Origin: Haloferula helveola
Lineage (GTDB): Bacteria > Verrucomicrobiota > Verrucomicrobiia > Verrucomicrobiales > Akkermansiaceae
DNA length: 64,000 bases
Assembly: GCF_037076345.1 (NCBI RefSeq)
Contig: NZ_AP024702.1
Coordinates: forward strand, 806,001 to 870,000
Reading direction: 5' to 3'
In this document: positions 1-64,000 of the stretch, one piece after another
Layout: each line of letters begins with the position of its first letter
How positions within the stretch are numbered: the first letter of the stretch is position 1
Translations under genes and position numbers: made by a program
Notes under the pieces: generated by a model
The model's database searches: none
Seen by the model: the letters and a program-made list of their open reading frames with translations, nothing else
What the model was told of the DNA's origin: nothing

Positions 1-460
1 ACATGCAGCCCTCGTCGGGTTCGACGTCGCCGAATTCGCGCTCCAGAAACTCCTCCGTCCGGATCATGCCAGCGAGATTGACGACCACACGGATCCGATG
101 ATCCACCGCCGCCGTCATCAGGCCGACGGCCGCCCCCATACTGTGGCCGCAGTAAGCGATCTTCAGGTCATCCGGCAGCTGGTCCAGAACATCGCGGAGA
201 TCCTCGCTCTCCTTGGTGACCGTCGCCTCCCCAAAGGATCCTTCCGAATCGCCATTGCCTGAAAACGAGATGCGCAAACAGGGCCAGCCGAGAGCCGACA
301 GACCTTCGGCCACTCCGACGAGCAGGGGGCGATCCTTGTTGCCGGTGACGCCATGACCGAGAATCACCAGACCGCGATCCGGCTTGCCCGGATGGAAGGC
401 GGCATCCAGCCGCTCACCCTGCCGATTGGAGAATTCGATCGTTGCCAGGTCGGTGCTCAT
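1..460 (-). CDS. Alpha/beta hydrolase (3' end outside window)
   Basis: This is the N-terminal 153 residues of an alpha/beta hydrolase; the gene runs off the left edge. The nucleophile elbow G-H-S-M-G is visible near residue 98, and an oxyanion-type strand (LVILGHGVTGNKDRP) lies near residue 31. The start ATG at 460 overlaps the stop of the upstream dehydrogenase gene in an ATGA arrangement, so the two are probably translationally coupled. The layout resembles serine hydrolases of the dienelactone hydrolase/acyl-peptidase superfamily with a small N-terminal strand and no signal peptide, so it is probably cytoplasmic. The substrate cannot be predicted; the catalytic Asp and His lie beyond the window. 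Confidence 0.85.
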   Translation of the reverse strand, partial: MSTDLATIEFSNRQGERLDAAFHPGKPDRGLVILGHGVTGNKDRPLLVGVAEGLSALGWPCLRISFSGNGDSEGSFGEATVTKESEDLRDVLDQLPDDLKIAYCGHSMGAAVGLMTAAVDHRIRVVVNLAGMIRTEEFLEREFGDVEPDEGCM

Positions 461-1338
461 TCGTTTCGTCCGGGAAAAGTCAGTTCGGCCACCGCGGATT
501 TGTCCAACTCTCCTTTGCCAAGTTCGATCAGGCGCCGGTACTGGGCTTCTGTTGCGAGGGAAAGCGGCACCTCGACACCGGCTTGTTTCGCCAGATCATT
601 GGCGATCCCGCTGTCCTTTGCGGCATGGGCGGCGGAGAAAAAGCAATCGTGATCCCGGGCAAGCATGTCCTCGCTGTCGGTCTCGAGGACTCTGGAATTG
701 GCACCGGTCTGCGAGAACACCTCACACAGCTTCTCAAGGTCCAGTCCCAGCGCTGCCCCGAGGCCCAGACCTTCGGCAAGGGCCGCGGTGTTGATGTTCA
801 TCACCATGTTCACGAGCGCCTTGACCTGGGCGGCCTTGCCGGTGGTCCCGATGTAGCTGAGCGACTTGGCAAGATCTTTGAGCAAGGGTTCAACACGGTC
901 GAACACCTCGGGATCTCCGCCGATCATGAGGTAAAGGGTTCCTTCCCGCGCCTGCGGAATGCTCGACGCCATGCATGCTTCAAGCGAATGCGCACCGTGC
1001 GCCTCGCACAGCTCCCCCACTTCCGCGTGCACCGCCGGGCTGACCGTCGCGCAGTTGATGAAAACCGTTCCTTCGGCGTCCTTGAGCAGGGCATCGGTCG
1101 AGAAAATCGAGCGCATGGCCTCGTCATCCGTCACCACGGTGAAGACCACGTCGGCTGCTGCTGTCACCTCCGCGAGATCCGCAGCGGCGTTCGCTCCCAG
1201 CTCGTCCGCCACCGACGCAGCCACCTCCGACCTCACATCATGAACCACGACGACCTGATGGCCGCAATCCTTCATCCGGCGCGCCATGTTCGCACCCATC
1301 CTCCCGAGGCCAACCACTCCGATTTTCAGCTGTGACAT
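457..1338 (-). CDS. NAD(P)-dependent beta-hydroxyacid dehydrogenase (3-hydroxyisobutyrate dehydrogenase family)
   Basis: A 293-aa protein that starts at the ATG directly before a classic Rossmann fingerprint (KIGVVGLGRMGANMARRM). Family landmarks follow in order: the NAD-binding domain to about residue 165, the substrate-contact segment near residue 120 (DAPV-type region, here LEACMASSIPQA), the helix carrying the catalytic Lys (KALVNMVMNINTAALAEGLGLG), and an all-helical C-terminal domain. Members oxidise or reduce beta-hydroxy acids such as 3-hydroxyisobutyrate, tartronate semialdehyde or glyoxylate; which one cannot be told here. A longer reading frame extends to 1557, but the extra 73 residues look like non-coding translation, so they were dropped. 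The stop codon overlaps the start of the downstream hydrolase gene by 4 nt. Confidence 0.9.
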   Translation of the reverse strand: MSQLKIGVVGLGRMGANMARRMKDCGHQVVVVHDVRSEVAASVADELGANAAADLAEVTAAADVVFTVVTDDEAMRSIFSTDALLKDAEGTVFINCATVSPAVHAEVGELCEAHGAHSLEACMASSIPQAREGTLYLMIGGDPEVFDRVEPLLKDLAKSLSYIGTTGKAAQVKALVNMVMNINTAALAEGLGLGAALGLDLEKLCEVFSQTGANSRVLETDSEDMLARDHDCFFSAAHAAKDSGIANDLAKQAGVEVPLSLATEAQYRRLIELGKGELDKSAVAELTFPGRNE

Positions 1339-1654
1339 GGGGCGACCATGTGCCGGTTGCCCGCGACTGTCCACCCGGGGATTGCGAGAAACGGCGACTG
1401 CCGGGGACACCCGGCAAAGCCCGACTGCGCTTTCCCGGTTGAGAATGCGTCGAGAGCGCGCGTCACTGCTGCGAACCGTGCAGCCACAGCAGTTGCGTTG
1501 CGGATGGCACAATCCTTGCAACTCCATCGACCTGCATGCCGCTTGAGCAGGGAACAAGCACGACTTTCCCAGCTCCCAGCAGTTCCAGAGAGCGACCTCA
1601 AGAATGCCCTGATGGGCTGTGAGGATTGACGATCAACCGACGTAAGGATTCCCC
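1339..1654. other. Intergenic region between divergent genes with candidate sigma-54 promoter
   Basis: 316 bp between the divergent dehydrogenase and DUF1592 genes. No convincing gene was found on either strand. Its one recognisable signal is the -24/-12 element at 1505-1520. The rest shows no strong hairpin or repeat. Confidence 0.6.
1505..1520 (+). promoter_or_regulatory. Candidate sigma-54 (-24/-12) promoter for the DUF1592/DUF1552 pair
   Basis: The sequence TGGCACAATCCTTGCA matches the RpoN consensus TGGCAC-N5-TTGCA exactly. GG lies at 1506-1507 and GC at 1518-1519, with the required 10-nt spacing. Transcription would start near 1531, leaving a leader of about 120 nt before the GTG start at 1655. 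No upstream activator site was identified, and a match of this length can arise by chance, so it stays a candidate. Confidence 0.45.
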
Positions 1655-3931
1655 GTGCACACGCTTCGAATCGCGCTGTTTCTCCTGCCCGGACTGCTTC
1701 GGGCCGGGACGCCCGCGGACAGTTGGGACAAGGAAGTGCTGCCACTTCTGGAGAATTACTGCTTCGACTGCCACGGCGACGGAGTGAGCAAAGGCGATCT
1801 CACCTTCGACGACTTCGACAGCATCGAGTCGATGGTGGCCGACCGCGAGCGCTGGAAGCGCATCCGCACCCACCTTGAGCAGCGCCTGATGCCTCCAGTC
1901 GATGAGTTCCAGCCGAAGGTCGAGGAACGCGAAACCATCGTTCGCTGGATTGACGAAGCGATTTTCCCGGTAGACCCGGAGAATCCCGATCCCGGTCGGG
2001 TCACTCTCCGTCGCCTGAACCGAACGGAATACGAGAACACGCTCAACGACCTGCTCGGCATTCGGGTGGATGTCCGGAGCCTCCTCCCGCCCGACGATTC
2101 CGGCTACGGCTTCGACAACATCGGAGATGTCCTCACCCTCTCGCCGGCCCACCTCGAACGCTTCCTCGAGGCGGCGCGAGTCGGGCTGGACAAGGCGGTC
2201 CACACGGGCCCCATGCCGTTCCCGAGCCGAACCCTGCCGGGGGGCGAACTGCGGGGCGACGGCCACCGCAGCGACTCCGGCCACTTCCTGACCCAGAACG
2301 GTGCCGCGTTCAGCGAATTCCGTTTCCCCTCCGCAGGCCGCTACCAAATCACGATCGTCGCGGGTGAGACCCGGGCGGGCGGCGAGCACGCGAAGATGGA
2401 GTTCCGCCTCGGTGACAAGGTGGTGAAGGAATGGGAGGTGGATGCGCCCGTCGACCAACCGCGGGAGCACACTACCGAGGTAAGCGTCGCCGACCGAACT
2501 CCGCTACGGATCTCCGCCGCATTCACCAACGACTTCTATCAGGACCGCTCGCAGGGCGACGGCGGTGACCGTAATCTGATGATTGAGGCACTCCGCGTGA
2601 CCGGACCTCTCGACGGTCCCCGCGAGCCGAAACCGGCAAGCCACGTGAGAATTTTCGGTGAGAGACCTGGCGACTCCGCCGATGAAGACCGTTGGGCGGT
2701 TGGAATTTTCAAACGCTTCGCACGACGGGCCTTCCGGCGGCCGCCTCAAGACGGTGAAGCGGAGCGCTACCTCCACTTCGTACGACTCGCGAAGGAAGAA
2801 GGCAGGGACATCGAGGAAGGCATCCGGCAGGGTCTCGAGGCAATGTTGCTCTCCCCTGCTTTCCTTTTCCGGCACGAACCCCAGCCCGAGCCGGACAACG
2901 CCGAGCGCATTCACCGGATCGACGAGCACACCTTGGCCTCGAGGCTGTCCTACTTCCTATGGTCGACGATGCCGGACGAGCATCTGATGCGGCTCGCGGA
3001 TGAAGGCAAATTGAGAGAGAACCTTCCGGCGGAGATCGATCGCATGCTGGAATCGGTGCGAGCCAATCAGCTGGTCGAGAACTTCGCCGGACAGTGGTTG
3101 CAGTTGCGCGACCTGAGGAGTGCCCGCCCCTCGCGGAAGTCCTATCCGAGGTTCGACCTTCGCCTGAAAGCGGCGATGCGGATGGAGACGGAACTCCTCG
3201 TCGCGCATCTCATCCGCGAGAACCGCCCGCTCGCCGACCTTCTCTCCGCGGATTACTCTTTCCTGAACGAGCCTCTCGCCCGGCACTACGGAGTCGCCGG
3301 CGTCAAAGGCAACGAGTTCCGCAAGGTCTCGCTCAAGAACACGCCCCGCCGCGGCATCCTCGGACATGGCTCGTTTCTCCTCGTGACATCCCACCCGCTA
3401 CGGACGTCGCCCGTCCTGCGAGGAAAGTACGTGCTTGAGAACCTCCTCGACCAGGCACCTCCCCCGCCCCCGCCGAACGTGCCGTCGCTCACCGCCAACG
3501 GGGGCCATGACGACAGCCTGAGCCTGCGCGAGCAGATGGTGAAGCACCGCGAGGATCCCGGGTGCGCTTCGTGCCACGCCCTGATGGACCCGATCGGCTT
3601 CGGGCTCGAAAACTTCGACGGTGACGGTTCCTACCGCATGAAGGAGAACGGCCGGCCCATCGACGCATCCGGCCAACTCGCCGACGGGCGGAAGTTCCAA
3701 GGCAGCGAAGAACTGAGACGGATCCTCCTCGACGAGCACCGCAGTGACTTCCACCGCTCGGTGGCTTCCAAGATGCTCACTTACGCCCTCGGTCGCGGAA
3801 CCGATTGGTATGACAAGCCGGCGATCGATGCGATTGTCCGCGAGACCGAGGCCGCCGGCGGAGGTGCCCGGGAAATGGTCAAAGCCGTCATCCGCTCCGT
3901 CCCGTTCCAGTTCCGCCGCGGTGAGGGCTGA
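1655..3931 (+). CDS. Secreted DUF1592-family protein with two CxxCH motifs (planctomycete-type cytochrome C)
   Basis: A 758-aa protein with an N-terminal signal peptide and a PSCyt1-like heme motif (CFDCH, residues 36-40). The domain series seen in PVC bacteria follows: DUF1587 (RRLNRTEYENTLNDLLGI, about 115-135), DUF1595, DUF1592 (LASRLSYFLWSTMPDEHL, about 428-445), DUF1588 (the LLVTSHPLRTSPVLRGKYVL region) and DUF1585, with a second CASCH at residues 637-641. A carbohydrate-binding-like beta-sandwich insert is plausible around residues 185-310. Start is GTG at 1655; the signal peptide begins directly there. The next gene encodes its usual partner, DUF1552. The family is abundant in Planctomycetota and Verrucomicrobiota and is generally assumed to take part in periplasmic redox or polymer oxidation. 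Its biochemical activity is not established. Confidence 0.92.
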   Translation: MHTLRIALFLLPGLLRAGTPADSWDKEVLPLLENYCFDCHGDGVSKGDLTFDDFDSIESMVADRERWKRIRTHLEQRLMPPVDEFQPKVEERETIVRWIDEAIFPVDPENPDPGRVTLRRLNRTEYENTLNDLLGIRVDVRSLLPPDDSGYGFDNIGDVLTLSPAHLERFLEAARVGLDKAVHTGPMPFPSRTLPGGELRGDGHRSDSGHFLTQNGAAFSEFRFPSAGRYQITIVAGETRAGGEHAKMEFRLGDKVVKEWEVDAPVDQPREHTTEVSVADRTPLRISAAFTNDFYQDRSQGDGGDRNLMIEALRVTGPLDGPREPKPASHVRIFGERPGDSADEDRWAVGIFKRFARRAFRRPPQDGEAERYLHFVRLAKEEGRDIEEGIRQGLEAMLLSPAFLFRHEPQPEPDNAERIHRIDEHTLASRLSYFLWSTMPDEHLMRLADEGKLRENLPAEIDRMLESVRANQLVENFAGQWLQLRDLRSARPSRKSYPRFDLRLKAAMRMETELLVAHLIRENRPLADLLSADYSFLNEPLARHYGVAGVKGNEFRKVSLKNTPRRGILGHGSFLLVTSHPLRTSPVLRGKYVLENLLDQAPPPPPPNVPSLTANGGHDDSLSLREQMVKHREDPGCASCHALMDPIGFGLENFDGDGSYRMKENGRPIDASGQLADGRKFQGSEELRRILLDEHRSDFHRSVASKMLTYALGRGTDWYDKPAIDAIVRETEAAGGGAREMVKAVIRSVPFQFRRGEG

Positions 3932-3985
3932 ACGATTTCAACCCAGAGTTCCGTTATCTTCCCCAACCCGACACCACTGCCCGTG

Positions 3986-5287
3986 ATGCACAGCCGAAGA
4001 AACTTCCTCAAAGGGATCGCGGCCACGCTTGCCCTTCCCTCGCTCGACTCATTCGCCGCAATCGGTGGAGCCGCCCCGGCCAACCCCACCCGGTTGGCCT
4101 TCGTCTACATTCCGAACGGCGTGAACCTCGCGAAGTGGATGCCCTCGGGCAGCGGTCGGGACTTCAAGTTGTCGGAGTCCCTCCAGCCTCTCGCCGGGGT
4201 GAAGGACCAACTGTCGGTGATCCGGCATCTCGATCACGACAAGGCCTTCGCGAACGGTGACGGCGCCGGAGATCATGCACGCGCCAACGCCACCTTCCTG
4301 ACCGGTTGCCAGGCGAGGAAGACCGCCGGTGCGAATATCGAGGTCGGCATCTCAGTCGACCAACTCGCGGCTCGGCAGATCGGTCACCAGACCCGGGTTC
4401 CTTCGCTCGAACTCTCGACCGACCCGCCCCGACGCTCCGGCCATTGCGACTCCGGCTACTCCTGCGCGTACCAGTACAATCTCTCGTGGCTCGACGAAAA
4501 CACTCCCGCGCCGGCCGAACGCGACCCGCGTCTGGTGTTCGAGAAGCTCTTCGGCTCCGGAGATCCGAAGGAAGACGCGCGCCGCAGGAACTACCGCAAG
4601 AGCATCCTCGATTTCGTCCAGGACGACGCCAAACGGATGCAACGCAAGCTCGGTGCCAGCGACCGGGGCAAGATGGACGAATACCTGACCGCCGTCCGAG
4701 ACATTGAGAAACGGATTGAGAACGCGGAGCGCTTCCGCGCGGAGATTCCTGAGGACAAGCGTCCGCAGGGCATTCCCGAATCCTATCGGGAGCACATCCG
4801 TCTCCAGTTCGATCTGATGGCCCTGGCTTTCGAGACCGACTCGACCCGGATCTCGACCTTCATGCTTGCCTACGACGGTTCGAACCGGTCATTCCCCGAG
4901 CTGGGCATTCACAGCGGCCACCACGAGCTGTCCCACCACCGGGGCAACCCCGAGAGCCTCGAAAAGATCGCCCAAATCGATCGCTTCTACATCGAAGAGT
5001 TCGCCACCTTCCTCGAACGGCTGAAGAGCACCCGTGAAGGAAATGGTAACCTGCTCGACCACTCGATGATCGTCTACGGTGGCGGAATCGGTGACGGGAA
5101 CCGGCACAACCACAACGACCTCCCCCTGATTCTCGCGGGCGGCGGCAACGGCACCCTGAATCCGGGCCGACTCATCGAGGCGGCGGAAGGGACCCCAATG
5201 ACGAACCTGTATCTCTCGCTTCTTGAGAGGATGAACGTCGATGCGCGACGGATCGGCGATTCAACCGGAGTTCTGCAGGCCATTTGA
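3986..5287 (+). CDS. DUF1552 domain protein with Tat signal
   Basis: A 433-aa protein opening with a twin-arginine signal (SRRNFLKG), which indicates export in folded form. The remainder matches the DUF1552 family: a TRLAFVYIPNGVNLAKW strand near the N-terminus, a long helical middle (EYLTAVRDIEKRIENAERF) and a conserved C-terminal HNHNDLPLILAGGG block. The family is related to DUF1501/alkaline-phosphatase-like folds and is almost always next to a DUF1592 gene, as here (54 bp downstream), so the two probably form one exported complex. A GTG at 3983 would add one residue; ATG 3986 was preferred. The 3' end overlaps the convergent glycosyltransferase gene by 27 bp. Function is unknown. Confidence 0.9.
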   Translation: MHSRRNFLKGIAATLALPSLDSFAAIGGAAPANPTRLAFVYIPNGVNLAKWMPSGSGRDFKLSESLQPLAGVKDQLSVIRHLDHDKAFANGDGAGDHARANATFLTGCQARKTAGANIEVGISVDQLAARQIGHQTRVPSLELSTDPPRRSGHCDSGYSCAYQYNLSWLDENTPAPAERDPRLVFEKLFGSGDPKEDARRRNYRKSILDFVQDDAKRMQRKLGASDRGKMDEYLTAVRDIEKRIENAERFRAEIPEDKRPQGIPESYREHIRLQFDLMALAFETDSTRISTFMLAYDGSNRSFPELGIHSGHHELSHHRGNPESLEKIAQIDRFYIEEFATFLERLKSTREGNGNLLDHSMIVYGGGIGDGNRHNHNDLPLILAGGGNGTLNPGRLIEAAEGTPMTNLYLSLLERMNVDARRIGDSTGVLQAI

Positions 5288-6385
5288 CAGGCTTCTGTAG
5301 ATCCTGAGGAACCGCTCCGCGGCACAGGCCCAAGTCGAATCGGCGGCTTCGGCCCGAGCTTGCCTGCCCCGGCCAGCAAGCCGTTCCGGATCGGAGAGTA
5401 ACTCGCAAACGGCATCCGCCATCGCGTCGGGCCCGGGTTTCTTCACGATCTCTGAAGAGGCAAGGACTTCGGTCGCACCACACTGAGGAAAAGCTACGGT
5501 CGGCACGCCGAATTGAGCCGCTTCAAGCGCTACCAATCCGAACGGTTCGGACCGAGACGGCAAACAGAGCAGACTCGTGGTCGCCAATTCTGCATTCAGC
5601 TGACCGCGCTGTAGGAAACCGGGAAAGCGGATCCGGCCGGCGAGACCGAGTTCCGCCGCAAGCCGGCGCATCGGATCGAGCAACTCACCATCGCCTGCCA
5701 TGACGAAGGTCGCTTCGGGAATCCGCCTCGCCACTCGCTCCGCCATCCTCACGAACACCTCGGGTGACTTCTGATCGGTGAATCGGCCGACAAACAGCAG
5801 CTTGGGAGATCCGGTATCCACCTTCCAAGTTTCCACCGGAGTCACTCCGTTGTGAACCACTTCAAGCCGCCTTGGCCCGATCCCGTATTCGCGCACACAG
5901 ACTTCCGCCATGTAGCGGCTGACCACCACCACCCGGTCGGCGGTTCTCATCCCTGTCTGCTCGATCCGCCGGATCCATCCGCTCCCACCGGAGCCCGCCC
6001 GGTCGAACTCCAGCGAGTGGAGATGAAGAATCATTGGGCGCCCCGTCTTTCCCCGCACCGCCCACGCCGCCGGGATCGTCATCCAGTCGTGGGCATGGAT
6101 CACATCAAACTCACCCGCATCGGCGCGATCCGCCGCCCACTCCGCGAAACTCTTCACGCGCTGGGCCAAATCACTCCCGTAGGCCCCGCCCCCGCCAGCG
6201 TAGGGATCCAATGGCGACACCTCCGCACCCCCGCTACCACTGGCCATGCCCGGCAACCACAGCCGCAACGGAACCATCGATCCGAGCGCCCCGACCAATC
6301 CTTCGCACGCCACACCCAGCCCCCCGGTCAGTGCCGGGGGGAACTCCCACCCAAGCATCAGGACCCGCGGGCTCGAAATCTCCAT
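5261..6385 (-). CDS. Glycosyltransferase, GT4/GT-B type
   Basis: A 374-aa GT-B fold glycosyltransferase. The N-terminal donor/acceptor domain begins with the GT4 signature of a WEFPP...GGLG loop (residues 13-23), as in starch/glycogen synthase-like and trehalose synthase-like enzymes. The C-terminal half has the KLLFVGRFTDQKSPE strand and the EX7E retaining-transferase motif (SEPFGLVALEAAQFG, about residues 300-315). It transfers a sugar from a nucleotide-sugar donor; acceptor and donor are not predictable. The frame continues upstream to 6535, but the extra residues overlap the rpoC terminator and lack coding character, so ATG 6385 was chosen. It lies downstream of the rpoC terminator on the same strand and is probably transcribed separately. 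Confidence 0.88.
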   Translation of the reverse strand: MEISSPRVLMLGWEFPPALTGGLGVACEGLVGALGSMVPLRLWLPGMASGSGGAEVSPLDPYAGGGGAYGSDLAQRVKSFAEWAADRADAGEFDVIHAHDWMTIPAAWAVRGKTGRPMILHLHSLEFDRAGSGGSGWIRRIEQTGMRTADRVVVVSRYMAEVCVREYGIGPRRLEVVHNGVTPVETWKVDTGSPKLLFVGRFTDQKSPEVFVRMAERVARRIPEATFVMAGDGELLDPMRRLAAELGLAGRIRFPGFLQRGQLNAELATTSLLCLPSRSEPFGLVALEAAQFGVPTVAFPQCGATEVLASSEIVKKPGPDAMADAVCELLSDPERLAGRGRQARAEAADSTWACAAERFLRIYRSLSNGLQNSG

Positions 6386-6438
6386 CGACCCAGCTAACAG
6401 GGAGAACGCATCCCTGTCCAACTGCGATCCGTTCGCAC

Positions 6439-6475
6439 GAAAAAGGCCGGCTCCGCAATGCACGGAGCCGGCCTT
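6439..6475 (-). terminator. Rho-independent terminator of the rpoBC operon
   Basis: On the minus strand a 13-bp perfect stem (AAGGCCGGCTCCG / CGGAGCCGGCCTT, arms 6463-6475 and 6443-6455) with a 7-nt loop is followed by a T-run (TTTTTCG). It starts 25 nt after the rpoC stop codon. This is a textbook intrinsic terminator closing the tuf-to-rpoC transcription unit. Confidence 0.9.
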
Positions 6476-6500
6476 GGGATGATGATTCAGTCGAAGCGGA

Positions 6501-10661
<4,161 letters not shown>

Positions 10662-10702
10662 GATGTAGGGAATCTAAAGTTAGGTCTCGGGGTTTCGGGC
10701 GA

Positions 10703-14647
<3,945 letters not shown>

Positions 14648-14789
14648 GGTTTCTGGAGTTAGGTGCGGAGTGCGGGTTGAGCCCGGCCGTATTCACGGGC
14701 GGGCGATCAGATTTTCAGGAGATGGAACGGAGGTCCGGTATCGGCGGAAACGGTCGGGTTGTCGGCCGCTTTCGCCGCTGCCGGGGCAG

Positions 14790-14824
14790 GATTCCGGAGC
14801 CACCGCGAGGACGGCTCCGGAATC
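14790..14824 (-). promoter_or_regulatory. rplL-rpoB intergenic hairpin (attenuator or RNA-processing candidate)
   Basis: A 12-bp perfect stem (GATTCCGGAGCC / GGCTCCGGAATC) with an 11-nt loop lies 16 nt after the rplL stop. There is no T-run after it, so it is not a complete intrinsic terminator. E. coli has an attenuator and an RNase III site in the same gap to adjust the L7/L12 to RNA polymerase ratio; a similar role here is inferred from position. Confidence 0.6.
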
Positions 14825-14840
14825 ACAAAACCGCAGGGGC

Positions 14841-15227
14841 TTACTTGAGCTCGACCTTGGCGCCAGCCTCTTCGAGCTTCTTCTTCGCTTCTTCGGCGGC
14901 GTCCTTGGCGGCACCTTCCACGATCGTGGCGGGAGCGCTTTCGACGAGCTTCTTGGCGTCGGCGAGGCCAAGACCGGGCGACACTTCGCGGACTGCCTTA
15001 ATGACGGCAATCTTGTTGCCACCGGCTTCAGCGATGACGACGTCGAATTCGGTCTTTTCCTCGGCAGCGGCACCAGCGTCACCACCGGCAGCAGGGCCGG
15101 CTGCGACAGCAGCCACAGGAGCAGCGGCGGAAACGCCCCACTCTTCTTCGAGTTTCTTCACAAGTTCGGCAGCTTCCAGAACGGTAAGCTTGCCGAGTTC
15201 TTCAGCAATTGCAGCAATATCAGCCAT
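14841..15227 (-). CDS. rplL: Ribosomal protein bL12 (L7/L12)
   Basis: A 128-aa stalk protein of the large ribosomal subunit that recruits translational GTPases. The N-terminal dimerisation domain (to about residue 35) leads into an Ala/Gly hinge (about 36-52). The C-terminal factor-binding domain follows with EKTEFDVVI, the [11 protein letters not shown] helix and the [13 protein letters not shown] segment. Length matches the usual 120-130 aa. It lies 140 bp downstream of rplJ; that gap carries a palindromic element. Confidence 0.97.
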
Positions 15228-15256
15228 TGTATTTCTCCAGTGCGGTATCGTCGCGT

Positions 15257-15295
15257 CCGGAAGCCTCCGGGCATTTCAGCCCCGCAGCTGCGGGG
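15257..15295 (-). repeat. Hairpin/CTGAAATGC/hairpin element between rplJ and rplL
   Basis: Read on the minus strand: a perfect 16-nt palindrome (CCCCGCAGCTGCGGGG, 15280-15295), the linker CTGAAATGC, then a second small hairpin (CCGGA AGGC-type loop TCCGG, 15257-15270). The same architecture and nearly the same linker occur three times at 35983-36188, so this looks like a dispersed REP-like family member. Inside a polycistronic mRNA it could stabilise or separate the rplJ and rplL segments; that role is inference. Confidence 0.6.
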
Positions 15296-15367
15296 ACCGA
15301 CGAGGAACCATTATGTGTTCAGGTGACAAGCGGAGAGCCCGCCACCATCCGTTCAGATCGTTTCGGT

Positions 15368-15880
15368 TCAGCCTTCGGGGTTGAACTTGGCCTGGATGAC
15401 CCGCGCGAGCGAGGAACCGGGCTCGTTGATGGTGCGCACCAGCTTGGAAGCCGGGGCGTTGATGACGCCGAGGAGGGTCGCAAGCAGGACCTCGCGGGAC
15501 GGAAGTTCGGCGATCGCCTTGACCTGGGCCTCGTCGAGGATATCCCCATCGAGGATGCCAAGCTTGATCGCCGGCTTCTGAAACTCCTTCTCGAAGCTCT
15601 TGAGAACCTTGGCCGCGGCGGCGACGTCGGACTCACCCGTGACGAAGGCGGTCTGGCCGGCGAGCGCGTCGCCCGTATCAGGGAGACCCGCTTCGGCGAG
15701 CGCCTTCTTCATGTAGGTGTTCTTCGCAACATGGCACTCGGCGCCGGAGGCGGCGAGGCGGGTGCGCAGTTCCGAGAACTGCGGCACGGTCATGCCGGTG
15801 TATTCCACCACAAGCACGAAGGGCGAGGTGTTCACCCGCTCGAGCAATTCGTCGATGATGATTTTCTTGTCGGGATTCAT
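15368..15880 (-). CDS. rplJ: Ribosomal protein uL10
   Basis: A 170-aa L10 protein that anchors the L7/L12 stalk dimers to 23S rRNA. The N-terminal rRNA-binding domain shows FVLVVEYTGMTVPQFSELR (about residues 17-35) and CHVAKNTYMKKAL (about 48-60). The C-terminal helix that carries L12 dimers ends near residue 165. Only 14 bp separate it from rplA, so the long L10-binding leader known upstream of E. coli rplJ has no room here. Confidence 0.97.
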   Translation of the reverse strand: MNPDKKIIIDELLERVNTSPFVLVVEYTGMTVPQFSELRTRLAASGAECHVAKNTYMKKALAEAGLPDTGDALAGQTAFVTGESDVAAAAKVLKSFEKEFQKPAIKLGILDGDILDEAQVKAIAELPSREVLLATLLGVINAPASKLVRTINEPGSSLARVIQAKFNPEG

Positions 15881-15894
15881 GGCGGTGGTGGGAA

Positions 15895-16596
15895 TCAGTT
15901 GGTGGCGAAGAGGGACGACTCAAGCGGCACTCCCGGGCACATGGCGGCGGCGACGGTGACGCTGCGGATGTAGTTGCCCTTGGCCGAAGCTGGCTTGGCG
16001 CGCTTGACGCTGTCGATGAATGCCTGGGCGTTCTCGATCAGGGCGGCTTCGTTGAACGAGGCGCGGCCGATGGAACCGGCGACGTTGCCGTTCTTGTCGA
16101 GCTTGAAGTCGATCCGGCCGGCCTTGACCTCGTTGACGGCCTTCGCGGTGTCGTCGGTCACGGTGCCGGTCTTCGGGTTCGGCATGAGACCGCGGGGGCC
16201 GAGGACCCGTGCGATCTTGCGGACTTCGGTCATTGCTTCCGGCGTCGCGATCGCGACATCGAAGTCGGTGAAGCCTTCCTGGACCTTCTTGATCAGATCT
16301 TCGAATCCGACGTGCTCGGCTCCGGCCGCGGTAGCGGCTTCGGCGGCGGCGCCAGCGGCGAAGACCGCAACGCGGACGTTCTTGCCGGTGCCGTGAGGCA
16401 GCGACACGGATCCGCGGACCATCTGGTCACTCTTGCGGGGATCCACGCCGAGGTGGAAGGAAACGGTAACGGTCGGGTCGAACTTCGGCGCCGGGAATTT
16501 CTTCACGGTTCCGACGGCCTCCTCGAGTCCGTAGGTCTTGCCCTCTTCGACGAGAGCGGCGGCTTTCTGGTAGCGTTTGCTGCGGTGTTTGGACAT
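15895..16596 (-). CDS. rplA: Ribosomal protein uL1
   Basis: A 233-aa L1 stalk protein with the complete two-domain pattern: SKRYQKAAALVEEGKTYGLEEAV at the N-terminus as separate conserved blocks, LPHGTGKNVRVAVFA (about residues 67-81), LGPRGLMPNPKTGTV (about 130-145) and the C-terminal NYIRSVTVAAAMCPG segment. L1 moves deacylated tRNA at the E site and in many bacteria represses the rplKA mRNA. It follows rplK after 90 bp containing a UUCG-capped hairpin. Confidence 0.97.
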   Translation of the reverse strand: MSKHRSKRYQKAAALVEEGKTYGLEEAVGTVKKFPAPKFDPTVTVSFHLGVDPRKSDQMVRGSVSLPHGTGKNVRVAVFAAGAAAEAATAAGAEHVGFEDLIKKVQEGFTDFDVAIATPEAMTEVRKIARVLGPRGLMPNPKTGTVTDDTAKAVNEVKAGRIDFKLDKNGNVAGSIGRASFNEAALIENAQAFIDSVKRAKPASAKGNYIRSVTVAAAMCPGVPLESSLFATN

Positions 16597-16659
16597 TGCG
16601 GTATTTTGCAGTGCGATCGGACTCCGACGGAATTCGGTGCCCTCCTGCGGGTTTCCGGT

Positions 16660-16677
16660 GTCCCGGCGAACCGGGAC
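16660..16677 (-). promoter_or_regulatory. UUCG-tetraloop hairpin between rplK and rplA
   Basis: On the minus-strand transcript GUCCCGG-UUCG-CCGGGAC forms a 7-bp stem closed by a UUCG tetraloop, 9 nt after the rplK stop. It is very stable and not followed by U residues. It may protect the rplK end or be an RNA-processing or L1-related feature; no L1-binding consensus could be verified. Confidence 0.5.
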
Positions 16678-16686
16678 GGAAAGGGA

Positions 16687-17115
16687 TTACATGCCTTCGA
16701 TTTCGAGACCCATCTGGCGGGCGGTGCCGGCAAGAATGCGGGCGGCTGCCTCCGGGTCGTTGGTGTTGAGATCGGGCATCTTGGTTTCGACGACCTCCAT
16801 CAGCTTGGCCTTGGATATCTTGCCGATCTTCTTCTTGTTCGGCTCACCCGAACCCGACGCGATACCCGCGGCCTTCTTCAGAAGGTTGGCTGCAGGCGGC
16901 TTCTTGGTGATGAAGGTGAAGCTCTTGTCCTTGTAGACGGAGATCACGCACGGCAGCACCTCACCGGCCTGGGCCTGGGTGGCGGCGTTGAACTCCTTGC
17001 AGAAGCCCATGATGTTGACACCGGCCTGACCGAGGGCGGGACCGACGGGCGGGGACGGATTGGCGCCTCCAGCCGGGATCTGGAGCTTGATGACGTTGAC
17101 GATTTCCTTGGCCAT
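16687..17115 (-). CDS. rplK: Ribosomal protein uL11
   Basis: A 142-aa L11 protein of the GTPase-associated centre. The N-terminal [11 protein letters not shown] block ([20 protein letters not shown], residues 18-37) and the [18 protein letters not shown] linker (about 69-86) are diagnostic. The C-terminal rRNA-binding domain ends with [18 protein letters not shown]. Length is standard. It follows nusG after 42 bp, within the classic nusG-rplKAJL order. Confidence 0.98.
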
Positions 17116-17157
17116 GATGCTGAGGTGTTACGGTGGTGGTTTTGAAAACGGGGCGCT

Positions 17158-17727
17158 TCAGGCGCGCTCGACCTGCCAGTATTCGAGTTCGACCGGCGTC
17201 GCTCGGCCGAAAATGGTGACCGAGACGCGCAGCTTGCCCTTTTCGGGGTCGATCTCCTCGACCACGCCGTTCTGGCTCTCGAACGGGCCGTCGGCGACCT
17301 TGACGGTATCGCCGACCTCGAAGCTGATCGCGGGACGGACGCTCTCCTCGCGCTCCTTGATCTGCGAAAGCATCGCGTCGACCTCGCGCTGGCGCATCGG
17401 GATCGGACGGTCCTTGGTGCCGGCGAAGCCGATCACGCCTTCCATCTCCTTGATGAAGTACCAGGTCTTCTCGACGAGCTGGTTGTCCTCCGTCAGGAGG
17501 TTCATGTTGACGATGATGTAGCCGGGGAAGAATTTCTTCTTCGTCTCCGTCTTCTTGCCGCGACGGATTTCGGAAACCATTTCCATCGGGACCAGCACTT
17601 CGAAGATGCAGTCGCCGAGCTCTTCGGCTTCGGCTTGGCGCAAAATGCGGTCGCGCACCCTCCCCTCCTGACCGGAGAGGACGTGAACGACATACCACTG
17701 CTTCTCTGCTGGAGGAATGACGGGCAT
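17158..17727 (-). CDS. nusG: Transcription termination/antitermination factor NusG
   Basis: A 189-aa NusG. The NGN domain begins with QWYVVHVLSGQEGRVRDRI (about residues 9-27) and contains the FPGYIIVNM beta-strand. The C-terminal KOW domain is complete (FEVGDTVKVADGPFESQNG, then EIDPEKGKLRVSVTIFGR). It binds RNA polymerase, links it to Rho or to the leading ribosome, and is co-transcribed with secE (36-bp gap). Confidence 0.97.
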   Translation of the reverse strand: MPVIPPAEKQWYVVHVLSGQEGRVRDRILRQAEAEELGDCIFEVLVPMEMVSEIRRGKKTETKKKFFPGYIIVNMNLLTEDNQLVEKTWYFIKEMEGVIGFAGTKDRPIPMRQREVDAMLSQIKEREESVRPAISFEVGDTVKVADGPFESQNGVVEEIDPEKGKLRVSVTIFGRATPVELEYWQVERA

Positions 17728-17763
17728 GAGTTTGAAAAATGGCTGTCTCTTCAGACCGGCGGC

Positions 17764-17994
17764 TTACTTGCTGCCGAGGCTGGTGAGGAAGAAAATGACG
17801 TTGGTGTGGATGATGTCCCAAAGGGCCACGAATCCGGCGAGCAGGATGGTGGCGATGAGTACGACCACGGTCGAATCAACGAGCTCCCTGTATTTCTTGA
17901 AGCCCTTGATCTTCGGATCGGACTCCCAGGGCCAGTTGGCCTTGCGGAGCTCACCTTTCACTTCACCGATGAAGCGGGATACTTTCGCGAACAT
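17764..17994 (-). CDS. secE: Preprotein translocase subunit SecE
   Basis: A 76-aa single-spanning SecE. A cytoplasmic amphipathic helix (FIGEVKGELRKANWPWESD, residues 7-25) precedes one transmembrane segment (about 42-68, STVVVLIATILLAGFVALWD). This is the short form found in most bacteria outside Enterobacteria. It is the essential clamp subunit of SecYEG. It sits 38 bp downstream of tRNA-Trp. Confidence 0.95.
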   Translation of the reverse strand: MFAKVSRFIGEVKGELRKANWPWESDPKIKGFKKYRELVDSTVVVLIATILLAGFVALWDIIHTNVIFFLTSLGSK

Positions 17995-18032
17995 TTGAGG
18001 TCGTTGGGACGTTAAGGCGTTTCAGGAGGAAG

Positions 18033-18108
18033 TGGCACGGCAGGAGGGACTCGAACCCGCAACCCTCGGTTTTGGAGACCGATGCTCTACCAATTGAGCT
18101 ACTGCCGT
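18033..18108 (-). tRNA. trpT: tRNA-Trp (CCA anticodon)
   Basis: A 76-nt cloverleaf with encoded 3' CCA. Acceptor stem ACGGCAG/CTGCCGT, D-arm GCTC-AATTGGTA-GAGC, anticodon stem TCGGT/ACCGA around loop CTCCAAA (anticodon CCA) and T-loop TTCGAGT. One C-U mismatch is seen in the T stem. It lies between tuf and secE, where many bacteria also carry tRNA-Trp. Confidence 0.97.
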
Positions 18109-18133
18109 CTTGCTTCCCGGTTGAGGCGATGGC

Positions 18134-18167
18134 GGGGCACCCCGGAAACGAATTCCCAAGGTGCCCC
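18134..18167 (-). promoter_or_regulatory. Hairpin between tuf and tRNA-Trp
   Basis: Arms GGGGCACC (18134-18141) and GGTGCCCC (18160-18167) pair over 8 bp with an 18-nt loop that can extend the stem by a few more pairs. There is no T-run. Its position just before the tRNA suggests a processing or partial termination site rather than a full terminator. Confidence 0.45.
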
Positions 18168-18228
18168 GAAAGTAAGACCAGGTCCTTTGCCGCCGGGCGG
18201 ACCGGCAACTTGGGGTCCTGACCGGTGA

Positions 18229-19413
18229 TTAGTCAAGGATATCGCCCACGCGGCCCGCACCAACGGTGCGGCCACCTTCGCGGATCGCGAAGCGCATGGT
18301 CTTCTCCATGGCGATCGGAGTGATCAGTTCGACCTCGAGGCTGACGTTGTCACCGGGCATGACCATCTCCACACCGTCGGGGAGCTTGATCGAACCGGTC
18401 ACGTCGGTCGTGCGGAAGTAGAACTGCGGACGATAGTTCGAGAAGAACGGGGTGTGGCGGCCGCCTTCGTCCTTGGACAGGACGTAGATCTCGGCGGTGA
18501 ACTTCTTGTGAGGAGTCACCGAACCGGGCTTGGCGATCACCTGACCGCGCTCGACGTCGGTCTTCTTGAGACCACGGATGAGCAGGCCGACATTGTCACC
18601 CGCGCGACCCTCGTCGAGGAGCTTGCGGAACATTTCGATGTCGGTGACGGTGGTCTTCTGCGTGTCGCGGATGCCGACGATCTCGACTTCCTCCATCTTC
18701 TTGATGATGCCACGCTCGACACGGCCGGTGCAGACGGTGCCGCGACCTTCGATCGAGAACACGTCCTCGATGGGCATGAGGAAAGGCTGGTCGATCGGAC
18801 GCTCCGGCTCCGGAATGTAGGAATCGACCGCTTCCATCAGCTTGAGGATGTTGGCCTTGTGGTCGGCGTCGCCTTCGAGAGCCTTGAGTGCCGAACCCTT
18901 GACGATCGGAATGTCGTCGCCCGGGAATTCGTAGGTCGAGAGGAGGTCACGGACTTCCATCTCAACGAGTTCGAGGAGCTCCTCGTCGTCGACCATGTCG
19001 ACCTTGTTGAGGAAGACCACGAGAGCCGGGACACCCACCTGACGGGCGAGCAGGATGTGCTCACGGGTCTGGGGCATCGGGCCGTCCGCGGCGGAAACCA
19101 CGAGGATACCACCGTCCATCTGGGCGGCGCCGGTGATCATGTTCTTCACGTAGTCGGCGTGGCCGGGGCAGTCGACGTGCGCGTAGTGACGGTTTTCGGT
19201 CTCATACTCGACGTGTGCGGTCGAGATGGTGATTCCGCGCTCACGTTCTTCCGGTGCACCGTCGATTTCGTCGTACGCCTTGGCGACGGCTCCACCCGTT
19301 TCGGCGAGGGTGTTCGTGATTGCTGCGGTGAGGGTGGTCTTGCCGTGGTCAACGTGACCGATGGTCCCGACGTTGACGTGGGGCTTGTTCCGCGTGAATG
19401 CTTCTTTGGCCAT
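18229..19413 (-). CDS. tuf: Elongation factor Tu
   Basis: A 394-aa EF-Tu that delivers aminoacyl-tRNA to the ribosome. The P-loop [10 protein letters not shown] (residues 19-28), the switch [10 protein letters not shown] (about 81-88), NKVD (about 136-139) and the domain 2/3 kirromycin-region segments GGRHTPFF and [14 protein letters not shown] are all intact. It starts at the ATG just before [11 protein letters not shown]. It is flanked by tRNA-Thr upstream and tRNA-Trp downstream, as in tufB loci. Confidence 0.98.
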
Positions 19414-19453
19414 AATGGATGATGATTCGGACTGCTGGTCTTGGATGCACCGA

Positions 19454-19528
19454 TGGAGCTTGTGGGGGGAATTGAACCCCCGACCTCACCCTTACCAAGG
19501 GTGTGCTCTACCCCTGAGCTACACAAGC
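19454..19528 (-). tRNA. thrT: tRNA-Thr (GGT anticodon)
   Basis: A 75-nt cloverleaf with encoded 3' CCA. Acceptor GCTTGTG/CACAAGC, D-arm GCTC...GAGC, anticodon stem CACCC/GGGTG around loop TTGGTAA (anticodon GGT), T-loop TTCAATT closed by GGGGG/CCCCC. It is the first gene after the operon promoter, 40 bp before tuf. Confidence 0.97.
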
Positions 19529-19629
19529 CTTCGGCTATGATGCGAAACCCGGTTGACCGTCCTTCCGCCTGACTGGCCGAATCCGGCGACGTCAGGGTTC
19601 CGTGGCAGCCCCCCGGGAAAAGCGGGCGG

Positions 19630-19657
19630 ACGTTAACAAAGCCGACCACCCTGTCAA
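19630..19657 (-). promoter_or_regulatory. Candidate sigma-70 promoter of the tRNA-Thr/tuf operon
   Basis: On the minus strand a perfect -35 box TTGACA (19652-19657) is followed after 16 bp by TAACGT (19630-19635). An AT-rich tract including eight T residues lies directly upstream and resembles an UP element. The start of transcription would fall near 19623, about 95 nt before the mature tRNA-Thr. This is the only strong promoter-like signal between ymdB and the operon. Confidence 0.65.
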
Positions 19658-19673
19658 AAAAAATATCGGAGGA

Positions 19674-19712
19674 AAGGCTTTTTCTCGGGAAGCCTTGATT
19701 TTCGGGGCTTCC
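19674..19712 (-). terminator. Overlapping hairpins after the YmdB-like gene
   Basis: Read on the minus strand, GGAAGCC (19706-19712) can pair with GGCTTCC (19688-19694). The overlapping AAGGCTT (19690-19696) can instead pair with AAGCCTT (19674-19680), so the two stems exclude each other. A run of eight T residues follows about 10 nt later. This is probably a termination region for the phosphoesterase gene just upstream of the tRNA-Thr/tuf promoter; the T-run is further away than ideal. Confidence 0.4.
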
Positions 19713-19754
19713 AGCGGGTTCTGAGCCGACTTTCGACCCCTCTCCGCGCGGGGC

Positions 19755-20567
19755 TCAACCCTCGTCCTCCGAAGCGTCGATCCGACGTGAAAACCGTTCG
19801 ATGCGAAGGCACCTTCCGCTCTCGGGATCAAGGTCCGCCACGAGGCCACAAAGACGCACCGGTCCCTTGGCCACGGGAAAGCGGGTGGGCATGCCCGTCC
19901 GGAACCGCCAAACCACGGATTCGGCGGCCCGTCCGAGCACCGAATTCTCAGGCCCGCACATCCCGGCGTCGGTCAGGCAGCCCGTGCCGCCGGCAAGAAT
20001 CCTGTCGTCCGCGGTCTGGACGTGGGTGTGGGTGCCCGCGACCACCGACGCCTTGCCGTCGAGCGCATACCCCAGCGCGATCTTCTCGCTGGTGGTCTCG
20101 GCGTGGAAGTCGACGAAGATCATCCGGATCCCCTTTTCCCTGAGTCGCTCGATTTCCTGCTCCAGCAGGAGGAACGGATTCTCGAGCGGAGGCTGGATGA
20201 AGGTCCGGCCCTGACCCTGCAGGACCGCCACTGGCCCTTTGGGCGTCTCCAGCACGACCGAACCCGCGCCGGGAGTCCCTTCCGGGTAGTTGATCGGGCG
20301 CAACAGTCGGGGTTCGGTGGGAAAGTAATCGACAATTTCCTGCTGATCCCAGACATGATCGCCGGTGGTGATGACGGCGGCTCCGGCGCGAAGCAGATCG
20401 ATCGCGATTTTCGGAGTAATACCCCGGCCACCGGCCGCGTTCTCGCCGTTGACGACGATGAAATCGAGACCGAGTTCTTTCTTGAGTGACGGCAATTCGC
20501 CGATCACCGCCCGTCTTCCCGGCTCCCCGACCACGTCCCCGAGGAAAAGCATTCGCAAGGCATCCAT
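19755..20567 (-). CDS. YmdB-type metallophosphoesterase (TIGR00282 family)
   Basis: A 270-aa calcineurin-like phosphoesterase of the YmdB/TIGR00282 family, whose B. subtilis member hydrolyses 2',3'- and 3',5'-cyclic nucleotides. The metal-binding motifs appear in order: GDVVG (residues 10-14), NGENAAGG (about 38-45), TGDHVWD (about 66-72), DFHAETTSEK (about 150-159) and GTHTHVQTAD (about 176-185). ATG 20567 was chosen because AAGGA lies about 9 nt upstream on the minus strand; an in-frame start at 20612 would add 15 residues without such support. Divergent from the amidase gene with 56 bp between. Confidence 0.88.
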   Translation of the reverse strand: MDALRMLFLGDVVGEPGRRAVIGELPSLKKELGLDFIVVNGENAAGGRGITPKIAIDLLRAGAAVITTGDHVWDQQEIVDYFPTEPRLLRPINYPEGTPGAGSVVLETPKGPVAVLQGQGRTFIQPPLENPFLLLEQEIERLREKGIRMIFVDFHAETTSEKIALGYALDGKASVVAGTHTHVQTADDRILAGGTGCLTDAGMCGPENSVLGRAAESVVWRFRTGMPTRFPVAKGPVRLCGLVADLDPESGRCLRIERFSRRIDASEDEG

Positions 20568-20623
20568 GATGTGCTGTTCCTTCATCGCAGCCGCCCACTC
20601 CCCGGCAGCCAAGTAAATTCCCG

Positions 20624-21964
20624 ATGAAGGCCGCCCGTTCCATCGTCCCGCTCCTGCTGGTGGGGATCATCGCCATCGGGGCAGGCATTTGGTTCTGGCT
20701 CGAATCCTCGGGGGAAAAGGAGGATCCCGCAAAGCAACCCGAGCTGCCCGCACCCGCAGCCGGCCAGCCCGAGCCGAAGGGGGGAACCACTCCGACCCCA
20801 CCGGTGCCGCCAAAGCGCCCGCCGCTCTCCGATCTGGCGGAGGTTCCCGATTGGAACGAACTCAACCGATGGCAGTCGACCGTGACCCGATCCGAGTTCA
20901 CCAGCATGCTTCAGGAGGTATTCACCGTTTCGCCGGCTTGGCGGCAGTGGTTCCATATCGGCGAGTCGGACGTGCTCATCGAAACCGGCGTACCCGACGA
21001 GCGGTTCCGACTGCGGTTCGCCAAACCGGGTCTCGCATCCGAGAATCCGCGCGATTGGAGAGCGGCAGCCGAGTTGGGCCCGGCACCACCCGGGCTTCCG
21101 CTCGACGGGCTGAGGATCGCGATCGATCCCGGTCACATCGGTGGCCCTTGGGCGAAGATCGAGGAACGCTGGTTCCAGATCGACAGCGAGATTCCTGTGA
21201 AGGAAGGAGACCTCACCCTGCTGGTGGCCCAACTCCTCAAACCCCGTCTGGAAGCCCTTGGGGCGGAGGTCGAGCTCGTCAGGGAAAGCACCGAACCGGT
21301 CACCGACTACCGGCCCGAGACCCTGATGGAAAAGGCGCGGGAAATGCAGCCCGACACCCCCCGCCAGCTCGCCGAGCGACTTTTCTACCGGACAGCCGAA
21401 ATCCGGGCCCGTGCTGACCTGGTGAACCGCCGGCTGCGCCCCGACCTCGTCCTTTGCCTGCACTTCAATGCCGAGGGATGGGGAAACCCGGCCAAGCCGA
21501 CTCTGGTCAACCGCCACCACCTCCATCTGCTTCTCAACGGCGCCTACACCGACGACGAAGTCGGCCTCGCCGACCAGCGCTACCAGATCGTGCGGAAGAT
21601 CGTTGAAAAGATCCACCCGGAGGAAACCGCAGTGGCGAAGTCGGTCGCGAGCCGTTTCGTCGAAGCGAGCAAGCTTCCTCCCTACCTCTACGAAATCGAC
21701 TCGCGCCGCGCGGTGAACATCGACGGCAATCCCTACCTCTGGGCACGCAACCTCCTCGCCAACCGCCTCTACAACCGTCCGGTCGTTTTCCTCGAGCCCT
21801 ACGTGATGAATTCGAAGGCCGACTACGCCCGGATTCAGGCCGGTGACTTCGAGGGCCGGCGGCCCGTGGCAGGGAAGCCCCAACCATCCATCTTCCGCGA
21901 ATACGCCGATGCCGTCGCGGGCGGTCTGGCCGACTACTATCGCGACGCCCGGCCGGCCGGATAA
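20624..21964 (+). CDS. Membrane-anchored N-acetylmuramoyl-L-alanine amidase
   Basis: A 446-aa Amidase_3-type zinc amidase that cleaves the MurNAc-L-Ala bond of peptidoglycan. An uncleaved-looking N-terminal anchor (residues 7-27) is followed by a Pro-rich linker (about 35-70) that would span the periplasm. The catalytic domain starts at RIAIDPGHIGG (about 165) with zinc ligand His. The second ligand is probably the Glu in VKEGDLT. A third His is in CLHFNAEGW, and the catalytic Glu is in FLEPYVMN. The active site therefore looks complete. A domain of about 90 residues between linker and catalytic core is unassigned. Confidence 0.85.
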   Translation: MKAARSIVPLLLVGIIAIGAGIWFWLESSGEKEDPAKQPELPAPAAGQPEPKGGTTPTPPVPPKRPPLSDLAEVPDWNELNRWQSTVTRSEFTSMLQEVFTVSPAWRQWFHIGESDVLIETGVPDERFRLRFAKPGLASENPRDWRAAAELGPAPPGLPLDGLRIAIDPGHIGGPWAKIEERWFQIDSEIPVKEGDLTLLVAQLLKPRLEALGAEVELVRESTEPVTDYRPETLMEKAREMQPDTPRQLAERLFYRTAEIRARADLVNRRLRPDLVLCLHFNAEGWGNPAKPTLVNRHHLHLLLNGAYTDDEVGLADQRYQIVRKIVEKIHPEETAVAKSVASRFVEASKLPPYLYEIDSRRAVNIDGNPYLWARNLLANRLYNRPVVFLEPYVMNSKADYARIQAGDFEGRRPVAGKPQPSIFREYADAVAGGLADYYRDARPAG

Positions 21965-22010
21965 AAACCGCCGAAAGTCGCGGGAGCACGAAGCCGTTAA
22001 ATGGCCTACC

Positions 22011-23486
22011 ATGCTACGGACGATCCTCGCACTGGCGATCCTGCCACTTGCCGCAACCACGGCCCAAGACGGCGGCCAGCTCTACACCACCTACTGTTCG
22101 GCCTGCCACGCCCCGAATGGAGAAGGTGCCACCGGTGGTCAGTTTCCCCCGCTCGCGGGCAGCGAATGGGTCGAAGGTGATCCGGGTCGCTCGATCAGCA
22201 TCGTGCTCCACGGACTCGAAGGTGAGGTGGAGGTAGACGACAAGACCTACAACCTCCTCATGCCACCTCAGGGCGCGGTCCTACCCGATGACCAGATCGC
22301 GGCGATCCTGACCTACGTGCGCAGTTCGTGGGGAAACAAGGGAGGCAAGGTGGACGCCGCGATGGTGAAGAAGATCCGCGCCGCGACCGAGAAGCGCAAC
22401 AAGCCGTGGACGGCCAAAGAGCTGCTCAAGAAGTATCCGCTGCCGAAGAAGGAGCAGTATCTCCGCGATCTCACGACCAAGATCTACAAGGGCAGATGGA
22501 ACAAGTTCCCGGATTTCGATTCGTTGACGCCCGAGGCGGTCGAGGAGGAGCAGGACGGACTGATCTCCCTCGAGAAGATCAACCACAAGGACCACTACGG
22601 CGTTGTCTGGGAAGGTCAGCTCTACGCCCACAAGGATGGCGACTTCACCTTCGGTCTCGATTCCGATGACGAAGCCCGCCTGATCATGGGTGGCAAGGTG
22701 GTTGTCGAGATCAAGGGAGCCGGACCGATGGGCCGCGGCCGCGAGGGCCGGGTATTGCTCAAGAAGGGGGCCAACCCCTTCCGGCTCGAGTACCGCGAAA
22801 TCGAGGGTGTCGAAGGCATCAGCCTCTACTGGAAAGCCGGTGGCATGAAGATGAACTATCTCAGCAAGGAGAAGGCGAAGCAGAAGAACAACAAGAAGTG
22901 GCCGGACATTCCGATCACTCCCACAAGCGGCCATACCGCCACCTACCGCAACTTCATCGAAGGCACGACACCCCGCGCGATCGGCTTCGGTTTCCCGCAG
23001 GGCGTGAACCTCGCCTACAGCGCCGACCACCTTGCCCCGGAACTCGTCTGGACCGGAGCCTTCATGGACGGCGGGCGCCACTGGACGAACCGCGGCCAGG
23101 GCAACCAACCGCCCGCCGGCGAAAGCCTGCTGAAACTGACCGGCTCGCCCGCCTACTCGCGTCCAGGCCGTTTCCGCGGCTACAGCACGGATCCGGAGGG
23201 CAATCCGACCTTCGTCGTCACGGTCGACGGACTCACGATGCGTGATTCAATCAAAGGCGGGGACCGCATGCTGGTCCGCGCCATCTCCGCCGAAGGCTCA
23301 GGTACTCCGGTCGAACTGACGCTTGCCGAAAACCTGCCGATCGAGGCGGCTGGGAAAGGCGTCTGGACCGTCGCCGGGGCTCTCGAACTCAAGGTTGAGG
23401 GCGCCACGGCGGAACTCGCCGACAAGAAACTCGTCATCAAACTCTCCGCCGACCAGGCCGCCACCCTTACCTACTTGTGGAAATGA
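22011..23486 (+). CDS. Secreted cytochrome c fused to PA14-like domain
   Basis: A 491-aa secreted protein. A short signal peptide (to about residue 18) precedes a class I cytochrome c domain with CSACH near residues 29-33 and the distal-ligand region LLMPPQGAVL. A Lys-rich linker leads to a PA14-like beta-barrel (about residues 165-285, with HYGVVWEGQLYAHKDGDFTF and DSDDEARLIMGG) and a C-terminal beta-rich region. PA14 domains usually bind sugars or act as adhesion modules. Its stop overlaps the start of the next gene (ATGA), so the two are translationally coupled. Such pairs are common in PVC genomes; the substrate is unknown. ATG 22011 was chosen because the signal peptide starts there. Confidence 0.88.
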   Translation: MLRTILALAILPLAATTAQDGGQLYTTYCSACHAPNGEGATGGQFPPLAGSEWVEGDPGRSISIVLHGLEGEVEVDDKTYNLLMPPQGAVLPDDQIAAILTYVRSSWGNKGGKVDAAMVKKIRAATEKRNKPWTAKELLKKYPLPKKEQYLRDLTTKIYKGRWNKFPDFDSLTPEAVEEEQDGLISLEKINHKDHYGVVWEGQLYAHKDGDFTFGLDSDDEARLIMGGKVVVEIKGAGPMGRGREGRVLLKKGANPFRLEYREIEGVEGISLYWKAGGMKMNYLSKEKAKQKNNKKWPDIPITPTSGHTATYRNFIEGTTPRAIGFGFPQGVNLAYSADHLAPELVWTGAFMDGGRHWTNRGQGNQPPAGESLLKLTGSPAYSRPGRFRGYSTDPEGNPTFVVTVDGLTMRDSIKGGDRMLVRAISAEGSGTPVELTLAENLPIEAAGKGVWTVAGALELKVEGATAELADKKLVIKLSADQAATLTYLWK

Positions 23487-24955
23487 CACGTTCGCTCCCT
23501 ACTCTCCGAAATGCCGCCGCGGGCGCGCTGCTCTCATCTGTCGCAGCCGTCGGAACCTCATCGGCCCAGCAGCAGTCCGACTTCTACCTCCGCGAAGAGA
23601 TCCCCCTTCCGCCCGGAGAGGTGATGGAGGTCGGTTCGATCGCGCTGATGCCCGACCAAAAGGTCGCCGTCGCCACCCGTCGTGGCGACATCTGGATTTG
23701 CGAAGGCGCCTATGGATCCGACCTCTCGAAAGTCACCTGGAAGCGCTTCGCCCAGAACCTGCACGAACCGCTTGGCATGTTCTGGAAGGACGGCTCTCTG
23801 TGGCTGACCCAGCGCCCCGAAGTCACCCGCATCACGGACAGCGACGGTGACGGACTTGCTGACCGCTTCCAGACGATCAACTCCGACTGGGGCATCAACG
23901 GCGACTATCATGAGTATGCATTCGGCAGCACGCCGGACGACGAAGGCAACATCTGGGTCGTGCTTTGTCTAACCGGTTCGTTCCACGCCCGCTCCGACTG
24001 GCGCGGCTGGTGCGTGAGGGTCACCCCCGAGGGCGACATGATCCCGACCTGTTCGGGCATCCGTTCCCCCGGCGGCATCGGCTTCAATGCGGCGGGCGAC
24101 ACCTTCTACACCGACAACCAGGGTGTCTGGAACGGCTCTTCGTCGCTGAAGTGGCTGCGCCCCGGATCCTTCCAAGGGAACCCGACCGGCAACAAGTTCC
24201 ACAAGCTCGCCGACCTCCCCGCCCCACCGGACCCGAAGGACGGCTCACGCATCACCACCGAGCGTGAACGCTTTCCCGAGTTCGTGCCACCCGCCGTCGT
24301 GCTTCCGCACGGCAAGGTCGGGCAGTCGCCGACCGCGGTGATTACGGATGGAACCGAGGGCAAGTTCGGACCCTTCGCCGGCCAGGTCCTCGTCGGTGAG
24401 CAAACGCATTCGCAGGTTCAACGCGTCTGCCTCGAGAAAGTGAACGGCATCTATCAAGGCGCCGTGTTCCACTTCCTTGAAGGTTTCGAAGCCGGGATCG
24501 TCCCGATGCGTCTGGACGGAGACGGCACCCTGTTCGTCGGTGGCTCGAACCGCGGTTGGGCATCGCGCGGCAGCAAGCCATTCACCTTCGAACGGGCCCG
24601 CTGGAACGGGACCGTTCCCTTCGAGATGCACACCATGTTGGCGACCCCCGACGGTTTCACGCTGACCTTCACCGAGCCCGTCGATCCTTCCACCGCCGGC
24701 GACCCCGCTTCCTACTCGATGCAGGCGTGGACCTACATCTACCAGTCGAAATACGGATCGCCGGAAGTCGACCAGGCGACCCCGAAGATCACCGCTGCAA
24801 AGGTTTCGGGTGACGGCATGACGGTCGCCCTGACCGTTGACGGCCGCGTCAAGGGCCATGTCCACCAGCTCGATGCCAAAGGCGTGAAATCGAAGTCCGG
24901 ATCCAAGCTCTGGCATCCGACCGCTTGGTACACGCTGAACGAGATTCCGAACTGA
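23483..24955 (+). CDS. Secreted beta-propeller dehydrogenase-like protein (sorbosone/PQQ-dehydrogenase-like)
   Basis: A 490-aa protein with a cleavable signal peptide (to about residue 28, ending SSAQ). It has the beta-propeller pattern of PVC 'membrane-bound dehydrogenase' and L-sorbosone dehydrogenase-like proteins: repeated blades such as GSIALMPDQKVAVATRRGDI, LHEPLGMFWKDGSLWLTQ, ITDSDGDGLADRF and GIRSPGGIGFNAAGD. The C-terminal roughly 110 residues form a separate beta-sandwich-like region. It overlaps the cytochrome-PA14 gene by 4 nt, so a periplasmic pair in which the propeller oxidises a substrate and the cytochrome takes electrons is a reasonable inference. PQQ dependence is not demonstrable here. 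Confidence 0.82.
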   Translation: MTRSLPTLRNAAAGALLSSVAAVGTSSAQQQSDFYLREEIPLPPGEVMEVGSIALMPDQKVAVATRRGDIWICEGAYGSDLSKVTWKRFAQNLHEPLGMFWKDGSLWLTQRPEVTRITDSDGDGLADRFQTINSDWGINGDYHEYAFGSTPDDEGNIWVVLCLTGSFHARSDWRGWCVRVTPEGDMIPTCSGIRSPGGIGFNAAGDTFYTDNQGVWNGSSSLKWLRPGSFQGNPTGNKFHKLADLPAPPDPKDGSRITTERERFPEFVPPAVVLPHGKVGQSPTAVITDGTEGKFGPFAGQVLVGEQTHSQVQRVCLEKVNGIYQGAVFHFLEGFEAGIVPMRLDGDGTLFVGGSNRGWASRGSKPFTFERARWNGTVPFEMHTMLATPDGFTLTFTEPVDPSTAGDPASYSMQAWTYIYQSKYGSPEVDQATPKITAAKVSGDGMTVALTVDGRVKGHVHQLDAKGVKSKSGSKLWHPTAWYTLNEIPN

Positions 24956-24970
24956 GGAGACAAGATTTCA

Positions 24971-25019
24971 GTTTCAAGATGCCGAAGACGGGTGGACGCT
25001 GCCCAGGGCATCTTGAAAC
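24971..25019. repeat. Near-perfect inverted repeat overlapping the epimerase start
   Basis: GTTTCAAGATGCC (24971-24983) and GGCATCTTGAAAC (25007-25019) are exact reverse complements, 13 bp, separated by 23 nt. Imperfect pairing continues outward to about 24962 and 25027. The right arm lies inside the predicted first codons of the downstream gene. It could be a terminator-like hairpin, a translation-blocking stem or a small palindromic repeat. Confidence 0.6.
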
Positions 25020-25885
25020 CTGAATCTTCCAACCCCCATCTTCTCGTCTGCGGCCATGGCTATCTTGGCCGGGCCGTGTCGCGGGAGTTCCTTGCCGCCG
25101 GCTGGCATGTGACCGCCGTGTCGAGGAGCGATGCCGATCACGGCTCGGCGACCCCGTTGCTCGACGAGCGCTCGGCCGATCTAGCATCCGCCGAGAGCGT
25201 CGCGGAACTTGCTGGTTCGATCGCCCCGCCCGACTTCATCGTTCACTGCGCCTCCTCCGGCCGGGGTGGTGCGGACTCCTATCGCGCCGTCTATCTTGGA
25301 GGCTGCCGCCACTTGCTCGCCAGCTTCCCCGGAGTGCCCCTGCTGTTCACCTCGTCGACCTCGGTGTATCCGCAGACCGACGGCTCCGAAGTGACCGAGG
25401 ACTCCCCTGCCGAACCGGACCGCGAGACCGGGAAACTGCTTCGAGAAGCGGAGCAAACCGTGCTGGATGGCCGGGGGATCGTCTTCCGCCTCTCGGGCAT
25501 CTATGGCCCGGAACGGAGCGTCATTCTGAAAAAGTTCCTCTCGGGTGAGGCGACGCTCGAGGAAGACGGACGTCGGATTCTCAACCAAATCCACCGCGAC
25601 GACGCGGCTGCCGCGATTTTCCACGCTGCAACCCAATCCGTGCCGTCCGGGATCTGGAATGTCAGCGATTCGAATCCGCGCAGCCAACTCGCGACCTTCA
25701 AAGCGCTGGCCAAGCGCTTCAACCGGCCAATGCCTCCGTCCGCGCCGCGCGATCCGAACCGCAAACGCGGCTGGACCCACAAGCGGGTTTCCAATGCCAA
25801 GCTCGTCTCCGCCGGCTGGCACCTGCAGCACCCCGATTTCCTCGAAGCCGCCGGGAGCGTCGCGGACACTCTTAAGATCGGGTAG
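24992..25885 (+). CDS. NAD-dependent epimerase/dehydratase-like protein (atypical SDR, YeeZ-like)
   Basis: A 297-aa atypical short-chain dehydrogenase. The nucleotide-binding fingerprint is HLLVCGHGYLGRAVSREF (about residues 16-33). The segment LLFTSSTSVYPQTDG corresponds to the Ser/Tyr strand of extended SDRs, but the following YxxxK lysine is not evident, as in YeeZ-type proteins. A C-terminal part with RIHRDDAAAAIFHA-type contact (here QIHRDDAAAAIF) fits the NAD-epimerase fold. The GTG start at 24992 is uncertain: the first 12 codons lie within an inverted repeat, and a TTG at 25013 is an alternative. Confidence 0.78.
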   Translation: MDAAQGILKPESSNPHLLVCGHGYLGRAVSREFLAAGWHVTAVSRSDADHGSATPLLDERSADLASAESVAELAGSIAPPDFIVHCASSGRGGADSYRAVYLGGCRHLLASFPGVPLLFTSSTSVYPQTDGSEVTEDSPAEPDRETGKLLREAEQTVLDGRGIVFRLSGIYGPERSVILKKFLSGEATLEEDGRRILNQIHRDDAAAAIFHAATQSVPSGIWNVSDSNPRSQLATFKALAKRFNRPMPPSAPRDPNRKRGWTHKRVSNAKLVSAGWHLQHPDFLEAAGSVADTLKIG

Positions 25886-25914
25886 AGCTGCGGGGCGGAC
25901 GAGTGAGTGTCCGA

Positions 25915-27195
25915 CTAGGCTTCCAATACTTTGCGGAAGCGTTCCAAGGTGGCGGTGTTTTCGCAGACGATCTTGAAGCTCACCAGTGCCGGCATCGCGA
26001 TCAGCATGCCCGCGATCCCCCAGAAGCCCGCCCAAGCGAAGATCCAGAGGAACACCACCAGCGGGTTCAGGCGGAAGCGTTCTCCAAGAACAAGAGGCGT
26101 GACGACATTTCCTTCGATTGCCGTCAGCGCGAAGTAGACACAAGGAACGATCAACACGGCGCCCGGTGTGTCGAAGCTCGCCGCGGCGGCGAGGAATACC
26201 ACTCCGGTCCCGATCAGCGCGCCAACGTAGGGGATGAAGTTGAGAAGCATCCCAAGCACACCCCAGAGCGCGGGGTTGGGCATGCCGAGCAACCACATCG
26301 CGATCCCGATACCCGTCCCGAGGCAGAAGTTGATCAGCGTGATGGTGAACAGGTAGCGGGAGACGTCGTTACCCATCCGATCGAGGATGATTCCCGTCCC
26401 TTCCGATTCGCCGAGGCAGCGGATGATCCGGTTTCCGTAGGCGAGGATGAAAAGCACCAGAAACAGGAACGCGACCAGACCCAGACCGATGTCCTGGAGG
26501 GTCGACACAACGGCTTCGAGAGGATCCTCCCGAATCTCAACCGTCACCGGCTCGGGTTCGGGCTCTTCCTCAGCAGGAGCTGACTGCTCCTCTTCGACTT
26601 CCGACTCGGGTTTGTCGGATTCCTTATCGACCGAAACCACAGCCAGCTTCTCATCAGGCTCTTCGTTTGTTGCATTTTGCGAATCCTCATCCTCCGGAGC
26701 ATTGCTTTTTGCATCGTCATCCTTCGGTGGAGTCTTAGCTTTGGTCACCCGCTCGACCTTGTCCGCAACCTCCTTGAGACCGTCCTGAACCTCCTTCACC
26801 GGCCGGAAAACTTCCTGAACGCGGGTCGCCACGACCTCACCATCGATCGACTCCATCCACTGCGCTCCCGGCTCAATCAGTTGGTAGGAACCGAAGCCCA
26901 CCAGCCCGACCAGCCCAGCCACCGTTGCGCTGGAAGCAACGATTCTCGGCAGACGCAGCTTACGAAACGCAAGGTAGACCGGGTAAAGGACCAGCGAGGC
27001 GAGGATCGCCAGAACCACCGGAAGCAGCACCACCCGGCTGTGGTGGAGCACGTAGCCGGCGACCAGAAGGAACAGGCCGACCTGGGAAACGCTGATCAGG
27101 CTGACCGACTCCTTCAGCCGGCACCATCGCGTCCGCCGGTCGCCAAAACTCTCCTCATCGGCATCGGACTGCGGTTCGCTGGACTCATTCGGCAT
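25915..27195 (-). CDS. AI-2E family (PerM-like) transporter with long acidic insertion
   Basis: A 426-aa membrane protein of the AI-2E/PerM family. Two N-terminal transmembrane segments (about residues 33-80), the SSATVAGLVGLVGFGSYQLI segment and a C-terminal bundle with the family-typical LLNFIPYVGALIG and FAWAGFWGIAGMLIAMP motifs are visible. Between them, about residues 150-235 form a long Glu/Asp/Pro/Lys-rich low-complexity insertion not seen in standard members. Members have been proposed to export AI-2 or act as Na/H-coupled transporters; the substrate here is unknown. ATG 27195 was chosen for its AGGAG sequence 7 nt upstream. Confidence 0.87.
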   Translation of the reverse strand: MPNESSEPQSDADEESFGDRRTRWCRLKESVSLISVSQVGLFLLVAGYVLHHSRVVLLPVVLAILASLVLYPVYLAFRKLRLPRIVASSATVAGLVGLVGFGSYQLIEPGAQWMESIDGEVVATRVQEVFRPVKEVQDGLKEVADKVERVTKAKTPPKDDDAKSNAPEDEDSQNATNEEPDEKLAVVSVDKESDKPESEVEEEQSAPAEEEPEPEPVTVEIREDPLEAVVSTLQDIGLGLVAFLFLVLFILAYGNRIIRCLGESEGTGIILDRMGNDVSRYLFTITLINFCLGTGIGIAMWLLGMPNPALWGVLGMLLNFIPYVGALIGTGVVFLAAAASFDTPGAVLIVPCVYFALTAIEGNVVTPLVLGERFRLNPLVVFLWIFAWAGFWGIAGMLIAMPALVSFKIVCENTATLERFRKVLEA

Positions 27196-27286
27196 GCGAT
27201 CTCCTATCGCACGCCGCGGACCAACCGTCCCCGCCCACCGATCGCCATCGACGGTCAACCGGTCATCCGGCTCCCGGAAGGAGGCC

Positions 27287-27604
27287 TCAATCGTCGGCTT
27301 CGTCGCGGCCGCAACAGTCGCCCTTGATCAGCAGATAGGCGCCCACGGCGACCGCGCCCAGCAGCAGCAGGCCACCCGCGGAGACTCCCGCCGGATGCTC
27401 GCGAGCGGTTCGGCTGACGCGCTCGATCCCGTCCCGCGCGTAGCTGCGACCGCTGCTCACCAGCTCCCGCACGCCCGTCGGCAGCGTGTGCTGGCCGGTG
27501 TGACGGACGAGATGCTTCATATCCATCCTCAGGCTTGCGAGATCGTCTTTGACTCGCGCCAGCAGATCGGCGGCCCGTTTGTCTTCGAAAGGTGAATTGC
27601 TCAT
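27287..27604 (-). CDS. Small DUF883/ElaB-like membrane-tethered protein
   Basis: A 105-aa protein. An N-terminal charged helical part (RAADLLARVKDDLASLRMDM, residues 10-29) continues in an amphipathic middle. One transmembrane helix (about residues 73-94, GVSAGGLLLLGAVAVGAYLL) and a short polar tail with two adjacent cysteines follow. The plan resembles ElaB/YqjD-type C-tail-anchored proteins that attach ribosomes to the inner membrane in stationary phase, but no diagnostic motif confirms this. 91 bp upstream of the AI-2E transporter on the same strand. Confidence 0.65.
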   Translation of the reverse strand: MSNSPFEDKRAADLLARVKDDLASLRMDMKHLVRHTGQHTLPTGVRELVSSGRSYARDGIERVSRTAREHPAGVSAGGLLLLGAVAVGAYLLIKGDCCGRDEADD

Positions 27605-27698
27605 GGTCGGGGGTTGGGGTTGAGGAAGAGAGCCTCCCTTCCACTAACACCATGCCCCATCCCCGCCGCAGAGCAAGAAACGGTCTTCAGGAAATCCT

Positions 27699-29210
27699 CT
27701 ACTCGGATGCGGCCGATCGTTCGAAGGTCGGCGGCGTGAGCGGGAACAGCGGGTTCTCGTCGGTCTGCTCTTTGAGCAGTTTGGCGGCCCGCTCGATCAA
27801 CTCGGGGTGTTCCGCGGCGAGGTTCTTCGTTTCACCGCGATCCTTGACCACGTCGTAGACCTCCCACGGATCCGGGTTTTTCCGCTTCAGTCCGCGACGC
27901 AGAACCTTCATGTGGCCGAAATTGACCGCAACCTGTCCCCCATACTCGGGATAGACCCAAACCATCGGCTTGCGCTCGCCTCCGTCCTTGCCGGTCGTGA
28001 TGGCCGGCCACAGCGACTGGCCGTCGAGACCGTCCGGCTTCTTCAGCCCGACCGCATCGGCGAGGGTCGGAAACCAGTCGGCGAAGTAGCCCGGCGTATC
28101 ACTGGTGCTGCCGGCGTCGACTTTGCCCGGATAGCGGACGATCATTGGCACGCGCAGGCCGCCTTCGTAAACGCTTCCCTTCCAGCCCTTGAGGTCGAGC
28201 GTGCTGTTGAAGAAGTCGGCATCGACACCGCCGATATGGAAGTGGGTGGTCTTGACGCCCGGATGCGTCGTGCCGTTGTCGGAGGTGAAAACGACAATCG
28301 TGTTGTCGGCCACACCCGCATCTTCAAGAGCCTCCATGACCCGACCGACGTATCGGTCGAGATCGTTGATCATCGCGGCATAGCCCGCGCGCGGACGGGG
28401 ATGGGGCAAGTAGCCGCACTGACCGCGATACGCCTCATTGTCCCAGTCCTTCGGAAACCGGTCGACCGCCTCTTCCGGCGGGTGCATCGCCACGTGAGGT
28501 TCGATGAAGGCCAGATAGAGGAAGAACGGGTCGTCCTTATGCTTGGAAATGAAGTCCTCGGCTTCGTCGATCATCAGGTAGGGTGCGTATTGCTCGGCCT
28601 GATAGTCCTCCAGCTTCACTTCTCCCGTCGGCTTCTTCCTGTGGCCGGGGATCGGGTTCGGATTGATCTCGATCTGCTCGTCGTTCCTCCAGATGTAGCG
28701 CGGGTAAAAGCTATGGGCCACCGCCTGGCAGTTGTAGCCGAAGAACAGGTCGAACCCCTGCTTGTTGGGATCACCGGTGCTCCCCACCGGCCCGAGACCC
28801 CACTTGCCCATCGCGCCGGTGGCGTAGCCCGCTTCTTTGAAGGCCTCGGCCAAGGTCACGACGCCCTCGGTGATCGGATGCTGCCCCTCATTGAACTGCG
28901 GAAAGTTTTTCTTGGCCTGCAGATTACCCCGGATCTCGGCATGCCCGAGGTGCTTGCCACTCATCAGCACGCAACGCGCCGGAGCACAGACCGGCGCCCC
29001 GGTGTAGTGGCGGGTGAAGCGCCGGCCCTGGGCGGCGAGCCGGTCGATGTTGGGAGTCGGGATCTTGCTCTGGCCGTAGCACCCGAGTTCGCCGTAGCCG
29101 AGATCGTCAGCGAGGATGAAGACGACATTCGGTCGCTCGGCCGCATTTGCTTGCGCCAAGACAATCGATGCAAAAAATACCGCCAAATAATGAGTTTTCC
29201 GTCTGGGCAT
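27699..29210 (-). CDS. Secreted sulfatase, formylglycine type
   Basis: A 503-aa S1-family sulfatase with a signal peptide (to about residue 23, ending ANA). The metal-binding N-terminus RPNVVFILADDLGYGELGCYG and the catalytic motif C-A-P-A-R (near residue 74, in PVCAPARCVLMSG) are intact, so the Cys should be converted to formylglycine. Other family blocks: GYATGAMGKWGLG, FLYLAFIEPHVAMHPPEE and TSDNGTTHPG. It hydrolyses sulfate esters, presumably of a polysaccharide; substrate class cannot be assigned by eye. An alternative ATG at 29219 would add three residues. Divergent from the anchored hypothetical gene. Confidence 0.92.
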   Translation of the reverse strand: MPRRKTHYLAVFFASIVLAQANAAERPNVVFILADDLGYGELGCYGQSKIPTPNIDRLAAQGRRFTRHYTGAPVCAPARCVLMSGKHLGHAEIRGNLQAKKNFPQFNEGQHPITEGVVTLAEAFKEAGYATGAMGKWGLGPVGSTGDPNKQGFDLFFGYNCQAVAHSFYPRYIWRNDEQIEINPNPIPGHRKKPTGEVKLEDYQAEQYAPYLMIDEAEDFISKHKDDPFFLYLAFIEPHVAMHPPEEAVDRFPKDWDNEAYRGQCGYLPHPRPRAGYAAMINDLDRYVGRVMEALEDAGVADNTIVVFTSDNGTTHPGVKTTHFHIGGVDADFFNSTLDLKGWKGSVYEGGLRVPMIVRYPGKVDAGSTSDTPGYFADWFPTLADAVGLKKPDGLDGQSLWPAITTGKDGGERKPMVWVYPEYGGQVAVNFGHMKVLRRGLKRKNPDPWEVYDVVKDRGETKNLAAEHPELIERAAKLLKEQTDENPLFPLTPPTFERSAASE

Positions 29211-29365
29211 GATCCGCATCTACGCCACCGACCCGGGCTTTCTCAACCGGGAATGGCAATTTGCGGTGAAATCGCAAATCTTTGACGGAAAAGCGTAACC
29301 GTCGTCGCTGGCTTAGCGTACAGCTGACGCAACCCCGAGCTCTCCCCCTTTTCCCGAACCCCAAC

Positions 29366-30313
29366 ATGAAACGAAACGCAATCATCGCCGCCGGAGCCGC
29401 CGTGCTCCTGATCGGAGTCGTCGCCATCGCCATGAACTCCGGCAATTCCGGGGACACCGACGATTCGGGCGGGTCCACCACCGAGAACATCCCACCGCGC
29501 GGGACCACTGGAGGATCCGATGGGGAATTCCAGCCCGACATGCCTCCCAAGGCCTCGGCGAGGAGCGCACGCGAGGAGGCACAGTCGGAACTGGTCGATC
29601 AGTACGGCGAATCCCGCACCAAGCTGGCCCGCCACGTCTCCGAGAATGTCGTCGGTCTGCTCGATGACGTGATCGCGATGGGCGAAATGATGGTCGAGGG
29701 CCGCAGCGGCGACTTCGGTGGAGGCCGGGGCGGCGTTCGCTGGGCGCTCCGCGGCACCGGGGTCGAACTCAACGAGGAACAGGAAGAGCAGGCCGCCGAG
29801 CTGATGAAGGATTTCCGCAAGCGCGAGCTGGAGAAAACCAAGTCGTCGGTGAATGACCTCCGTAAGGACCCGACCGCCCTGATGGGCATGTTGCTCGCCG
29901 GCGACGCGCGCTCCCGTGACGAGCTCAGCGAAGCCGACTACGCCGCTCTTCAGGAAGCCAATGCGGATGCTCTCGGCGACATCATCAACCCGCTGGATCG
30001 AAACAATTTCCGAGGCGGATCGCCCATGGAGGACGAGTTGTTCCGCAGTGGATTCGAAGCGCTGCTCGACGAGGAGCAGGCGGCCGCCTTCGCGGAATCC
30101 CAAGCCAAGAAGGAGGAAGAAGCTGCCTCGGAGGAGCCATCCCGCACCGACATCACACAGCTTCCCGTCATGGATCTCGAGGCCGCCGACGAGGCGATCC
30201 GTTCCACCCGCCAGATGACAGCCGGCTTCAAGCAGGTGGTCGAAGGCATGGGCAACCTCGGGCCACTTCTCGAGCAGCAGCGCCGCAACCGCGGCGAAGA
30301 AGAGGCGGAGTAA
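29366..30313 (+). CDS. Membrane-anchored hypothetical protein, Glu/Asp-rich
   Basis: A 315-aa protein with one N-terminal transmembrane anchor (residues 5-24). A Gly/Ser/Asp-rich linker (about 25-75) and a mostly helical periplasmic domain follow. Segments such as LNEEQEEQAAELMKDF (about 132-147) and LLDEEQAAAFAES resemble the LTxxQ pattern of Spy/CpxP-type helical proteins, but similarity is weak. Residues 96-110 and 225-240 are Gly/Arg-rich. No enzyme motif is present. Convergent with queD; the two stops are separated by a palindromic element. Confidence 0.8.
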   Translation: MKRNAIIAAGAAVLLIGVVAIAMNSGNSGDTDDSGGSTTENIPPRGTTGGSDGEFQPDMPPKASARSAREEAQSELVDQYGESRTKLARHVSENVVGLLDDVIAMGEMMVEGRSGDFGGGRGGVRWALRGTGVELNEEQEEQAAELMKDFRKRELEKTKSSVNDLRKDPTALMGMLLAGDARSRDELSEADYAALQEANADALGDIINPLDRNNFRGGSPMEDELFRSGFEALLDEEQAAAFAESQAKKEEEAASEEPSRTDITQLPVMDLEAADEAIRSTRQMTAGFKQVVEGMGNLGPLLEQQRRNRGEEEAE

Positions 30314-30328
30314 TCCGAGCGGGCGGAC

Positions 30329-30376
30329 CTGAGGTCAACTTAGACGGACGAGCAAAGTTGCTCGTCCCTACCTCAG
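30329..30376 (-). repeat. GTAG-headed REP-like palindrome between convergent genes
   Basis: On the minus strand: GAGGTAGG followed by a 10-bp perfect hairpin (GGACGAGCAA / TTGCTCGTCC, arms 30358-30367 and 30346-30355) with a 2-nt centre, itself enclosed by CTGAGGT/ACCTCAG. A GTAG tetranucleotide before a stem is the hallmark of REP sequences mobilised by RAYT transposases. It may also act as a bidirectional terminator for the two convergent genes; there is no T-run. Confidence 0.55.
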
Positions 30377-30738
30377 AATTCGCCCCGGAACGAACAGCGG
30401 GCCGTCGGCGTCTCGAAGATCTCGATTTCGGTCAGCCCAGGTAGATCCACCTCAAGCTTGCGCCAGAACCACGCGGCGAGCCGCTCAATGGTCGGGCTCT
30501 CGAGTCCTTCGATGTCGTTGAGGTAGCCGTGGTCGAGCTGGTCGAGGAGGGGGCGCATGGCGTCCGAGATCCGCTTGTGGTCGTAGACCCAGCCGATCTC
30601 CTCATCGACCTCGCCCTCGATCGAGATCTCGACCTTGAAGCTGTGGCCATGCATCTGCCGGCATTTGTGCCCCTCCGGCAGGCTTGGCAGCGTGTGGGCC
30701 GCCTCGAAGCGGAATTCCTTGGTCAGTCGCGCTCGCAT
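30373..30738 (-). CDS. queD: 6-carboxytetrahydropterin synthase (QueD/PTPS family)
   Basis: A 121-aa PTPS-family enzyme of queuosine biosynthesis that makes 6-carboxy-5,6,7,8-tetrahydropterin from dihydroneopterin triphosphate. Zinc-ligand histidines are in FEAAHTLP and MHGHSF. The catalytic Cys lies in the QueD-type C-x3-HGH spacing (KCRQMHGH, residues 24-31). DHGYLND and SPTIERLAAWFW are family blocks. ATG 30738 was preferred over an upstream GTG/ATG option because the protein core starts there. No other que genes are nearby. Confidence 0.9.
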   Translation of the reverse strand: MRARLTKEFRFEAAHTLPSLPEGHKCRQMHGHSFKVEISIEGEVDEEIGWVYDHKRISDAMRPLLDQLDHGYLNDIEGLESPTIERLAAWFWRKLEVDLPGLTEIEIFETPTARCSFRGEF

Positions 30739-30832
30739 CGCGCCGCGAACCTGACAGCCGCCACTCCCCACCGCAAGTGCGCGCCCTCGGCACTTGCCCC
30801 GCCATTCCCCGGTCCATAGAAACCGTCATCCG

Positions 30833-31615
30833 ATGTCCGAGCCGCGCTTCACCCTGCTGATTCCCAGTTACAACACAGGGCCCATCCTCCGGCGGACCAT
30901 TGAGGCCGCGCTCACGACTTCTCTCCCGGTAACGGTCGTCATCGATGGCTCAACCGATGGCTCGGACACCGACCTTGAGGATCTCGACGACCGCCTGATC
31001 GTTCACCGACTTCCGGAAAACCGCGGCAAGGGCTCCGCCGTCCTGCACGGCATCCGGCTCGCGGCGGAAGACGGCTTCACCCATGCGCTGGCGATGGATG
31101 CGGACGGCCAGCATCCGACCGACTCGGTGGAGAAGTTCGTCGCGATCGGCCGACGCCACCCGGAAGCCGCGGTCTTCGGCAGCCCGGTCTTCGATGACTC
31201 CGCCCCAGCACTGCGCGTCAATGGACGCAAGCTGTCGAACTTCTGGGCGAACCTCGAAACGCTTGGCTGGGGCATCGACGATTCGCTCTTCGGCATGAGG
31301 CTATACCCGATCCAGCCGCTGATCCGCGTGCTGGAGGAAACGCGTTTCGCCCGCCGCTTCGACTTCGATCCGGAAGTCGCCGTCCGGCTCTGCTGGCACG
31401 GCGTGCCACTCATCAACCTGCCGACTCCGGTCCGCTACATCGATCCGGAAGACGGCGGGGTCTCGCAGTTCCGCTACCTCCGCGACAACACCCTGCTGAC
31501 CTGGATGCATCTTCGGCTCTTCGCCGGTTTCCTCGCCCGGGCGCCATGGCTCTTCATGCGCGGCAACAACCCCCTGCTCCACCTCAGCCCGTCCCAGGCG
31601 CCCCCGTCGGCATGA
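30833..31615 (+). CDS. Glycosyltransferase family 2
   Basis: A 260-aa GT2 enzyme with the GT-A fold. The N-terminal nucleotide-binding strand is TLLIPSYNTGPILRRTIEAA (residues 6-25), and the metal-binding D-x-D-type site is AMDADGQHP (about 87-95). The C-terminal part includes RFDFDPEVAVRLCWHG and ends without strong transmembrane helices. It resembles dolichol-phosphate mannosyltransferase-like GT2 enzymes used on lipid carriers. Its stop overlaps the start of the methyltransferase gene by 4 nt (ATGA). Confidence 0.87.
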   Translation: MSEPRFTLLIPSYNTGPILRRTIEAALTTSLPVTVVIDGSTDGSDTDLEDLDDRLIVHRLPENRGKGSAVLHGIRLAAEDGFTHALAMDADGQHPTDSVEKFVAIGRRHPEAAVFGSPVFDDSAPALRVNGRKLSNFWANLETLGWGIDDSLFGMRLYPIQPLIRVLEETRFARRFDFDPEVAVRLCWHGVPLINLPTPVRYIDPEDGGVSQFRYLRDNTLLTWMHLRLFAGFLARAPWLFMRGNNPLLHLSPSQAPPSA

Positions 31616-32247
31616 ATCCCGTCCATCGACACTTCCGGCGCCACTGGGACAAGCACTACGTCGCCGCCAAGCTGCGCTCGGATCCGCTCTACGAGGCGGT
31701 GCTCGATGAGCTTCGGGGCAGCGATCTTCCCCTGCTCGACCTAGGATGTGGTCTGGGTGTGCTCGCCTTCTACCTTCGCGAACACGGGCTCGAGGTTCCG
31801 ATCCACTCGCTCGACTACGACGATCGCAAGATCGCCGAAGCCCAGCGTCTTGCCGAAGACCGTGGCACCAGCGGGTTGAGCTTCGCCTTCCACGACGCCC
31901 GCGAGGGGCTTCCGGAACACCACGGCAACGTCACGATCCTCGACATCCTCCAGTTCTTCAGTCCGGAGCAAATCCGGACCTTGCTCGGGCTCGCCGCCGA
32001 CCGGGTGGCACCGGGCGGCAAACTGGTGATCCGTTCGTGCGTCCGTGACGAGTCGCTGCGGTTCAAGGCGACGGTTGCGGGAGATGTCCTCGCCAAGGCG
32101 ACCTTCTGGATGAAGGCGGCACCGACCCACTACCCGACCTCCGAGGACTTCCGCGAAACGCTGTCACCCCACGGAGAGGTGGAGATCACACCGCTGTGGG
32201 GCTCCACTCCGTTCAACAATCACCTGATTGTTCTGAAGAAGGCCTGA
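31612..32247 (+). CDS. SAM-dependent methyltransferase, class I
   Basis: A 211-aa class I methyltransferase. SAM-binding motif I is LLDLGCGLGVLAFYLREHG (about residues 40-58). The acidic residue of motif II is in HSLDYDDRKIAEAQ, motif post-II in VTILDILQFFSPEQI and motif III in PGGKLVIRSCV. It is translationally coupled to the GT2 gene, so it may methylate the product of that enzyme or the same glycolipid. Its 3' end overlaps the convergent deacetylase gene by 35 bp. Confidence 0.85.
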   Translation: MNPVHRHFRRHWDKHYVAAKLRSDPLYEAVLDELRGSDLPLLDLGCGLGVLAFYLREHGLEVPIHSLDYDDRKIAEAQRLAEDRGTSGLSFAFHDAREGLPEHHGNVTILDILQFFSPEQIRTLLGLAADRVAPGGKLVIRSCVRDESLRFKATVAGDVLAKATFWMKAAPTHYPTSEDFRETLSPHGEVEITPLWGSTPFNNHLIVLKKA

Positions 32248-33424
32248 GCCGGTCGAGTTCGGCCAGCGCCCGGTCTGCGAAATCCACCGCCACCGGCGTG
32301 GCCTCGTGAAGCAACAGGATGTCACCGTCCGTGACACCTTCGGTAAGGCGCAGGACGAGTCTGTCGGGATCGTGCTGGATCGTATCGAATGACCGGCGGC
32401 TCCATGCGACCACATCGAGTCCGAGTTCGCGGGTGACCGGGTGGGTGAAGAAATTCCGGTGCCCGACCGGCGCCCGGAACCACCGGGGCCGAACGCCCGT
32501 CGCTTCCTCGACCGCGTCCTGACATTCACAAATCTCCCGTCGGGTACGCCCGGGCCCCAAGCCCCACATCCGGCCTTGGGGGTGGGTCATGGTATGGTTG
32601 CCGATTTCATGGCCGCGCTCGACGATCTCGCGCGCCAACTCGGGGAACTCCCGTACTTTGTCGCCGATCACGAAGAAGACCGCCTTCACGCCGTGGCGGT
32701 CGAGCAGGTCGAGAATGGCGGGCGTGTCATTTGGGTCGGGGCCATCGTCGAAGGTCAGAAGAATCCGCCCGTCCTTGATACGGGTGGCAAGCGGACCGAA
32801 TAGCCGGCTCGACGTCCGGAACGTCCCCCACGCCCAGCACCCCGCAAACACCACAGCCGCAGCGGACGCCGCAACCCAGCCGAACTTCCAGAGCAACCCG
32901 CCCATGATCAAATGCGCGACCACGAAGATCGCGATCCGAATCGCGATTCCCACCGACCCGGCCACAAGCATCAGCCGCTTCCACAGCAACGCGCCGACCG
33001 CCATGAACTGGGCGATCACGAAGCCGATCCAGCCCCATGCGACCCAGCGCACCGGGGTGTCCCCGCCACGCCACACCAGCCACTCGGCCCACAGCGTCAA
33101 AAGAAGCACCCAACCCCAGAATGCCTGGTCCGGCTTCCGCAGACGCAGCCCGAAAGCCAGCACGTGCAGCAACACGAAGACCGCCGGAACGACCAGCAGC
33201 GATGCCACCCACGCGCCACCGAGACGCCACAGCGCGTCGAACACCGCGACCCCCACCACAGCTGGAAATATGATGCCGAGTGTCCAGCATTCCAAAGGAT
33301 TGCTTCCCGGGTAGGCGCCGCGTTTCGTCCGATCCCCTTCCGGGGGGCCATCCGGGCCTCCGACGAGGCGGAACAACGGCGAAACCGCCCGGTTCGGCTT
33401 TCCAAGATCCAACTCCGCTCTCAC
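32213..33424 (-). CDS. Membrane polysaccharide deacetylase (NodB domain)
   Basis: A 403-aa protein with about five or six N-terminal transmembrane segments (residues 50-200). A C-terminal NodB deacetylase domain carries all five motifs: TFDDGPDP (224-231), HTMTHP (277-282), RWFRAPVGHRN, VVAWSRRSFDT and LLLHEAT. Catalytic Asp and zinc His residues are present. It should de-N-acetylate or de-O-acetylate a lipid-linked or periplasmic sugar. The start is GTG at 33424, overlapping the stop of the acyltransferase gene by GTGA. It is convergent with the GT2/methyltransferase pair. The membrane part is unusual for a NodB protein. Confidence 0.85.
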   Translation of the reverse strand: MRAELDLGKPNRAVSPLFRLVGGPDGPPEGDRTKRGAYPGSNPLECWTLGIIFPAVVGVAVFDALWRLGGAWVASLLVVPAVFVLLHVLAFGLRLRKPDQAFWGWVLLLTLWAEWLVWRGGDTPVRWVAWGWIGFVIAQFMAVGALLWKRLMLVAGSVGIAIRIAIFVVAHLIMGGLLWKFGWVAASAAAVVFAGCWAWGTFRTSSRLFGPLATRIKDGRILLTFDDGPDPNDTPAILDLLDRHGVKAVFFVIGDKVREFPELAREIVERGHEIGNHTMTHPQGRMWGLGPGRTRREICECQDAVEEATGVRPRWFRAPVGHRNFFTHPVTRELGLDVVAWSRRSFDTIQHDPDRLVLRLTEGVTDGDILLLHEATPVAVDFADRALAELDRLRPSSEQSGDC

Positions 33425-34410
33425 TTCGCGCCTCCTTCCTCACGCCGGAATACCGGCTCGAACACAAACCACTGCGACCAGTTCGGCCGGACGGCTTCCA
33501 GAATCGCCTTCGCCCAGAGTTTCGCCGCTTCGTCCGCGTCGGCACCCCGGCGTCGGGCCGGCAGTTCGAGCCGAGGGTAAAGTTGGACCCGGTAGCGTCT
33601 CCAGCCGTCGCGGAGGATGAACAATGGGAACACCGGCACCTTCGACATCTGGGCGAGGAACAGCGGCCCGCGGGGCATCCCCATCACTAGGCCGGGCTCG
33701 ACCTCGACCTCCATCGGCGAGACTTCGAAGATCACCCGGTCGCCCTGCACCGCCACCACGTTGCCCTCGCCCAGCAGTCGCGCCAGCTCGACGCCGAGCA
33801 TGTCACCGCCCTTGTTGTAGAGGGTCCGGAAGAGCGGGTTCTCTCTTTCCTTCTGCCGCAGTTCCGCCTCCTTGATCTTCTGCATCTCGGGGTTCCGCTC
33901 CGGGGCGCGGACCGCGTACACCGGTCGGCCGAATTTCTCGGAGAACACCGGTGCGGCCATGTCGTAGTTGCCCATGTGGGCCGTGAGGATGATGCAGCCG
34001 TCCGACATCTGCTCGACCTGTCCCGCCCAGTCCTCGCCCGAGATCTCCCAGTCGACCTCGCCCGTCTTGGTCTCGCAGCGCATCGCATCGACGTAGGTCC
34101 CGGCAAAGTTCCAAAACACGAGGTAGGCACCTCCCAAACAACGCAGCGAGCCCCACTCGGGAAACAGGGCCTTCAGGTTGGCCGCCACCGCCCGCCGCTG
34201 CTCACCTGCGACACCGAAGAACACCAACGTCCAGACGGCGACCAGAAGGGGTTCGAGAAACCAGGGCGCGACCTTCAGCCCGCTGATCAGGAAACGGGTC
34301 GGCAGATCCCCGAAGACCCCGAATCGTTCTTTCCACGCCCCTTTTTCCTGATCCTCCGTCAACGCCCGCTGAGAAAAGCGATCCACCGCGACTTCCGCAA
34401 GCTCCCGCAC
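33421..34410 (-). CDS. LpxL/HtrB-like lysophospholipid/lipid A acyltransferase
   Basis: A 329-aa membrane-associated acyltransferase. The HX4D catalytic motif is present (H145-MGNY-D150). A hydrophobic segment lies at about residues 48-66, and the family-typical KALFPEWGS and QWFVFEPVF blocks frame the domain. LpxL-type enzymes add acyl chains to lipid A or related lipids at the inner membrane. The GTG start at 34410 is supported by GGAGG a few nucleotides upstream. It is coupled to the deacetylase gene, and together with the convergent glycosyltransferase it suggests a lipid-linked glycan or polyene-type lipid. It could alternatively act in lipid A assembly. Confidence 0.83.
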   Translation of the reverse strand: MRELAEVAVDRFSQRALTEDQEKGAWKERFGVFGDLPTRFLISGLKVAPWFLEPLLVAVWTLVFFGVAGEQRRAVAANLKALFPEWGSLRCLGGAYLVFWNFAGTYVDAMRCETKTGEVDWEISGEDWAGQVEQMSDGCIILTAHMGNYDMAAPVFSEKFGRPVYAVRAPERNPEMQKIKEAELRQKERENPLFRTLYNKGGDMLGVELARLLGEGNVVAVQGDRVIFEVSPMEVEVEPGLVMGMPRGPLFLAQMSKVPVFPLFILRDGWRRYRVQLYPRLELPARRRGADADEAAKLWAKAILEAVRPNWSQWFVFEPVFRREEGGAK

Positions 34411-34502
34411 CGCCCTCCGACGATGCGCTTTCCTCGGAAACCGAGCTTTTTCGTGCGATCTGCGTCCGATCCGACGTAGGAGGGGGCCTTCCGACCGTGC
34501 CC

Positions 34503-35930
34503 ATGAGAACCCTGCTGATCTTGCCCCTGCTATTCAGTCTCCCCGCACTCGCCCGACCCGCACTGGAGAAGCCGAATGTGATCATGATCTTCCTCGATGA
34601 CTGCGGCTACGGCGACTTCTCACACACCGGCAATCCGACGATCCACACGCCCAACGTCTCGCGGATGGTCGCGGAAGGCGCCAACTTCCCGCAGTTCTAC
34701 GCCGCCTCGCCCGCGTGCTCGGCCTCGCGCTATGCACTGCTGACCGGCCGCAACCCGGCCCGCTCCGGACTCGGCACCTGGGTCCTCGGACCGGGGTCGA
34801 AGAAGCACATTCACCCGAAGGAGGTCACGCTCGCTGAAGGACTCAAGAACCGCGGCTACGCCACCGGCTTCTTCGGCAAGTGGCACTTGGGAAATCCGAA
34901 CAAGGGCAACAAGCTGACCCCGGATTCGTTTCCCCTCGCCCACGGCTTCGACGTCTGGGAAGGCACCAATGTCTCGAACGACTACGACCCGGGCGCGAAT
35001 CTGATCCGATCGAATCCCGAGGGGAACGATCCGGTCCGCGGATACGAAATCATCGAGAAGGACATCTGCTCGAAGCAACCGCTTCACGAGAACCTGACCC
35101 GACGCTACCGCGACCGCGCCGTGGACTTCATCAAGAGCCACAAGGACGAACCGTTCTTCCTCTACGTCGCTCCGAACATGCCGCATCTCCCGGTGTTCGC
35201 TTCTGACGAGTTCAAGGGCACTTCGAAGCGCGGACTTTATGGCGACTGCATCGAGGAGATCGACGCGATGACGGGAGCCATCCTCGGGACCCTCGAGAGC
35301 GAAGGCATCGCGGAGAACACCCTGGTGATCCTCAGCTCGGACAACGGCCCATGGATTCGTTTCCAGGATACGGCGAAGCATCCGAAATACGACGAAGCCC
35401 GGATTCTGGTCGGATCCGCCCTCCCCTTCCGCGACGGCAAGGGCTCGACATGGGAAGGCGGGGTCCGCGAGGTGGGCGTCTGGTACTGGCCCGGCACCAT
35501 TCCCCCGGCGACGGTCGTAAAGTCGCCTGCCTCGACCATGGACATCCTGCCCACCGCCTTCGCGCTCGCCGGCGAGCCGCTGCCGGAAGGCCGCACGCTC
35601 GACGGACGCGACCTCCGGCCGTTCCTGAATCCGGTGACGTTTCCGGGCGAAGTCGCCAATTTCTCGTTCGTCTACACCGGTGCCGGCGACAACCGCATCT
35701 ACGGTGCCCGCAAAGGTCCGTGGAAGCTGCACACCAAGCTCTATTCGCAAACGGGCGACAACTACGGCTTCACCGCATCGGAGGAAACACCGCTGCTGTT
35801 CGACGTCGAGGTCGACCCCTCCGAGCGCATCGACCGCGCCAAGGAACAGCCCGAGGTAGTCTCGGAACTGAAGAGCGTGCTTGATGCCTTCCAAAAGTCC
35901 CTCGAATCCGAGGGCACGTTTTGGGATTGA
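34503..35930 (+). CDS. Secreted sulfatase, formylglycine type (second copy)
   Basis: A 475-aa S1-family sulfatase with signal peptide (to about residue 18). Metal-binding residues appear in NVIMIFLDDCGYGDFSHTGN, and the catalytic site is C-S-A-S-R (near residue 75, in CSASRYALLTGR). This is the Cys-type pattern with Ala at the usual Pro position and is still compatible with FGE maturation. GYATGFFGKWHLGNP, FFLYVAPNMPHLP and SSDNGPW follow. A GTG at 34497 would add two residues. It shares only family motifs with the sulfatase at 27.7 kb, so the two are likely to have different substrates. Confidence 0.91.
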   Translation: MRTLLILPLLFSLPALARPALEKPNVIMIFLDDCGYGDFSHTGNPTIHTPNVSRMVAEGANFPQFYAASPACSASRYALLTGRNPARSGLGTWVLGPGSKKHIHPKEVTLAEGLKNRGYATGFFGKWHLGNPNKGNKLTPDSFPLAHGFDVWEGTNVSNDYDPGANLIRSNPEGNDPVRGYEIIEKDICSKQPLHENLTRRYRDRAVDFIKSHKDEPFFLYVAPNMPHLPVFASDEFKGTSKRGLYGDCIEEIDAMTGAILGTLESEGIAENTLVILSSDNGPWIRFQDTAKHPKYDEARILVGSALPFRDGKGSTWEGGVREVGVWYWPGTIPPATVVKSPASTMDILPTAFALAGEPLPEGRTLDGRDLRPFLNPVTFPGEVANFSFVYTGAGDNRIYGARKGPWKLHTKLYSQTGDNYGFTASEETPLLFDVEVDPSERIDRAKEQPEVVSELKSVLDAFQKSLESEGTFWD

Positions 35931-36230
35931 GAACTGCGATCATGTGACCGTGCCGAACCACCCTGGCGCGGGCCGAGGGACAGTCCCGAAGGGACGTCGG
36001 CATTTAGCCACGGGGTTCACCCCGTGGTTTCCGTACGATCGGGGAATTTCAGCCCCGCGAGGGGCGTTGGCGGGGAGGTCATTGCTGGCGACACCGAACT
36101 TCGCCTGCGCTCCTCTGGAGCTTGAATGACTTTCAAACCCATACCACGGGGTGAACCCCGTGGCTAAATGCCGACGCCCCTCCGGGGCTCCGACCGGCCG
36201 AAAGCGCGTCTCGACAAGGAGTGGAAGATC
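35931..36230. other. Repeat-rich intergenic region
   Basis: 300 bp without a gene between the sulfatase and DUF1802 genes, which converge. It is largely occupied by three units of a palindromic element (35983-36188). The stretch between the units, about 36075-36140, shows no recognisable feature. Confidence 0.7.
35983..36188. repeat. Three-unit hairpin/CTRAAATKCC/hairpin element
   Basis: Unit 1 (minus, 35983-36027): palindrome CCACGGGG-TGAA-CCCCGTGG, linker CTAAATGCCGAC, hairpin GTCCC-TTC-GGGAC. Unit 2 (minus, 36031-36065): GCCCC-TCGC-GGGGC, linker TGAAATTCC, small stem CCG-ATCGTA-CGG. Unit 3 (plus, 36144-36188): CCACGGGG-TGAA-CCCCGTGG, linker CTAAATGCCGAC, hairpin GCCCC-TCC-GGGGC. Between units 1 and 3 the second stem differs by a compensatory T-A to C-G pair, which argues for selection on structure. 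The three units form a larger inverted arrangement. Confidence 0.75.
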
Positions 36231-36794
36231 TCACCCAATCACCTCGTGCAGCTTGGCATCGAGGGTCGCGAAGGCGTCGTCGCCCATGGTGAAGCCGCAG
36301 TTCGCATCCCAGCCGTCGGGAGGTTCGGGAATGTCGATCCAGCTACGGCATCCGCCGTATTTCTTCTCGTAGGGAAACACCCACGGCTCGGCAAGCTGCC
36401 GCACCCTCACCAGCGCCACATGGATGCTCCCGGTCGCCATCCCCTTGCCTTCCCAATCGAAACGCTGGCGGACGGTCTCCTCGGTCCAGATGTGGAACGG
36501 CTCGAGGGCGGCGACCTGCCCCCAGTCGGTCAGCGTCCTCGCCCACAACGCGTCGCAGTGGTGGGTGACCGCGATCTCCTCGCCGACCTCCCACTCCGGT
36601 TTGGGATCGACCGCCCCTTCGCGCACGAACTGGTCCTGGTTGTGGAAGCGGGTCGGGAAAAGAAAGAACGACTCGGCCCCGAAGGAGAAGCCCTCCCGGC
36701 CCTCGTGGATGCCGCCCTTCCGCAGGATGATCGATTGCCGGCCGCTGGCCAGCGCGTCGCAAATGACCTGCCATTCCTTGAATCCCTTCGCCAT
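36231..36794 (-). CDS. DUF1802 family protein
   Basis: A 187-aa soluble protein that fits DUF1802. It begins with GFKEWQVICDALASGRQSI (residues 4-22), continues with ILRKGGIHEGREGFSFGAE and FLFPTRFHNQ, and ends with a conserved Cys/Trp block (GGCRSWIDIPEPP). The family is widespread in cyanobacteria, planctomycetes and others and has no known function. ATG 36794 was chosen because the conserved core begins three residues later; the frame itself reaches 36854. Divergent from metX with 91 bp between. Confidence 0.85.
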   Translation of the reverse strand: MAKGFKEWQVICDALASGRQSIILRKGGIHEGREGFSFGAESFFLFPTRFHNQDQFVREGAVDPKPEWEVGEEIAVTHHCDALWARTLTDWGQVAALEPFHIWTEETVRQRFDWEGKGMATGSIHVALVRVRQLAEPWVFPYEKKYGGCRSWIDIPEPPDGWDANCGFTMGDDAFATLDAKLHEVIG

Positions 36795-36885
36795 GCGGCG
36801 AGTCTGGAACGGACCCCGGTGCAAGTCAAAGCCCGCGCTTTCGACACTTGGCACGGCGGGTCCGACACCCTAGACAGCCCTCCCC

Positions 36886-38031
36886 GTGGCCGACGTTTCC
36901 ACCCAGTTCCTCACCTTTCGCGATGACGCGCCGTTCCGGCTGCGTTCCGGAGGCGAGTTGCCGGAGGTCACGATCGCCTACGAGACCTGGGGTGAGCTCA
37001 ACGAGGACCGGTCGAACGCGATCCTGCTCTTCCACGCCCTCTCCGGCAGCCACCACGCCTGCGGCCGCAACCCGGAGATCCCGGGGGTCGGCGACCTCTG
37101 GCAACCGGAGATGCACAACGGCTGGTGGGAAGACCTGATCGGACCCGGCAAAGCACTCGACACCGACCGCTACTTCATCATCTGCGCGAACTATCTCGGA
37201 GGCTGCTACGGATCGACCGGGCCCGCGTCCGATGACCCCCGGACGGGCAAACCTTACGGCGGTTCTTTCCCGCAGGTCACCGCGGCCGACCAAGTCGATT
37301 TCCAAGCCCGCCTGCTCGACTCGCTGGGCATCGGAACGCTGCACGCCACCGTCGGCCCGTCGGTCGGTGGACTCGTCGCGCTCAGCTTCGCCACCTTGCT
37401 TCCGGATCGGGTGCAACGGGTGATCTCGATCGCATCCGGCTACAAGACGACCGTTCTCAACCGCCTGATTCTCTTCGAGCAGATCCTCGCGATCGAGAAC
37501 GACCCGTTCTTCAACGGTGGAAACTACTACGACAACGGTCGCCCGGACTACGGCCTCGCGCTGGCCCGGATGATCTCGCACAAGACCTTCGTCCACATCG
37601 ATGCCTTCGAGCGACGGGCACGGCGCGATGTCATCCCGGAAAAGGAGATGCTCGCGTGGTACAAGGTGCGCGACCAGTTCCAGAGCTACATGCTCGCCCA
37701 GGGAAAGAAGTTCGTGAAGCGTTTCGACGCCAACACCTACCTTCGAATCATCGATCTCTGGTCGCACTTCAACCCGACCGGCGAAGCTTCCTCCGACACC
37801 TCGGCCAAGCCGCTCGAACGTTGCGCGGCGGCCGACCAGAAGTGGCTGGTGTTCTCGATCGACTCGGACTTCTGCTTCTATCCCGAGGAGCAGGCGGAGC
37901 TTGTCACGCATCTGCGCGAGGCCGGAGTCGACCCGATGCACATCACGGTGCACTCGGACAAGGGACACGATTCGTTTCTCCTCGAGCCGCACCTCTACAC
38001 GCCCCACATCCAGTGGATCCTGGCGCAGTGA
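36886..38031 (+). CDS. metX: Homoserine O-acetyltransferase (MetX family)
   Basis: A 381-aa alpha/beta hydrolase-fold acyltransferase of methionine biosynthesis (acetyl-CoA + L-homoserine). HALSGSHHACG and the conserved CANYLGGCYGSTGP segment are MetX hallmarks. The nucleophile elbow is G-P-S-V-G-G (Ser159) rather than the common GGSMGG. Catalytic Asp is in SIDSDFCFYPEEQ and His in GHDSFLLE. Acyl donor specificity (acetyl versus succinyl) and substrate (homoserine versus serine) cannot be decided by eye. Start is GTG at 36886. Confidence 0.9.
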   Translation: MADVSTQFLTFRDDAPFRLRSGGELPEVTIAYETWGELNEDRSNAILLFHALSGSHHACGRNPEIPGVGDLWQPEMHNGWWEDLIGPGKALDTDRYFIICANYLGGCYGSTGPASDDPRTGKPYGGSFPQVTAADQVDFQARLLDSLGIGTLHATVGPSVGGLVALSFATLLPDRVQRVISIASGYKTTVLNRLILFEQILAIENDPFFNGGNYYDNGRPDYGLALARMISHKTFVHIDAFERRARRDVIPEKEMLAWYKVRDQFQSYMLAQGKKFVKRFDANTYLRIIDLWSHFNPTGEASSDTSAKPLERCAAADQKWLVFSIDSDFCFYPEEQAELVTHLREAGVDPMHITVHSDKGHDSFLLEPHLYTPHIQWILAQ

Positions 38032-38050
38032 GGTGATGTGCTTTGGAATA

Positions 38051-38123
38051 TGGACCGCGAGCTTCAGCTCGCCCCGTTGGCCCGGTGGCTTGAATTCCGG
38101 GGCGAGCCGAAGCTCGCGGTCCA
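38051..38123. repeat. REP-doublet-like inverted repeat downstream of metX
   Basis: Arms of 26 nt (38051-38076 and 38098-38123) are reverse complements with one A/G difference that remains a G-U pair in RNA. Each arm contains its own internal hairpin (GCGAGCT-TC-AGCTCGC on the left, GCGAGC-CGAA-GCTCGC on the right). The element can fold either as two small stems or as one long cruciform, as in BIME-type REP doublets. There is no terminator T-run. Confidence 0.7.
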
Positions 38124-38184
38124 CAGCCAGGGTCCATCCCGAACCTGTTCGACAGGCACGGGTCGACCGCATTAGGCTCCCATC

Positions 38185-39312
38185 GTGGTCTTTCGATCCA
38201 TCCTCCTCGCTCTGCTGATCCTCCCGGCAAGCGCATCCAAACATCGCGGGCTCTGGTTCTGGGCGGCAAGCAGCAGCCCCTACGGCTCGGCCAACATTGT
38301 CGGCAACAACACCCTCGAAAACCAGACGATCGCCTTCTTCAACGCCCGCTCGATCAAGCGGGTCTACGGCAGCTACGGAGTCCGTCCCGTTTCGGAGGCA
38401 GCCACGATCGCGGCGTGGAACGCCAAGCTTCAGGCCGAAGGCATCCAGTCGCAGTTCCTGATGTCGGAGAACACGTGGATCTTCCCCGCCAACCACGCCA
38501 GCTTCCTCGACAAGGTCCAGCAGCGGGTTATCGATTTCAACAACGCCCCGGGGCGGCTGGCGGCGGAGAAATTCGACGCGCTCCATCTCGACATCGAGCC
38601 GCAGGCGCTTCCCGAGTGGGGCTCGCTGACCGACTCGCAGCAACGCGACTATCTCTTCCTCCTCCGCGACACCTACGCCGCCGTTCGCCAGCTCTTCGTT
38701 GATGCCGGCATGCCGACCTTTCCGATCTACGCGGATCTTCCGGTATGGTTCGACACCTACCCCGGCGGCTCGATCGGCTGGACCGATGCCGCCGAGCGCG
38801 ACCAGTGGTTCGACGACATCTCGGCCGAGCTCACCGGCATTTCCCTGATGCCCTTCGACCGCGATACCTTTTCCAACATCGACAGCGGCGTGACATGGGA
38901 ACTGGCCAACGTGCCGAATGTCCGGGTCGGCATCGAGTCGGATGTCCCCGGAACCTGGCCCGACGTTCCCGCGTTCCATGACATGATGGAGCAGCTCGAA
39001 ATCGCCTACGGACCCGCCGACGCCGTGGACATCCAGAGCTACCGCGGATGGCGGGAGGTGCTGGCGGCCCAACCGATCATCGCAATCGCCGCCGACCTTC
39101 AGCCCTACTCTCCGCAGTTCGGCGACATCGTCTTCGACGGCGACACCGGCTGGAACTACGTGATCCACTTTACTTCGAATCTCTGCGAATGGCGCGAGGT
39201 TGCCCGCATGCGCGCGACAGCCCCCGGTCCGATGACCTGCCCGGTCGAGTTCACGGGTAGCCGCGGCTTCTGGAAAGTTTCCCGTTTCCAGGATCTCCCC
39301 AATCCGGAGTAG
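38185..39312 (+). CDS. Secreted TIM-barrel-like protein of unknown function
   Basis: A 375-aa protein with an N-terminal signal peptide (to about residue 17). Alternating strand/helix pattern and motifs near barrel-strand ends (HRGLWFWAASSSP, HLDIEPQALPEW at about 130, FPIYADLPVWFDTYP, GISLMPFD, VGIESDVPG) suggest a (beta/alpha)8 glycoside-hydrolase-like fold. The paired acidic residues in LDIEP and IESD are candidate catalytic residues. The last 60 residues form a short beta region ending GFWKVSRFQDL, like the sorting tail often seen in verrucomicrobial secreted proteins. No family could be named. Start is GTG at 38185, and the ZIP gene follows after 9 bp. Confidence 0.75.
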   Translation: MVFRSILLALLILPASASKHRGLWFWAASSSPYGSANIVGNNTLENQTIAFFNARSIKRVYGSYGVRPVSEAATIAAWNAKLQAEGIQSQFLMSENTWIFPANHASFLDKVQQRVIDFNNAPGRLAAEKFDALHLDIEPQALPEWGSLTDSQQRDYLFLLRDTYAAVRQLFVDAGMPTFPIYADLPVWFDTYPGGSIGWTDAAERDQWFDDISAELTGISLMPFDRDTFSNIDSGVTWELANVPNVRVGIESDVPGTWPDVPAFHDMMEQLEIAYGPADAVDIQSYRGWREVLAAQPIIAIAADLQPYSPQFGDIVFDGDTGWNYVIHFTSNLCEWREVARMRATAPGPMTCPVEFTGSRGFWKVSRFQDLPNPE

Positions 39313-39321
39313 ACTGCGGCC

Positions 39322-40038
39322 GTGGACGGGCAACTCGCGATCATCCTCCTCACCCTGCTGGCGGGAGCAACCATTCCGCTGGGCGGCCTGCTGGCCTCGT
39401 TCGAGTCGATCCAGCCGCGCTGGATGAAGGACGAGCTCCGTCACTTCATCATCGCCTTCGGCGGCGGCGCCCTGCTTGCGGCAGTGGCGCTTGTGCTCGT
39501 CCCGGAAGGCATCAAAGCCGTGCCGGTCTGGCAGGTGGCCCTGTGGATGGTGACCGGCAGTCTCGCATTCATGGGGCTCGACCTACGGCTGGCAAAGAAC
39601 GGCAGCCCCGCCGCCCAGCTCACGGCGATGCTCGCCGACTTCGTTCCCGAGGCGCTCGCCCTCGGTGCTGCCGCCGCGGGTGGCGGCAGTGCCGGACTCG
39701 TCCTCGCCTTGCTGATCGCACTGCAGAACCTTCCCGAGGGATTCAACTCCTTCCGTGAAGTCCGGCATGCGGGGAACTCGACACGCCACGTGCTGCTCAT
39801 CTTCTGCATGCTCACCCTGCTCGGCCCGATCTGCGGGCTCACCGGCTACCATCTGCTCGCAGGGCACGACGCGCTGATCGGGGCGATCATGCTCTTCGCC
39901 TCCGGGGGCATCCTCTACCTCGTGTTCCAAGACATCGCACCGCAGGCCAAGCTCGCCCGCCACTGGACGCCCCCGCTCGGCGCCGTCGCCGGCTTCCTCC
40001 TCGGCCTGATCGGCGAGCTTCTCCTCAATCCGGGCTGA
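39322..40038 (+). CDS. ZIP-family divalent metal transporter
   Basis: A 238-aa membrane protein of the ZIP family (zinc/iron uptake). About seven or eight transmembrane helices are visible. The metal-site helices are FVPEALALGAAA (TM4 type, with Pro-Glu) and LLIALQNLPEGFNS (TM5 type, N-x-PEG); the usual His in these helices is partly replaced. GTG start at 39322. It overlaps the convergent phosphoesterase gene by 14 bp at the 3' ends. Metal specificity cannot be predicted. Confidence 0.85.
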   Translation: MDGQLAIILLTLLAGATIPLGGLLASFESIQPRWMKDELRHFIIAFGGGALLAAVALVLVPEGIKAVPVWQVALWMVTGSLAFMGLDLRLAKNGSPAAQLTAMLADFVPEALALGAAAAGGGSAGLVLALLIALQNLPEGFNSFREVRHAGNSTRHVLLIFCMLTLLGPICGLTGYHLLAGHDALIGAIMLFASGGILYLVFQDIAPQAKLARHWTPPLGAVAGFLLGLIGELLLNPG

Positions 40039-40831
40039 AGCGCCACACCCCGGTCACCTCGCCGAGTTGTCGCGGAGGCCCCGCCACCACCCGGCCGCAG
40101 CGCAGCCATCCGTCGTGCCACTCGACCCACCAAGCCGGGTGTGGGTTCACGAAGGCGCCGGTGTTGATCACCACCGGGCCATCCCCTCGCCAGATGCCGG
40201 GCCAGTGGAAATGCCCGACCACGATCAACTCGGCCTGAGGGAAATAGCGCCTTGCGAACTCCGCGCTCACCGAACCGTGACGGAACCAGATCGCGAGGAT
40301 TTCCCATGCCCGGCGCGGCGGACTGATGGCATCGATGACCCGCCGAAACAACGACCGGCCTTTTGGCACCGATGCCGCCTTGAGCGTTCGGGCCACTTCC
40401 CGTGCCAGCCGCAGACGCTCGCCCGCGTCGTCTTCCGCCCCCCGGTGTTCTTCCCACAGCCGCCGAACTTCGGCCCCGCGGCTGAATGCCTCGCGGCTCC
40501 ATGGGGAGCCCGACCAAAGCACCGCGTCGCCGTGCGTGACCACCACCTTGCCGCCCGCGATTTCCAACCAACCCGCCCCCGGCCAGCCGGGGTCGTGATT
40601 TCCGGAAAGGAAAACCGGCTCGGCCCCGAGCTCGGCGCAGAGGTCCTTGAGATCCGCCAGCAAGCGCTCCGACTTCGGCCGGAAAGCGGACGCCAGCTCC
40701 TGCCAGGTGTCGCCATTGAAAACGACCGTGCCCGCGCCCGCAATCAACGGCCGTAGCTCCTCCGCGTCGCGGATGGTTGATGCCGCATGCCCGAGATGCA
40801 GATCCGACAGGATGCGGACCGGCTCTTTCAT
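40025..40831 (-). CDS. Calcineurin-like metallophosphoesterase
   Basis: A 268-aa metallophosphoesterase with all five motif blocks: ILSDLHLGH (residues 8-16), VVFNGDTW (about 36-43), GNHDPGW (about 77-83), VVTHGDAV (about 95-102) and VVGHFHWPG (about 210-218). The two-metal centre should be functional. The DLHLGH and GHFHW patterns resemble LpxH-like and YbbF-like enzymes, but the substrate is not inferable. Its ATG overlaps the stop of the RlmB-like gene by 4 nt. Confidence 0.85.
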
Positions 40832-41436
40832 CCGGCGTGACGCTGCCGCACCGCCTCATAGAGACACACGCCGGCAGAGACCGAAACGTTAAGACACTCG
40901 ACCTTCCCGGCCATCGGCAGGCTGGCGAGAAAGTCGCAGTTCTCCTCAGTGAGCCGGCGCATCCCCTTCTCTTCGGCACCCAGTACCAGCGCCAGCGGAC
41001 CTTTGAGATCGAGTTCGTAGAGCGATTTCTCCGCCCGGTCGGAGGTCCCGACGAACCAAAGCCCCGCCTCCTTCAGCCGTTCCATGGTCCGCGCGAGATT
41101 CGTCACCTGAACGAAGGGCACATGGTCGGCAGCCCCGACCGACACCCGGCGGACGGTCTCCGTGATCCCGACCTGCTTGTCCTTCGGCGCGACCACGGCA
41201 TCGACTCCGGCGCCGTCGGCCGTCCGCAGGATCGCACCGAGATTGTGGGGGTCCTGCACGCAATCGAGCACCAGCAGGAAAGGCGCGTCCTTCTCCGCGA
41301 CGATCCGCATGAGGTCCTCCTCGTGCATCGAGGGCACGGCGATTTCGGTCGCCGGCCGGACGTGGCGGTTCTCGCGGGCTTCCTTTCCGTGACGGCGGGG
41401 TTTCACGGCGGCAGCATGGAAACTCGCCCGCCCCAT
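40828..41436 (-). CDS. rlmB: SpoU/TrmH-family rRNA or tRNA methyltransferase (RlmB-like)
   Basis: A 202-aa SPOUT methyltransferase with the three TrmH motifs: [18 protein letters not shown] (motif 1, about residues 57-74), [15 protein letters not shown] (motif 2, about 148-162) and [20 protein letters not shown] (motif 3, about 172-191). RlmB enzymes 2'-O-methylate G2251 of 23S rRNA. The roughly 70-residue N-terminal L30e-like domain of standard RlmB is missing; only a basic tail of about 45 residues precedes the catalytic domain. It may therefore be a TrmL/TrmH-type paralogue rather than RlmB. ATG 41436 was preferred over a TTG at 41442. Confidence 0.82.
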
Positions 41437-41478
41437 CCGCAAGCTTTCCCGATGCGGTCATCCGCTCTACGCTTTCGC

Positions 41479-42177
41479 ATGCCTGAGCCGCCGTTCGCTC
41501 CCTTCACCTCCCAGCATGGCATGACCGTCATGATCGGGGCTGCTGCGATGGCCGTTTTCGTGATCCTGGGCCGACGAGGCGGGCAGTGTGAGAGAATCAC
41601 CCGCACCGTTCTCGCCTTCCTCAACCTGACGGCGGTCGGCTTCGGCAGCTGGGCATGGTCCCACGTGCAGCGCGAAACCGACATAGACAATGTCGTGCCG
41701 CTCCATCTCTGCGACCTCGCCGCCATCCTCGCCGGCTTCGCCCTGATCACGCGGAACCGGACCCTCGCGATGCTCACCTACTTCTGGGGCCTCGCGGGAA
41801 CGGTCCAAGGTGTCGCCACACCGGCGATCGACATCGGTTGGCCGCACCCTGCGTTCCTGTCGTTCTTCATCCACCACTTCGCGGTGATCACGGCGGCCTT
41901 CTACCTCCCGCTGGTGCTTGGCTGGCGGATTGAAATCCCGTGGTGGAAAAGCCCGCTCAAGGCATTCGGCTGGTTGAATCTCTATGTCGTGGTGGCGGTG
42001 GCGGTGAACGCCATGCTGGATACTAATTTCGGCTTTCTCGCCCGCAAGCCCATCAATCCGAGCCTTCTCGACCACCTCGGTCCGCACCCGATGTACATTT
42101 TCTGGCTGGAACTGATCGCGATGCTCCTTTTCCTGCTCCTCGCCCTGCCGGTGCGGGACCGGAAGACCGCCCTTTAG
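41479..42177 (+). CDS. TIGR02206 (YwaF-like) integral membrane protein
   Basis: A 232-aa membrane protein with about six or seven helices. The family pattern is seen in DNVVPLHLCDLAAILAGFAL (about residues 69-88) and in HPAFLSFFIHHFAVITAAFY and the final GPHPMYIFWLELIAMLLFLL. The TIGR02206/YwaF family has no known function. An in-frame ATG at 41452 would add nine residues. Divergent from the RlmB-like gene with about 40 bp between, and followed after 64 bp by ispH. Confidence 0.85.
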   Translation: MPEPPFAPFTSQHGMTVMIGAAAMAVFVILGRRGGQCERITRTVLAFLNLTAVGFGSWAWSHVQRETDIDNVVPLHLCDLAAILAGFALITRNRTLAMLTYFWGLAGTVQGVATPAIDIGWPHPAFLSFFIHHFAVITAAFYLPLVLGWRIEIPWWKSPLKAFGWLNLYVVVAVAVNAMLDTNFGFLARKPINPSLLDHLGPHPMYIFWLELIAMLLFLLLALPVRDRKTAL

Positions 42178-42241
42178 CCCGTAGGCACGGGTGCCACGCA
42201 TTGGCACTTGGAAGTTCGGACATCGATCCTACCCTTTCCGC

Positions 42242-43471
42242 ATGCCGCAATCCGCCGGGAAAGAGAAACGCAAGCGCGTGAACGTCCGCCGTCCGGACGT
42301 GATGGAAAAGGTCACCGCCGAGGTCGAGGCCCACTACCGGTCATCGATCGTCGAGAAGATCAAGAACCACGGCGGCGAGCTGACCATCGGCAGCACCACA
42401 GTGCGCCTCGCCCAGTCGTTCGGCTTCTGCTACGGCGTCGAGCGCGCGATCGACCTCGCCTACGCCGCCCGCCGCGTGTTCCCCGAGCAGAACATCTTCC
42501 TGATTGGCGAGATCATCCACAATCCCGAGGTCAACAAGCAGCTCAGCGAGATGGGCATCGTCTCGCTGCCGTGGCAGGAACTTTCCGACGACTACGACCG
42601 CCTCGAGGCGGAGGACGTGGTGATCGTGCCCGCCTTCGGCGCCCCGACGAATTTCATGGAGAAGATCGCCGACAAGGGCTGCTACGTGGTCGACACCACC
42701 TGCGGCGACGTGATGAAGGTCTGGCGCCGCGTCCGGACCTACGTCAACGAGGGCATGACCTCGATCATCCACGGCAAGGCCGGCCATGAGGAGACGCAGG
42801 CGACCGCCTCGCGCGCACTCGGCGAGGACGGCAGCGGGCACTACGTGGTGGTGCTCACTCTCGATGACACCGACTTCCTCTGCCGCTACATCCGCGAAGG
42901 TGGCGATCGTGACGCCTTCTTCGACCGCTTCAAAGGCGCGCTGTCGCCCGGATTTGATCCCGATCAGCACCTCAAGCGCGTCGGGGTGGCCAACCAGACC
43001 ACCATGCTCAAGAGCGAGACCGAAGAGATCCAACGTCGGGTGCGCCAGGCAGTCATCGACCGCGACACGGAGGAGACGAACTTCAAGTTTTTCGACACCA
43101 TCTGCGGCGCCACCCAGGAGCGCCAGGACGCGCTTTTCGAGATGCTTCGCAAGCCGATGGACCTGCTTCTGGTCGTCGGTGGCTACAACAGCTCGAACAC
43201 AAGCCACCTCGTCGAAATCGCGGAGCAGCAGCTGCCGACCTTCTTCATCCGCAACTCGAAGTGCCTCGATTCGCTCGAGCAGTTGGTCCACTACGACCTC
43301 CACGAGAAGAAGGAGGTCGCGAGCAGCTACCCGGAAGCCCTGCTCGGCGACGGGCCGGCGGTCGTCGGCATCACCGCGGGAGCATCGTGCCCCAACAACC
43401 TGATCGAGGACGCGATCATTCGGGTGTTCGGGATGCGGGGGATCTCCGAAGACGAAGTGCGCGCCGCCTGA
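42242..43471 (+). CDS. ispH: 4-hydroxy-3-methylbut-2-enyl diphosphate reductase (long, cyanobacterial/plastid-type IspH)
   Basis: A 409-aa IspH, the last enzyme of the MEP isoprenoid pathway, which makes IPP and DMAPP from HMBPP. The three [4Fe-4S] cysteines are in GFCYGVERA (C63), DTTCGDVMKVW and ASCPNNLIED. GEIIHNPEVNKQL and NSSNTSHLVEIAE are active-site blocks. The protein is about 90 residues longer than E. coli IspH, with an N-terminal extension and a middle insertion, and matches the long form known from cyanobacteria, plastids and several PVC bacteria. ATG 42242 follows a non-coding upstream stretch. Confidence 0.94.
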   Translation: MPQSAGKEKRKRVNVRRPDVMEKVTAEVEAHYRSSIVEKIKNHGGELTIGSTTVRLAQSFGFCYGVERAIDLAYAARRVFPEQNIFLIGEIIHNPEVNKQLSEMGIVSLPWQELSDDYDRLEAEDVVIVPAFGAPTNFMEKIADKGCYVVDTTCGDVMKVWRRVRTYVNEGMTSIIHGKAGHEETQATASRALGEDGSGHYVVVLTLDDTDFLCRYIREGGDRDAFFDRFKGALSPGFDPDQHLKRVGVANQTTMLKSETEEIQRRVRQAVIDRDTEETNFKFFDTICGATQERQDALFEMLRKPMDLLLVVGGYNSSNTSHLVEIAEQQLPTFFIRNSKCLDSLEQLVHYDLHEKKEVASSYPEALLGDGPAVVGITAGASCPNNLIEDAIIRVFGMRGISEDEVRAA

Positions 43472-43484
43472 AAGGCGGCCCGCT

Positions 43485-45173
43485 TCACTCCTTCAGCATC
43501 GCCTCGATACGGGCGGCCACCTCGGCGGCCTCGTCCTTCATCCCCTGTTTCGCGAAGAGGGCCTTGAGGCGGTTCAGCAACTCCCAGTCGTTCGGATACT
43601 CGTCGAGCCCGGTCAGCAGCGACTCGATCGCTTTGTTCGGCTCATCACGATCTTCATAGTACTCCGCCAGCCGGTATTCCATCGGCAAGAGAACGGAGGG
43701 CGGCATCATCAGGCTGGAGCGCACCTGCCGGTCGGCGGCCGCGCTGTACCAGTTGAAGGCACTGCCGCGGTCCTTATCCGGCCCCGCCATCGCCGTCAGG
43801 CCCCGGAGTTCGCTCGCCATCACCTCGAACGCCTTGAAGGCCCGCAGCCAGTGCGAGCGTTCCCCGTTGGCAGCGGCGATCTCACGTGTCCGGACGAAGT
43901 TCTCCCCGATTCCCGTGATGTTGGTGGTGACCTCCCGCGCGGTATCCAGCTCACCGTTTTCAAGTGCCAGACGCCCTGCGACGGCGGACGAGTGGACCTG
44001 ATAGGACCAGAGGGCGAGCGACTTCTTCCCGTATCCCTTGACGCTGTCCAAGCTCGGCAGCACGCCTGCCGCGCGCTTCATGTCACCCGGCTTGCCGCGC
44101 TTCATGAGGATCCGCACGGGCAGGGTCTTTCCCTCCCACATCAGCATCCGGGCGCCGGACATGTGGGCAAGTTCGAGCGGCACCGGGATCGCGGCGATCC
44201 CATCCGCCACCGCCAAGGCCGTCTCGTACTCGCCCTTCGAAGCCAAGGCTACCGCACGGTAGCTCTCAGCCTTGGTCCAAAGCGCGCAGTCAACCGCCTT
44301 GAGTCCGGTCGCCTTCATCCACGCGGCATACAGATCGGCCGCCCGACCGAATGCCTGGGCAGCGCGGCTGTGGTTGCCACAACGCCACTCGTAGTGGCCG
44401 AGCAGATGGAAATACGGCGCATATTCGGAGTCTCCCTCGCACAGCTTGCGCGCCATCGGCAGGTCGTCTTCCAGCGAAGCCGCCTCGGCCTTCATCGCAA
44501 GGTAGGCATACTTCAGATAGGAGGCATCGGGATGCTTCTCGGTTTGCTCGAATACATCCTTCTCCGCGCGGAGTTCGTCCGGCGTGGGGTCCCCGAGCGC
44601 GTCGTAACCGCCACGACCGAGCAATGATTTGAACAGCACGATCTGGGGGTCACCGGGGAACTCCTCGGCCGCCGCGGAAAACGCGTTCGCCGCTTCCTGG
44701 GTGCCCTTGGTCAGCAGGTTGACCAGACCGAAGACGTAGCGCTTCTCGAGTTCGGTCCCAACCCCCTTGTCGACCAGCGCGAGCATGCGGGTCATCGCGG
44801 CGTCGAGTTCCTCCTGCAGTCCGTCGCTTCCGTGCAGCAGCGACATTCCGATACCCCAGTGCGCCATCAGGCAGTCGGAGTCACCGTTCACCGCCATGCA
44901 GAAATGCCGGTAGGCTTCGAAGTCCCAACCGGTCTGGAGGCAGTGCATGCCGTAGCGCACCGATTGCTCGACCTCCTTCGAACTCGCCGTGATCGCCATC
45001 TTCACACCGGCATCGGTGATCGCGGGCGGCTTCGGTGGCGGCAGGGTCGCGACCTTTTCCGAAATCACCTCGGTCGCCTTGGGAACTTCCGGAAGGACGT
45101 CTTCCGGAGCCAAGTCCGGCTCCTGTCCGAAACACGGCATCGCAGCGGCGAGCAGCAGAATCCATCCACGCAT
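43485..45173 (-). CDS. Secreted TPR-repeat protein
   Basis: A 562-aa protein with a signal peptide (to about residue 16). Most of the remainder is alpha-helical with degenerate tetratricopeptide repeats such as ASSKEVEQSVRYGMHCLQTG and EYAPYFHLLGHYEWRCGNHS, ending with KAIESLLTGLDEYPNDWELL (about 520-540). Conserved Cys/His pairs occur in HFCMAVNGDSDCLMAHWG. Similar proteins in PVC and other bacteria are described only as tetratricopeptide proteins. The apparent frame extends to 45470, but those 99 residues overlap the proC promoter region and were dropped. Divergent from proC with 84 bp between. Confidence 0.8.
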   Translation of the reverse strand: MRGWILLLAAAMPCFGQEPDLAPEDVLPEVPKATEVISEKVATLPPPKPPAITDAGVKMAITASSKEVEQSVRYGMHCLQTGWDFEAYRHFCMAVNGDSDCLMAHWGIGMSLLHGSDGLQEELDAAMTRMLALVDKGVGTELEKRYVFGLVNLLTKGTQEAANAFSAAAEEFPGDPQIVLFKSLLGRGGYDALGDPTPDELRAEKDVFEQTEKHPDASYLKYAYLAMKAEAASLEDDLPMARKLCEGDSEYAPYFHLLGHYEWRCGNHSRAAQAFGRAADLYAAWMKATGLKAVDCALWTKAESYRAVALASKGEYETALAVADGIAAIPVPLELAHMSGARMLMWEGKTLPVRILMKRGKPGDMKRAAGVLPSLDSVKGYGKKSLALWSYQVHSSAVAGRLALENGELDTAREVTTNITGIGENFVRTREIAAANGERSHWLRAFKAFEVMASELRGLTAMAGPDKDRGSAFNWYSAAADRQVRSSLMMPPSVLLPMEYRLAEYYEDRDEPNKAIESLLTGLDEYPNDWELLNRLKALFAKQGMKDEAAEVAARIEAMLKE

Positions 45174-45257
45174 GGCGGCGACGATGCGAGCCCGCGGGGA
45201 CCGCACCAAGCAAAATGAACGCTGGCCGGACCCGGACGGACCGTTAGCATCGCGAAC

Positions 45258-46058
45258 ATGAAACTCGGTGTCATCGGTTGCGGGAAAATGGGATCGGCAT
45301 TGGTCGGCGGAGCGATCCGCGCCAAGGCGGTGTCGGCGGGCGACGTGCTCGGTTACGACCCGTTCCCGGCCTCCGCCGAGGCGTTCACCGAGACCACCGG
45401 TGCTTCGACCGTGGCGGAGATCGGCGGTTTGTCGGGCTGCGACACCTTCCTGCTCTGCACCAAGCCCCATCAGGCCGAAGCCGCACTACGGCAACTGGCC
45501 GATGGAGGAGCCTCGGGCGCCCTGCTCATCTCAGTCGCTGCGGGCCTTTCGATCGACTGGCTCCAGTCCCACAGTCCCGCGGGATTCCGCGTGGTCCGCT
45601 GCATGCCGAACACCCCGGCTCTCGTTGGCGAGGGCGCAGCCGCCTTTGCACTGGGCACCGAAGCCAGCTCCGACGACGCATCCGCCGCCCGTAGCCTGCT
45701 CGGCTCGGTCGGCATTGCCCATGAAGTTCCTGAAAGCCTGCTCGACGCGGTGACCGGGCTCTCCGGGAGCGGACCAGCCTTCGCCTTTCTCATGATCGAG
45801 GCGCTTGCCGATGGAGGCGTCCGCTGCGGCCTGCCACGCGCCCAAGCTCTCGAACTCGCCGCCCAAACGCTGCGCGGCGCCGCCACGATGGTGCTTGAGA
45901 CCGGCGACCATCCCGCGGTGCTCAAGGACCGTGTGGCCTCGCCAGGAGGCACAACCATCGCCGGCCTCGCAGCCATGGAAGCGGGCGGAGTGCGGGATGC
46001 ACTGATCGAGGCCGTGACGATGGCGGCGCAACGCTCCGCCGAGCTGGGAAAGGCCTGA
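45258..46058 (+). CDS. proC: Pyrroline-5-carboxylate reductase
   Basis: A 266-aa NAD(P)H-dependent reductase completing proline biosynthesis (P5C to L-proline). The Rossmann motif is KLGVIGCGKMGSALVGGAI (residues 2-20). VRCMPNTPALVGEG and the C-terminal family signature (LDAVTGLSGSGPAF, then TVLKDRVASPGGTT-type block, here LKDRVASPGGTTIAGL) are complete. Length is typical (260-280 aa). The gene starts a plus-strand series with a BamD-like and an LptE-like lipoprotein gene after short gaps. Confidence 0.95.
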   Translation: MKLGVIGCGKMGSALVGGAIRAKAVSAGDVLGYDPFPASAEAFTETTGASTVAEIGGLSGCDTFLLCTKPHQAEAALRQLADGGASGALLISVAAGLSIDWLQSHSPAGFRVVRCMPNTPALVGEGAAAFALGTEASSDDASAARSLLGSVGIAHEVPESLLDAVTGLSGSGPAFAFLMIEALADGGVRCGLPRAQALELAAQTLRGAATMVLETGDHPAVLKDRVASPGGTTIAGLAAMEAGGVRDALIEAVTMAAQRSAELGKA

Positions 46059-46101
46059 TTTTCGCTTCCCGCCCCTCCCCGGCACCGCTTAGCGTTCCGC
46101 C

Positions 46102-47028
46102 ATGCGCCAAATCCTCCTCGTCCTCCCCGCCGCCGCCCTGCTGTCTGCCTGCGGCGGCGACTCCGAGCTCCCCCCGATGGTGGGCGCCGGCGCCGCCGAC
46201 AACCCGCGCGCCGAGGCGCTTTTCCAAGAGGCAAAGGCGGCCGACGACGCCGGCAAGTCCGGCAAGGCGATCAAGATCTACGACGAAATCGCCGACGAGA
46301 TCCCCTACGCCGACCGCGCCCCCGAAGCACGCTTCCGTCAGGCCCAGCTTCTCGAGCAGGAAGGTGAAACCCTCGACGCCTTCGAAGCCTATCAGGACCT
46401 CCTGACCAAGCGTCAGGGCAGCGGCTTCTACAAGCAGGCCTTCGACCGTCAGTCGTCGATGGCCTTCGCCGCCGCCGACGGCCAGATCCGCAACAGCTTC
46501 CTCGGACTGAAGTCGAAACTCTCGGTCAACAAGATGACCGAGATGCTCTCGCAGGTCGCCGGCAACGCTCCGCGCTCGCCCGTGGCCGCCAAGGCCGGCT
46601 ACCGGATCGGCGAGATCTACGCCAGCGATGGCGAAACCGCCAAAGCCGTCCGGGCCTATCAGGCGGTGGTCGAAAACTACCCCACCTCCCCCGAAGCTCC
46701 GGAAGCCCAGTTCCGGATCGGCGAGATCCTTTTGGAAGAGGCGCGCGACGGCAATCAGGACCAAGCCAACCTCGCCCGCGCCAAGGAGGCCTTCGAGGAC
46801 TACCTCAGCCAGTTCCCGGGCCACAAGCGCGCCGGCGAGGCCCGCCAGAAGATCTCGAACATCGGCGGCCGCGACCTGCAGAACACCTACGAAATCGGCC
46901 AGTTCTACGAGAAGAAGGGCGATATCGGATCGGCCAAATACTACTATCAGGAAGTCGTCCGGAAAACGAAGTCGGGCGAGCTTCACGACAAGGCCCAAGC
47001 CCGTTTGAGCGCCCTCGGCGGCAACTGA
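46102..47028 (+). CDS. BamD/YbgF-like TPR lipoprotein
   Basis: A 308-aa lipoprotein with a clear lipobox (LLSAC, cysteine at residue 17). The mature part is made of TPR repeats, for example IKIYDEIADEIPYADRAPEARF (split here as IKIYDEIADEIPYA and APEARFRQAQLL) and AVVENYPTSPEAPEAQFRIG. The order of repeats and the size fit outer-membrane assembly factor BamD or the CpoB/YbgF group. The following gene encodes an LptE-like lipoprotein, which supports an outer-membrane biogenesis role; the exact assignment is uncertain. Confidence 0.82.
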   Translation: MRQILLVLPAAALLSACGGDSELPPMVGAGAADNPRAEALFQEAKAADDAGKSGKAIKIYDEIADEIPYADRAPEARFRQAQLLEQEGETLDAFEAYQDLLTKRQGSGFYKQAFDRQSSMAFAAADGQIRNSFLGLKSKLSVNKMTEMLSQVAGNAPRSPVAAKAGYRIGEIYASDGETAKAVRAYQAVVENYPTSPEAPEAQFRIGEILLEEARDGNQDQANLARAKEAFEDYLSQFPGHKRAGEARQKISNIGGRDLQNTYEIGQFYEKKGDIGSAKYYYQEVVRKTKSGELHDKAQARLSALGGN

Positions 47029-47056
47029 TCCACCGGCCTCCCACTCCCCGTTTCCC

Positions 47057-47563
47057 ATGATCCGCCTGCTCGCCCTGCTCCTCCCGATCGCTTTCGTTTC
47101 CTGCGCCGGTTACCAGCTCGACGGCGCCAAGCCCGCCGTGCTCCAGGACGTCCGCTCGATCGCGGTGCCGATGTTCAAGAACGACACGCTCCACCCGCGT
47201 GCGGAAGCGATCGCCACTTCCTCGGTGGCCGATGCGCTCGTCGAAGACGGCACCTATCGCATCGCCTCCCGCGCCGATGCCGACGCCGTCCTCGAGGGCA
47301 CGGTGCACCTGATCGACTACGTCCAGATCCGTTCCGCCCGGCTCGACACGCTCCGCCCCGAGGAACTGCAGAACACCGTGACCCTGAACTGGACGCTCCG
47401 CGACGCGGCGGACCCGAACAAGGTCCTCGCCACCGGCACGTCGAGCGGCACCTCGCGGTTCTTCGTCGACTCGAACCTGCAGACCTCGCGAAACAACGCC
47501 CTTCCCGACGCCCTCCAGCGTGCCAGCGAAGCGCTTGTCTCGCGCATCGCCAACGGCTTCTGA
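47057..47563 (+). CDS. LptE-like LPS-assembly lipoprotein
   Basis: A 168-aa lipoprotein (lipobox FVSC, cysteine at residue 16) directly followed by the LptE-typical AGYQL segment. The mature protein shows alternating beta-strand segments (SIAVPMFKNDT, TLNWTLRD) and a C-terminal helix (ALPDALQRASEALVSRIA), as in LptE, which plugs LptD in the outer membrane. Family membership rests on the pattern and size only. It lies 28 bp after the BamD-like gene. Confidence 0.82.
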   Translation: MIRLLALLLPIAFVSCAGYQLDGAKPAVLQDVRSIAVPMFKNDTLHPRAEAIATSSVADALVEDGTYRIASRADADAVLEGTVHLIDYVQIRSARLDTLRPEELQNTVTLNWTLRDAADPNKVLATGTSSGTSRFFVDSNLQTSRNNALPDALQRASEALVSRIANGF

Positions 47564-47576
47564 AGGAGCGCCGGTT

Positions 47577-48296
47577 ATGAAACCGGCATCCACGAAGCCG
47601 GCATCAACACCGCCCCCGATGCCTGAAGGCCGCGTCCTCCTCGTCCCCACTCCGATCGGGAACCTCGGTGACATCACCCGTCGCGCCGTGGAAGCGCTGG
47701 AGAAAGCCGACCGCATCGCCTGCGAGGACACACGGCACACGTCGAAGCTCCTCTCCCACCTCGACATTTCGGGCAAGACGCTCGTCTCGCTTCACGAGCA
47801 CAACGAAGTACGGCGGATCCCCGAATTGATCGCCGCCGCACAGTCCGGCGAAATCATCGCCGCCGTCTCCGATGCCGGCATGCCAGGGGTTTCCGACCCC
47901 GGCTACCGCCTCGTCCAGGCCTGCCTCGAAGCTGATGTTCATTTCGAAGTGCTGCCCGGTCCGTCGGCGGTTCTGACCGCCCTCGTCGGCTCCGGCCTAC
48001 CGGTCCATGCCTTCCATTTTCACGGCTTCCTGCCGGTCAAGAAGGGCAAGCGCTTGAAGATGATGCAAGCCGCTACCGAAGCCGATGGCACGACGTTGTT
48101 CTTCGAGTCTCCCCACCGCTTGCTCTCGACCCTCGAACTGCTCGCCGAGAATCTCCCCGACGCCCGATGCTGCGTCGCCCGCGAGCTCACCAAGAAATTC
48201 GAAACCTTCCACCGCGGCACCGCACCCGAACTCCTCGAACACTTCCGTGCCCACCCGCCGAAAGGAGAGATCGTCTTCCTGATCGCCGGTGCCTGA
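47577..48296 (+). CDS. rsmI: 16S rRNA (cytidine(1402)-2'-O)-methyltransferase
   Basis: A 239-aa RsmI of the SAM-dependent tetrapyrrole methylase superfamily. Diagnostic blocks: LLVPTPIGNLGDITRRAVE (about residues 22-40), CEDTRHTSKLLSHL (about 50-63), SDAGMPGVSDPGYRLV (about 101-116), PGPSAVLTALVGSGLP and ARELTKKFETFHRG (about 201-214). ATG 47577 is chosen because AAGGAG lies 8 nt upstream; an internal ATG (47619) is less likely. It is 13 bp after the lptE-like gene. Confidence 0.94.
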   Translation: MKPASTKPASTPPPMPEGRVLLVPTPIGNLGDITRRAVEALEKADRIACEDTRHTSKLLSHLDISGKTLVSLHEHNEVRRIPELIAAAQSGEIIAAVSDAGMPGVSDPGYRLVQACLEADVHFEVLPGPSAVLTALVGSGLPVHAFHFHGFLPVKKGKRLKMMQAATEADGTTLFFESPHRLLSTLELLAENLPDARCCVARELTKKFETFHRGTAPELLEHFRAHPPKGEIVFLIAGA

Positions 48297-48387
48297 AGAT
48301 CAGAATCACAACAACGCGGCGTCGCCACGGAGTTCGATGGGAACTTGGCACTTCTCACTTGGAACTTCGGAGGCCTAGCCTCCGCCA

Positions 48388-49311
48388 GTGCTCGCCTTCT
48401 CGACATGCTGGAACAACTCCCGTCACCACGACGGCGAGGCGATGATCGACGAGATCGTCGAGTTCGGCATTTCCCACATCGAGCTGTCCCATGGCATGAC
48501 GATCGCCAAGCTTCCGGGGATACGGAAGGCTTTCGAGGGCGGCCGGTTCACCTGCGTCGGCGTTCACAACTACTTCCCGTCGCCGGTCGAGGTGATGATC
48601 GACGCGCCCGACGCCTACGAGTTCACATCGCACCGCGCCGGCGACCGCGAGCGGGCGATGGACATGACGCTCCGGACGCTCGAGATCGCCGCCGAATTCA
48701 AGGCGCAGTATGTCGTGCTGCACATGGGATCGGTTCCGCTGAATCCCAGAAAGTGGACCAAGCGGCTCACCGCGATGGTCTCCGACGGGCTACGCGACAC
48801 ATCCGAGTTCGCTGCCGAGCGGATCGCCTTCGTGAAAAAACGGGAAAAGGTCGCGCCCCTGTACTACCGCCGGGCGATCGAGACGCTCGAAACGCTTGCC
48901 GACAAAGCGGCGGAGTTCGGAGTGAAGCTGGCGGTCGAGTCGCGGTCGCGTTTCGAGGACATGCCGACCGAGCGCGAGATGGAACAGCTTCAGGAACACT
49001 TCAAGGATCACCCGAACGTCGGCTACTGGCACGACTTCGGCCACGTGCAGCTCAAGCACAACCTCGGACTGCTCGATCACCCGGAGTGGCTCAAACGGAT
49101 GTCGCCCTACCTGATCGGCGCCCACGTGCACGACGTTCAGTGGCCGGCCCGCGACCACCGCGTACCCTTCACCGGCGAGCTCGACTACAAGTCGCTGCTC
49201 GGCTTCTTCCCCGAAGGTGCTCCGCTGACATGGGAACTCTCGCCGACACGGAAGTCCGAGGAAATCCGCGAGGCGCTGGCGGTCTGGAAGCATCTGTTCC
49301 CGGATCGCTGA
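48388..49311 (+). CDS. Sugar-phosphate isomerase/epimerase-like TIM-barrel protein
   Basis: A 307-aa protein of the xylose isomerase-like/AP endonuclease 2 superfamily (pfam AP_endonuc_2 type). Strand-end residues of the metal centre are recognisable in HIELSHG (about residue 31), VVLHMGSVP (about 109-117), LAVESRSRFED (about 186-196), WHDFGHVQ (about 223-230) and GAHVHDVQW (about 254-262). The E/D/H/H set is typical for a divalent metal and a sugar-like substrate. The start is GTG at 48388, preceded by a palindrome GGAGGC-CTA-GCCTCC. The reaction cannot be specified. Confidence 0.83.
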   Translation: MLAFSTCWNNSRHHDGEAMIDEIVEFGISHIELSHGMTIAKLPGIRKAFEGGRFTCVGVHNYFPSPVEVMIDAPDAYEFTSHRAGDRERAMDMTLRTLEIAAEFKAQYVVLHMGSVPLNPRKWTKRLTAMVSDGLRDTSEFAAERIAFVKKREKVAPLYYRRAIETLETLADKAAEFGVKLAVESRSRFEDMPTEREMEQLQEHFKDHPNVGYWHDFGHVQLKHNLGLLDHPEWLKRMSPYLIGAHVHDVQWPARDHRVPFTGELDYKSLLGFFPEGAPLTWELSPTRKSEEIREALAVWKHLFPDR

Positions 49312-49374
49312 GGCGCCGCAGAACGCCGGGACCACTTCGGCATCGAGCGTCCCCGGCGCTTGGATCGGACGGGT

Positions 49375-50115
49375 TCAGCCAACCGACATCTCCGCTTCGA
49401 TCACGTTCTCGGCGAAACTCGCATAGGCTGCACCGACCTGCTTCGCCATCGAATCCGGATAGGCATGGAACGCGCCGCTTTCGAGGGCTTCGAGGATCGC
49501 CTCAGGGACCAGCTCGGCGGGTTCGGCGATCTCGCTCAGTCCGGCCGCGTCTCCCATGTCGGTAGCGATCGGTCCGGGGTGAACGCTGATCACTTGCGTG
49601 TTCTGCGCGGCGAGCAGGTCCTTCAGTGATTGGGTCACCGAATAGGCGGCCGCCTTCGACGCCGAGTAGGTGCCAAAATCCGGGAAGTTCTTGAACGAAG
49701 CCACCGAATTGAGCTGCACGAAGGCACCGCCACCATTGGCGGCAAGCACCGGCGCGAAAGCCTGGGCCACCCTCATGAGTCCATAGACATTGACGTCGAT
49801 CTCGAAAGCAAAGGCTTCGAAAGCCCCGCTCTCGAGAACCTTCGCGGTCTTCAGCACACCGCCGTTGTTCACGACGATATCGACATCCGAAGCAACCCGG
49901 GCCGCCTGCTCGATGGAAGCCGCATCCGAAAGGTCCAATGCGACAGGTTGCACACGCTCGCCGAATTCATCGACGAGCGATTGTGCCGATCCGACGTCCC
50001 GCACTGCGGCATAGACTTTCGCTGCTCCGCGCTTGAGGAACACTTCGGCAATCGCCTTGCCGATTCCACGGTTCGCTCCAGTAATCAGGACGCTCTTGTT
50101 CTCAATGGTATTCAT
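49375..50115 (-). CDS. Short-chain dehydrogenase/reductase (classical SDR)
   Basis: A 246-aa classical SDR. Cofactor motif TGANRGIG is at residues 12-19, NNGG at 83-86 and the catalytic Ser137, Tyr150 and Lys154 (in YSASK) are present. [10 protein letters not shown] follows. The protein reduces or oxidises a carbonyl or alcohol, most likely with NAD(P)H; the substrate is unknown. It is downstream of a TetR regulator gene on the same strand, and its promoter contains the same palindrome as the regulator's own promoter, which suggests control by that regulator. Detoxification of an electrophilic aldehyde or quinone is a working guess. Confidence 0.88.
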
Positions 50116-50178
50116 GGTCTGGTTGTTGTTCGTTGGTGTAGTTTTGACCGTTCGGTCTAGGTTCAGGCAAAAAAGAGA
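50116..50178 (-). promoter_or_regulatory. SDR promoter with TetR-type operator
   Basis: On the minus strand CTAGACCGAACGGTCAA (50144-50160) contains GACCG-N2-CGGTC. It sits between a -35-like TTGCCT and a -10-like TCAAAA with 17 bp between them, so a bound repressor would block RNA polymerase. It matches the operator before the regulator gene at 16 of 18 positions. Confidence 0.7.
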
Positions 50179-50769
50179 TCAGAGGTTCGCGAGCAGGTTG
50201 TTCATCGCAGTACAGGCACGGTCGACGGTTTCGGGTGAGCCTTTAACACGTCCCACGAGCGCCAACCCTTGGGTGAGGCAAACCAACATCGATGCCGTGT
50301 CCCGGATGTCGGTTTCGGGAGACAGCTCCCCGGCCTCACGCGCCTGTTCAAGAGCCTCGGCGAAGACCGCTTCAATCTGCTGCAACTTCTGGTCGAACAC
50401 TGCGGACACCTGCTCGTCGCCGTCGTCGAAGTCGGCGATGCAGGTCCCGATCAGGCAACCCCGGCTGCCCGGCTCGGAATGCTGGACTCTCAGTTGCTCG
50501 ATGAAACTCCTCAGGTTCCTGATGGGCGAGCCCTCCGCCAGCAGCAGACTCCGGATCCGCTCGGTGTTGATCTGGGTATACTTCTCAAGGGCTTGGAGGA
50601 AGAGCGACCGCTTGTTTCCGAAGGTGTCGTAGAGGCTCTTCTTACCGATGCCCATCGCGGCGGTGAGCTCGCTGAGGGAAGCCGCCTCATACCCGCGCTC
50701 ACCGAAAACACGCATCGCCTCGACCAATGCCCGGTCGGGATCGAACTGCTTGAGCGGGCCGGGCTTCAT
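50179..50769 (-). CDS. TetR-family transcriptional regulator
   Basis: A 196-aa TetR regulator. The N-terminal HTH is clear (MRVFGERGYEAASLSELTAA, about residues 19-38, then MGIGKKSLYDTFGNKRSLF). The ligand domain contains GSRGCLIGTC (101-110), whose GCL motif places Cys105 at the position of the redox-active Cys106 of E. coli NemR; Cys110 is nearby. It probably represses itself and the SDR gene through two identical palindromes. The inducer is unknown; electrophiles, quinones or hypochlorite are possible by analogy. ATG 50769 follows a TTGACC/TAACCT promoter-like pair. Confidence 0.9.
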   Translation of the reverse strand: MKPGPLKQFDPDRALVEAMRVFGERGYEAASLSELTAAMGIGKKSLYDTFGNKRSLFLQALEKYTQINTERIRSLLLAEGSPIRNLRSFIEQLRVQHSEPGSRGCLIGTCIADFDDGDEQVSAVFDQKLQQIEAVFAEALEQAREAGELSPETDIRDTASMLVCLTQGLALVGRVKGSPETVDRACTAMNNLLANL

Positions 50770-50777
50770 CTGGGCGC

Positions 50778-50806
50778 AGGTTAGCAACCTAGACCGATCG
50801 GTCAAT
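50778..50806 (-). promoter_or_regulatory. TetR autoregulatory operator and promoter
   Basis: GACCGATCGGTC at 50792-50803 is a perfect 12-bp palindrome, overlapping a -35-like TTGACC (50800-50805 on the minus strand) with TAACCT (50778-50783) 16 bp downstream. Flanking bases extend the match to the SDR operator. The arrangement implies negative autoregulation. Confidence 0.75.
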
Positions 50807-50906
50807 AAAGAGTTTTGAGGCGCCCGACGCACGACCGATCACGCCCGGTCATCACCTTCGCACGCGCCTTGACCTGGAATGCGGCACGCGCTGTGGTAGG
50901 TGACAG

Positions 50907-51176
50907 ATGGCTTCGATCAGCATGTCGCCGCACCTCCAGACCCATGTGGGCATCACGCCGGGCGAAGTCCGAGGAGACACGGTTCGCGAGGCTCTGGAAT
51001 CGCTTTTCACCGAACACCCGAGGCTCCGCAGCTACCTGCTGGATGATCGCGGTGCCGTGCGGAAGCATGTCGCCGTATTCGTCAATGGCGAGTCGGTGAA
51101 GGACCGCGCGACCCTTTCGGATCCGCTGCCGCCCGACGGCGAGATCTTCCTCATGCAGGCATTGTCGGGCGGCTGA
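50907..51176 (+). CDS. MoaD/ThiS-like ubiquitin-fold sulfur-carrier protein
   Basis: An 89-aa beta-grasp protein ending in Gly-Gly (residues 88-89), as in MoaD, ThiS and related carriers whose C-terminus is adenylated and thiocarboxylated. Family-like blocks are TVREALESLFTEHPRLRSYL (about 25-44), HVAVFVNGESVKD (about 54-66) and PDGEIFLMQALSGG. No MoeB/ThiF, MoaE or ThiG gene is nearby. It is followed after only 12 bp by a BNR-repeat protein gene, an association seen in many bacteria but without an assigned function. An ATG at 50922 is an alternative start. Confidence 0.85.
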   Translation: MASISMSPHLQTHVGITPGEVRGDTVREALESLFTEHPRLRSYLLDDRGAVRKHVAVFVNGESVKDRATLSDPLPPDGEIFLMQALSGG

Positions 51177-51188
51177 ACCCCACTCACC

Positions 51189-52292
51189 ATGAGCGACCGC
51201 ATCGACATCGGCACCCGCAAGGGCCTTTTCTCCTACGAACGCCGTAGCTCGGGATGGGAGCCCGTCGGTGCGTCCTTCCTCGGCATCCAGGTCCCGATGC
51301 TCTTCCACCACCAAGGTGTGATCCTTGCCTCGGTCGAGCACGGGCACTTCGGAACCAAGTTTCACCGCTCCGCCGACGGCGGCTCATCGTGGGAAGAACT
51401 CGACGCTCCGGCTTACCCGGAGAAACCCGACGACGTTCCCGACATTCTCGATCCTTGGCGCAACACCCCGGTCCCGTGGTCGCTGGAGAAAGTCTGGTGC
51501 CTCGAGTCGGCAGGCAGGACCGGTGAGCTTTGGTGCGGCACCCTGCCGGGAGGCCTTTTCAGATCCTCCGACCAGGGCGAAAGCTGGAGCCTGGTCCGCA
51601 GCCTGTGGGATCGACCCGAACGCGCGAAATGGGCGGGCGGGGGCTACGACTGGCCGGGCATCCACTCGATCTGCGTCCACCCCGACGACCCGATGAAAGT
51701 CGCTGTCGCGATCTCGTGCGGGGGCGTCTGGCGCACGGAAGACGGTGGCGAGTCGTGGGCCCAGGGAGCCCACGGCATGCGCTTTGATTTCGTCCCCGAA
51801 GACCAGGGCGGTGCGGACCCCGAAGCCCAGGACCCGCATCGGATGGTGCAGTGTCCCTCGGCTCCCGACCGGCTCTGGGTCCAGCACCACTGTGGCATCT
51901 ACCGCTCCGACGACGGAGCCCGCTCGTGGCACGAAATCCGGGACGTGAAGCCGTCCGGCTTCGGCTTCGCGGTGGCGGTCCATCCGGAGGCCCCGGACAC
52001 CGCTTGGTTCGTGCCCGCCAAGAAGGACGAATTCCGGCACCCGGTTGACGCCCGCTTCGTCGTCACGCGCACCCGGGACGGTGGCCGCACCTTCGAAACG
52101 CTTGAACGGGGGCTTCCGGAGACGCCCGCCTACGACATCGTCTTCCGTCATGCACTGGACGTCGACCGTACAGGACACCGGCTCGCCATGGGGTCGACCA
52201 CCGGCTCGCTTTGGGTATCGGAGGATCAGGGAGATTCCTGGCAGCATCTCAGCGCCCATCTCCCGCCAATCTACTGCGTGAGATTTGCCTGA
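51189..52292 (+). CDS. BNR/VPS10-type beta-propeller protein paired with MoaD-like gene
   Basis: A 367-aa cytoplasmic protein (no signal peptide) built from BNR/Asp-box repeats. Copies of the S-x-D-x-G-x-[ST]-W pattern are at about residues 62-69 (SADGGSSWEE), 121-129 (SSDQGESWS), 185-193 (TEDGGESWA), 236-243 (SDDGARSWH), 288-296 (TRDGGRTFE) and 347-355 (SEDQGDSWQ). Two conserved Cys/His clusters (HHCGIYRS and ICVHPDDP) could bind metal. Annotation pipelines often call such proteins exo-alpha-sialidase or glycosyl hydrolase, but the sialidase Arg triad and Asp are not evident. Adjacent to, and probably co-transcribed with, the MoaD-like gene. Confidence 0.8.
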   Translation: MSDRIDIGTRKGLFSYERRSSGWEPVGASFLGIQVPMLFHHQGVILASVEHGHFGTKFHRSADGGSSWEELDAPAYPEKPDDVPDILDPWRNTPVPWSLEKVWCLESAGRTGELWCGTLPGGLFRSSDQGESWSLVRSLWDRPERAKWAGGGYDWPGIHSICVHPDDPMKVAVAISCGGVWRTEDGGESWAQGAHGMRFDFVPEDQGGADPEAQDPHRMVQCPSAPDRLWVQHHCGIYRSDDGARSWHEIRDVKPSGFGFAVAVHPEAPDTAWFVPAKKDEFRHPVDARFVVTRTRDGGRTFETLERGLPETPAYDIVFRHALDVDRTGHRLAMGSTTGSLWVSEDQGDSWQHLSAHLPPIYCVRFA

Positions 52293-52486
52293 GCGTGAGG
52301 CAGCCTTCCCCGTCGGGTGGGCGTCATGGTGACACGGATAACCCCGACACAGGCAGCCGTACTCGCCCTCTCGCTTTTCGTTCCCGAACCCTCAAACCTC
52401 TTCTGATCGGCCATCCTCCGGCGGCCCTCCACCGGGCTGGAGTACGAACAGTGAGGCCAGCTTGGCCTTCGACGACGGCGTTGCCC

Positions 52487-52837
52487 TCACTCGCGAGCGG
52501 CCGCCCGGACGTAGTCGATCAGCGCGGTCTCGTCGGCCGGCTTGAGTCCGGCATTCCATGACATGCCGCGCATCGTCGGGTGCCAACTGGGTTCCCCCGT
52601 CTCTACCGCGATCCGTGGTTCGTGGCAGCGGGTGCAATTGACCATGAAAACCGAATGACCCCGGCGAAGATGCTCCAGCGAGTGACCGGAGCGCGAGGCC
52701 ATCTCCTGAGTCGGGGGCGGGACATCCGAGCGGGTCTTCAGCACCCGCATCGGATCGTCGGGCATCGCGTCGTGCTCGTCGGACGCACATCCCGCAAGCA
52801 GCAGGATGCCAAGAAGTATTCCGATTGGTTTGATCAT
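52487..52837 (-). CDS. Lipoprotein c-type cytochrome
   Basis: A 116-aa lipoprotein (lipobox LLLAGC, cysteine at about residue 17) with a single CTRCH heme-c motif near residues 68-72 and a Met in the region TMRGMSWN that could be the axial ligand. It looks like a small electron-transfer protein anchored on the periplasmic side of a membrane. A Met at 52858 would add seven residues; the lipobox spacing favours 52837. Divergent from the DUF6288 gene. Confidence 0.85.
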   Translation of the reverse strand: MIKPIGILLGILLLAGCASDEHDAMPDDPMRVLKTRSDVPPPTQEMASRSGHSLEHLRRGHSVFMVNCTRCHEPRIAVETGEPSWHPTMRGMSWNAGLKPADETALIDYVRAAARE

Positions 52838-53101
52838 GTCACTCGATGCCGACCTCACCGGCAGGCTCCAGCGTGGGAAAGACCGCAGGGTGGTGACAAG
52901 AACGCATCACCGATGCCTCACTCCCCTGCGGATAGCCACCCAATACCGGCAGCCCCTTCCCGTTTCGACTTCAAAGCTCCTTTTCCTTCCCATGCCGACC
53001 GCGATCGGTAGTATCCGCCAAAGGGAGGATGAGTCGTGCAATTGCGGCATTTCCCTCCGATTTGCGAACCCGGGAATCCACACCCACCAAGAGTCTCACC
53101 C

Positions 53102-55858
53102 ATGAAGATGACAGGAAATCGATCCTTCTCCGCAATTGCCGCCGCTGGCGCCGCCTCTGTCGCGCTTTCAATCGCCCCGACCTCATGGGCGCAGGACTTC
53201 ATGGCGAAGGACGATGGCTACTACACGCCCGAAACCACTCCGCTCTTCAATCCCTACCCAAAAGTCACCGACAAGAAGCCGTGGCTGGTGCGGAACTTCG
53301 GACCGGTGGGTATCGGCATCAATCTGGTCCGCCCGGGGATGACGATGCAGATCCACAACGTCGAACCGGGTTCGCCGGCCGAGAAAACCGGCAAGCTTGA
53401 GAAGGGTCAGATCATCGAAAGCATAAACGGCCGCGTGCTCGAGAAGATCGACCCGCGGGTGATCCTCGGCGACCTCATCACCGAGGCCGAGGCCAAGGAC
53501 GGCAAGGTCGTCCTCAAGATCAAGGATGTCGGTGATGTCACCGTGAACATTCCGGTGACGGGACCCTACAGCGAAACGTGGCCGATGGACTGTCCGAAGT
53601 CGGACAAGGTCGTCCGCCAACTTGCCGAGGTCCTCGCCAAGGAAGAGAAGCCGCAATGGGGCTCCGTCCTGTTCCTGCTCTCCACCGGTGATGAGGGAGA
53701 CCTCGAGGTGGTCAAGGGCTGGATGAAGGACATCGAGACCATCGGCGGCATGAATTGGGAGAAGGGCTACAAAGGCCCGGGGCTTTGCGAATACTACCTC
53801 CGCACCGGCGACCAGAGCGTGCTGCCGGTGATCAAGCAGATGACCGAGGAACTCCGGGTCAACATGTACAGTGGCGGCTGGAGCGGTCGCGGCGCACCGG
53901 CGGCATTCACCTACTCGGTCGGCACCGGGCAGGTGCATGCGTCCGGCGTGAACTGCATGACCTTCCTGCTGATGGCCAAACTCTGCGGCGTCGAAGTGGA
54001 CGAATACATGTTCAACGAGGCCTTCACCCAGTTCTACCGCTTCGCCGGACACGGCAACGTCGCCTACGGCAACACGCTCCCGGAAGGCGGCTTCCGCGAC
54101 AACGGCAAGACCAGCGGACTGGCAATCGGCCTGACCGCCGCGGCGATGGTCGACCCGAAAGGCGAGGACTCGGTCTACGCCAAGGCGCGCGACAACTCGG
54201 CGATGAAGGCTTTCTATGCCACCAACTGGTTCCACGCCGCCCACACCGGTGGCGGCATGGGTGAGATCTGGCACCACGCGGCGATCAGCAAGATGCGCGA
54301 GAAGCGCCCGACGCCCTACCGCTCGTTCCTCGACACCCGTCGCTGGGTGATGGATCTCTCCCGCCGCTTCGACGGCAGCATCGGAATCGCGGGCATGGAC
54401 GACCGCTACGACCGCTCCGCTACCGAGTCACAAGGCGGCCGGGCATGGGGCACATACTTCGCGCTCACCTACACCTATCCGCGCAAGCACCTGCAACTCT
54501 TCGGCGCACCGCGCAGCAAGTGGGCCAAGACCTTCGAGCTCCCCCGCCCTTGGGGCAACGAGGCGGACGACACGTTCCACTCGATCGAACCGATCCCCGG
54601 TGGAACGCTGACGACCGAGGACCTCGAGAACGAAAAGGTCGAGACAGATGCCTCGCTCGCCGTGCTCAACAAGCTGAGCGATCCCAACCTCACGGATGAA
54701 ACCCTGATCCGCTACATCCAGCATCCCGAGTATGATTTGCGCAGTATCGCGATGGACCAGGTCGTGAAACGCGGCAAGACCGAGATGGTGGTGCCGCTTC
54801 TCAAGTCGGACGACCCCCGCCTGCGCCAGGCCGGCCTTCTGGCACTCACCGGCATGTTCAAGGGACGACCGCTCCCGCCGGATCAGGTGACACCGGAAAT
54901 GTACGATCTGGCGGGAAGGATGATCGAGAACCCCGACGAGTCGTGGTGGGTTGCGCTCCACGCGATCGATGCCTTGGCGCGGGCCAAGCCCGAAGTCATC
55001 GCCAAACACCGCGACCGCCTGATCGAGTTCCTCGACTACGACTCCTCCTGGCTACAGACAGCCGCCGTGTGTACCTTGGCGAAAATCGCTACCGCTCCCG
55101 AGCACTACAAGGCCGTGCTTCCGGTGATCATCAAGAAAGCTGCCGCCCTTCGGGTGGACTCCGCGTCCTACCGCAGCCTGAAGGCGATCGCCGATGCCGT
55201 GCAGGCCGCCAGCCCGGAGGTGAAGGAGTTCGCCTCACCCCTGCTGAAGGAAACCTACCGGGATTTCCCGGACGTTCTCACCGAACCCAACACGGGTGCG
55301 GTGATGAACCGCGGCGCCCAAACCGTCCGATCGCGGATCGGCACGATCCTCCAGCAGGTCCCCGACGGCATGGAATTCGTCCGGCGCTTGCCGAAAACCA
55401 CGGTCGCCTCCCACATCAGCGGCAAACCGTCCGACATGTATGCCTACGACGGCAACTTCAGCAAGAACCCGGACATCGTCGGCACATGGGCATGGGCGGT
55501 TTGGCCCCAGCCGTCGAAGCCCTCGGAAGTCGACGATCGCATCAAGGCCTACCTGAAAGGAAGGAAAGGCAAGGATCCCACCAAGGTCGACAACCCGAAG
55601 GACATCCTGCAGCTCGCCGACGGAGGCAAGGTCGGAAGGTCGAAGTTCTTCAGCGGTTACTTCTGGTCCGGCGACATGCTGATCGGCGTGAACGAAGACC
55701 AGGCCCTGAAGATGGAGGTGCGAACCGTCGACGGCGTCGATTTCCTTGTCGTCGAAAAAGGCGGCTTCAACGCCATTCCGAAGACCGAGGAGGAAGCGAC
55801 CGCCGGTGTCCCGGCTGATTGGCACTGCGGCTACCACGTCTACGTCAGACAGAAGTAG
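53102..55858 (+). CDS. Secreted PDZ and DUF6288 protein
   Basis: A 918-aa secreted protein with a signal peptide (to about residue 30, ending SWAQ). A PDZ-like domain lies at about residues 60-140 (GPVGIGINLVRPGMTMQIHN, EPGSPAEKTGKLEKGQIIES), followed by a long DUF6288 region with an alpha/alpha-barrel feel (GMNWEKGYKGPGLCEYYLRT and similar at about 210-500). Armadillo/HEAT-like helical repeats occupy about residues 520-720, and a C-terminal beta-rich module ends in a Trp/Cys-containing tail. DUF6288 is found mainly in Planctomycetota and Verrucomicrobiota and has no known activity. The stop is 11 bp from the convergent LamG gene. Confidence 0.85.
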   Translation: MKMTGNRSFSAIAAAGAASVALSIAPTSWAQDFMAKDDGYYTPETTPLFNPYPKVTDKKPWLVRNFGPVGIGINLVRPGMTMQIHNVEPGSPAEKTGKLEKGQIIESINGRVLEKIDPRVILGDLITEAEAKDGKVVLKIKDVGDVTVNIPVTGPYSETWPMDCPKSDKVVRQLAEVLAKEEKPQWGSVLFLLSTGDEGDLEVVKGWMKDIETIGGMNWEKGYKGPGLCEYYLRTGDQSVLPVIKQMTEELRVNMYSGGWSGRGAPAAFTYSVGTGQVHASGVNCMTFLLMAKLCGVEVDEYMFNEAFTQFYRFAGHGNVAYGNTLPEGGFRDNGKTSGLAIGLTAAAMVDPKGEDSVYAKARDNSAMKAFYATNWFHAAHTGGGMGEIWHHAAISKMREKRPTPYRSFLDTRRWVMDLSRRFDGSIGIAGMDDRYDRSATESQGGRAWGTYFALTYTYPRKHLQLFGAPRSKWAKTFELPRPWGNEADDTFHSIEPIPGGTLTTEDLENEKVETDASLAVLNKLSDPNLTDETLIRYIQHPEYDLRSIAMDQVVKRGKTEMVVPLLKSDDPRLRQAGLLALTGMFKGRPLPPDQVTPEMYDLAGRMIENPDESWWVALHAIDALARAKPEVIAKHRDRLIEFLDYDSSWLQTAAVCTLAKIATAPEHYKAVLPVIIKKAAALRVDSASYRSLKAIADAVQAASPEVKEFASPLLKETYRDFPDVLTEPNTGAVMNRGAQTVRSRIGTILQQVPDGMEFVRRLPKTTVASHISGKPSDMYAYDGNFSKNPDIVGTWAWAVWPQPSKPSEVDDRIKAYLKGRKGKDPTKVDNPKDILQLADGGKVGRSKFFSGYFWSGDMLIGVNEDQALKMEVRTVDGVDFLVVEKGGFNAIPKTEEEATAGVPADWHCGYHVYVRQK

Positions 55859-55869
55859 GGTGCCGCACC

Positions 55870-57435
55870 TCACGGAGCCGAGAGCTCGGACCCGATGCTG
55901 CGGATCCGGTAGAAACCTCTCGGCCCCGGCGCCTGAAGCGTGAGAAACCGGTCCCAGAGGTGGCCGGTCGCCGGGGTGAATCCGTCCAGAGCACTGCTCG
56001 TTTCGAGCACGTATGGCGGCTCGCCTCCCGACCAACGAAGCGAGAAATCGGTTCCGGCGCGGTCGATACCGTCGATGAAGACCGGTCCGATATCGTGGGA
56101 GAACACCTGCCCGAAGCGGACGTTCTGAAGCGAGTTGATGAAGTATCCGAACCGCCCGGATGTGTGGGTGGTGTCGGCAACGGTCCATGTCTGAATGACC
56201 GTCTCCCCTTCCCAGACACGGATCGTGAACGCACCCGGCGTGAAGCTCAACGAGAAATCGTAATCCACGCCGTCGGCCCACGGGATGTTGTTCTGCTCGA
56301 GGACGGTGGTGTTGGCCGCGATATCCGAAGCCCAGAAGTCCCGTCCCGACGGATCGGCCCCATCAACATGAAATGCGGTGAGGCGCATGCCGGAAGTGGC
56401 GGCGCCGAAGCTGAGATAGCTGTCCGTCGTCTTTTTCCAATCGAACAGGTAATAGTGGCCCCGGTCCTGATAGCCGAAAACGAAGCCCATGAAATCCGGC
56501 GCGCTTCCCGAGCCGAATTGACCCCAAACGACCTTGTAGGCGACGTCGATGTCGCTGAGCAGAATGGAGGCGTCCGCATTCGTCGACTGGTCGGCACGGG
56601 TGCCTCCGAGATCGAAGGTCCAGTTCGCGTCCGGTTGGGCGCCCAACTCGTACTGGATGACTTCCCAGTCACTCAGCACTTCCGCCTCCGGCTTGAAGAA
56701 AGCCGGGATGGAAGCCTTCTGGCGGAGATATTCCTCCACCTCCGTTCGTTCCGATTCACTGAGAGTGCGGTCGTAGACGATGAGTTCGACCAGGTCCCCG
56801 ACATGGCGATAAAGCCCGGAAGACCAATTGCCGATCACGCAGCCCGTAACATTCGCGGAGTAGGGTCCGCTCGCGTTGCTACGGACGACCGCGGAACCAT
56901 TGAGATAGAGATCGTGGCTGTTCGGCCCGTCCTCTCCGAAGATCTGCGAGGAAACGAACCACGTGTCCCCCGGCATCGCTCCGTTGACACTCTGGTTCTC
57001 CAGAGCTCCGTCATAGTGATACGCCCGGTTGCCGGTGTCGCGTGAGAGCGCCATCTGGCTTCCGCTGCCACCATCGGTGCCGAGCGTGTAAACGTAGTCG
57101 TTGTTTCCGTTCTCAAGCGTGCAGCGGAACAACGCGAAGATCGAAGCGGAGCTAAGCGGTGTGGCACCCAGCGAACCCGTGAGTTGAGTCGAGCCATCGA
57201 AATACAGCGACGGAAGCGAGTTCACCTGATTTGGAAGCAACTCGGGGCCGTCGATCGGCGGCGTCATCGTAAATCCCCCTACCTGATCAGTCCACTCGAG
57301 CACCTCGGTGCCATCGGTCGTGACACCGGCATCGGCGACGAACCAGGCATGGATGTCGCTATCGAGCGGCGGAAGGGCTGCGGCGGTGCCGCCGATGACA
57401 AGAATAGCAAACAGGGGGATGAAGGTTGGCTTCAT
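55870..57435 (-). CDS. Secreted LamG/concanavalin-like and TSP3-C-like protein
   Basis: A 521-aa secreted protein with a signal peptide (to about residue 20). Residues about 25-240 form a LamG/concanavalin-like jelly roll (IHAWFVADAGVTTDGTEVLEW, HVGDLVELIVYDRTLSESE), the common carbohydrate-recognition layout in PVC proteins. Residues 260-450 resemble a thrombospondin C-terminal-type lectin-like domain (YELGAQPDANWTFDLGG, FMGFVFGYQDRGHYYLFDW). A short beta tail (RGFYRIRSIGSEL) ends it. It probably binds polysaccharide at the cell surface; no catalytic site was seen. Confidence 0.85.
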   Translation of the reverse strand: MKPTFIPLFAILVIGGTAAALPPLDSDIHAWFVADAGVTTDGTEVLEWTDQVGGFTMTPPIDGPELLPNQVNSLPSLYFDGSTQLTGSLGATPLSSASIFALFRCTLENGNNDYVYTLGTDGGSGSQMALSRDTGNRAYHYDGALENQSVNGAMPGDTWFVSSQIFGEDGPNSHDLYLNGSAVVRSNASGPYSANVTGCVIGNWSSGLYRHVGDLVELIVYDRTLSESERTEVEEYLRQKASIPAFFKPEAEVLSDWEVIQYELGAQPDANWTFDLGGTRADQSTNADASILLSDIDVAYKVVWGQFGSGSAPDFMGFVFGYQDRGHYYLFDWKKTTDSYLSFGAATSGMRLTAFHVDGADPSGRDFWASDIAANTTVLEQNNIPWADGVDYDFSLSFTPGAFTIRVWEGETVIQTWTVADTTHTSGRFGYFINSLQNVRFGQVFSHDIGPVFIDGIDRAGTDFSLRWSGGEPPYVLETSSALDGFTPATGHLWDRFLTLQAPGPRGFYRIRSIGSELSAP

Positions 57436-57715
57436 TGGCTCAAAGGTTCTCGGGAGCTTACGAACGATCGGGCGAGCCCGGTTGACAGGAAAAGAACTCC
57501 CGAGTGACGATGGTGACGAGAACCGTACCTACCAAATCCCGCCACAGGATCAAGGTCGCCCTCCACCACGCCGTCCCCCCTACCCAGCCAACGGAAGTCC
57601 ACGGACGTTGCCGGCCACTCGACCCGGTGATAGCCTTCCGCCGTGAACACCGACATTGCATCCGGTACGGGCTCTGGCGAAAACGGGTCAGACGCTTTAC
57701 CCGATTGAGGCCCGT
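57436..57715. other. Intergenic region between divergent LamG and MFS/SpeE-like genes
   Basis: 280 bp. It contains CTCGGGAG (57449-57456) and CTCCCGAG (57497-57504), an 8-bp inverted repeat 40 nt apart in the LamG leader. The rest shows no recognisable element. Confidence 0.5.
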
Positions 57716-60391
57716 ATGCAGCGCAAGCGTTCACCGAATCCCTCCGCCTCGGCACGCCGGAAGAACAGTCCGGAGAGCCGCGGAGCCGACTGCGTGAAAA
57801 CCGCCGAAAATTCGGACGGGATCGTCGCCCATCCCCTCGGGGCAGCGTTCTGGCTGATGCTCGGCTTGTCCGGTTTCGCCTGCCTGACCTATCAGATTCT
57901 GTGGATGCGACAGGCCAGACTCCTGTTCGGCAGCACTTCACAGGCGGCGGCGCTGACCCTCGCGTTGTTCTTCGGCGGACTCGCGACGGGTGCCTGGCAC
58001 TGGGGCAGACGCTCCCGGCATGTGTGCTCTCCGATGCGCACCTACTCCCGGTTGGAATGGGGCATCGCGCTCGCGGGGATCATCGTCCTCGTCGCACCTG
58101 CGGTCGTCCCCCGGGTCTATCCCCTCGTCGGTAGCGGGGCAGCTCTCGCCGCCTTCAAAGTCATCGCCACCTTGCTGATGGTCTTCCCTGCATCGTTCCT
58201 GATGGGTGGCACGCTGCCCGTCCTAGGTCAGGCCGCCATCCGCAGCAGGGAGTTGTTCGGAACGATCACCGCCCGGATGTATGCGGTGAACACGCTGGGT
58301 GCGGCCTGCGGGGCGTTTGCTACGGCATTCGTCTTCGTCGCCTGGTTCGGACTTCGCGTGACCTGCCTGACCGCCATGGCAATTTCGGTAGTGACCGCGC
58401 TCATCGCCCGACGTCTTTCGCACCAACCGGCCTTTGCCAATTGTTCGGAGGACGCATCCACGAAAGTGGCGTCGGCGAACCTCGAACCGATGGGCAAGCC
58501 GCTGCCACGCCTTCTCCTTTCGGCTCTGGCTTTCGTCTCCGGCTTCAATCTTCTGGCACTCGAGGTCGTTTGGACGCGGATGCTGGCCCAGGTCCACGAG
58601 AATTCGGTCTACAGTTTCGCGACGGTCCTCATCGTGGTGCTGACGTGCCTTTCGCTCGGTGCGTGGCTGGCCTCGCGGTTGGCGCGCAGCGGAATGCCCC
58701 CCGCACAGGTGCTCCTCTGGTTGCTTGCGCTGGGCGGCATCGCCCTCGCCCTGACTCCCCTGCTTTCGATCAATATCACGGGAAACATGACCATGCTTGA
58801 AACCCGGCACACCTTCACCGGCTACGTGCTCCGGCTTTTTGGCACAGGATTCGCGACGATCGGCCCAGCCTGCCTGCCGCTCGGAGCGGTGTTCCCTTTT
58901 CTCATGAAGGGAGAGGAGGCATCAATGACCCACGCCGGGAAGAGCATCGGGCGGCTTGCCGGCATCAATACGATCGGAGCGATCCTCGGCTCACTCGCCG
59001 CGGGGTTTCTGCTTCTCGAGTGGCTGGGGCTGTGGAGCACCGTCCAGGTGATCGCCTCGGTCTACCTCGTTGCCGCCTTTATCACGCCTTCCCGGGCGAG
59101 CGCCGCCTCGATCTCGGCGCGGATCGCCTCCGGAGTCATGCTCGTGGTGGTTTTTACCGCTCTGGATCCCTCCAAACTCCCCTCCCCGTCCGGCGCGGAA
59201 GTTGCGGGACCGATTGTCGAGAAGTGGGAAGGAAGTGACGGCACCGTCAGCGTCACCGGAGACGCAAACGACCCGAAAACCGGACTCAGCATCCGGATCA
59301 ACTCGAACTACAGCCTCGGTTCCACCGCGGCCTACGGCTCGCAGATGTTCCAGGCGAGAATCCCCCTGCTCGCGTGGCCGGATACCGACAGCGTCTTCTT
59401 CCTCGGCATGGGAACCGGCGTCACCGCCGGCGAGGCGTTGAACCGCGACGACTTTGCGAAGGTCGAGCGGGTCGTCGCTTGCGAGCTTTCGCCCGACGTC
59501 GTCAACGCTTCGGAGAAGTACTTCACCGGCGCGACCACCCGGGGCTTCGATCTCACCAACGGCCTATTCGAGGACCCGCGGGCCGAGATCATCATCGGCG
59601 ACGGCCGCAACCACCTGCTGGCAAATCCCGAGCGCTACTCGATGATCATCGCGGACCTCTTCCTCCCCTACCGCCGGGGGTCCGGAAACCTCTACAGCCG
59701 CGAGCACTTCCGGATCGTCCGCGATCGCCTCAAGCCGGGCGGCGTCTTCGTCCAGTGGCTGCCGCTCTACCAGATGTCCGAGCGGGAGTTCGGGACGATC
59801 GCACGTACGATGATCGACGTATTTCCTCAGGTCTCCCTGTGGCGCGGAAACTTCCAGCCCGGCGCGGAGATCGCGGCCATGATCGGCCACGTCGATTCCG
59901 CCCCGCTGCCGGCCTGCTCACTCCATGCCGAACGCGACAAGATCATGGCGGTCGAGGGAGCTTCACATCTCGACCTGCAGAACCTGATGCTGCCCATCAA
60001 TCCGCAGACGATCACCCTCTTCTACGGCGGCGACCTGAGCGCGGCTGCCGACCTCTTCTCAAGGTATCCGCTCAACACCGACGACCGTCCCGTCATCGAG
60101 TTCGGCACGCCGCGTTCCCTGCACCAACCCGCCGATGCCGACCGGCCGCAATTTCTCGAGGCCCGCTTCGCCGGGATCATCGACCAACTCCAGCAGCGGA
60201 CTCCTCCCACCGGGGATCCTTTCCTTTCTTCCCGCAGCCCCTCGAACCGCCACCTCCCCCTCGCGGGCTCCGCCTTCCACCGCGCGTGGATCGCCAGGGT
60301 TCATGACGACGAGGAGCAATGGATCCAAAACTGGGAGACATTCCTCGGCCACTGGCTGGCAAGGGATCCGGGCATACCGGCCACGGACTGA
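57716..60391 (+). CDS. Fused membrane transporter-like and spermidine synthase-like protein
   Basis: An 891-aa fusion. The N-terminal half has about 12 transmembrane segments in two blocks (about residues 45-240 and 265-480; for example FLMGGTLPVLGQAA and PLGAVFPFLMKG). The C-terminal half (about 520-830) is a SAM/dcSAM-binding Rossmann domain with VFFLGMGTGVTAGEAL and VVACELSPDVVNAS. The conserved D-S-x-DP of true spermidine synthases is replaced by IADLFLPYRRG, so an aminopropyl transfer activity is doubtful. Such 'fused MFS/spermidine synthase' proteins are common in several phyla and functionally uncharacterised. ATG 57716 was chosen; the frame opens at 57656. Confidence 0.85.
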   Translation: MQRKRSPNPSASARRKNSPESRGADCVKTAENSDGIVAHPLGAAFWLMLGLSGFACLTYQILWMRQARLLFGSTSQAAALTLALFFGGLATGAWHWGRRSRHVCSPMRTYSRLEWGIALAGIIVLVAPAVVPRVYPLVGSGAALAAFKVIATLLMVFPASFLMGGTLPVLGQAAIRSRELFGTITARMYAVNTLGAACGAFATAFVFVAWFGLRVTCLTAMAISVVTALIARRLSHQPAFANCSEDASTKVASANLEPMGKPLPRLLLSALAFVSGFNLLALEVVWTRMLAQVHENSVYSFATVLIVVLTCLSLGAWLASRLARSGMPPAQVLLWLLALGGIALALTPLLSINITGNMTMLETRHTFTGYVLRLFGTGFATIGPACLPLGAVFPFLMKGEEASMTHAGKSIGRLAGINTIGAILGSLAAGFLLLEWLGLWSTVQVIASVYLVAAFITPSRASAASISARIASGVMLVVVFTALDPSKLPSPSGAEVAGPIVEKWEGSDGTVSVTGDANDPKTGLSIRINSNYSLGSTAAYGSQMFQARIPLLAWPDTDSVFFLGMGTGVTAGEALNRDDFAKVERVVACELSPDVVNASEKYFTGATTRGFDLTNGLFEDPRAEIIIGDGRNHLLANPERYSMIIADLFLPYRRGSGNLYSREHFRIVRDRLKPGGVFVQWLPLYQMSEREFGTIARTMIDVFPQVSLWRGNFQPGAEIAAMIGHVDSAPLPACSLHAERDKIMAVEGASHLDLQNLMLPINPQTITLFYGGDLSAAADLFSRYPLNTDDRPVIEFGTPRSLHQPADADRPQFLEARFAGIIDQLQQRTPPTGDPFLSSRSPSNRHLPLAGSAFHRAWIARVHDDEEQWIQNWETFLGHWLARDPGIPATD

Positions 60392-60393
60392 AC

Positions 60394-60415
60394 CATCCGG
60401 ACGCCGCTCCGGATG
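60394..60415. terminator. Hairpin between convergent genes (terminator-like)
   Basis: CATCCGGA (60394-60401) and TCCGGATG (60408-60415) form an 8-bp perfect stem with a 6-nt loop, 2 nt after the stop of the fused transporter gene and 17 nt before the stop of the convergent 55-aa gene. No T-run accompanies it on either strand, so it may rely on structure alone. Confidence 0.4.
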
Positions 60416-60432
60416 CGCAACTTGGAAGGAGG

Positions 60433-60600
60433 TCAATCCGTCCAATACCAAACCGTCACCACGCCGTCGGAGTGATCCGCGCTATGCGAAATCGTGACCA
60501 GACGCTCCGGTCCGACCGTCGAGGCAAACTCGGCCGCCCTCTGAAAAAGCGTGTCCCAAGTGGCCAGCGTGCCGCGAAAGATCCTGTACTCAACTCGCAT
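60433..60600 (-). CDS. Conserved-looking 55-aa protein
   Basis: A short minus-strand frame inside the 327-bp gap. Its translation starts MRVEYRIFRGTLATWDTLF and ends with VVTVWYW, giving a balanced amphipathic composition with a beta-strand/helix/beta-strand pattern, unlike the surrounding non-coding sequence. A ribosome binding site is weak (GAAGTG just before the ATG). No family is named. The upstream extension of the frame to 60843 is antisense to the esterase and not credible. Possibly a small regulatory or toxin-like protein; evidence is limited to coding appearance. Confidence 0.55.
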   Translation of the reverse strand: MRVEYRIFRGTLATWDTLFQRAAEFASTVGPERLVTISHSADHSDGVVTVWYWTD

Positions 60601-60727
60601 CACTTCGTTTGTTGATCGTCTGTCGGAGTCTGATCTGGCGAACGTGGCAAGTCGAGTGAATGAGCGGTCGCGCCCGCCTGTTCTCACGCTTTGACATGCC
60701 CCGGCACCGAAAGGAAGAATGGCCGCC

Positions 60728-61975
60728 ATGAAACGGGCCACTGCGCTTCTGACATCCCTCGTGCTCGCCGGATCGGGCCTGCAGGCGAAACCGCTCAAGG
60801 TCTTCATCCTCGCGGGACAGTCGAATATGGAGGGCACAGCCAAGGTCTCGACCTTCGATTACATCGGCGACGACCCGGCCACCGCGCCCTTGCTCAAGAC
60901 CATGCGCGGAGACGACGGGAAGCCGACCGTTTGCGACGGTGCTTGGATCTCTTACCTCACCGGTGCCAAAGAGAAGAATTTCGACCTCCATGGGCGGCTG
61001 ACGGCGGGCTACGGATCGATGTGGGGACAGGATCCCACCAAGCCCGGCGACAAGATCGGACCGGAGTTCGGCTTCGGGCTGACCATGGACGCGGCATTCG
61101 ATGAGCCGGTCCTCATCATCAAGGCCGCATGGGGCGGCAAGAGCCTGCACACCGACTTCCGGCCTCCCGGTTCCGGGCCTTACGAGCTCAGCTCGTTCCA
61201 GCTGGAGAATTATCCGAAACAGGAAGGCCACGGAATCCCGAAGGACTTCGAGCAATGGAAGGCCGACAAAGCAACGGCGACCGGACTCTACTACCGACTG
61301 ATGATAGAGCACGTGAAAGAGGTGCTCGCCGACCCGAAACAGGTCTGTCCGGACTACGATCCCGGTCAAGGGTTCGAGCTCTCGGGATTCGTCTGGTTCC
61401 AAGGTTTCAACGACATGGTCGACGGACACGTTTACCCGAAACACAACCAGCCGGATCAGTTCGACCTCTACTCGGAACTTCTGGCGCAGTTCATCCGCGA
61501 CGTGCGCAAGGACCTGGAGGCGCCGGAGTTGCCCTTCGTGATCGGCGTGATGGGAGTCGGCGGGCTCAAGGATCAGTCACCTCGCATGACAAATTTCCGC
61601 AAGGCGATGGCGGCGCCCGCGGGCATGCCCGAGTTCAAAGGGAACGTCAGCGCCGTGGAAACGGCCCCCTTTTGGTCCGACGAACTCGGCGCCATCGAGG
61701 AAAAGCGAGGGAAAATCAACCAGATGCGCTACTTCCTCGACTCAAAGCACAAGGACCACGCCAACGCCGACGGCCAGATGACCCAGGAGCAGAAGAACGA
61801 ATATCTGAAGAAACTCGAAGCCGAGCTCATCAGCCCCGCCGAGGTCGCTTTATGGGAACGCGGAGCCTCCAACGCCGGCTACCACTATCTCGGCTGCGCG
61901 AAGACCTTCGCCCAGATCGGGAAGTCTCTCGCCGAAGCAAACCTGGCCATGATTCGCGACAAGGAAGCTCCCTGA
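60728..61975 (+). CDS. Secreted SASA-domain carbohydrate esterase (sialate O-acetylesterase-like)
   Basis: A 415-aa SGNH-type esterase with a signal peptide (to about residue 20, ending LQA). The SASA/DUF303 family signature is clear: VFILAGQSNMEG (Ser at about residue 31), AAWGGKSLHTDFRPPG, FVWFQGFNDM (about 215-224, Asn for the oxyanion hole) and the closing GYHYLGCAKTFAQIG block with catalytic His. It removes acetyl groups from polysaccharides or sialic acid in the periplasm or outside. An ATG at 60719 would add three residues. It is adjacent to a kinase/phosphatase pair, not obviously in the same operon. Confidence 0.88.
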   Translation: MKRATALLTSLVLAGSGLQAKPLKVFILAGQSNMEGTAKVSTFDYIGDDPATAPLLKTMRGDDGKPTVCDGAWISYLTGAKEKNFDLHGRLTAGYGSMWGQDPTKPGDKIGPEFGFGLTMDAAFDEPVLIIKAAWGGKSLHTDFRPPGSGPYELSSFQLENYPKQEGHGIPKDFEQWKADKATATGLYYRLMIEHVKEVLADPKQVCPDYDPGQGFELSGFVWFQGFNDMVDGHVYPKHNQPDQFDLYSELLAQFIRDVRKDLEAPELPFVIGVMGVGGLKDQSPRMTNFRKAMAAPAGMPEFKGNVSAVETAPFWSDELGAIEEKRGKINQMRYFLDSKHKDHANADGQMTQEQKNEYLKKLEAELISPAEVALWERGASNAGYHYLGCAKTFAQIGKSLAEANLAMIRDKEAP

Positions 61976-62087
61976 AGTTTCCTCCGCTTCGTTGGGGATG
62001 GCGGTCCCCGCCGGCATTCGAGGTCCGATTTCGTCTTTGCACCGGACCCTGCCGATCCGGCATCATCACGACAGTGACCGAGACGCG

Positions 62088-62900
62088 ATGGCTCTACGCA
62101 AAAAACTCCCCATACCCCGTCTGCGAACCAAGTCGCGGCTCGGGAAATACCGGATTGAGGGAGTCCTCGCCGAGGGTCACTACGCGACTCTCTACCGGGC
62201 TCTCGACACGATCGAGGCGCGACGCGTTGCGCTGAAGATCCCCCACCCTCATCTCGCCGACGAGGAGTTCATCGAGAGTTTCCTGAAGGAGGCCCGTCTC
62301 GCCGCCAGCGTGGATCACCCGTGCCTGCTTTCACTGAAGGATGCGAGCTACATCAATGACCTGTTGGTGATGGCCTATCCGCTCGGACAGGAAAGCCTCG
62401 CCGACCGGCTTACCCGCCGGATCGCCTCCGCCAGTCTGAGCACGTTCATCGAGAACTGCCTCGAAGGCCTCGCCGCGCTGCACGCCCGCCGCATCATCCA
62501 CTGCGATATCAAGCCGGAGAACTTCATCGTATTCCCGGGACCGACACTGCGACTGGCGGACTTCGGCATCGCACGTCAGGCGCGCCGCACCCTCAACGCT
62601 TCGGGTTCGGGAACCCTCGGCTACATGGCACCAGAGCAAGCGATGGGGCGGGCGTCGACCCGCTCGGATGTGTTTGCCATCGGCTTGCTGCTCCACCGGA
62701 TGATCACCGGGCACGTCCCCGAGTATCCTTTCAAGTGGCCGGCGAAGGGCTACGACCGGCTCCGGCGCAAGGCGCGGCCCGAGTTCATCGCCTTGCTGAA
62801 AAGGGCACTCGACGTCGAGCCGCGCAAGCGTTTCCGGGATGCCGGAGCATTCCTGGCAGCCTATCGCCAAACCCGGAAGACCGCCCTCATCCTCCGCTAA
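62088..62900 (+). CDS. Ser/Thr protein kinase (Hanks type, cytoplasmic, no sensor domain)
   Basis: A 270-aa kinase. The glycine-rich loop is reduced (EGHYATLY, about residues 29-36). The catalytic Lys is in VALK (Lys50) and the alpha-C Glu near residue 68. The catalytic loop is HCDIKPEN (138-145), followed by DFG (158-160) and APE (181-183), so all key catalytic residues are intact. No transmembrane segment or PASTA domain follows; the protein ends right after the C-lobe. The partner PP2C gene starts 4 bp downstream, implying co-regulated reversible phosphorylation. Targets are unknown. The frame extends upstream to 61992, but those residues are non-coding in character. Confidence 0.88.
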   Translation: MALRKKLPIPRLRTKSRLGKYRIEGVLAEGHYATLYRALDTIEARRVALKIPHPHLADEEFIESFLKEARLAASVDHPCLLSLKDASYINDLLVMAYPLGQESLADRLTRRIASASLSTFIENCLEGLAALHARRIIHCDIKPENFIVFPGPTLRLADFGIARQARRTLNASGSGTLGYMAPEQAMGRASTRSDVFAIGLLLHRMITGHVPEYPFKWPAKGYDRLRRKARPEFIALLKRALDVEPRKRFRDAGAFLAAYRQTRKTALILR

Positions 62901-62904
62901 CTCC

Positions 62905-63744
62905 GTGAGCCGCGCATCGACCAAGGATCCCGCCGGCCCGGTGCTCGCTGTGGAAGCCGACTACGACGAACCGAAGACCCTCAAGCTCCCGGGTGGCACG
63001 GCGGTGATCCTGTCACGCCCCAGTCCGGTGCCCGACCGCATCAACCAGGACGCCGCCGCCATTCTCGGAGCAGGCGATGAGTCGCACCTGCTCGTCGTCG
63101 CCGACGGCATGGGGGGCACTCGCCAAGGCGGAGCGGCCGCTGCGGCTTTGGTCCGTCAGCTGGCCGCGCAATTCACCCCGCCCGACCCTGCGAAGCCGGT
63201 CCGTGCGGCCATCCTCGACGGCATCGAGGGCGCCAACGCCGAGATCCATCGCGACCTGCCCGGCTCCGGCACCACCTTGGCGGCGGTCGAGATCACCGGC
63301 ACCGCGATGCGCGGCTACCACATCGGCGACTCGAGCATTTTCGTCGTCGGCCAGCGCGGAAAACTCAAGCTCCGGAGCGTGTCCCACTCTCCGGTCGGAT
63401 TCGCGGTCGAGGCCGGACTGCTCGGCGAGGACGAAGCGCTGCTGCACGACGAGCTCCATCTGGTTTCGAACATGGTCGGCTCGCCCGAGATGAGGATCGA
63501 ACTCGGTGCCCCGCTGGAGCTGGCTCGTTTCGACACCGTGCTCGTCGCCAGCGACGGCCTCACCGACAACCTGACCGTCAGCGAGATCATCGAATCCATC
63601 CGCAAGGGTCCGCTCCGGGAAGGTGTCGCCCGGCTGGTCGAACTCGCCCTTTCCCGGATGAACTCCGAAGACACCGGGCAGCCCGGCAAGCCGGACGACC
63701 TCAGCCTGATCGCCTACCGCCGCGACCGTTCGCAAAAAGGTTGA
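62905..63744 (+). CDS. PP2C-type Ser/Thr protein phosphatase
   Basis: A 279-aa PP2C phosphatase. Motifs are RINQDA (metal-site region, about residues 45-50), VADGMGG (65-71), GSGTTLAAVEI (about 124-134), YHIGDSSIF (about 143-151), SDGLTDN (216-222) and DDLSLI (264-269). The metal-coordinating Asp residues are present, so it should be active. It starts with GTG at 62905; the upstream frame to 62839 overlaps the kinase. Being 4 bp behind the kinase it is almost certainly the cognate phosphatase. Confidence 0.87.
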   Translation: MSRASTKDPAGPVLAVEADYDEPKTLKLPGGTAVILSRPSPVPDRINQDAAAILGAGDESHLLVVADGMGGTRQGGAAAAALVRQLAAQFTPPDPAKPVRAAILDGIEGANAEIHRDLPGSGTTLAAVEITGTAMRGYHIGDSSIFVVGQRGKLKLRSVSHSPVGFAVEAGLLGEDEALLHDELHLVSNMVGSPEMRIELGAPLELARFDTVLVASDGLTDNLTVSEIIESIRKGPLREGVARLVELALSRMNSEDTGQPGKPDDLSLIAYRRDRSQKG

Positions 63745-63803
63745 TCATCATTCATCGGAATCACGGCTCGCCGCCGACAGACTGACATGGGGAGACTGCA
63801 GCC

Positions 63804-64000
63804 ATGAAATGTGTCCAGGTCCGCGAGTTCGCTCAGCCCCTCGAACTGGCCGAGGTCGCGGAGCCGAGCCCGCCACCGGGAGGCGTAGTGATCGAGGTGA
63901 AGGCGGCCGGCCTGTGCCGCAGCGACTGGCATGCATGGCAAGGGCATGATGCGGACATACGCTCCCTTCCCCATATTCCCGGACATGAGTTCTCAGGGAC
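63804..64000 (+). CDS. Zinc-dependent alcohol dehydrogenase (3' part outside window)
   Basis: The first 65 residues of an MDR-superfamily dehydrogenase, cut by the right edge. The opening strand (MKCVQVREFAQPLELAEV) is typical of alcohol dehydrogenases. The first catalytic zinc ligand is in LCRSDWHAWQG (Cys38), and the GHE motif (HIPGHEFSG) closes the visible part. Structural zinc cysteines and the NAD domain lie outside. It begins 59 bp after the PP2C gene, with no visible promoter. Confidence 0.85.
   Translation, partial: MKCVQVREFAQPLELAEVAEPSPPPGGVVIEVKAAGLCRSDWHAWQGHDADIRSLPHIPGHEFSG

Follow-up and report, generated by a model that had tools for sequence, protein, structure and literature searches.

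Carriers of the ubiquitin-like (Ubl) kind act with dedicated partners, and each of the carrier-partner pairs ThiS-ThiG, MoaD-MoaE and CysO-CysM belongs to its own pathway. Among the closest described systems, CysO-CysM-Mec of Mycobacterium and the related actinobacterial pairs place a CysO-like Ubl gene, whose product ends in Gly-Gly (GG), next to the gene for its partner enzyme, with charging by an E1-rhodanese. ThiS-ThiG and MoaD-MoaE likewise join a carrier to a dedicated partner, and natural fusions of both are described in excerpts of the survey of ThiS/MoaD neighbourhoods by Iyer et al. 2006 (PMC1779556), where trimming of fused forms by a JAB enzyme is also suggested. The Mycobacterium E1-rhodanese MoeZR sulfurates MoaD1, MoaD2 and CysO, as stated in passages of PMC3227635.

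The locus described here lies in a window of 64,000 nucleotides from Haloferula helveola (contig NZ_AP024702.1), which means the whole stretch of DNA that was analysed. As the original prediction had it, two genes of the same strand lie 12 bp apart:

50907..51176, + strand: Ubl gene, 89 aa, ThiS/MoaD-like (CysO/SAMP1-like), product ending in QALSGG (ORF list, Pfam, NCBIfam)
51168..51173, + strand: codons of the terminal Gly88-Gly89, invariant in an alignment of 80 Ubls
51177..51188, + strand: spacer of 12 bases from the Ubl gene to the propeller gene (ORF positions)
51189..52292, + strand: propeller gene, 367 aa, Asp-box beta-propeller of the 3b7f family (ORF, phmmer, structural alignment)

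The partner at this locus is thus a propeller, whereas that of CysO is a PLP enzyme, and here no JAMM gene adjoins the pair and none is found in the window's genome. Compared with ThiS-ThiG and MoaD-MoaE the partner has another fold, and the genome holds separate MoaD, MoaE, ThiS and ThiG loci. The haloarchaeal SAMP1 profile (NF041918) is the best curated NCBIfam match of the Ubl, although at 50 bits it stays below the cut-off of 60, and we know of no case in which SAMP1 is paired with a propeller. The pair is flanked in the window by a TetR-like gene on the opposite strand and a convergent cytochrome-c-like ORF, both named by eye. Between the TetR-like gene and the Ubl gene, a perfect palindrome, GACCGATCGGTC, occurs at window 50792-50803 as a single copy in the window and is a possible repressor site.

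The Ubl-propeller pair is real and widespread in bacteria, and we found no earlier description of it in the literature searched, where the term ThiS is in part read as 'this' and a slash spelling may escape. Word searches of the text of Iyer et al. 2006 met no mention of propeller, sialidase, BNR, glycosyl hydrolase, WD40 or neuraminidase, and a word search in PMC2948915, on archaeal Ubls, was empty. A beta-propeller domain is named in the legend, as excerpted, of a figure of beta-grasp architectures in PMC1949818, and this figure may possibly hold an earlier drawing of a beta-grasp/propeller fusion.

Co-occurrence of the two genes

Searched with the window propeller, the genome collection gave 91 relatives, of which the best 80 were used. 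A Ubl is found by phmmer beside 79 of these 80, the exception (L080) beginning at a contig end, and the hosts include, by record title, Verrucomicrobiota, Planctomycetota, Pseudomonadota, Gemmatimonadota, myxobacteria, Marinimicrobia, one cyanobacterium, one actinobacterium and a Saprospiraceae MAG. In 78 of the 79 the gap between the end of the Ubl and the propeller match is at most 186 bases, and in 22 it is at most 3, distances that are taken to match starts, some of which are not true start codons; at L016 the Ubl lies 1518 bases upstream of the match. Among 349 Pseudomonadota genomes the propeller profile matches 25 (1e-30) and the Ubl profile 11 (1e-12), and all 11 of the latter fall within the 25, each Ubl adjoining a propeller (hypergeometric probability 2e-14, kinship ignored). 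Furthermore, Ubl distances follow propeller distances over the 80 pairs (r 0.83, with none of 1000 permutations as high). Presence of the Ubl at 79 of 80 relatives, together with the 11 of 11 within 25 of 349, rules out chance neighbours, so that the genes co-occur across phyla above chance, as had been predicted, and are not random neighbours in the related genomes of the window's subfamily. This co-occurrence, the existence of two gene orders and the natural fusions support the Ubl and propeller being a functional two-part unit. The top covarying pair of positions between the two proteins was rejected as a contact, since it separates the subfamilies and is therefore read as kinship.

Propeller matches occur in 8 of 194 Verrucomicrobiota genomes (1e-10), namely the window's own, three distant ones (L086-L088) and four weak ones (L089-L092), and no Ubl was found at the four weak matches. 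No match is present in the one same-genus and 17 same-family genomes listed; this patchy distribution would fit either acquisition by transfer or repeated loss. Phages gave no match, and archaeal plasmids gave just weak partial ones among the matches listed. The pair also occurs in a plasmid record of Pseudomonas aeruginosa (L099:4711-6107), where it is annotated as MoaD/ThiS family protein and exo-alpha-sialidase.

Clustering of the neighbours at 80 loci and in 40 actinobacterial regions gave no third conserved gene, and a larger operon was accordingly rejected; the gene calling behind this clustering was crude and missed even members of the pair, the propeller being called in 55 of the 80 loci. 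Neither a conserved sulfur-metabolism gene nor a recurring E2-like gene stands beside the pair in these same two sets, and the commonest family besides the pair is an ABC-type ATPase (9 of 40 actinobacterial regions). When the window's neighbours (TetR, SDR, sugar-isomerase-like, cytochrome-c-like and the large downstream proteins) were sought at the relatives, SDR alone matched, in 5 loci at 25-36% identity, as expected of so common a family. The window's neighbour genes are without conservation at the relatives' loci.

Gene order, fusions and solo propellers

The order of the two genes is not fixed. All nine of the close Pseudomonadota propellers (>520 bits) have the Ubl upstream, while the 16 distant ones (217-276 bits) have it downstream in 8 and lack it within ~1.5 kb on each side in 8, giving a Ubl beside the propeller at 17 of 25. 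The three distant Verrucomicrobiota loci L086-L088 also run propeller then Ubl, with an ATGA stop-start overlap at L088, whose Ubl is unrecognised by Pfam and connected to the family only through its GG end and through iterated profiles. Within Actinomycetota the propeller profile matches 69 of 246 sampled genomes (70 matches); the conserved partner of this Ubl is a propeller, recorded as a sialidase. Of the 66 matches examined there, the Ubl is upstream in 17, downstream in 29, fused in 9 and absent in 11, which places it beside or fused to the propeller at 55 of 66; for the 11 solo propellers the flank checked was ~6 kb per side at L183, L184, L186, L215 and L216 and ~1.5 kb at the rest.

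The nine fusions are single ORFs with the Ubl at the N-terminus of the propeller, and GG is kept inside all nine, with a linker of 5-25 residues after it. Six of them were compared with Pfam, and ThiS matched in all six, above its cut-off in five and below it, at 18.1 bits, in L187. With GG lying inside them, these fusions prompt the question whether bacteria process ubiquitin-like precursors. On a FastTree tree of 125 propellers, in which subfamily 1 was thinned to every third row, the arrangements require at least 10 changes, with 5 for the solo state and 4 for fusion; branches with good support make 5 and 3 of these necessary. The Ubl-propeller link persists in most clades of this tree and has outlived several rearrangements.

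The solo propellers carry the same invariant residues as the paired ones. The 11 actinobacterial genomes with a solo propeller each have at least 2 Ubl-profile matches elsewhere, and the loci that were read adjoin CysM-like or threonine-synthase-like enzymes (by eye). A Ubl search of the 8 proteobacterial solo genomes gave nothing at E 0.01 in six, one match at 7e-7 and one at 0.005. Genomes with a solo propeller and no Ubl, taken with the unchanged invariant residues, show that the propeller can act without the Ubl and argue against the Ubl being strictly needed.

The Ubl and its Gly-Gly end

The MoaD/ThiS-type identity proposed for the 89-aa protein is borne out by Pfam ThiS, which it matches at 29.8 bits (8.9e-7) against a cut-off of 22.5, and its nearest solved relatives are 1v8c (MoaD-related), SAMP1 and 4n6e (ThiS/MoaD family). 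It is not MoaD or ThiS proper: the genome has a separate MoaD beside MoaE and a separate ThiS, both far away. In the window's subfamily the GG end is invariant in 80 aligned Ubls, and the exact L[ST]GG end is found in the window Ubl and in 77 of 79 relatives, L044 and L051 carrying residues beyond GG. A variable tail, which would have told against the original prediction, is therefore not what is seen in this subfamily.

The wider family is less uniform. Among 65 Ubls tabled, which include L124, L150 and L217 as second copies of loci counted elsewhere, 50 stop exactly at GG and 13 carry at least one residue beyond it, in one of these a third G, while the L204 Ubl is truncated by a contig end. 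Residues beyond GG also occur in actinobacterial CysO-like genes (L229, L234, L235). One Nonomuraea Ubl beside a propeller (L103:6081-6395) ends in PALA and a stop without Gly-Gly, which is either a real loss or a sequence error.

The propeller

By phmmer the window propeller has a sole PDB match up to E 0.1, 3b7f (Ralstonia eutropha reut_b4987; 5e-48, residues 21-366), and structural alignment to it gives Z 47.6 and rmsd 2.2 over 349 residues. The two belong to the same family, and at 34% identity 3b7f represents a more distant subfamily. Alignment with a designed protein of seven blades gives Z 26.7, and 3b7f itself has seven blades according to the part of PMC2716378 that tables it, so that the six blades originally proposed are probably wrong. 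The structure of 3b7f was released in 2007 and its function was still tabled as not known in that 2009 paper; the pairing with a Ubl offers a cheap and direct test. The strict Asp-box pattern matches five times (residues 61, 126, 183, 295 and 344), and a sixth, degenerate box is seen by eye near 240-247, against an earlier count of about six boxes.

Conservation reaches at least 96% in each group of an alignment with 155 paired and 23 solo rows at seven residues, K11, W148, H159, H217, Q232, H234 and R320, and H53, K57, R145, D215, H233, D280, R283 and H321 are additionally invariant in the window's subfamily. From this pattern of sequence conservation we predict a binding or active site. Fold-near Asp-box propellers with bound peptides in their PDB titles (YCF48 with a D1 peptide, sortilin with neurotensin, and DAIP with a C-terminal thermolysin fragment) offer a lead for tail binding, although identity is 10-16% among the rows listed; to our knowledge none of them has a Ubl partner.

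Public records name the propeller exo-alpha-sialidase or sialidase family protein. Sialidases of family GH33 have three conserved Arg and a catalytic Tyr with a Glu. They also have Asp-boxes, of which the window propeller shows five strict ones, but such boxes are common to many non-sialidases. The Arg triad was said to be missing, and this is right for the family as a whole, where R320 is the only Arg in columns conserved at 90% or more, but not for the window's own subfamily, in which R145, R283 and R320 are all invariant. There is no Tyr among the invariant or near-invariant columns of the 80 rows of the window's subfamily, and hence the sialidase label, which had been suspected to be wrong, is not supported.

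Structure models of the fused forms

AlphaFold was run on two read-through fusions, one of the window pair with a short linker (69 rows, 31 of them fused) and one of L061 with a long linker (31 rows). The window fusion gave pLDDT 93.5 and pTM 0.78 with residues 88-94 disordered, and the L061 fusion pTM 0.83 with residues 87-119 disordered. By arithmetic 0.83 is above the value for the propeller alone and 0.78 hardly above it, so that the L061 model is only suggestive of an association between Ubl and propeller. The GG tail, whose entry into the propeller channel had been proposed as a check, has no ordered position in either.

Charging and trimming machinery

Genome-wide matches to ThiF, MoaE and ThiG all lie outside the window, in agreement with the earlier statement that its 64 kb hold no E1-like, MoaE or ThiG gene. 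The window's genome has two ThiF-family genes, one joining ThiF to a rhodanese (L083) and one (L084) that we take for TcdA-like. This E1-rhodanese and the genome's MoaD and ThiS are all far from the pair: ThiS is encoded at 4.11 Mb and ThiG at 4.50 Mb, while the window spans 0.81-0.87 Mb, and the MoaD/MoaE, ThiS and ThiG loci are separate and outside the window, which confirms that the pair stands apart from the molybdopterin and thiamine loci. In this genome MoaD forms the C-terminal part of a fusion with a MobA-like protein (L001:1498-2322, - strand), which ends in PPVAGG, with MoaE adjoining.

An E1 elsewhere in the genome had been proposed as a check, and besides L083 a ThiF match of at least 237 bits occurs in all 20 other pair genomes tested (14 and 6); this co-occurrence nevertheless carries little weight, as 12 of 14 controls match as well. 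At 1e-3, Prok-JAB, the JAMM family, matches all 9 genomes with fusions, 11 of the 14 other genomes with the pair and 8 of 14 controls, with no match at this threshold in the window's genome, G194, G197 or G207. This distribution suggests, weakly given the rate in the controls, that a JAMM enzyme may be dispensable where GG is free and at hand where GG is internal.

A model for the Ubl and its propeller partner

We propose a model in which the Ubl serves as a CysO/SAMP1-type carrier charged in trans, within a two-component module, and the propeller is its dedicated partner; we hold this tentatively, at a little under an even chance of being right. A housekeeping E1, here the MoeB-type E1 with a rhodanese that is encoded far away, would adenylate the GG end of the Ubl and charge it, a thiocarboxylate being the likeliest form. 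The propeller would bind the charged Ubl, and K11, W148, H159, H217, Q232, H234 and R320 would form the putative site at which the charged tail meets the substrate, a role parallel to that of CysM for CysO and of ThiG for ThiS. For Ubls that are fused or carry residues beyond GG, prior cleavage by a protease would be needed to expose GG, and all nine fusion genomes have a JAMM-family gene. Sulfur transfer is likely to be the chemistry of the pair.

This model is favoured by the presence of the Ubl at 79 of 80 relatives and of the propeller in 11 of 11 Ubl genomes, by a link that persists in most clades across at least 10 changes of arrangement and by the correlated distances (r 0.83), and furthermore by a GG that is invariant in 80 Ubls and in 9 of 9 fusions, by the likeness of the Ubl to ThiS, MoaD and SAMP1 and by the E1-rhodanese in the genome. 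Related actinobacterial Ubls that adjoin enzymes of the PLP type (by eye CysM-like and threonine-synthase-like), the MoeZR precedent in the cited passages of PMC3227635, the ThiS-ThiG and MoaD-MoaE fusions in those of PMC1779556 and the presence of Prok-JAB in all nine fusion genomes point the same way. Against it stand the propellers that occur alone, with no Ubl close by at 8 of the 25 matches in Pseudomonadota and 11 of the 66 in Actinomycetota, and the lack of a conserved sulfur-metabolism gene beside the pair; the internal GG of the fusions is not chargeable unless cut, JAMM occurs in 8 of the 14 control genomes and the window's genome lacks it, and E1 is near universal. The Nonomuraea Ubl without GG and the disordered tail in both models argue against a strict carrier role. 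The original view of the propeller as the partner in a sulfur-transfer or tagging pathway is therefore upheld in part, by the functional unit, the conserved GG and the E1 elsewhere, and weakened by the disordered tail and the solo propellers. It is possible, if on balance doubtful, that the pair represents a new and widespread Ubl-dependent bacterial pathway, in which a propeller with an invariant His/Lys/Arg/Trp site would take sulfur from, or otherwise handle, the charged GG end, and in which some actinobacteria would make the Ubl as a precursor fusion that is cut after GG.

Several of the same observations would suit a structural or regulatory Ubl, that is a non-covalent subunit or specificity factor whose GG tail packs on the propeller and is never charged. 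Natural fusions with an internal GG, solo propellers and a Ubl without GG all sit easily with such a role, as does the pTM of the long-linker model, but no part of the Ubl is more constant than GG, which every fusion keeps, and a packed tail is not what either model predicts; we consider this role rather unlikely. Protein tagging, with the Ubl conjugated to proteins in the manner of SAMP and the propeller acting as an E3-like target selector or as the target, is less probable again. Propellers often bind proteins, the genome has an E1 and SAMP1 is the best, if sub-threshold, NCBIfam profile of the Ubl; the window's genome, however, has no JAMM-type deconjugase, no E2-like gene recurs beside the pair, and the invariant His/Lys/Arg/Trp set would seem to resemble a catalytic or ligand site more than a protein-binding surface.

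The invariant residues and the peptides bound by YCF48, sortilin and DAIP might be read as signs of a hydrolase that acts on the Ubl end, which it would trim, discharge or deconjugate. Function is not shown by fold similarity, however, no hydrolase signature was recognised in the propeller and solo propellers occur without the substrate, and we regard this as a distinctly improbable account. What the public records imply, an ordinary sialidase or glycosyl hydrolase beside an unrelated MoaD-like gene, draws on those names and on the GH74 enzymes among the structural relatives of the window propeller. It conflicts with pairing counts that exclude a chance neighbour, with R320 as the sole family-wide Arg, with the lack of a near-invariant Tyr in the window's subfamily and with the window propeller itself, on which no signal peptide is apparent by eye, and it is the least credible of these readings, with very little chance of being correct.

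Two further arrangements were met in the genomes examined. At the actinobacterial loci L219, L220, L226, L227 and L229 a second CysO-like Ubl directly follows a threonine-synthase-like gene (by eye). The solo propeller of Rhodobacter sp. CZR27 (L101:2406-5933) adjoins the ergothioneine genes egtB and egtD on the opposite strand, a single case and a possible link to sulfur.
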